The position numbers were made by a program, and so were the translations under genes. The notes beneath the pieces were generated by a model that saw only the letters and a program-made list of their open reading frames with translations, was not told the origin of the DNA and ran no database searches. From a virus: DNA of 23,165 bases. Positions 1 to 23,165 of this stretch are shown one piece after another. How positions within the stretch are numbered: position 1 is the stretch's first letter; each line of letters opens with the position of its first letter. The DNA lies in the IMG/VR virus record IMGVR_UViG_3300047551_001421, positions 1 to 23,165 of that record. One strand, 5' to 3'.

Positions 1-2580
1 CTCGTATTCCCAGCCGGATTCACGACCCTTAGGCGCGAGGTTGGCGCTGGTGGCATTGACCTGCAAGCGAACACCGCAAACAGTCAGGCCGTAGGGTTGC
101 GCACGAGGGTTGCCGGGCGTTACCGGGATTTGGACATTGAAGACTTGGGATGTGTTGAAACCGCCAGAGCTTTCGATGACGCGGATCGACTGGAAGCTCC
201 AAGCGCGGAAGCCAGGGAAATATGGGTGTGTCGCGGGGTATGTCTCATTTACGACGCCGGTAAATTCAAGCGTGATGGTGCGACCATCGCCAAGATTTAC
301 GTTTCTTGTGTATGTACGAACAAGACCGTATTGCGACGCCTGTCCAAACATTTCGTAATAGGTGGCACCAGCGCGGCCAACACTTGCCGAGTCAGGCAAC
401 CAGTCAAAGAACGAAACAGCAGTGGCAGTAACTGTTGCGTCTTCGATGTCTGGAATGAAGCTATCGATCTCAATCGCACTAGGGATTGTTGCGCCTAGGC
501 GTTCTTCTGTGACGCGGGCTGCTGTCGCCATTTGGCGGTTGAATTTGATTGACTTCGCAAGGCTGTACCTGCCAGTTGTGTTTAGCGAGAACGTGCCATA
601 CGCAGTGGAATAGACGCCGCCGATTGGATCACCGTTTTTGGCGTCGAGTACCAGCACGCGGAAGTCGTCTGGAAAACGGCGGGCAATGTCGGCACCGCTG
701 TTAGGAATAAAGCGATACTCAAACTGGCGTTGTTCTGGGTGGGTCAGCCGCAGGTAATTGAACTGATCCTGTGGTGTTTGGCCGCTGATGCAGAAGGTTT
801 GCCCCAGGGGTACCCAAGCGTATTCATTGCCTTGGGCGTCAGTGCCAGCAGGGCGAAGGAACACCGAGAACGCCGTTGTGCGGCGCATGTAAATGTTCAT
901 CGTGCCGCTTTGGATCGACACGCGATTGCGCTCGGCTTCTTTCAGGTCCGCTGGGCTCGGCAATGAGCCAAAGTTGCAAAGACCGTTTGCCTTTTGCCAG
1001 ACCTGACTACGAATGCCGATCTCGGTTACATCACAGGCGCGGGTATTGCGCACCACGCCCAAGGCAACGCGCAGGAGTGGGTAGAAGTTTGCGCCAGCGC
1101 TAAGTCCTAGACCATTGCGAGCATCTGTTTCGCCATTGTCGTCATTGCGGATGCCACGATCAATCATCTCATCGTTGACCAGGCCAATAGATGCGCTGTC
1201 TGCACCACCGCCGAAAATTTCTACGCAACGCAGTTTGATTTCTTGTGCAGCGGTGCCGTCGTAAATCGGTATTGCGCGATCAGTGACGACCCATGTCGTC
1301 CGCCCGATCATGAAGGTTTCGCCTTTTTGTAATGCGTCATCGGCAGCCTCTTGGCCATCAAGAATTTCTGAGTTGATGTCATCAACTTGTGTGTTCTTGG
1401 TGTCTTTGAACCAGTAACGCTCGCGGTTAATTTTGCCAGGTCTAATAGTAAATACCGCTTCATCGCCAACGCTGACTTGGCGCACTTCAGTGCGGGCATT
1501 TGCTGGCACGCGATTGACGGAGGTAATTCCCATCCTGCGTCCGTAGTTGCGCCCCACGCCCTTCTGGCCTTCTTTAATGATTTGAACCCAACGTGGATCA
1601 CCAGCCGCATCGGTGGTGGGCTCAATGCCGTAATCACCAGCAATTTTGATGCGCTCTAGCAGCAAAGCCCGACCCGGGTCATTGTCAGAGCTGTCAATCG
1701 CGTTGAGCTGTCCGTTGTTTTCTAGACGCGGAATTGCAACGACTCTCCAGTTGACCCGGTAGTTGGTGGCATTGGCAATGCCGGAGTAAACGCCAAACTG
1801 TGTGCTACTGCTAGGTGTATAGGCTTGGCAAAATCCTGTATCTGACGCAGACGAACGAGTTGGGCAGAGGTAAATATCGTCGTCGGTTTGAATATCACCA
1901 GCGTCTGGTTTGGCGCGTGTACCAAACAACAAATTTTGTGCTTTGACGCGAAATACTGTGTTGCTGTTGCGCTTCCAGTAGAAGGCAAAGTTGTGGCTAT
2001 AAATTGCGTCTAGTGGAGTATTGCCAAGGAAAATACCGTTCAGGTCTGGCGCTGTGATGCCACCACCTAGGCCCTGTTCACCGACAACCAACAGCAGCTT
2101 TACGGATTGCTGGGAGCCAAGGCTGAAAGCACGGGACCAGACAAGCCGTGGGGCGACAAGCATTCCACCGGTGGCGCCGGTGTATTTGCCAAAGATGACG
2201 GGGATCGGGTCGCCGTAAGTAGCAAGGTCGGCAATCGAATCAAAACCACTGGTGGCAAGGAAGCGATCACCACCACGGCGGCTGCGTAACTGGCGCTGGC
2301 GGACTTGGCCGACTTCCGATGGGGCCTTTGGTTTTGGGGTCAGTAAATAGCTAACCGCCGAAAGTGCTACCCCAACAGCAAGGTTGATAAGTACAGCTGT
2401 TAACGTTGCCGGTTCGTTTCGTATATCAGGTATGTTGTTGTATGCGGCGGGGCGTACTTGACTGCGATACAGCGCTTCATTTACAAATTTTTGGTAATCT
2501 TCTTCGCTACAACCAAGCGCTTCAATTAGTTGTTTTTCGTACGGAAGCAGCGGTAGTCGCTTAACTGCTCCAAGGGACAC
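1..2580 (-). CDS. J-like tail tip / host-specificity protein (partial, C-terminus beyond left edge)
   Basis: The minus-strand frame is open from 2580 to base 1 without a stop (860 codons), so the 3' end lies outside the window. I infer the central tail-fibre/tip attachment protein (lambda gpJ-like) that contacts the host at the distal end of the tail. Visible: an N-terminal helical stretch (LLPYEKQLIEAL, residues 11-22), one hydrophobic segment at about 59-80 followed by TPKPKAP, then a beta-rich region with YGDPIPVIFGKY near 120 and a WSRAF...GSQQ..KLLLVVGEQG block, as in phage host-specificity proteins. The hydrophobic segment suggests an N-terminal gpI-like part fused to gpJ. No ATG lies near the start. 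I chose GTG at 2578-2580 because GAAGG lies about 7 bases upstream; a second GTG sits directly before it. It overlaps the NlpC/P60-like gene by 55 bases. Position downstream of tape measure, minor tail and NlpC genes fits. The family is fairly sure, the start is not. Confidence 0.85.
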   Translation of the reverse strand, partial: MSLGAVKRLPLLPYEKQLIEALGCSEEDYQKFVNEALYRSQVRPAAYNNIPDIRNEPATLTAVLINLAVGVALSAVSYLLTPKPKAPSEVGQVRQRQLRSRRGGDRFLATSGFDSIADLATYGDPIPVIFGKYTGATGGMLVAPRLVWSRAFSLGSQQSVKLLLVVGEQGLGGGITAPDLNGIFLGNTPLDAIYSHNFAFYWKRNSNTVFRVKAQNLLFGTRAKPDAGDIQTDDDIYLCPTRSSASDTGFCQAYTPSSSTQFGVYSGIANATNYRVNWRVVAIPRLENNGQLNAIDSSDNDPGRALLLERIKIAGDYGIEPTTDAAGDPRWVQIIKEGQKGVGRNYGRRMGITSVNRVPANARTEVRQVSVGDEAVFTIRPGKINRERYWFKDTKNTQVDDINSEILDGQEAADDALQKGETFMIGRTTWVVTDRAIPIYDGTAAQEIKLRCVEIFGGGADSASIGLVNDEMIDRGIRNDDNGETDARNGLGLSAGANFYPLLRVALGVVRNTRACDVTEIGIRSQVWQKANGLCNFGSLPSPADLKEAERNRVSIQSGTMNIYMRRTTAFSVFLRPAGTDAQGNEYAWVPLGQTFCISGQTPQDQFNYLRLTHPEQRQFEYRFIPNSGADIARRFPDDFRVLVLDAKNGDPIGGVYSTAYGTFSLNTTGRYSLAKSIKFNRQMATAARVTEERLGATIPSAIEIDSFIPDIEDATVTATAVSFFDWLPDSASVGRAGATYYEMFGQASQYGLVRTYTRNVNLGDGRTITLEFTGVVNETYPATHPYFPGFRAWSFQSIRVIESSGGFNTSQVFNVQIPVTPGNPRAQPYGLTVCGVRLQVNATSANLAPKGRESGWEYE

Positions 2581-2894
2581 CACATCACCTTCGCCGTTAC
2601 CGTGTTGATGTAGAGAACGCCCTGCAGCCATACGACGGCAAATGCCCAAGGATCCTGGGCTACTAGCAACACATCCCCATCGTACTCAGCTCGGTCAACA
2701 CGTCTGCCCCACGAAAGCAAATCCCGCGCAATCGTCCGAGCTGATGCCGCATACCAGTCCTCCCTAAACGTTGGCGCTTCAATGCCGAGGCGTTCCAGCA
2801 CCGTATATACAAGGTGGATACAGTCGATTTCGCCGTCGCTTCCGTCCGCACCAAGGCGATACCGCAGACCGACTAGATCAGCGCAGTCGCACAT
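2526..2894 (-). CDS. NlpC/P60-like tail assembly protein (lambda gpK position)
   Basis: This 122-residue protein sits where siphophages encode a gpK-like NlpC/P60 tail protein, usually a cysteine peptidase of the tail tip. The start is taken as ATG at 2894, giving MCDCADLVGLRYRLGADG; a TTG eight codons upstream (2918) with AAGG before it is an alternative. The nucleophile motif is visible as EIDCIHLVY with Cys25, matching the family's DCxxLV pattern. The expected downstream histidine strand reads FAVVWLQGVLYIN and has no histidine, so catalysis may be lost or use another residue. The length is close to a lone NlpC/P60 domain without the JAB-type domain of full gpK. It overlaps the gene before it by about 17 bases and the J-like gene by 55 bases, as expected for a coupled tail-tip operon. 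Confidence 0.75.
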   Translation of the reverse strand: MCDCADLVGLRYRLGADGSDGEIDCIHLVYTVLERLGIEAPTFREDWYAASARTIARDLLSWGRRVDRAEYDGDVLLVAQDPWAFAVVWLQGVLYINTVTAKVMWCPLEQLSDYRCFRTKNN

Positions 2895-3345
2895 TGGCGG
2901 ATGTGGGGATGTTGCCAATCAAGCCTTGGGTAAGGCGGCGTAACGGGACATCAGCTCCAACAGCATCAAGAATTGTGTTGAGGCTTAGCGTCAGGCTGGT
3001 TTCATCCCATTGGCCGGCGGCAATCTGCCCGTTGTACTGGTGCATCAGGATGCCGGTGGTGCGGTCGTCTGGGTTGAGCGCCATCACGTACACACGCGCC
3101 AGCCAGCGTTCTGTAATGGCCGGCAATGCCCAGGCCCGGCTTAACTCGTTGTTTGGGAAGACAAGGCTGGCCTCAGTGTTGTCGCCGTTACGGTTGACGC
3201 TGACGCCACTAAATCCGAAGGGCAGGAAGGCGTAGTTGCTGCCGTCGTAGGCCGCGTTGGCGCCGATGAAAAAGTTCTGGAAGTAGTAGTTGGTGGTGTC
3301 GTCAGGCTTATTGAGCCGCAGGTAGTTGCCGAGTGCAATGTCCAC
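2878..3345 (-). CDS. Minor tail protein (lambda gpM/gpL position)
   Basis: This 155-residue protein lies between the tape measure and NlpC genes, the slot of lambda gpM and gpL, whose products build the distal tail tip. The sequence is beta-rich, with FFIGANAAYDGSNYAFLPFGFSG near the N-terminus and ERWLARVYVMALNPDD near residue 85. I see no catalytic motif or transmembrane segment. It carries no CxxC iron-sulfur cysteines of the kind known in lambda gpL, so a gpM-like or DUF1833-like role is as likely. The GTG start shares its G with the TAG stop of the tape measure gene (TAGTG), which points to translational coupling. Function is inferred mainly from position. Confidence 0.65.
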   Translation of the reverse strand: MDIALGNYLRLNKPDDTTNYYFQNFFIGANAAYDGSNYAFLPFGFSGVSVNRNGDNTEASLVFPNNELSRAWALPAITERWLARVYVMALNPDDRTTGILMHQYNGQIAAGQWDETSLTLSLNTILDAVGADVPLRRLTQGLIGNIPTSANVRLR

Positions 3346-5975
3346 TAAATTCCCACCCGCCTTCTGGCACTAGGAGACTGTTGTAGCCGGCGCAGTGCCA
3401 GCTGTTGGCCGCGTTCTGCACCTTGGCTGGCGGCTTGACGCATACCGGCCTGGAACTGATCGGCGGTCACGTAGTCCACGGAGTTGATGCGCTCCACGGT
3501 GTACCGAACGTCAATTGGTGCTGCAGTCATTGTGCCGCCTGCGCCTGCGCCGTCACTAGAGCCGGATGAGATAACACTGGAACCACGAGCACCAGCGGCA
3601 TAGCGCGTCATGGCGGAACGCATCTTGCTGGCAGGAATGACGTATTCGGATTCACCACCTTCCCCGATTAGAGCACGAGTAGGACCAGTAACAAAACCGC
3701 CTTCTGCAAAGCCTACGGAAGGGGCAAAAGGTACAGAACCTGGCGCGCCTCCCCCAGGTCCTAATGGATACTGCCTTATTCCAGAAACAAGACTGCCCGA
3801 ATCACCGCCAGACGAAGAACCACTTAAACCAGCAAAAAGACGAGCAATTCCAATTGCGGTGTACGTGGCAATCATTTGAGAAGCTGCGTCTAAAAGTGTG
3901 GCTCCAATACTTCCTAAGAAATCTGCAAATACTTGTTTGGCTGTTGTTGTACCTTTAATTAGTTCTGCAATACCTGTAGTCATGGCTGTACCAAAAGCGG
4001 TACCGATACCCATAATGCTTGTTTCCAAAGTCTGAGCTTGTAATTCTGCTAGTTGTAGTTCTTGCGTAAGTTTCGCTATTTCAGTGGCACGAGCTACTGA
4101 TTTACCTGCCGCTATCTGCTGCTCAAAGGCCGCGCCTGCCGGACCAATGAAACCGGCATTAAGACCAGTGCCAGTACTTGTTATTTGTTTTTGGAGTGTG
4201 ACAATTTCTTCCACGTCTTTACGTTGGTTGGCGAGTTCAAGTAACTGTTTATATTTTTCTACCTGATCGTTAGTTAAGTAACTTTGATCACGCTTCAAAT
4301 CAAGTAGTTTTTGCTCTATAATAGCTTGATCTTCTGTATTTGTAATACGTGCATTAGTCAGCTGTATCTCGTACTCTACGCCTCTAAGTACTGAAGCATA
4401 GCTGTCGGCTCTACGTTTTTCTTCCTCCCGAATTTTGTCTAGTCGCTCTTTTTCTACTATGGCAGCTCTAGCCGCAGCTATTTTATTTACCGCAATTTTT
4501 TCCGTTTGATAGTTCATATCTCTAAGTTGTTTTACTCTATCCCTTTCAATATCTGCTAGAATTTTTTCTGCCTCTACATCTATAGCTCTAAGAGTACGGT
4601 TCTGGAAACGTAAGTCCCTAATGCGGTCTTCCGCGTCACCAATAGCAATAATTGCTGCTAAATCTGCCTGTAAATCTGCAGTACGGTCTTCTGGTGGTTT
4701 AGGTCCGGTTCGTGTTCGTTTTGTAGTAAATTGCTCGTTAAGTCTGGCAACTTCAGATAAAAATTTACGTGTATCTTGCAAAGCTTTATCTTGGGCTTTT
4801 TTACGATCCTGTGCTTCTTTACGAATCTGGTCTACTCGAGCGTTACTTCCCAAAGTCTTTGGGTCTGTCGGTAAAGCGCGCCTTCCCGCTTCAATGTTAA
4901 ACACGTCTAAAGCAGCTGCAGCTAGTCTTTCGTACCAACGAACTTCTTCTGCGCGTTTGATTAGTTGTTTTTCTTGTAGTGCAAATAATTGTTGCTGTAA
5001 AAATACATTGGCGGATGCAGATCCGTTAAGCTCTAGTTGTTTTAGAGCTTCTTTAGCTTGACTGTCGGTAATATTATCCCGTAATTTTACAATCGCTTCT
5101 AGCGTTGATTTATTATCGATAGCTGCGGCTAAAGCGTTAAAAGCTTCTTCCCCTCCAGCTGCTCCAAAGCTAGTAGCAAGCGCTTCTCGTACATTGGCAG
5201 AAGAGAATTCAGAAAAAGCAGATACTAGCTTTAGGGCTTCGTCTTTGGCTATCCCTAATTGAGAAGCGAGTTTAGAAATATCAGCGGCGGTTGTTTGTGA
5301 TGATGATCCTGTAGTAGTTAAATTAGAGTTTAACGTTTTAAGCTCTGAGTTTAATTTTTGCGCATCATCTATAGCTTGTCCAATAGCCGTGCCAACCAAA
5401 GAAAGACCAAAACCGAGCGTACCCCCAAAAGCTCCGCCTAAAGCACCGCCTAATCCACCACCTATTGCCGCACCAGCTCCTTGACCAAAGAGTAAAGGAA
5501 ATGCTCCGCCTATAACTGCGTTGCTTGCTGCACTACCTAATCTTTTTCGTCCTGCTAAAGCAGTTTGTTTTTGTTGTTCGGCTGTAATTTTTTGTTGCTC
5601 AGCCCTAATTTTTTGTTCTGCGGCTAATTCTTGTTGCTTTAACTCCAGGCGCCTAGCAATTACTCCGCTTATGTAGTTTTCTGCTACAGCTCTATCTTTT
5701 ACGGATTTTATAGCTGCTTGCGCTTCTGCTCTACGCATTTCACTGACGCGCTTTTCTACAGCAAAAGCAGCTGCTTGCGCACTAGCTCCTGTTACTCCTG
5801 AGCCGCCTGGCCCCATAGGGACTGCAGATGCGGCTCCTGCAATAGTTCTGCGTACTACAACTGATTGTTTGTTTACTTGGTCAATAGTTTTAGATACTTG
5901 AGTAAGTTTATTTTGCAGTTCGTCTAAGTACCGTATGCCGCGTACGCCGATTTCAATATCAGCTCTGTAGGCCAC
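3345..5975 (-). CDS. Tail tape measure protein
   Basis: At 876 residues this is the longest complete gene here, and it follows the frameshifted chaperone pair, the standard place for the protein that sets tail length and passes through the tail tube. Visible: alanine/glutamine/lysine-rich coiled coils at about 75-145 and 395-620, a glycine/alanine-rich hydrophobic stretch at about 150-205 (GGGLGGALGGAFGG), a second hydrophobic stretch near 685-730, and the C-terminal motif FAEGGFVTGPT...IGEGGESEYVIP common in tape measure proteins. It is on the short side, suggesting a modest tail. The start is GTG (VAYRADIEIG). Hand-counted GC is about 35% in sampled lines between roughly 3900 and 5900, against about 60% in the portal gene, so this body may have a different history from its neighbours. 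No zinc peptidase or lysozyme motif was seen. Confidence 0.93.
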   Translation of the reverse strand: MAYRADIEIGVRGIRYLDELQNKLTQVSKTIDQVNKQSVVVRRTIAGAASAVPMGPGGSGVTGASAQAAAFAVEKRVSEMRRAEAQAAIKSVKDRAVAENYISGVIARRLELKQQELAAEQKIRAEQQKITAEQQKQTALAGRKRLGSAASNAVIGGAFPLLFGQGAGAAIGGGLGGALGGAFGGTLGFGLSLVGTAIGQAIDDAQKLNSELKTLNSNLTTTGSSSQTTAADISKLASQLGIAKDEALKLVSAFSEFSSANVREALATSFGAAGGEEAFNALAAAIDNKSTLEAIVKLRDNITDSQAKEALKQLELNGSASANVFLQQQLFALQEKQLIKRAEEVRWYERLAAAALDVFNIEAGRRALPTDPKTLGSNARVDQIRKEAQDRKKAQDKALQDTRKFLSEVARLNEQFTTKRTRTGPKPPEDRTADLQADLAAIIAIGDAEDRIRDLRFQNRTLRAIDVEAEKILADIERDRVKQLRDMNYQTEKIAVNKIAAARAAIVEKERLDKIREEEKRRADSYASVLRGVEYEIQLTNARITNTEDQAIIEQKLLDLKRDQSYLTNDQVEKYKQLLELANQRKDVEEIVTLQKQITSTGTGLNAGFIGPAGAAFEQQIAAGKSVARATEIAKLTQELQLAELQAQTLETSIMGIGTAFGTAMTTGIAELIKGTTTAKQVFADFLGSIGATLLDAASQMIATYTAIGIARLFAGLSGSSSGGDSGSLVSGIRQYPLGPGGGAPGSVPFAPSVGFAEGGFVTGPTRALIGEGGESEYVIPASKMRSAMTRYAAGARGSSVISSGSSDGAGAGGTMTAAPIDVRYTVERINSVDYVTADQFQAGMRQAASQGAERGQQLALRRLQQSPSARRRVGI

Positions 5976-6013
5976 GGCGCTTCGTCACACTCTGGTACTT
6001 CAGTTTACGGTGT

Positions 6014-6038
6014 AAAAAGCCGCCGGGTTAACGGCGGC
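6014..6038 (-). terminator. Rho-independent terminator at the end of the chaperone pair
   Basis: A 7-bp stem (GCCGCCG / CGGCGGC) with a 6-base loop spans 6019-6038. On the minus strand it is followed by five T (6014-6018). The TAA stop of the long chaperone product (6028-6030) lies inside the loop, so the last codons are part of the hairpin. It should reduce leftward transcription into the tape measure gene. Confidence 0.75.
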
Positions 6039-6560
6039 GTTTGGCCTTTTCCATTTCCTTTTGTTGGTCTTCGTTCAGGATTTGGAAGTAAGCGCTCCAG
6101 CCAAGCAATTCCTCGGCGGTCATGGTGGCGCGAACTTCGCTAAGGGACATACCAAGCTCTTTGGCTACTCCGAATTGGAGCATGAGCCAGTTGTCCTTGC
6201 GGAGTTCGGCGCTCAGGCTTTTGGGTCGATTGGCTCGGCGTCGTCGGTCAGAATCGCCAGCATCAGGGCTTGCAGGTCTTTGTCCTTGACTTCGTTTTTG
6301 AGGACATCCATTTCGCCGACGCTGAAAAGCTTGGTGCCGGATTCGTCGAGCGCTTTGGCGATCAGCAGTTGTAGTGCGAAAGCGTTGGCGTCGTCGGATT
6401 TGGCTTGCTTTTGGGCGCGTTCGCGCTCGGCCATTGTCAGTGGAGCCACCCACATTTCAAATGTGCTGCCATCAGAGAGTTCGACTACTTTTTTAGCCGG
6501 CTCCAGATTGGCTGCTTTACGCAGGCGATCGATTGCGCGGACTGGAATTGAGGCAGGCAT
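6028..6560 (-). CDS. Tail assembly chaperone, frameshifted long form (gpGT-like), joined at 6219
   Basis: This is the -1 frameshift product of the gene starting at 6560. Ribosomes would read to the slippery heptamer at 6219-6225, slip back one base, and continue in the frame ending at 6028, avoiding the TGA at 6213. The second frame adds about 63 residues (SLSAELRKDNWLMLQFGVAK... ending EKAKRRR), for about 177 in total. In lambda and many siphophages the rare GT fusion coats the tape measure protein and recruits tail tube subunits. The WSAYFQILNEDQQ-type helix in the extension resembles other gpT-like C-termini. Support: frame geometry, slippery site, and position directly before the tape measure gene. 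The frame upstream of about 6219 on its own is not a separate gene. Confidence 0.85.
6213..6560 (-). CDS. Tail assembly chaperone, short form (gpG-like)
   Basis: This 115-residue, helix-rich protein (MPASIPVRAIDRLRKAANLE... ending DDAEPIDPKA) is read without frameshifting. It lies between the major tail protein and tape measure genes, where siphophages encode the abundant gpG-like chaperone that keeps the tape measure protein soluble during tail assembly. The ATG has a good ribosome binding site (AGGA, 5 bases upstream). Its last codons hold the slippery heptamer CCCAAAA. A terminator lies just upstream at 6602-6627, so it either depends on readthrough or has its own promoter, which I could not identify. 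Confidence 0.85.
   Translation of the reverse strand: MPASIPVRAIDRLRKAANLEPAKKVVELSDGSTFEMWVAPLTMAERERAQKQAKSDDANAFALQLLIAKALDESGTKLFSVGEMDVLKNEVKDKDLQALMLAILTDDAEPIDPKA
6219..6225 (-). other. -1 ribosomal frameshift heptamer (C CCA AAA)
   Basis: In the zero frame of the short chaperone the codons are GAC CCA AAA GCC TGA. This gives the X XXY YYZ heptamer C CCA AAA two codons before the stop. A -1 slip re-pairs as CCC AAA and continues AGC CTG AGC in the open frame ending at 6028. This is the classic arrangement of siphophage tail chaperones. Confidence 0.85.
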
Positions 6561-6601
6561 AAAGTCCTGTTTGTTTGGGTCTACTGTAGCGGACTAGACA
6601 T

Positions 6602-6627
6602 AAAAAACCCCGGCTTGGCGGCCGGGG
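6602..6627 (-). terminator. Rho-independent terminator behind the major tail protein gene
   Basis: A perfect 7-bp GC-rich stem, CCCCGGC / GCCGGGG (6608-6614 and 6621-6627), is followed on the minus strand by six T (6602-6607). It lies 30 bases after the major tail protein stop and before the chaperone gene, so the highly expressed tail tube gene would end its own transcript here. Confidence 0.85.
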
Positions 6628-6656
6628 TCACTGAACCTTGCTGCTCAAGCAGCGTA

Positions 6657-7427
6657 TCAGGATTTAGCCCAGTCGAACGTGGGGGTTGCGGCAGGGCGGA
6701 AGTTGACGGTCACCGATTGGGCGTCGTCAGGGTTGATGTTCAGGCTGGCAGAAGTCAGCACAGCATCAAAGCTGATCGAGCGGCTAAGGGTTTCGCTCAG
6801 GGTGCCACCGCTGAAAACGCGGTCGGTGTAGAGCTTAAAGGCGGCGCCGTTTTGCTGGCGCTGCAGCACGTCTTCGATCATCCGGTTGGACAGGGCGGCG
6901 TCTTCGTCGGTCATGTAGACCGTGGCGGTGCCGGTGCCATCGCCAAAGCCGCTGATGTAGGTGCGGAAGGGCACGTACTGACCAGGGGTTTGACCGATGG
7001 TGGTTACGTCGATTTCAGCGCGGCTAATTTCAAAACTCCAATCGCGGACTTGACCGACAACAGCGAAGTCGGCGTAGTACACCTCAAACTCGTTGGGGGC
7101 AACAGCTGTGCCGTCATCGGTGATGGCCAGAATGGTGCCACCAGCAGAAGTTGACACGGTTAGGGCGCCGGTAGCCGCGGTGTAGCTCAGCACGTAATAC
7201 GTGGTGGCATCCGAAATAGGTGCAGGCAGAGTGCCAGTGCCGGAACCGCCGGTCTGGCTGTTCACGACGCGGAACTTCACCGGATCGCCGACTTTGAAGT
7301 TCAGGTAAGGGGCAACCGTGATTACATCGGTGCCGGCATTGACGCCGGATTCGCCGAAGTTGCCGGTGGTGCCGGCGGGTTTGTAGTAGAGAGCGCCGGA
7401 CGTGCCGGACAGAACGGTGGTGGCCAT
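6657..7427 (-). CDS. Major tail (tube) protein
   Basis: This 256-residue, beta-rich protein directly precedes the frameshifted chaperones, the expected place of the tail tube subunit. The start is ATG at 7427 (MATTVLSGTSGALYYKPAG); a TTG four codons upstream is less likely. The region from about residue 30 to 110 (VGDPVKFRVV, DATTYYVLSYTAATGALTVS, an AGGT-type turn) looks like an inserted beta domain between the first strand and the core tube fold, which resumes with YYADFAVVGQVRDWSFEISRAEIDVTTIG. The C-terminal half (LNINPDDAQSVTVNFRPA) has the look of phage tube proteins. It is followed by its own strong terminator. The upstream ribosome binding site is weak. The role is secure from context and fold style; the insertion is inferred. 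Confidence 0.88.
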   Translation of the reverse strand: MATTVLSGTSGALYYKPAGTTGNFGESGVNAGTDVITVAPYLNFKVGDPVKFRVVNSQTGGSGTGTLPAPISDATTYYVLSYTAATGALTVSTSAGGTILAITDDGTAVAPNEFEVYYADFAVVGQVRDWSFEISRAEIDVTTIGQTPGQYVPFRTYISGFGDGTGTATVYMTDEDAALSNRMIEDVLQRQQNGAAFKLYTDRVFSGGTLSETLSRSISFDAVLTSASLNINPDDAQSVTVNFRPAATPTFDWAKS

Positions 7428-7451
7428 AGGGCGTACCAAGTGAACGTTGTT

Positions 7452-7492
7452 GGGCGGGCACTGCCCGGCTTAATACAGGTTAGCGCCTGTAT
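7452..7492. other. Two inverted repeats before the major tail protein gene
   Basis: The gap between the tail terminator stop (7504) and the major tail protein ATG (7427) holds a 7-bp inverted repeat ATACAGG / CCTGTAT with a 6-base loop (7473-7492), next to the palindrome CGGGCACTGCCCG (7455-7467). No T tract follows on the minus strand, so neither looks like a terminator. Leader structure or an mRNA processing/stability element for an abundant message is possible. Confidence 0.45.
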
Positions 7493-7503
7493 GTAAGCAC
7501 CAT

Positions 7504-7935
7504 CTACGACAACACAGTTGCAACGTAGGAGGTGTCAATCCGCCCCACAAAATGCGGAGCTTCTTCTGTTGATGAAAATGTAGGTCCATTTATTTCTCCT
7601 ACGCGGAAAAATACACCGCTATTTGTTTTTGCTGTGTTGTTTAGTGTTTCTAGTACGCCGACGGCCGTGGTTAACAAAGTTTGGTTGCGGGCTGGGCCTT
7701 TGCCTTTTTCCGTGAAAATACGGATAACAATCGCGCCACGAGCGTTGTCAACGCTGCTGGTAAGCGTGGGTTCGTTGGTAATACCGAAAGTAACATTGAC
7801 GCGAACGTATTCAGTGGTCGTATTGGGTGGGACTGCTGTGATGTTGTCGAAGTACACAGGTACTGCTGGTGCCAGTGCACCAAAAGCAGTAAGCAGCGGA
7901 TTCTCGACGGCGGCGCGGATGGCTTGGTAGTTCAT
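7504..7935 (-). CDS. Tail terminator protein (DUF4128-like)
   Basis: This 143-residue protein (MNYQAIRAAVENPLLTAFGALAPAVPVYFDN...) resembles the phage tail terminator family: an N-terminal helix that begins with a full-length amphipathic segment, then PVYFDN, a strand with VRVNVTFG, and a central RGAIVIRIFTEKGKG strand. Tail terminators cap the finished tube and join it to the head. Gene order fits, just before the major tail protein and just after a gp10-like protein. Its ATG overlaps the TGA stop of the preceding gene (ATGA, 7932-7935), indicating coupled translation. No motifs for other functions were seen. Confidence 0.75.
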   Translation of the reverse strand: MNYQAIRAAVENPLLTAFGALAPAVPVYFDNITAVPPNTTTEYVRVNVTFGITNEPTLTSSVDNARGAIVIRIFTEKGKGPARNQTLLTTAVGVLETLNNTAKTNSGVFFRVGEINGPTFSSTEEAPHFVGRIDTSYVATVLS

Positions 7936-8492
7936 TGTGCTCTGTACACGATGGCACTGAGTTGTGTTTTTATTATGCGTGGTATATAACCACCACTTAG
8001 GTAATCGCTATACCAATCTAAAGCGGCTGTACGGCTGGACAATCCAGGGCCTCCTGTGCCAGCGGCACCTCGGCGAGAGCTAAATGATCGTCCTTGTGTA
8101 AATTCTTCGTACTTACTAAGACCAAGTGCTGTTAAGGGTTCGGGTGTAATATGCTCAAATTGACCTTCAATTTTGTCTAAAGCTAAGTCTTTGTAAGGTT
8201 GTGGAGATATATTAGTTATACGAAATACTACCTCTGCGTTACCTGTAAATTTACGCAGACTAGGTGCTGCTTTGGGGAAAAGTACAGCTAGTGGTTCGCC
8301 TTGCGCACGATTACCGCTTACCGCTATATTACCTTCTGCTAGTTCCCACGAGTTAGAAAAACGGCCAGTCCAGCTAGGCCCACGTTGTTGGAGTTCAGCA
8401 ATAACTTCTTGCCCAGTTGTTTTTACTGCGTTGTACACAGAAGCAAAAAATTTTTTGTCAATATCCTCAATTAAAGCATTAAATGTAGCCAT
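7932..8492 (-). CDS. HK97 gp10-like neck / tail completion protein
   Basis: This 186-residue protein (MATFNALIEDIDKKFFASVYNAVKTTGQEVIAEL...) sits between the head closure and tail terminator genes, the usual place of HK97 gp10-like (minor capsid or tail completion) proteins. The long N-terminal helix followed by GPSWTGRFSNSW fits that family's pattern. The ATG overlaps the upstream TAA (TAATG). Sampled base composition is AT-rich (about 38-45% GC) compared with the GC-rich gene upstream of it, similar to the tape measure body, hinting at exchange of a block. Assignment rests on order and general look. Confidence 0.65.
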   Translation of the reverse strand: MATFNALIEDIDKKFFASVYNAVKTTGQEVIAELQQRGPSWTGRFSNSWELAEGNIAVSGNRAQGEPLAVLFPKAAPSLRKFTGNAEVVFRITNISPQPYKDLALDKIEGQFEHITPEPLTALGLSKYEEFTQGRSFSSRRGAAGTGGPGLSSRTAALDWYSDYLSGGYIPRIIKTQLSAIVYRAQ

Positions 8493-8869
8493 TATTGGGG
8501 CCTCGCGATTAGAGAGTGGTAAACCGGGTTATCGCCGCGATAGGTGGTGATGGAGATGATCTTGGCTTCGCGGGTTGCTCCAGCCTGCTGATACTGGATG
8601 CGGTCGGCTTCGGTTGGGTAGTAAGTACCAAGCTCGCTAACGCCGATGATGACCTTGAGGTCAGTTGTTTGATACAAACCTTCAGATTCACGGGGGCTTA
8701 CGCGGGTGATCACGGCTTTGACCGTGACGGTAATGTCGGATCCAGTGACGGCGCCAGTGGTTGGGTTGTAGGTGCGAGGGGTGCTGGTTTTGATGTACGT
8801 GATGTTTTGACCCCAGTCCGCAAGCAGTGAAGTGGGAATTGGAGCAAAAGTAGTGTCAATTAGGCCCAT
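8492..8869 (-). CDS. Head closure / head-tail connector protein
   Basis: This protein of about 125 residues starts at ATG 8869 (MGLIDTTFAPIPTSLLADWG). That start is favoured over an upstream alternative at 8911 because GAGGT lies 4-5 bases before it and it falls one base after the previous stop. The sequence is mostly beta (ITYIKTSTPRTYNPTTGAV, VTVKAVITRVSPRE, YQTTDLKVIIGVSELG, AKIISITTYRGDNPVYHSLIARPQ), typical of small head-completion 'stopper' proteins of the gpFII/gp16 type. It lies between the adaptor and the gp10-like gene. No enzymatic motif was seen. Confidence 0.65.
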   Translation of the reverse strand: MGLIDTTFAPIPTSLLADWGQNITYIKTSTPRTYNPTTGAVTGSDITVTVKAVITRVSPRESEGLYQTTDLKVIIGVSELGTYYPTEADRIQYQQAGATREAKIISITTYRGDNPVYHSLIARPQ

Positions 8870-8870
8870 A

Positions 8871-9401
8871 TCAACCTCGGCGCAGGCGGACTGCGTAGTT
8901 TGTGGCGCCACCCATGCAATAGGGGCCGAGGTAGGTCTGCAACCAAGGGTAAAGGTCGAAGACGTTGTTGACCATGCCGGGCGTGGTTGAACTGGCTTTG
9001 TACTTGACCTTCAGTTCGCCCAGTTCCACTTGGTCGTAAAGGCCGGTGGTGCCAGTGCTGCCTGTGATGGAGTCGGTGTCGTTGGCAAATGCTCGTGCCA
9101 GTTCGTAAGTGGCGACCTTAATGTCAGTAGGAATTAGCGTGCAGACCAGTTCAAGACCGTCAACTTCGTAGTTTTCGCGGGGCCACTTCAGTGCCTGCGT
9201 GGTTGTGCAGCGGTCGCCGTAGAAACTAAGGGCGTCGATCCAGCGCGTAGCGGAGATTAGGGCGCGGTTTTTTTGGTCGGTGGTCTTGTCGGTCCAGGTC
9301 GAAGAGTCCGGGACGGTCTCAAAATAGGTATCGGCAGCTGCAAGCGTCACATACGAGTTGGCCGAAGCCCCGCTCACAGTGGCGTCAATAACAGCGGGCA
9401 C
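8871..9401 (-). CDS. Head-tail adaptor protein (DnaT-like/Ad1 family)
   Basis: This 176-residue protein (MPAVIDATVSGASANSYVTLAAADTYFETV...) has the hallmark start of the phage family often named 'putative DnaT-like ssDNA-binding protein': SYVTLAAADTYF followed by KNRALISATRWID and a LKWPRENY block. In tailed phages this family acts as the first adaptor ring under the portal; the DnaT name is historical. It starts with GTG at 9401, two bases after the preceding stop. Its position, first of the connector genes after the capsid block, agrees. Confidence 0.78.
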   Translation of the reverse strand: MPAVIDATVSGASANSYVTLAAADTYFETVPDSSTWTDKTTDQKNRALISATRWIDALSFYGDRCTTTQALKWPRENYEVDGLELVCTLIPTDIKVATYELARAFANDTDSITGSTGTTGLYDQVELGELKVKYKASSTTPGMVNNVFDLYPWLQTYLGPYCMGGATNYAVRLRRG

Positions 9402-9403
9402 AG

Positions 9404-9598
9404 CTAATACATCCTTTGTTTGAGTCTAGCGCCAGCACGTTGTTTTCTTTGTTTTGGCGGTGGGGTAAGTAGTGATGAGTGGTAGACAGTAGCGCCAGTC
9501 ATTTCCAGTTCGGCTTGGGCTTCTAGGTGTTGGCCGTAAGGAACATCGATAAAGCTACGAGAGTTATCCTGTAGTACGAAGAGACGCACTGTACTCAT
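9404..9598 (-). CDS. Small hypothetical protein in the connector operon
   Basis: This 64-residue protein (MSTVRLFVLQDNSRSFIDVPYG...) has a very basic C-terminus (PPPKQRKQRAGARLKQRMY). I do not recognise it. The ATG at 9598 overlaps the ATG of the rightward gene (shared CATG at 9596-9599), so the two cannot both have normal untranslated leaders in this gap. It lies two bases before the adaptor gene start, which supports it as the first gene of a leftward unit. A role in head or neck assembly is guessed from position only. Confidence 0.55.
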   Translation of the reverse strand: MSTVRLFVLQDNSRSFIDVPYGQHLEAQAELEMTGATVYHSSLLTPPPKQRKQRAGARLKQRMY

Positions 9599-9872
9599 GC
9601 CTGCTCGCAAAGCTGCTGACAGCCTAGAAGTAAAGGAAAAAGCTGCACCATCCGCCCTGCCCGGTAATGCCGTGCGGTCGCTGGAACCTGTGGCAGAAGC
9701 AATCCGTGAAATGTTTGCTGCTGGTAAAGATGCAGAGACGATCCAGCAGGAGCTTGCGGTAAGTCCGCATGTGTTTCGTGAGTTGCTCAGTCACTCTTAC
9801 AAAATGGTGGGTCGTGCTCCGGAGATTTTTGAGTATCAGGAGCGCGTGCGGGTTGGTGAGCTTGCAGGTTGA
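9597..9872 (+). CDS. Small helical, possibly HTH protein on the opposite strand
   Basis: This 91-residue protein runs against every neighbour in the structural arm. The N-terminal third is low complexity and charged. The rest is helical (AEAIREMFAAGKDAETIQQELAVSPHVFRELLSHSYKM); the AETIQQELAVSPHVFRELL stretch is compatible with a helix-turn-helix, as in small DNA-binding regulators or terminase-small-like proteins. A bidirectional terminator follows at 9884-9912, supporting expression as its own unit. The ribosome binding site is poor (GAAGAG about 14 bases upstream). A weak -10-like TGTAGT at about 9570 would give a short leader, but I am not confident in it. No function is assigned. Confidence 0.6.
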   Translation: MPARKAADSLEVKEKAAPSALPGNAVRSLEPVAEAIREMFAAGKDAETIQQELAVSPHVFRELLSHSYKMVGRAPEIFEYQERVRVGELAG

Positions 9873-9883
9873 GTAGATAAAAG

Positions 9884-9912
9884 AAAAGGCCCCCGGTTGT
9901 GGGGGCCTTTTT
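9884..9912. terminator. Bidirectional terminator between capsid gene and the rightward gene
   Basis: The hairpin AAAAGGCCCCC (9884-9894) / GGGGGCCTTTTT (9901-9912) has a 6-base loop, a T tract on the + side and a matching A tract that gives T on the minus side. It sits between the convergent ends of the rightward gene (9872) and the leftward capsid gene (9930), so it can stop both transcripts. Confidence 0.9.
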
Positions 9913-9929
9913 AGTGCTGTACTGATGAA

Positions 9930-11036
9930 TCAGTAAGCGGTGGTGTCAAAGGGAGTATTCACGAGCAGGCGGCACAGGGGCACTTGCTTGGCAGCGCTGT
10001 AGACCAAGGCCCAGCTAGCGGTATCGGCCAAGTTGCCGGTGGTGGCAGCGTTGGTGGGGTTGTCACCAGCCACGTTCCACTTGGTGCCGGTCACGTGATA
10101 ACCGTAGTGGTAATCAACGGCCAGGATGTCCTGCATGGACAGGATGTTCCGGTCGGCAGCAAGGCGCAGATCCTGCTGAATACCTTCGGAAACGACTCCG
10201 CTCTGGAACAGATAGACCGGATACTTCACCGCGTGGGTGGAAGTACCACCGGTCAGGTAGGTCAGCTGGTCGTCGATCACCACGCGGAGACCGGCGAAGA
10301 AGGGCACTTCGGTTTGGGTCACGCCCACACCGCCGCCGCCCCACACCACAGCGCCGCTAGCGGCAAGCGCGGAGGTGCTGAAGGTCAGCATCCCGACTTG
10401 CTGCAGGTAGTACGCCACGTTGGAGTGCATGGCGATGGCGTCGAGGTTGTCGCCACGCTCACCCAGCTTGGCCTTGGCGGCCACAACGTTGGCAACGTTC
10501 AGGAAGTTTGCCTCGGTCATGGAACCGGGCACACCAGCAAACGTTTTGTTGGTTTGGTTGCCGCCGAGTACACCAGCGCCGCTAATTCCGCCGAACAAAC
10601 CAAGCAGTTGAGCGCTCAAAGTAGCGGTCTTAAGCTTGTTGATTGCAGCGGTAAGTTGGTTGCGAACGTGGCTTAAAGGGTCAGCTCCAGAGCCGAGTTT
10701 GCTCAGGTCGTCTGCCGCGTAAGCGAAGCCACGGTGCAGAATCGTCATGATCTGCTCGTCGGCAGTGACGTTCTGGGCGGTCAGATAACCCAGGCCGCCG
10801 TTCCAGCTGGAAGTGGAAAGGATCTGGGTTTCAGTTGGGGCGATGGGGTCGAAGAAAGGCACGCGCACGCGGGTGCCGCCAGCGCGGGCGTCCAGGGCGG
10901 CGTTGCGCTGGATGATGCCGCTTTGAACCCACTTCGACTGCTCGAAGATTCCTTCAGCCGTGTATTGAAGAAATTCCGGGCGAGTAACAAGGTTCGAAAG
11001 AAACGTTCCAGCAAAGTTGCTGTTAGAGGCAGACAT
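9930..11036 (-). CDS. Major capsid protein (HK97 fold, A118 gp13-like)
   Basis: This 368-residue protein (MSASNSNFAGTFLSNLVTRPEFLQYT...) follows portal and scaffold genes. It contains capsid-family features: ALDARAGGTRVRVPFFDPI near 46-65, VTADEQIMTILHRGFAYAADDLSKLGSG near 90-115, DAIAMHSNVAYYLQQVGM near 200 and a conserved late block VVIDDQLTYLTGG. This pattern matches the A118 gp13-like group of HK97-fold shells. No N-terminal delta domain is seen, consistent with a separate scaffold gene. The ATG has a good Shine-Dalgarno GGAG 7 bases upstream, itself inside a small inverted repeat. The gene is GC-rich and ends in a strong terminator, as expected for the most abundant phage protein. Confidence 0.92.
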   Translation of the reverse strand: MSASNSNFAGTFLSNLVTRPEFLQYTAEGIFEQSKWVQSGIIQRNAALDARAGGTRVRVPFFDPIAPTETQILSTSSWNGGLGYLTAQNVTADEQIMTILHRGFAYAADDLSKLGSGADPLSHVRNQLTAAINKLKTATLSAQLLGLFGGISGAGVLGGNQTNKTFAGVPGSMTEANFLNVANVVAAKAKLGERGDNLDAIAMHSNVAYYLQQVGMLTFSTSALAASGAVVWGGGGVGVTQTEVPFFAGLRVVIDDQLTYLTGGTSTHAVKYPVYLFQSGVVSEGIQQDLRLAADRNILSMQDILAVDYHYGYHVTGTKWNVAGDNPTNAATTGNLADTASWALVYSAAKQVPLCRLLVNTPFDTTAY

Positions 11037-11042
11037 TGGGTA

Positions 11043-11084
11043 GCTCCAGTGGAGTCATGGTTGGGGAGGTTGCCCCACAGGGGC
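11043..11084 (-). promoter_or_regulatory. Capsid gene leader with two small hairpins
   Basis: The 47-base gap between scaffold and capsid genes holds GCCCC-ACA-GGGGC (11072-11084) touching the scaffold stop, and CTCCA-G-TGGAG (11044-11054). On the minus strand the second overlaps the GGAG ribosome binding site of the capsid gene, so it could tune translation. One GCTCCAG heptamer lies here in noncoding DNA. Confidence 0.4.
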
Positions 11085-11791
11085 TAGATTCCGGCCTCTG
11101 CTTTAAGCAGCCTGGCTTTGTCGGGGTCGCTGTTCAACATCATCATTTGTTGAGTGACGTTCCAGCTGTCCTTGGACCAGGGGTTGGTTTGGCCGGGGAG
11201 GGCGGTGGAACGGGCACTACCCGTTACGCCCATGCCGGCGCGGTTCGTGGCGGCAAAATGATGCTCGTAACCGCTGCCGGGATTTTTAAGGTTGGCGATA
11301 TACTCGCCGATCGGAATTTCCACGCCGCCGACATAAGCCACAGGCTGTCCTTCTTTGGCGCGAAGATTCTCCTGCACTAAACGATACAGCTGATCCGGTG
11401 CTAGTGCACCAGCGGAAGAGAGTTGGCCGATTGCACTGGCGCGTAGTTGTTCCTGGGTGTAGCCCTGTTTGATTTGTTCTACTTCGGATTCTTTGGTGGC
11501 AAGTTGTTGTTTAAGTTGGGCAACTGTTTCTTGCGCTTGTTCCCAAAGAGTTTTGAACTCGCCAGACTCGGCCAGTTTTGTTGTGTTGGCCGCTTCTTGG
11601 GCTACACGTAGGTCTTCCAGCTGCTTTTGCAGGGTTTCGCGGTTTTCGCGGTCCTTGCGGCGCTCGGCGATCAATTCTTGGTTTTTCGCACGAAGCGCTT
11701 CCAGTTGGGCGGCCAGATCGGAGCTTTCAACCACAGGTTGAGGGGCAGCAGGCTCCACAGGAGTGACTGCTGCTTGCTGTTCTTCGGGCAC
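11084..11791 (-). CDS. Scaffolding protein
   Basis: This 235-residue acidic, coiled-coil protein sits between portal and major capsid genes, the standard position of the internal scaffold that shapes the procapsid. Residues 25-115 are heptad-like and rich in Q, E, K, R and A (LAAQLEALRAKNQELIAERR and onward). The C-terminal part is more loosely structured and ends NSDPDKARLLKAEAGI. The start is GTG at 11791 (VPEEQQAAVTP). No protease motif is visible, so maturation cleavage, if any, depends on another gene. Confidence is high from order, coiled coil and size. Confidence 0.85.
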   Translation of the reverse strand: MPEEQQAAVTPVEPAAPQPVVESSDLAAQLEALRAKNQELIAERRKDRENRETLQKQLEDLRVAQEAANTTKLAESGEFKTLWEQAQETVAQLKQQLATKESEVEQIKQGYTQEQLRASAIGQLSSAGALAPDQLYRLVQENLRAKEGQPVAYVGGVEIPIGEYIANLKNPGSGYEHHFAATNRAGMGVTGSARSTALPGQTNPWSKDSWNVTQQMMMLNSDPDKARLLKAEAGI

Positions 11792-11826
11792 GGTTGTGTA
11801 TTACTTGGACGTTTCTAGATTAGCAG

Positions 11827-13266
11827 TTAAGAATTAAGGGTTTCTTCGCGCTCTTCCATGTCTTCGTCGCCGCTATTCTCTGCGGCTTCGGGCAGTGCCA
11901 ATGCGTTTTCCGTGGATGCTTCGAGTTCGTCTTCGATGTTGATGTTGTCAGGGAGAACTTCGCCGCGGCGTAGGACTTCCAGCAGCATTGCGTCGCTGAT
12001 TTTGCCCATTTGGTTGAGTTGTGCCAGGACGGATACGTCTTGGCCGATCAGGCGGTAGTAGTCGAAGTCGCGGTCGATGGTGATTTCAGGGGGTTCCATG
12101 CCCACGTATTGGGCGGCGAAGGCAAAGGCTTGGTTGAGGGCGCTCTCCAGTTCTTGGCTGATGATCGAGAGCACGCTGTTGCTTTGGGCTTGGTCGATGC
12201 GCTTTGCCTCTGCGGATTCGGCGACGAACTTTTGGCCGAAGAGTTTGGTCACGCCAAGCGTGGACATCTGGCTTTCCAGGGATTGGAGTTCAGCCATTTG
12301 GGCGTCGAAGCTGGTGGCGTCCGCTTGCACGTAGTAAGCCTTGTTGCCTGGTTGCATGGCGATGGCATAGTTGACGCCCATCGTTGCGGAACCGGTTGTG
12401 TCGTCCCAGCCCTCTAAGACAAGGGTGGGCATTGCGGCGATGTGCAGCGCGTGGATTAGGTCTGCCTGGCGTTGGTAGTGCGTGATGTTCAGGTTGGCGA
12501 TGTCCAGTAGTGGGGGTTGGGATACCAGCAGGCCGCGGCGGTTGCTGTAGATGGGTACCAGCGGGATTTCGTCCAGGCTGTAACCGCCACTGGCGGTGAA
12601 CTCCACCAGTTCTTGGCCGAGGGTGTAGAGGTCGTAGCGGCCGGGATAGATGACCCGCATTTCTTCGACTTGTTCTTCGCCGAACTCGTTCAGTGGGCGA
12701 ACGTCGTAGTCGTGGATGCGGACTTGTAGTAGGCGGTTGGTGCCGGGTTCTTTGCGCCAGCCCCAGATTTGGGGGGCGTCGACGTGGACGAAATAGGGGC
12801 GGCGGCCCATTGCGCGTTCTTCTGCAAGATTTCGCGCTCCCATTGCTGCGGGGTAGTCCACCAAAATGGCGCTGTGGCCGTAGGTAAGGCTGCTGACGAG
12901 GGCGCGGCGGGCGTATTCATTGATGTTGGAGCCAAGGCCGTCGATGTTTTGGGCGATCCCCAGCCAGTACGGGTCGCCTTCGATGTGGATGGGCTTGCGC
13001 AGGATTGCGCCAGCAGCGGTTTCGATGAGGCGGCTGGTGTAAGGGCTGAGGACGCTGCGGTCGACGCGGGTTTCGTAGGCGTCGTCGTCTTCACGCGGTT
13101 CTTGCGGGAGATACGTCTCGCTCATGTCCCGCAGGTAGTTCGTGCCGTTGGTGACGGCAGCCATTACGCTCCAGTCCGGCATCATGCCGATGACTTCGAG
13201 GCTGCGGACGAAGGGGGATTCGCTGACTACAGCTCCAGTTGGGGGCACGTTGGCGCTGTAGACCAC
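11827..13266 (-). CDS. Portal protein (DUF4055-like)
   Basis: This 479-residue protein forms the dodecameric ring at one vertex through which DNA is packaged. The N-terminal block MMPDWSVMAAVTNGTNYLRD...YLPQEPREDDDAYETR...SPYTSRLIETAAGAILRKPI (about 28-95) is characteristic of DUF4055 portal proteins. It is followed by ARRALVSSLTYGHSAILVDYP and, later, long helices (AEAKRIDQAQSNSVLSIISQ near 355-375). The C-terminus is acidic (ENSGDEDMEEREETLNS). Starts with GTG at 13266, with AGGAG 8 bases upstream. It lies between terL and the scaffold gene, as in most siphophages. Confidence 0.9.
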   Translation of the reverse strand: MVYSANVPPTGAVVSESPFVRSLEVIGMMPDWSVMAAVTNGTNYLRDMSETYLPQEPREDDDAYETRVDRSVLSPYTSRLIETAAGAILRKPIHIEGDPYWLGIAQNIDGLGSNINEYARRALVSSLTYGHSAILVDYPAAMGARNLAEERAMGRRPYFVHVDAPQIWGWRKEPGTNRLLQVRIHDYDVRPLNEFGEEQVEEMRVIYPGRYDLYTLGQELVEFTASGGYSLDEIPLVPIYSNRRGLLVSQPPLLDIANLNITHYQRQADLIHALHIAAMPTLVLEGWDDTTGSATMGVNYAIAMQPGNKAYYVQADATSFDAQMAELQSLESQMSTLGVTKLFGQKFVAESAEAKRIDQAQSNSVLSIISQELESALNQAFAFAAQYVGMEPPEITIDRDFDYYRLIGQDVSVLAQLNQMGKISDAMLLEVLRRGEVLPDNINIEDELEASTENALALPEAAENSGDEDMEEREETLNS

Positions 13267-13303
13267 GGCTAGGCTCCTACTTTGTACTTATTTTGGCAGA
13301 GAG

Positions 13304-13576
13304 TCACCACTTGGTTTTGTTTGCCCAGTAGGCGGCTGACATTTTGCCCTTGGAGATATTCTCTGCGTGGCGTGCTTTGAAGGCTTCGCGGCGTTTTTTA
13401 TCTGCGGCAGATTCACCTTCGCGTTTAGGTGATCCAGAGACACCTTGTTGGCCGAAGCGAATCAGTTTTATTTGGTCGCCTTGTTTTGCAAGTACGGCGT
13501 GTGATTTGTTCGGGTGGTTGGGTGTGCGCTTGGGCTTGTTGTAGCCTGCAAATTTTTCGCCGCGGTATTCAATCAT
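13304..13576 (-). CDS. Conserved small basic protein (DUF6321-like)
   Basis: This 90-residue basic protein reads MIEYRGEKFAGYNKPKRTPN, then SHAVLAKQGDQIKLIRFGQQG, and ends in a KGKMSAAYWANKTKW block. The GYNKPKRTPNHPNKSH and RFGQQGVSGSPKREGES segments recall a small phage protein family of unknown function (DUF6321, from memory). The ATG overlaps the stop of the preceding gene by 8 bases (ATGATTGA). The charge and its position beside portal suggest a virion or DNA-contacting role, but that is inference. Confidence 0.72.
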   Translation of the reverse strand: MIEYRGEKFAGYNKPKRTPNHPNKSHAVLAKQGDQIKLIRFGQQGVSGSPKREGESAADKKRREAFKARHAENISKGKMSAAYWANKTKW

Positions 13577-13766
13577 CGTCGTCTTCCTCGTCGTCGGGGT
13601 CAGTAATAGGTACCAGCACTTCGATGCCTTGGGTCAGCATTGTGACAAATCCGCCGATTATTTCCGGGTTTTGAGGTGTTTTGAATACGAAGGTGGCGTG
13701 GGTGAGGCCGTCCTCGGCGTCAATTTCGATGTGGACGCAGCCGCCGTTAACGGTTTGGATTGCCAT
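13569..13766 (-). CDS. Small acidic-tailed hypothetical protein
   Basis: This 65-residue protein (MAIQTVNGGCVHIEIDAEDG...) ends in an acidic run (DPDDEEDDDD). The ATG start at 13766 is chosen because it overlaps the upstream TAA by one base (TAATG). The open frame extends further upstream, but that part would overlap the neighbouring gene out of frame. The body looks like a small beta sheet (HATFVFKTPQNPEIIGGFV). I do not recognise it; a structural or chaperone role beside portal is possible. Confidence 0.6.
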   Translation of the reverse strand: MAIQTVNGGCVHIEIDAEDGLTHATFVFKTPQNPEIIGGFVTMLTQGIEVLVPITDPDDEEDDDD

Positions 13767-14116
13767 TAGCCGTGATAAGCGACTGCAATGTGCGGAACAA
13801 TAGTTGGGGTTCCAGAGCTGATGGAGTCGATGCGCATACGTATCTTGGCCGCTGGTTTGCCGTCGTAGAAGTAGACGTATTGGCCGTTGGAGTTGATGGT
13901 TTTGCCGTTGTCGATGGTGAACCAGTTGCCGTTGCCGTTGAAGCTGCACTCCAGGGCAAGTTGGACGTTGGCGCCGCCGGTTACTGTTGCGGCAAATGTA
14001 TAGCTGGAGGATTGGGCTGGGACTTCCATCCAGTCATTCACGGCAGTCATGTTGGCGCCGGTAAATTCAACGATGTTGGTGAAGTAGTCCTTAGCGGTAA
14101 TAGCGACGGCGGCCAT
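13766..14116 (-). CDS. Beta-rich hypothetical protein, possible head decoration
   Basis: This 116-residue protein (MAAVAITAKDYFTNIVEFTG...) is almost all predicted beta strand: SSYTFAATVTGGANVQLALECSFNGNGNWFTI, QYVYFYDGKPAAKIRMRIDS, TIVPHIAVAYHG. This pattern suits a small sandwich such as a head decoration or fibre-base protein. Its place between terL and portal, in the head module, is compatible. It lacks catalytic motifs and membrane segments. The ATG at 14116 has no clear Shine-Dalgarno. The function is a guess; the gene itself is convincing. Confidence 0.65.
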   Translation of the reverse strand: MAAVAITAKDYFTNIVEFTGANMTAVNDWMEVPAQSSSYTFAATVTGGANVQLALECSFNGNGNWFTIDNGKTINSNGQYVYFYDGKPAAKIRMRIDSISSGTPTIVPHIAVAYHG

Positions 14117-14130
14117 GGTTTATTTCCGGG

Positions 14131-14292
14131 TTATTTGCGACCTTTAGGGCGCTTGGCGGTTTTGGCGGCTGCACGGAAGGCAGCGGCGGTGGGGGCACCT
14201 TTTGTGCCGGGTTTGCGCATCTTTTCGCCGCTGCCGGCTGCGATGCGCTTGCGTTTTGCAGCGATGTTGCTGTAAAGGCCGCGTTTTGCCAT
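14131..14292 (-). CDS. 53-residue very basic conserved protein
   Basis: This short gene encodes 53 residues starting MAKRGLYSNIAAKRKRIAAG and ending KTAKRPKGRK. By my count 17 of 53 residues are Lys or Arg. Similar tiny proteins (MAKRGLY-N-I--KRKRI-AGSGEKMRKPG) are familiar from marine and cyanobacterial phages, with no known function. The ATG shares a base with the TAA of the preceding gene (TAATG), so the pair is translationally coupled. DNA charge neutralisation or a packaging accessory role is conceivable given its place beside terL. Confidence 0.75.
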   Translation of the reverse strand: MAKRGLYSNIAAKRKRIAAGSGEKMRKPGTKGAPTAAAFRAAAKTAKRPKGRK

Positions 14293-14471
14293 TACTTTTT
14301 GCCCTTTTTCTTGGGTTTTGCCATGCCAGCTTCGCTCATGGCGATGGCGATGGCCTGTTTGCGGGATTTCACCACGGGGCCTTTTTTGCTGCCTGAGTGC
14401 AGTTCGCCCTTGCCGTACTCGCGCATAACCTTGGCGACCTTTTTTTGGGCTTTTGTTGGTTTTTTGGCCAC
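14292..14471 (-). CDS. 59-residue basic protein (DUF6496-like)
   Basis: The 59-residue product begins at GTG 14471 (VAKKPTKAQKKVAKVMREYG), continues with KGELHSGSKKGPVVKSRKQA and ends in a lysine-rich tail (KPKKKGKK). The KVMREYGKGELHSGSKKGP and SRKQAIAIAMSEAG segments match, from memory, the small DUF6496 family found in bacteria and phages. GGAA lies 7 bases before the GTG, which decides this start over a longer reading. It follows terL by 14 bases and is coupled to the next basic gene. Function unknown; nucleic-acid binding is plausible from charge alone. Confidence 0.75.
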   Translation of the reverse strand: MAKKPTKAQKKVAKVMREYGKGELHSGSKKGPVVKSRKQAIAIAMSEAGMAKPKKKGKK

Positions 14472-14484
14472 TATTTTTCCGCTG

Positions 14485-15735
14485 TTACCACACACGATAG
14501 GAGGTTTTGCCCAGGCTTTCTGGTTTGGCGAGGTTGAAGGTTTGGAGGCATAGGTAGCCCAGTGCGTCGAAGGCGTGGTCGACGCCTAGGTTTTTGTTGG
14601 GTAGGCCCGTTCCAGGTGCGTAGGTCAGGGTGCGGAGGGATTTGATTAGTTCTTTGCACTTGGGGTTGATGAAGAGGCGGCGGGTTCCAGATGCGTCCAG
14701 TAGGGCGGTGTTGACGCAGGTGATCTTGTCGCGGATTTTCCAAGGGTTGCGGGGGCTGGATACCGTGAAGCCGGATTTGCGCAGGATGTTGTGGTCGGTG
14801 GCTCCAACGCCGCTTGTTTTGCGGGCGCCACCTGTGGGGTCGGGGCAGGCAATAATGCGGCGTTCCACGCCGTAGCGGGTTTGGATTTCTTCGCAGAGGT
14901 CCCAGGTGGTGGCGCCGCCGGTCATGATGATTTCGTCGAAGACCCAGAGCACGTCGCCTTTTTTCACTGCGCAGACGGCGCTCATTGGGTCCACGTTGAA
15001 GTCAACGCCCAATAGGAGGGGTAGGACGGGGAGGTCTTGGACGGTTTTGTCGATGTTGTCGTCCGCGAAGCTCACGGCGACCAGGCCGCTTAGGTTTTCG
15101 AAGCTGGCCTCGAATTCTTGGCGGAAAGTGCGCGGATCCAGCTGGCCGCGGGCGGCTTCGATTTCGTCTGGTGGGACGTTGTCGCCGTCAATCGTCGTGA
15201 ATTGCCACCGCTGCCAGTCGTTGTCGCCTTCCTCGCAATAGCACCAGAGGTCATAAAACCAGCTGGCGGTGCCGTCCGGGGTGGAAATGAATAGTGCCCA
15301 GCCTTGTTTGTCCGCCAAAGCGGGGCGGATCACCTCGAACCACACCTCGGCGTCCATAAATGCGGCTTCGTCAAGGACAACGCCCGCCAAACTGCGGCCG
15401 CGGAGGGCCATGGCGTTTTCGGTGCCCTTTAATTCGATGGTGGAGCCGTTCACCAGCTCAATCTTGAGGTCTGTTTCGTTCTTGGATTTGATCCAGGCTT
15501 TCGGGACGAGGCGTTTCATCACCTTCCAGGCAATGTCTTTTGCCATCCGGTATGTAGGGGCGGCATAGAAAAAGGTTTCGCCCGGCCTTTCGATCGCCCC
15601 ACGCAATAACTCGATACATGACAGATAACTTTTGCCGAACCGTCGGCCTGCTACCAATACTCTGAAGCGTTTTCGGCTGGAAAATACTTGGCCCTGGGCG
15701 TAGCGAAGGGTGAGTGCTCCAGCAGAATCGGGCAT
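14485..15735 (-). CDS. terL: Terminase large subunit
   Basis: This 416-residue protein is the ATP-driven packaging motor and headful/site nuclease. Walker A is AGRRFGKS (29-36), Walker B is GVVLDEA (118-124, with D122 and E123), and the coupling motif is ISTP (150-153). The C-terminal RNase H-like nuclease domain shows LLGVDFNVDP (D245), CPDP near 297-300, and VDHAFDALGY (D386, D390) as the likely metal-binding acidic residues. The length is normal for a compact terL. The ATG at 15735 lacks a close Shine-Dalgarno. It is the first structural-arm gene after the noncoding locus at 15.74-16.07 kb and precedes the basic mini-proteins and portal. Confidence 0.95.
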   Translation of the reverse strand: MPDSAGALTLRYAQGQVFSSRKRFRVLVAGRRFGKSYLSCIELLRGAIERPGETFFYAAPTYRMAKDIAWKVMKRLVPKAWIKSKNETDLKIELVNGSTIELKGTENAMALRGRSLAGVVLDEAAFMDAEVWFEVIRPALADKQGWALFISTPDGTASWFYDLWCYCEEGDNDWQRWQFTTIDGDNVPPDEIEAARGQLDPRTFRQEFEASFENLSGLVAVSFADDNIDKTVQDLPVLPLLLGVDFNVDPMSAVCAVKKGDVLWVFDEIIMTGGATTWDLCEEIQTRYGVERRIIACPDPTGGARKTSGVGATDHNILRKSGFTVSSPRNPWKIRDKITCVNTALLDASGTRRLFINPKCKELIKSLRTLTYAPGTGLPNKNLGVDHAFDALGYLCLQTFNLAKPESLGKTSYRVW

Positions 15736-15928
15736 TTTTAGCGGTAGGGGTACCTTCTAGGGTATTACAGGAATCGAACCCCTGCCCCGGTGTAGTACAG
15801 AAGAAAGAATTGAGAATGTGTCAGTAGGTTCCCTGGGTGGCGTCCCGCCCCACGCGATCGCGGACCCTGCCCCCTAGTACACGTGTATTGTGTTACAGTA
15901 TGTTACGATTCTCGCGGTCCGGTGTACT
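15736..15928. other. Noncoding stretch upstream of terL with short operator-like words
   Basis: No gene is seen here. The stretch holds a tRNA T-arm-like segment (15768-15784), a HIP1 site GCGATCGC (15854-15861), a perfect palindrome TACACGTGTA (15878-15887), and TTACAG/GTACAG words at 15763, 15793 and 15891. The minus-strand reading of the last contains TACTGT (a possible -10 for leftward transcription of terL), but I see no matching -35. Confidence 0.5.
15854..15861. repeat. HIP1 palindrome
   Basis: GCGATCGC is the highly iterated palindrome typical of many cyanobacterial genomes. Only one copy was seen in this window, so it is weak support for a cyanobacterial host and may also mean the word is avoided in the phage. 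Confidence 0.6.
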
Positions 15929-15945
15929 GCTGTGCTATAGTACAG
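15929..15945 (+). promoter_or_regulatory. Extended -10 promoter for a rightward short RNA
   Basis: GCTGTGCTATAGTAC carries TG-C-TATAGT (extended -10; hexamer 15936-15941), with a predicted start near 15946-15948. No good -35 lies 16-18 bases upstream. It matches, in 13 of 15 positions, the minus-strand promoter candidate at 16281-16298, which supports both. Confidence 0.55.
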
Positions 15946-16067
15946 GCACGAGGGGAGCGGACCACTCGCAAAACTGAACCGCCGTGGAACGGGACACACG
16001 ACACGTAGAAACCGAGTCCAACAAGGCCTGACTAAGCCTGGATGCGGGGTTGCCCCTCGCCTTTTTT
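15946..16067 (+). ncRNA. Candidate short rightward RNA (about 120 nt)
   Basis: Between the extended -10 at 15936-15941 and the terminator at 16044-16067 there is no convincing reading frame; the best is a GTG frame of about 15 codons. The transcript would begin GGCACGAGGGG and end CCCCTCGCC plus six T. The CGAGGGG near the 5' end (15949-15955) is the exact complement of CCCCTCG (16053-16059), so the ends could pair and break the terminator stem, a switch-like arrangement. If read through, it would be antisense to the membrane-HTH gene and its upstream neighbours. I do not recognise the RNA family; the conserved core motif of cyanobacterial Yfr1 (ACUCCUCAC) is absent. Confidence 0.45.
16044..16067 (+). 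terminator. Rightward terminator of the candidate RNA
   Basis: The stem GCGGGG / CCCC-T-CGC (16044-16060, one bulged T, about 3-4 base loop) is followed by six T (16062-16067). It works only on the + strand. Its presence is the main argument for a rightward transcript in a region where all flanking genes run left. Confidence 0.65.
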
Positions 16068-16070
16068 GTG

Positions 16071-16262
16071 TCACGCCGCGAGCAGTCGTTGCACGGTGGA
16101 GCGGCTGCAGCCGAGGCGATCAGCGATGGCCTGTTGCGTCAGGCCGGCACGGCGCCAGCGTTTTGCGCGTTGTTGCCGGGATTCGCTGGCCCATGCCAAC
16201 ACGATGAGGGGAAGGAGAATCAGCGCCAGCAGGATCGCGGCGGCAGTGGTGACAGTTGCCAT
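16071..16262 (-). CDS. Membrane-anchored helix-turn-helix mini-protein
   Basis: This 63-residue protein has a hydrophobic segment at about 6-24 (AAAILLALILLPLIVLAW), a basic stop-transfer stretch (RQQRAKRWRR, 29-38) and a C-terminal helix-turn-helix GLTQQAIADRLGCSRSTVQR (40-59), like the DNA-binding end of resolvases and Hin-type invertases. The positive side places the HTH in the cytoplasm. ATG at 16262 lies about 16 bases after a predicted start site, with an extended -10 at 16286-16294. It may tether DNA to the membrane or act as a tiny regulator of the adjacent promoters. No recombinase catalytic domain is present. It could be a remnant of a larger protein, but the clean start and promoter argue otherwise. 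Confidence 0.7.
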   Translation of the reverse strand: MATVTTAAAILLALILLPLIVLAWASESRQQRAKRWRRAGLTQQAIADRLGCSRSTVQRLLAA

Positions 16263-16280
16263 GGTGTGGCGTGTTGTTCG

Positions 16281-16298
16281 CTAGTATTGTAGCACAGC
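16281..16298 (-). promoter_or_regulatory. Extended -10 promoter of the membrane-HTH gene
   Basis: On the minus strand GCTGTGCTACAATACTAG holds TG-C-TACAAT (5 of 6 to TATAAT with a TGn extension). The start would be near 16279, 16-17 bases before the ATG. The -35 position holds no consensus; instead a GCCGC/GCGGC inverted repeat (16302-16316) and an AT-rich tandem repeat (16321-16340) lie upstream, as in activator-dependent promoters. Confidence 0.6.
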
Positions 16299-16301
16299 AC
16301 A

Positions 16302-16340
16302 GCCGCGGGATGCGGCCATACTGTAATACTCTGTAATATC
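16302..16340. promoter_or_regulatory. Inverted repeat plus 10-bp tandem repeat upstream of the membrane-HTH promoter
   Basis: GCCGC (16302-16306) and GCGGC (16312-16316) flank the -35 position. Next comes CTGTAATACT CTGTAATATC (16321-16340), two 10-base units matching at 8 of 10 positions and lying at about -42 to -61 from the predicted start. The one-helical-turn spacing suits a regulator dimer or an UP element. Confidence 0.45.
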
Positions 16341-16348
16341 AGCAGAAC

Positions 16349-16495
16349 TTATCGGCCGAGCACCAGGAGCCGGCATTCTGCCGTGGTGCGTCCGGCAGAC
16401 TCACACTGTGCCAAGCGTTTCGAGTTATCGGCGCCCATAGCGAGCACCGCACAAGCGGTAAGCAGGGCGGCAAGGGTGAGTAGGCGGTCAGTCAT
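16349..16495 (-). CDS. 48-residue membrane protein or lipoprotein
   Basis: This short protein begins MTDRLLTLAALLTACAVLAM, giving one basic residue and a hydrophobic segment from 5 to 20, then a hydrophilic tail with a Cys pair (RLAQCESAGRTTAECRLLVLGR). LTAC at 12-15 fits a lipobox, so Rz1-like lipoprotein processing is possible; a simple membrane anchor or cleaved signal peptide is equally possible. I chose the ATG at 16495 over a GTG 12 codons upstream. It follows the small terminase gene by 51 bases and precedes the membrane-HTH promoter. No holin or endolysin is visible nearby, so a lysis role is only a suggestion. Confidence 0.6.
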   Translation of the reverse strand: MTDRLLTLAALLTACAVLAMGADNSKRLAQCESAGRTTAECRLLVLGR

Positions 16496-16546
16496 GGGGA
16501 GTCTTGGTGTGACTTGACCCCATTGTTGCACACTATCGGCCAGGCG

Positions 16547-17020
16547 TCAAGGCAGCCGCTTGTCTTCAACCACGATCGAAAGCGAGGGAGTGCCCAGCGC
16601 AGCTTGCGTCTCAATTGCCGCCTCGCCTAGGTGAGCGCCAAGGTCTTTTAGTCCCAGCATGGCCACTTGCAAGTTGCCCTTGCTGATGGCTTTGTTGATC
16701 AGCCGTAGGCGCATACCTTGAAGACGCGAAAGCATGGCCTCACGATCTTTCTGCCAATCCTCTTCGTTCCACTTGCTGACCACACGCCAATCCATCCAAG
16801 CGGTCTTTTCGCTGATGCTTTCTCTAGAAGCGTGATCTAGAACCAGCTGTCGTGTCGTCAACCCTTCCAGTTGGCGTCGATACAAACGCCGCTGGCGTTC
16901 TTCAATAACCGCGTTCGGGTTCCGTTTGCCATAGCAACCCAGCGGATGTTTCGCCTTTTTATCCTCAATCTCCGCCGACACTTCCGGCGCTTCGTTGTTA
17001 GCTTCCGGATTGTCCGACAT
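16547..17020 (-). CDS. Probable terminase small subunit
   Basis: This 157-residue protein starts with an acidic leader (MSDNPEANNEAPEVSAEIED) and then HPLGCYGKRNPNAVIEERQRRLYRRQLEGLTTRQLVLDHASRESISEKTAWMDWRVV, which looks like a helix-turn-helix. A long helical C-terminal half follows (LSRLQGMRLRLINKAISKGNLQVAMLGLKDL). This layout (HTH, then oligomerising helices with a repeat-number-like segment) is common in phage small terminases, which bind the packaging site and feed DNA to TerL. It lies 0.8 kb upstream of terL, separated by the small membrane genes and the RNA locus. The assignment is by pattern; an unrelated DNA-binding protein is the alternative. Confidence 0.65.
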   Translation of the reverse strand: MSDNPEANNEAPEVSAEIEDKKAKHPLGCYGKRNPNAVIEERQRRLYRRQLEGLTTRQLVLDHASRESISEKTAWMDWRVVSKWNEEDWQKDREAMLSRLQGMRLRLINKAISKGNLQVAMLGLKDLGAHLGEAAIETQAALGTPSLSIVVEDKRLP

Positions 17021-17074
17021 CGTTAGATTCTGCGGCCGTTTGGTTCAATCTTAGCGCCACCACTGCGCAACAAT

Positions 17075-17097
17075 AAAAAATCACCGCCGAAGCGGTG
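17075..17097 (-). terminator. Rho-independent terminator with UUCG-type loop
   Basis: On the minus strand CACCGC-TTCG-GCGGTG (17082-17097) is followed by ATTTTTT (17075-17080 as A on the + strand). It closes the transcript of the 17122-17469 gene before the small terminase gene, whose own promoter must lie in the remaining bases to 17020 or depend on readthrough. Confidence 0.88.
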
Positions 17098-17121
17098 CCG
17101 TGAGCCGAGCGCGAGCGAGGC

Positions 17122-17469
17122 TCAACAGAACGTGAACACGTAACCATCAGCGGTGCTGGCCTTGCTGATCAGCGCGTACGATGGCGCACCATTGAGACTG
17201 CTCAACTGCTGCATCCAGGCGACAGCCGCGGCTAAGTGATTCTGACCACTGGTCAGGGCATGGCGCCAGTTGTAAGCCTTGCTGCCCTTGCGGCTGCCAA
17301 CAAACGAGACCAGCACGCGGGAACCTTTGGTATCGGTAGGTCCGGCGTAACGCGTCTCAACTGTCCAGCAATAGTTGGTAATGGCCTCAAGTTCGCGGAT
17401 GTCCAGAACCGATAGTTCAGCGTCTGCCTGGAAGCTCCAGCCGTTACGCGTTGCGGGGGTGATGATCAT
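17122..17469 (-). CDS. Hypothetical protein (115 residues)
   Basis: The ATG at 17469 (MIITPATRNGWSFQADAELS) has AAGG 8 bases upstream and is preferred over a longer reading from 17565 that would overlap the neighbour. The sequence looks like a small mixed alpha-beta domain (LSVLDIRELEAITNYCWTVETRY, SRVLVSFVGSRKGSKAYNWRHAL, HLAAAVAWMQQLSSL) and ends DGYVFTFC with a C-terminal cysteine. I do not recognise it. It is the last gene of the leftward unit that starts at 18385 and is followed by a strong terminator. Confidence 0.62.
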   Translation of the reverse strand: MIITPATRNGWSFQADAELSVLDIRELEAITNYCWTVETRYAGPTDTKGSRVLVSFVGSRKGSKAYNWRHALTSGQNHLAAAVAWMQQLSSLNGAPSYALISKASTADGYVFTFC

Positions 17470-17527
17470 GATGTGAGCCTTGGTAGGGTTTGCTCGTGTG
17501 AAACAGTACAGGATCGACGGCCGGCCG

Positions 17528-18385
17528 TCAAGCCAGTGTCGGCGCCAGGGAATCACGGGAACCATCCGGCCACGGGTAGGACTCGCGGCGCCATTCTTGA
17601 TCGGGGGGCAGCAGTGCTAAACCCGTTAGCGCCGCCAAGTCTGAGCGGTCGATCCCGCGAGCGACCTTCTCAATCCGGATGTAGGCGCCGCAACTAAGAT
17701 CTTCAACTACCCAGCCCTCGCCGCTCCACTCCAAACACACTTGGAATAATTCGCGTAGATCAGACTCCAGCTTGTCTTGAGGTAGCGAGTCCAGCCGATC
17801 ATCAGCCCAGAACTTTGCAGTGCTAGGACCGTACTGATTCTGATCCAGAACCGTTTCGGGGCAGTACTGCGCCAGCTGATCCCGCACAAGATCGCGCCAG
17901 TCTGACGCGTAGCAGTCTTGCCAGGCCCGGTCGATCTCCTGTAGCTCCAGGGTGGAATGCTCCTCCTCGCTGATCAGCGGATAAGACTCCAGAGCTTCAA
18001 CCGTTTCCAGCACGTCTGCCGGAACCCGCAAAAGGTCGAGCACGACGCCGCGGCCATTCCAGCCGTAACCGACTTCCAAGACCCCGCCGTAGGGGTCTGG
18101 AGTGCTGGCGGGATCTGTAAGCACGCGGAAATTAGCGAGTCCCACCAGTCCGGTGTTGCTGTAATCGCTGTAACCGCAGTAGGACGGCACGAAACCTAAG
18201 GAAACACTGCGCCAGTGCTCTGAAAGGCAGGTCTGTAGGTGTTCTTCAAAAGACTGGTGCCATTGGTGGCTGCAATCGGTTTGCGGTTCGCCGTCACGGA
18301 TCAAAACCCAGTGCCCGGAACATACGGCAAGACGCTCAATACGCTCCAGCAGAGCGGGGCTGGCCTTGGGTGTTGTGGTTGCCAT
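17528..18385 (-). CDS. Hypothetical acidic protein (285 residues)
   Basis: This 285-residue protein starts at ATG 18385 (MATTTPKASPALLERIERLA), with AAGGGGAA 7 bases upstream; a longer reading from 18415 is rejected. It is acidic and rich in Trp, Cys and Tyr (CSHQWHQSFEEHLQTCLSEHW, SYCGYSDYSNTG, EIDRAWQDCYASDWRDLVRD), with no membrane segment or nucleotide-binding motif that I can see. The family is unknown to me. It is the first gene of a leftward unit controlled by the divergent region at 18414-18463, in the early or accessory part of the genome, so host takeover or regulation would be the first guess, without direct evidence. Confidence 0.7.
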   Translation of the reverse strand: MATTTPKASPALLERIERLAVCSGHWVLIRDGEPQTDCSHQWHQSFEEHLQTCLSEHWRSVSLGFVPSYCGYSDYSNTGLVGLANFRVLTDPASTPDPYGGVLEVGYGWNGRGVVLDLLRVPADVLETVEALESYPLISEEEHSTLELQEIDRAWQDCYASDWRDLVRDQLAQYCPETVLDQNQYGPSTAKFWADDRLDSLPQDKLESDLRELFQVCLEWSGEGWVVEDLSCGAYIRIEKVARGIDRSDLAALTGLALLPPDQEWRRESYPWPDGSRDSLAPTLA

Positions 18386-18413
18386 GGGAGGATTCCCCTT
18401 GGTGGACTCGCCC

Positions 18414-18441
18414 ACAATACTACATCAGTGCCAGCTGGCAA
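18414..18441 (-). promoter_or_regulatory. Leftward promoter of the divergent pair
   Basis: On the minus strand TTGCCA (18436-18441; 5 of 6 to TTGACA) lies 16 bases before TATTGT (18414-18419). The start would be near 18407, giving a leader of about 22 bases to the ATG at 18385, with AAGGGGAA in it. Confidence 0.5.
18429..18440. promoter_or_regulatory. Shared operator-like palindrome TGCCAGCTGGCA
   Basis: A perfect 12-base palindrome overlaps the -35 elements of both divergent promoters. A dimeric repressor or activator bound here would control both directions. A second short palindrome, AGGGT-A-ACCCT (18467-18477), lies at the rightward start site. Confidence 0.5.
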
Positions 18442-18463
18442 GCCTCCCGATTCGTGGTACTGT
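18435..18463 (+). promoter_or_regulatory. Rightward promoter of the divergent pair
   Basis: CTGGCA (18435-18440; 4 of 6 to TTGACA), a 17-base spacer, then TACTGT (18458-18463; 4 of 6 to TATAAT). The start would be near 18470, about 22 bases before the ATG at 18493, which has AGGGA 4-5 bases upstream. Confidence 0.45.
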
Positions 18464-18492
18464 TAGAGGGTAACCCTGACCCATAGGGAACC

Positions 18493-18708
18493 ATGCGACC
18501 ACTAGGACCGCTCCAACGGCACATGTTGGATTTCTGCCAAAAGTACCCAGGCCGCCACACAATCAGCCCGGATCGGCAGACACGCCGCGTAGCAGAATCG
18601 CTCCAACGCCGCGGACTACTGCACATTACGGATTGCGGCATGTCGACCGCCAATGGCCAGCCCGTATTGATGGTTTCTGCTGCGAATGGCGAGCGGAGCG
18701 AGCCATGA
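18493..18708 (+). CDS. Small winged-helix-like DNA-binding protein
   Basis: This 71-residue basic protein (MRPLGPLQRHMLDFCQKYPG...) has the pattern of a winged helix: first helix LQRHMLDFCQKYPG, a short turn HTISPD, recognition helix RQTRRVAESLQRRGLLHI, then a wing-like hairpin with NGQPVLMVSA. Such small proteins are frequent in phage early regions and act as DNA-binding regulators. It is the first rightward gene after the divergent promoter and may bind the palindrome there, which is inference. Its TGA overlaps the next ATG (ATGA at 18705-18708). Confidence 0.62.
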   Translation: MRPLGPLQRHMLDFCQKYPGRHTISPDRQTRRVAESLQRRGLLHITDCGMSTANGQPVLMVSAANGERSEP

Positions 18709-19151
18709 GCGGCGGCGAGTGGACGACACAGCGGGAGCGCAAGCAGCTTGCCCGTGATCAGCGCGAACAAGAACGCGAAATGACGCGCCAAGAGAAAAGG
18801 GCCCTACGTGATCTGCGCTACTGCGCAGAACGTTCCACGCTATCCGCGGTGGAGTGGCGGGACTTCTTGCGTTTGCACGAGCTTCATGGTAAGGAAGGGA
18901 TCCGCGAACTGTTCGAGTCCCTCATCCCATACTGGAATCAGTGCCAGCTGCGCAATGGTGGCGATCAGTGCCCCAGTGAGCTTGTGCCCGTAGGTCTGAA
19001 ATTAAGTGCACAAAATACGCGCACAACTCCGACCACGCGCAAGCCACCAGGAGCACCACGTAAACCACGCACGGACGCCGGTAAACCGCGGGCAACCTAC
19101 AAACAACGCAAGCGCACCAACACAAAAGTGGCCCCAGCCACTGGGAGCTAG
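18705..19151 (+). CDS. Hypothetical protein with coiled-coil N-terminus and basic tail
   Basis: This 148-residue protein starts at the ATG coupled to the previous stop (MSGGEWTTQRERKQLARDQR); a reading from 18633 is rejected because it overlaps the previous gene. The first 45 residues are a charged helix (Q, R, E rich), then YCAERSTLSAVEWRDFLRLHELHGKEGIRELFESLIPYW forms a likely globular helical part. The last 50 residues are low-complexity and basic (T, P, K, R), suited to nucleic-acid contact. I do not recognise the family. It is the end of the two-gene rightward unit, followed by a large hairpin. Confidence 0.6.
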   Translation: MSGGEWTTQRERKQLARDQREQEREMTRQEKRALRDLRYCAERSTLSAVEWRDFLRLHELHGKEGIRELFESLIPYWNQCQLRNGGDQCPSELVPVGLKLSAQNTRTTPTTRKPPGAPRKPRTDAGKPRATYKQRKRTNTKVAPATGS

Positions 19152-19176
19152 GTAATCTCACCCAGTACGGGATCCG

Positions 19177-19214
19177 GGCAGGCCGGGGCTGGTACCAGCC
19201 TACGGCTTGCCTTT
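19177..19214 (+). terminator. Long hairpin, probable terminator of the rightward pair
   Basis: GGCAGGCCG (19177-19185) pairs with CGGCTTGCC (19203-19211; 9 pairs, one G-T). It encloses the perfect 14-base palindrome GGCTGGTACCAGCC (19187-19200). Only a short T stretch follows (TTTACTT), so termination may be partial. The palindrome could also be a binding site. Confidence 0.55.
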
Positions 19215-19362
19215 ACTTGCCGTTGCTAGTTGAGAATGACTCGCAATAGCAATAACAGTGAGACTCACGAGACACCGCATGAGACGCCCCATAGGTGCGC
19301 CAGCATTTCGTATGGACTCCAATGCAGTCCATATGCAACGCAGCCCGAGGTATGAATGGGCT
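19212..19362. promoter_or_regulatory. Intergenic gap with palindromes between convergent units
   Basis: No gene is supported here. The stretch holds the palindrome GTGAG-A-CTCAC (19258-19268), three GAGAC words (19260, 19269, 19281) and an 8-base inverted repeat TATGGACT / AGTCCATA with a 7-base spacer (19311-19333). The genes on both sides converge here, so these may be protein-binding sites or stem-loops in 3' untranslated RNA. Confidence 0.4.
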
Positions 19363-20205
19363 TTAGACCGCAACTTGAATGGCGAGTTGCTCGAAGTACG
19401 TGGTGGCGCGTGCCATGAATGACTTCTCAGCCTGCTCCAGCTCGTCGCGGTTCATGTAGTGCACGTTTGGAGTGCCGCAGCGGCGGGCTAATACAACAGC
19501 AGCTCCAGCTAATTCAAGGCCGGTCATGTACTTCAATGAAAGGCTATAAGCGCCGCATTGGTCGATGTATGAATGGCCTGGTGGTAGATGCTCCAGTCCA
19601 TCTTCGTCTTTTGTGGTTTTGCGGCCTACTGATGTTTTCCAGTCCACAATGTGAAGGCCTGAACCTCTACCTTTCAGGGACAGTAAGGCATCACAAGTAC
19701 CAGCCCAGCCACCTGGATGGTGTGAGCTGAATTCGCTGGCAAAAATCTCGGTGACGTTCTCGGTGATCCAGTCAGACAAACTGCGGGCGTAACCTGATGC
19801 GCTCCAGCCAACCCGGGGGACGTTGGGGCGGACCCTCTTTAATGCCCATTGTGTGATGGGGGCGGGAATACGCGCCAGGCCCTGGTCGTCCCAGTGAATG
19901 GAGTTTCGCTTGTTTGCAGTGGAACGTGCCAGCTGCATTGCGGTTTTGAGGAGATACTCGGCCTGTGAATGGGCCATGTTGCCTCGGGTTGCTGCAATGT
20001 TGCGCTGACAGCTTGCTTCTACAGGTCCCAGGCGGGCTTCCCAACGCTCCAACCCGGTTTTGTCGCTTGTTTCCTTTAGGATGTGTGTAACACTATGGTA
20101 AATGTTGTTATTGATGTCCCGGTAGACCCGGAAGGGGCCTGAATTGTCTTGCTCCAGTCGCCATTTACGCAGTGATGCCAGTGTGTCTTGAGTGTTAGAA
20201 GGCAT
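19363..20205 (-). CDS. PD-(D/E)XK exonuclease (RecB/Cas4-like)
   Basis: This 280-residue nuclease shows the fold's motifs: TRGNMAHSQAE (73-83) as the N-terminal RG...H element, GTCDALL with D172, HIVDWKTS with D188-x-K190 as the core DxK, and YIDQCGAYSLSL (Q216, Y220) as the downstream QxxxY motif. Phage members act as recombination or DNA-end-processing exonucleases and often pair with a single-stranded DNA-binding protein, which is also encoded here. The ATG at 20205 is in a clear leftward unit with the genes to its right. The gene carries five GCTCCAG words (as CTGGAGC in the coding strand) in all three reading frames. Confidence 0.85.
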   Translation of the reverse strand: MPSNTQDTLASLRKWRLEQDNSGPFRVYRDINNNIYHSVTHILKETSDKTGLERWEARLGPVEASCQRNIAATRGNMAHSQAEYLLKTAMQLARSTANKRNSIHWDDQGLARIPAPITQWALKRVRPNVPRVGWSASGYARSLSDWITENVTEIFASEFSSHHPGGWAGTCDALLSLKGRGSGLHIVDWKTSVGRKTTKDEDGLEHLPPGHSYIDQCGAYSLSLKYMTGLELAGAAVVLARRCGTPNVHYMNRDELEQAEKSFMARATTYFEQLAIQVAV

Positions 20206-20242
20206 TTGCGTACTATTTCCCTCTTGGATTCTACATCAGGTG

Positions 20243-20560
20243 TCAACGGGCTAGCAGTTTGTCAAAATACGAGGCTTGGTCCAGTTCAAGGGGGAGTTCA
20301 GATTGCCAGTTCGCGGAAAGTGACACTAAATCATCACTAAAAGCTGTTACATCACCAGAGAAAGCCATGTAGGCAGCTTCGAAATCCTGGTCTCCGTTAT
20401 CGTCCCAGGGCAGATAAGGCAGCGCTACTAGACGTTCATAGGCAGATTCGTAGTCTTCGTCGGTATCAAGGCAGCAGAGTTTGTTGAACTCTTCTTGTGT
20501 GATTACTGCCTCTTCAATTACCACTCGGCGACGTACGATGGTCACGAATTGTTTAGTCAT
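20243..20560 (-). CDS. Small acidic hypothetical protein
   Basis: This 105-residue protein starts MTKQFVTIVRRRVVIEEAVI from ATG 20560; a longer GTG reading from 20716 adds an unlikely basic segment and is not chosen, though it cannot be excluded. Most of it is acidic and helical (EEFNKLCCLDTDEDYESAYERL, DDNGDQDFEAAYMAFSGD). The family is unknown to me. It lies directly before the nuclease gene in the same direction. An acidic inhibitor or DNA-mimic role is conceivable, without evidence. Confidence 0.58.
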   Translation of the reverse strand: MTKQFVTIVRRRVVIEEAVITQEEFNKLCCLDTDEDYESAYERLVALPYLPWDDNGDQDFEAAYMAFSGDVTAFSDDLVSLSANWQSELPLELDQASYFDKLLAR

Positions 20561-20794
20561 CGGTAAAAATACGGGAAGTTGTTTTTTGGGGGACTTACGT
20601 GGTGAGTTGTTTACACGTTGCCTTGCGAGCCATCGAGAAGCTTGGTGCCACAACGTGTCTTCGATGAGAACCTTTGTTTTTACGCTCGGGAAGGGCACTC
20701 GCCAAGTGCTGTACACCAGTTGGACCGACCAGTGACTTCCCTTACATAGGCAACAACTCTCCGGAGGAGAATTACCGGCTCACTGCCCCCGGAT
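20561..20794. other. Gap with no clear gene
   Basis: I see no convincing gene unless the 20243-20560 gene starts at the upstream GTG (20716). A small inverted repeat CTCCGGAG occurs at about 20758. No promoter stands out. Confidence 0.35.
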
Positions 20795-21313
20795 TCAGAA
20801 CGGGATTTCTTCGAGCCAGCGGTAGGGTTCCAGCTGGTGGATAATCCACTTACACATAAAGTCGTTTTGGGTGCGACAGTCTGTGTAAGAAAGTTTGTAG
20901 TGGCCGTAGAGCTTTTTTAGGAAGTCGGTGTATTCAATGGGTAGGTCTACGGATACTCTTTTTGTTGCTTGTTGTGGTTCTGGTTTACTAATAACGGGTG
21001 ATTTACGTGTAGGTAGTTGGTAAAGGTTGCTGTCGTTTGTTTGGCTTTCGGCGTAGCGGGCTTCGTAGTATTTGAGACTGATGCGCCAGTCGTCAGACCT
21101 GGTGGGATCAGGGATGCAAGCCATTTCGACTTCCTCGCCTTCCCTTAATCGTTCCAGTTCGTCTTTAATTAGCGTGGCGAATCGTTGGTCTAGGCGGCAT
21201 ACCGGGATGTATGGCCGGTGGTGCAATGTGTAAAACATTCCACCATTGCTAGTTAGGCGCTCGGTGACTTCGTTGAATACGAGCCACGTGGTGCCTTCGG
21301 GAACTGCTGTCAT
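20795..21313 (-). CDS. Hypothetical protein with possible ribbon-helix-helix C-terminus
   Basis: This 172-residue protein starts MTAVPEGTTWLVFNEVTERL. The first half looks globular (YIPVCRLDQRFATLIKDELERLREGEEVEM). After a Pro/Gln linker, the segment TKRVSVDLPIEYTDFLKKLYG resembles the strand-helix start of ribbon-helix-helix DNA-binding proteins, followed by a second helix (FMCKWIIHQLEPY). The ATG at 21313 has no Shine-Dalgarno; instead a heptamer repeat (ACAGCAG on the minus strand) runs across the start. I do not recognise the family; it lies between the nuclease and ssDNA-binding genes. Confidence 0.6.
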   Translation of the reverse strand: MTAVPEGTTWLVFNEVTERLTSNGGMFYTLHHRPYIPVCRLDQRFATLIKDELERLREGEEVEMACIPDPTRSDDWRISLKYYEARYAESQTNDSNLYQLPTRKSPVISKPEPQQATKRVSVDLPIEYTDFLKKLYGHYKLSYTDCRTQNDFMCKWIIHQLEPYRWLEEIPF

Positions 21314-21334
21314 CTGCTGTCTGCTGTCTGTTGT
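21304..21334. repeat. Heptamer repeat across a start codon
   Basis: CTGCTGT occurs at 21304-21310, 21314-21320 and 21321-21327, with a variant CTGTTGT at 21328-21334. On the minus strand this gives ACAGCAG units immediately before and after the ATG of the 20795-21313 gene. Confidence 0.6.
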
Positions 21335-21342
21335 GTGGGTAA

Positions 21343-21373
21343 TGGCGGCCTTACTGGCTGTGCCATGCCGCCA
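21343..21373. other. Nested inverted repeat after the ssDNA-binding gene
   Basis: TGGCGGC (21343-21349) and GCCGCCA (21367-21373) enclose a smaller TGGC-TGT-GCCA hairpin (21355-21365). It lies just after the stop of the 21377-21958 gene. No T tract follows on the minus strand, so strong termination is not expected; an mRNA 3' stabiliser is possible. Confidence 0.4.
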
Positions 21374-21376
21374 AAA

Positions 21377-21958
21377 TTAACCGGCCTTAAAGGGGTTGCC
21401 GCCGGTCAGTAGGCGGGTGATGTCGAAGCCTTCGGATTTGGCCTCAATCCAGGCGGCGTCGATGTGCTCTTGGCTGCCTTTTTTGCGGGGGACGGGGCGG
21501 ACGGTGTACTCAGTGGTAAGGCCGCTGCCCTTTTTGCTGATTGTGAAGTCCCACTCCAGCAGTTCGGCGTAATCCTCCATCTGGGAGATCTGGTCGATCT
21601 CTTTGAGGATGGACTTTTGAGTGATTTGCAGGACTTGAACTTTGCCGGACTCGTAGTTGTAGACCGGGCAGGCGATGGCAAACTTCACGTCTGCTGTTCC
21701 GGGGCCGCCGCGTCCTTCGCGGGGCTCGAAGTCGCCCATTTCGGCAACCACGTCTTCATAGGTGGGCTCGAAATCGAAGCGGAAGGGCTTGTTGGTGCCG
21801 CTGGCGGCGCCCCAGCACTCGTAAAACTCCAGGGGTTCGTCGGTGAGTAGGGCGAATCGTACAGAGCCGCCATCGGGAAGCTTGGAGAGGGACAGGTAGC
21901 CGCCGCCGGTGCTGTTGCTGTTGACGCTTGCGGATGCGTTTTTGGAGAGGAAAGCCAT
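21377..21958 (-). CDS. Putative single-stranded DNA-binding protein
   Basis: This 193-residue protein starts MAFLSKNASASVNSNSTGGGYLSLSKLPDGG. It looks like phage ssDNA-binding proteins of the OB-fold type: an N-terminal SVRFALLTDEPLEFYECW strand pair, a CPVYNYESGKVQVLQITQKSILKEIDQI stretch (strand then helix), and DFTISKKGSGLTTEYTVRPVPRK, a strand-turn-strand common in this group. The role would be coating single strands in replication and recombination with the adjacent nuclease and primase. The C-terminus is not strongly acidic, unlike bacterial SSB. ATG at 21958 has no clear Shine-Dalgarno. Assignment is by pattern and context. Confidence 0.62.
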   Translation of the reverse strand: MAFLSKNASASVNSNSTGGGYLSLSKLPDGGSVRFALLTDEPLEFYECWGAASGTNKPFRFDFEPTYEDVVAEMGDFEPREGRGGPGTADVKFAIACPVYNYESGKVQVLQITQKSILKEIDQISQMEDYAELLEWDFTISKKGSGLTTEYTVRPVPRKKGSQEHIDAAWIEAKSEGFDITRLLTGGNPFKAG

Positions 21959-22038
21959 TGATGTAGGTGTTTGGTGTGGTCGGCAGGGGTGCCAACGTCT
22001 TACACAGTAACACGGGTTGACGGGTCGCGCTACCGTAC

Positions 22039-22070
22039 AAAAACGCCCCAGCAGCGGCAGCTGTGGGGCG
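22039..22070 (-). terminator. Leftward terminator in a divergent region
   Basis: CGCCCCA (22044-22050) pairs with TGGGGCG (22064-22070), and inside CAGC-GGCA-GCTG adds four pairs after a single bulge. On the minus strand five T follow (A at 22039-22043). It works leftward, although the gene on its right runs rightward. Confidence 0.7.
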
Positions 22071-22101
22071 CTAGCGAACCAATCTCGTGTGAGACTCTAA
22101 C

Positions 22102-23165
22102 ATGTCGCAAAGTAAGACGCAGGATCTGCTGGCTTTTGTGCGCCAGCTGCCTGTTGGGATGGCGTACGCGCCGATTTACGCCAAGGATCAGGCGATCCAG
22201 TCCGGGAAAATCTCGAAGGGCAAGACGCCTTTGGAGCGCAGTCACCATCAGGTGATGGCGCCTTCGGATGTGGCGCTTCAGATCGACCGGAAGCCGGATG
22301 TGTTCCAGGCGGTGGGCGTCTTTACCGGCGGTCGCAGTATGGGACTCGTGATTCTTGACGTGGATCGCAATCTCAGCCGGCTCAAAAAGAAGTGGGGCGA
22401 GTCGCTTGAGGGTGCTCCAGTCGTTACGTCGACCAAGGCCAATGCGGCGAAGTACCTCTTTCGCGTCCCAGAGGCGCTGTGGGGCGAGGTAAAGGGTTTT
22501 GGGTTGTCGGATACCGGCGCCGGTTACGAGGTGCTGTGGGGCCGTCAGGGCGTCATCTACGGGGCTTATCCGGGCTCCAGTGATGGGAAGGCTCCAGAAG
22601 GTCAGTACGGCTTTGAAGGCGACCTGGAGACGATTCCTGATGCGCCTGAATGGTTGCTGGCGGAAATGCGGGATCACGCCGGTAAGGAGATCCAGGACGG
22701 CGGGTTTATTAAGAACCGCAAGGCGCTGGATTTCTCGGATCGGGACCCAGCTGAGGTTGCCGAGATTATTCAGTCCGCGTTGCGGGTGATTCCTGGACAG
22801 GGCAGTGGTAGCCGGGATCACTGGGTAAAGGTGGGTATGGCGATCCACTCGGAATTGCCGACTGACCTTGGTTTGACCTTGTGGTCTGCGTGGTCGGCGG
22901 AAGATCCAGAGTTTTCAGAAGAGTGGTCTGATGGCAACCCTTGTGAGGAGGTGTGGAAGTCCTTTCGCAAAGGGCCGGTCAGTCTTGGGACGCTTTTTTG
23001 GATGGCGGACCAGCAGCTTGCTGGCCGCATGTGGCTTTCGGAGGATCTGCGGAAGGTTGTTGAAAGCGTTGAGGCGGACAACGTCACAAGGTTTAGGCAG
23101 GTAACCCTCAGTTATGCCGAGGTGATCAGTCGCGCCAAAGAAATCCAGGAGTTGGATAACCCGGC
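22102..23165 (+). CDS. DNA primase-polymerase with PriCT domain (partial, runs off right edge)
   Basis: The frame is open from ATG 22102 (MSQSKTQDLLAFVRQLPVGM) to the window end, 354 codons plus two bases. The first 180 residues look like an archaeo-eukaryotic primase (prim-pol): GLVILDVDRN with the metal-binding pair D86-x-D88, PVVTSTKANAAKYLFRVP (105-123) in the place of the second motif, and GYEVLWGRQGVIYGAYPGS (141-159) as the third. The usual motif-II histidine is absent (K117 sits there). Residues about 213-302 (RDPAEVAEIIQSALRVIPGQ, DHWVKVGMAIHSEL, VSLGTLFWMADQQ) match the PriCT domain that links primase to a helicase, so a D5-like helicase may follow outside the window. It would start replication. 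It is the first gene of a rightward unit divergent from the ssDNA-binding gene. Confidence 0.85.
   Translation, partial: MSQSKTQDLLAFVRQLPVGMAYAPIYAKDQAIQSGKISKGKTPLERSHHQVMAPSDVALQIDRKPDVFQAVGVFTGGRSMGLVILDVDRNLSRLKKKWGESLEGAPVVTSTKANAAKYLFRVPEALWGEVKGFGLSDTGAGYEVLWGRQGVIYGAYPGSSDGKAPEGQYGFEGDLETIPDAPEWLLAEMRDHAGKEIQDGGFIKNRKALDFSDRDPAEVAEIIQSALRVIPGQGSGSRDHWVKVGMAIHSELPTDLGLTLWSAWSAEDPEFSEEWSDGNPCEEVWKSFRKGPVSLGTLFWMADQQLAGRMWLSEDLRKVVESVEADNVTRFRQVTLSYAEVISRAKEIQELDNP

Follow-up and report, generated by a model that had tools for sequence, protein, structure and literature searches.

The put RNA of HK022 is short, consists of hairpins only and acts in cis, and the phage carries two such sites, one for each early operon. 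The packaging RNA of phi29 is about 120 nt long, structured and encoded by a single gene per phage. Lambdoid morons are independent promoter–gene–terminator units set between conserved genes, and the genes that they carry usually encode proteins.

Conserved structured RNAs are also known from T4-like cyanophages, where wcaG, manA and PhotoRC-II (PMC2864571) and glnA and abiF (PMC9964418) are linked to metabolic genes (PMC2864571, PMC9964418). These are conserved cyanophage structures that usually lie in 5' UTRs, as is common in the family described here, and the RNA that we describe has no Rfam match. CfrI of cyanophage S-PM2 is, by the account cited in PMC12197685, an antisense RNA to psbA; on that account it resembles our RNA as a cyanophage non-coding RNA transcribed against neighboring genes and differs from it in that the antisense position of our family is confined to one lineage, with the fold conserved rather than a complementarity.

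From sequence comparison, we conclude that the stretch between terL and a gene for a membrane helix-turn-helix (TM-HTH) protein in a viral genome fragment encodes a genuine structured RNA that has start and stop signals of its own. Like put, it is structured, forms the start of a phage transcript and has a proposed action in cis; unlike put, its family has two pseudoknots and mostly occurs as a single copy, often with an AUG close behind it and, in the fragment at hand, with a terminator. It differs from the phi29 RNA in having no consistent tie to packaging genes and in having relatives of its carrier that do without it. It shares with morons its presence or absence between conserved genes and differs from them in that the product would be an RNA.

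The locus beside terL and its signals

The window, by which we mean the whole stretch of 23,165 nucleotides that was analyzed, holds the following features at this locus:

14485 to 15735, − strand: terL, a leftward ORF
15888 to 16073, + strand: cassette of promoter, RNA and terminator; approximate borders from the comparison with empty sites, junctions placed by eye
15891 to 15907, + strand: tandem TGTTAC repeats with 10-bp spacing, 5' of the promoter; a possible operator, speculative
15933 to 15941, + strand: extended −10 element TG-C-TATAGT, from the sequence and the family alignment of upstream regions
15948 to 16067, + strand: the RNA, about 120 nt long, with both ends predicted, the 5' one by the promoter and the 3' one by the run of six T
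15949 to 15968, + strand: P1 hairpin, CGAG 15949–15952 with CTCG 15965–15968; 94.7% of cells paired
15957 to 15982, + strand: pseudoknot 1, P1 loop GCGG 15957–15960 with CCGC 15979–15982; 100% of cells paired
15983 to 16005, + strand: stem A, CGTG 15983–15986 with CACG 16002–16005; 99.4% paired
15992 to 16019, + strand: stem B (pseudoknot 2 with stem A), GGAC 15992–15995 with GTCC 16016–16019; 98.8% paired
16025 to 16038, + strand: P3 hairpin, GGC 16025–16027 with GCC 16036–16038, loop CTGACTAA; GC/CG covariation
16044 to 16067, + strand: P4 hairpin, 16044–16049 with 16055–16060, plus T6; the predicted intrinsic terminator here, with a covarying stem
16071 to 16262, − strand: TM-HTH protein of 63 aa, hydrophobic at the N-terminus and with an HTH at the C-terminus (Pfam HTH_23, E 4e-8)
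16349 to 16531 and 16547 to 17020, − strand: further leftward ORFs from the ORF listing

An earlier note on this DNA had proposed that a short RNA, about 120 nt long, is transcribed rightward here between a promoter and a terminator of its own. Its description of the letters was accurate: the extended −10 is present, a + strand terminator stem at 16044–16060 is followed by six T at 16062–16067, the roughly 120 bases between them hold no convincing protein, the flanking ORFs all run leftward and CGAGGGG (15949–15955) is the exact complement of CCCCTCG (16053–16059). Taken alone, promoter, terminator and complement are weak evidence. Promoter-like sites in the window region are about as frequent as in shuffled sequence, and the promoter scan omitted this one; terminator-like sites outnumber those in shuffles by a factor of only about two; and the single-sequence folding energy of the RNA is no better than that of shuffles (z = −0.37), a measure that is uninformative here because a minimum-energy algorithm cannot form pseudoknots. 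The comparative evidence is decisive and lifts the RNA above chance, with homology, a family-wide promoter position and terminators in sister contigs all supporting the proposed short RNA.

A covariance model of the family scores 81 bits (E 3e-24) at 15981–16060, the window copy itself being among the sequences from which the model was built, and the same model finds no second copy in the window, where the next best place scores 8.5 bits. ARAGORN calls no tRNA or tmRNA gene in the window. On the terL side, a stretch resembling a tRNA T-arm, GGGGCAGGGGTTCGATTCCTGTAATACCC, lies on the − strand at 15766–15795, about 31 nt upstream of terL; it is also present in the displayed terL relatives and is called by neither ARAGORN nor Rfam. 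Conserved boxes, GGTTCCCT and then ACCCTGCCCCC, lie upstream of terL at about 15827–15875, the first of them recurring in 72 of 83 terL relatives at a varying distance.

Homologues and a covarying double-pseudoknot fold

Of 50,697 phage records searched, only Synechococcus phage S-CBS3 gave a high-scoring related place, which is intergenic and unannotated and has 80% identity to 15948–16055 (E 1e-16), and that alignment ends almost exactly at the proposed borders of the RNA; a match in S-CBS1 was weaker. Three pattern scans of IMG/VR gave 84, 25 and, in the last, at least 120 stretches, a few of them chance matches. In all, the family is found in more than 120 IMG/VR contigs as well as in S-CBS1 and S-CBS3. 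Family statistics below draw on 145 instances, which come from 143 loci plus the window. Copy number is one in 34 of 35 IMG/VR records and one each in S-CBS1 and S-CBS3. The named carriers are all Synechococcus phages, that is, viruses of photosynthetic bacteria; the host of the window's own phage we infer.

The family looks phage-specific, because a pattern scan of 84,980 bacterial and archaeal genomes yielded no convincing copy and because nothing in Rfam matches. Three pattern matches among those genomes were rejected as chance, scoring 11–13 bits with the covariance model against 80–102 for true members and having no P3 or P4, and matches in a plasmid collection were likewise chance only. 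At gathering thresholds, the whole window matched none of the 4,227 families of Rfam 15; 15900–16100 at E ≤ 10 and six homologous loci at E ≤ 0.1 also gave no match.

Two alignments point to one compact fold. The core alignment (40 sequences) supports four helices, namely stem A, stem B interleaved with it, P3 and P4: pairing holds in 98.4% of cells, both sides change at 10 of the 16 pairs, and all 500 shuffles stay far short of this. The full-length alignment (21 sequences, 19 distinct) adds P1 and a pseudoknot between its loop and 15979–15982, with 98.9% of cells paired, double-sided changes in 11 of 24 pairs and no shuffle of 500 as good. When partners are slid by one to three columns, pairing falls to 19–41% in the core and to at most 39% in the full-length alignment, controls that flatter the fold because the structure was drawn up after the sequences had been seen; kinship among the sequences also inflates the covariation counts. 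Despite that inflation, several independent pair types are seen in stem A and likewise in stem B. In the 40 sequences, stem A has double-sided changes at all four pairs, and two pairs of stem B vary (AU/CG/GC and GC/UA/AU). Pseudoknot 1 shows compensatory GC/CG/UA and CG/GC/AU, and the stem of P4 occurs as GCCGG/CCGGC, CCAGG/CCTGG and GCGAGG/CCTCGC. P1 is nearly invariant, and its support comes from pairing, not covariation. Together, the alignments define a predicted double-pseudoknot architecture of P1, a pseudoknot between the P1 loop and the linker, the H-type pseudoknot of stems A and B, P3 and P4.

The comparison across homologous loci that the earlier note had suggested as a check therefore upholds an RNA fold and its promoter position and goes against the competing end pairing that the note had seen in the two complementary ends. 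Among 128 instances tested, only the window, L049 and L055 have the 7-nt complement, and in the remaining 125 it is 2–4 nt long; homologous phages thus lack this pairing and keep the RNA itself. Covariation pairs the 5' CGAG locally with CTCG at 15965–15968, and the P1 loop with 15979–15982, instead of with P4, and the long-range pairing would disrupt both P1 and P4, two helices conserved in the family. The end complement is best read as a by-product of the P4 sequence of the window lineage.

Some members swap the 5' module for different ones and keep the core, and by comparison of members the leader RNAs are modular. A second recurring module, GCCACAAGCCnGATA..GCGCCC..GGATTCTCCGCT, stands in place of the 5' hairpin module in L003 (S-CBS1), L089 and L103 and is appended after P4 in L032, L043, L046, L082, L104 and L126. 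Record L097 has three promoter–leader units about 430 bp apart at 1332–2251, the third consisting of the 5' hairpin module only, followed by an ATG.

Leaders in most phages and a stand-alone cassette in one lineage

In 80 unique upstream regions, the −10 box occupies −12 to −7 counted from ACGAGG; 90% of them have A at −11, and 90% have T at −7. Because this distance is fixed, the 5' end of the RNA is predicted to lie within 1–2 bases of 15948. The arrangement recalls put, a site at +1 of phage transcripts, in that the −10 box stands 7–12 nt before the RNA in these 80 upstream regions. Tandem repeats of the TGTnAC kind occur 5' of 36 of 92 family promoters against 3.4 in shuffles, a count confounded by relatedness; repeats resembling the TGTTAC tandem of the window are also present in L048, L139 and L168.

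In most phages, the RNA has the signature of a 5' leader of small accessory genes. An ORF of at least 38 codons starts within 60 nt in 68 of 95 distinct downstream stretches, and in 63 of these 68 the AUG lies 17–24 nt after P4. The ORFs belong to 12 sequence families, mostly small hydrophobic proteins. C makes up 50% of the spacer between P4 and the AUG, A 32% and G 5%, and no Shine–Dalgarno (SD)-like match occurs in it; at other start codons of the same contigs the figures are 26% G and 21% SD-like. Part of the constant spacing could stem from common descent of the leader together with the first codons. A conserved fold directly 5' of start codons, as expected of a cis-regulatory leader, is thus found in the family and not in the window. 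Automatic ORF maps are noisy at this G+C content, and we used them only for well-supported genes and not for strand-level statistics.

The RNA is retained across contexts: adjoining terL or portal in about 20 contigs, within the leftward early gene block and far from terL in S-CBS1 and S-CBS3, and antisense beside terL in the window. The TM-HTH gene is convergent with the RNA in the window and is a sense gene shortly 3' of it in many other phages; of 143 loci, 59 have a relative of it in sense no more than 600 nt downstream. An obligatory two-part system of RNA and TM-HTH gene can be ruled out, as the gene is undetected in 70 of the 143 loci.

In the window lineage (five records, with two of three terminators coming from a simple scan), the RNA is opposite in strand to its neighbors and is followed by a terminator. 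The window, L048, L049, L055 and L139 have TGTGCTATAGTACA at the promoter in common. The terminator is P4 itself plus T6 in the window, L049 and L055 and a separate one in L139; L048 has its own, read by eye as GGGCCGCTC ATA GAGCGGCCC TTTCG. Separately from this lineage, a terminator also follows the RNA in L004, L007 and L017.

This unit appears to have been inserted. None of 80 sampled contigs with a terL 85–97% identical to that of the window has the RNA beside it, in a non-exhaustive sample from which records very close to the window were excluded. In L162, L163, L197, L212 and L225, the sequence upstream of terL joins the 3' end of the TM-HTH gene directly, and relative to such empty sites the window holds about 185 extra bases. 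Two of the terL relatives, L168 and L169, have the same promoter in the same place, 200–340 nt upstream of terL, with a different RNA and its own terminator (ATGGGGCGGACGGAAGCACCCCGGCGCAAGCC...); its 5' module is related to that of L134, and its core pattern was found in these two contigs only. The core of L139 is identical to that of L020, where the RNA sits in another context. With its own promoter and terminator, and present or absent between conserved genes, the window unit behaves like a moron with a putative RNA product, a reading that we base on the empty sites, the replacement RNA of L168 and L169 and the core identity of L139 and L020.

Possible modes of action

We propose that the family is a sigma70-transcribed phage RNA of about 115–120 nt that would serve as a factor-binding leader in cis and, in its window form, as a small RNA in trans, a proposal that we consider about evenly balanced between right and wrong. 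It builds on computed results, namely homology, the predicted fold, promoter position, the AUG distance in most phages and the insertion of the window cassette beside terL. The fold would be a putative receptor for a factor, such as the ribosome, an RNA-binding protein or a ligand, that host or phage supplies. In the leader form it would influence the expression of small accessory genes in cis, and would most likely do so at the start of translation, because the AUG distance and the G-poor spacer alone are constant among differing genes. The free RNA of the window lineage, ending at P4, would be a trans-acting small RNA on the same factor. In a narrower version, which we think distinctly unlikely, the family would be a new class of viral RNA whose leader promotes an SD-independent start in bacteria, the fold and the unstructured C/A-rich spacer of constant length recruiting or positioning the ribosome for any gene that comes next and the free RNA of one lineage using or blocking the same factor.

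The stand-alone units of promoter, RNA and terminator in several lineages could also mean that the RNA is a moron-like small RNA that acts in trans everywhere, mostly co-transcribed and then processed out, and targets a host or defense component. Its retention in unrelated contexts, its exchange as a module and its absence from cellular genomes would fit such a role, which we nevertheless find unlikely, as most copies have no terminator and their tight AUG spacing and unstructured spacer are leader-like.

By analogy with put, the transcript might instead modify RNA polymerase in cis through its folded 5' end, allowing readthrough of terminators in accessory or early operons. The RNA starts at +1 of its promoter, it lies in the leftward early block of S-CBS1 and S-CBS3, and L004, L007, L033 and L059 have a terminator between the RNA and the first ORF. 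Antitermination predicts no selection on AUG spacing, however; most records have one copy rather than one per early operon; and the window, L048 and L139 offer no sense gene, the terminator of the window being the RNA's own P4. We therefore judge it unlikely.

The earlier note had further suggested that readthrough of the terminator would yield RNA antisense to the genes at 16071–17020, among them the likely terS, and that this, with the mutually exclusive end pairing, could be a timing switch for packaging genes. The orientation and the 7-nt complement are present in the window, and the minimum-energy fold uses that pairing; with the pairing so rare in the family, the cassette absent from all 80 sampled terL relatives and the RNA of most other phages placed in sense before small accessory genes, at loci of quite another kind, such a switch is very improbable. 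A packaging RNA comparable to that of phi29, considered because of the terL and portal neighbors and matched in length (about 120 nt), structure and single copy, is the least credible reading of all, given that the S-CBS1 and S-CBS3 copies lie in the early region, that terL adjacency is not general and that the 80 sampled relatives package without the RNA.

We found no prior description of this RNA in the open-licence papers searched. As far as those papers and Rfam show, the family is new, and its kind, a structured phage leader or small RNA, is already known; its mode of action is not established as new. The isolated phages S-CBS1 and S-CBS3 carry the RNA, which opens the proposal of a factor-binding leader to tests in culture. 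One fold is found both as a leader at a constant distance from unrelated start codons and as a candidate small-RNA gene, and the family therefore offers a natural experiment in the passage from cis-acting leader to trans-acting RNA. More broadly, it adds a large family of elaborately folded RNAs to the cyanophages, whose gene control is poorly known.
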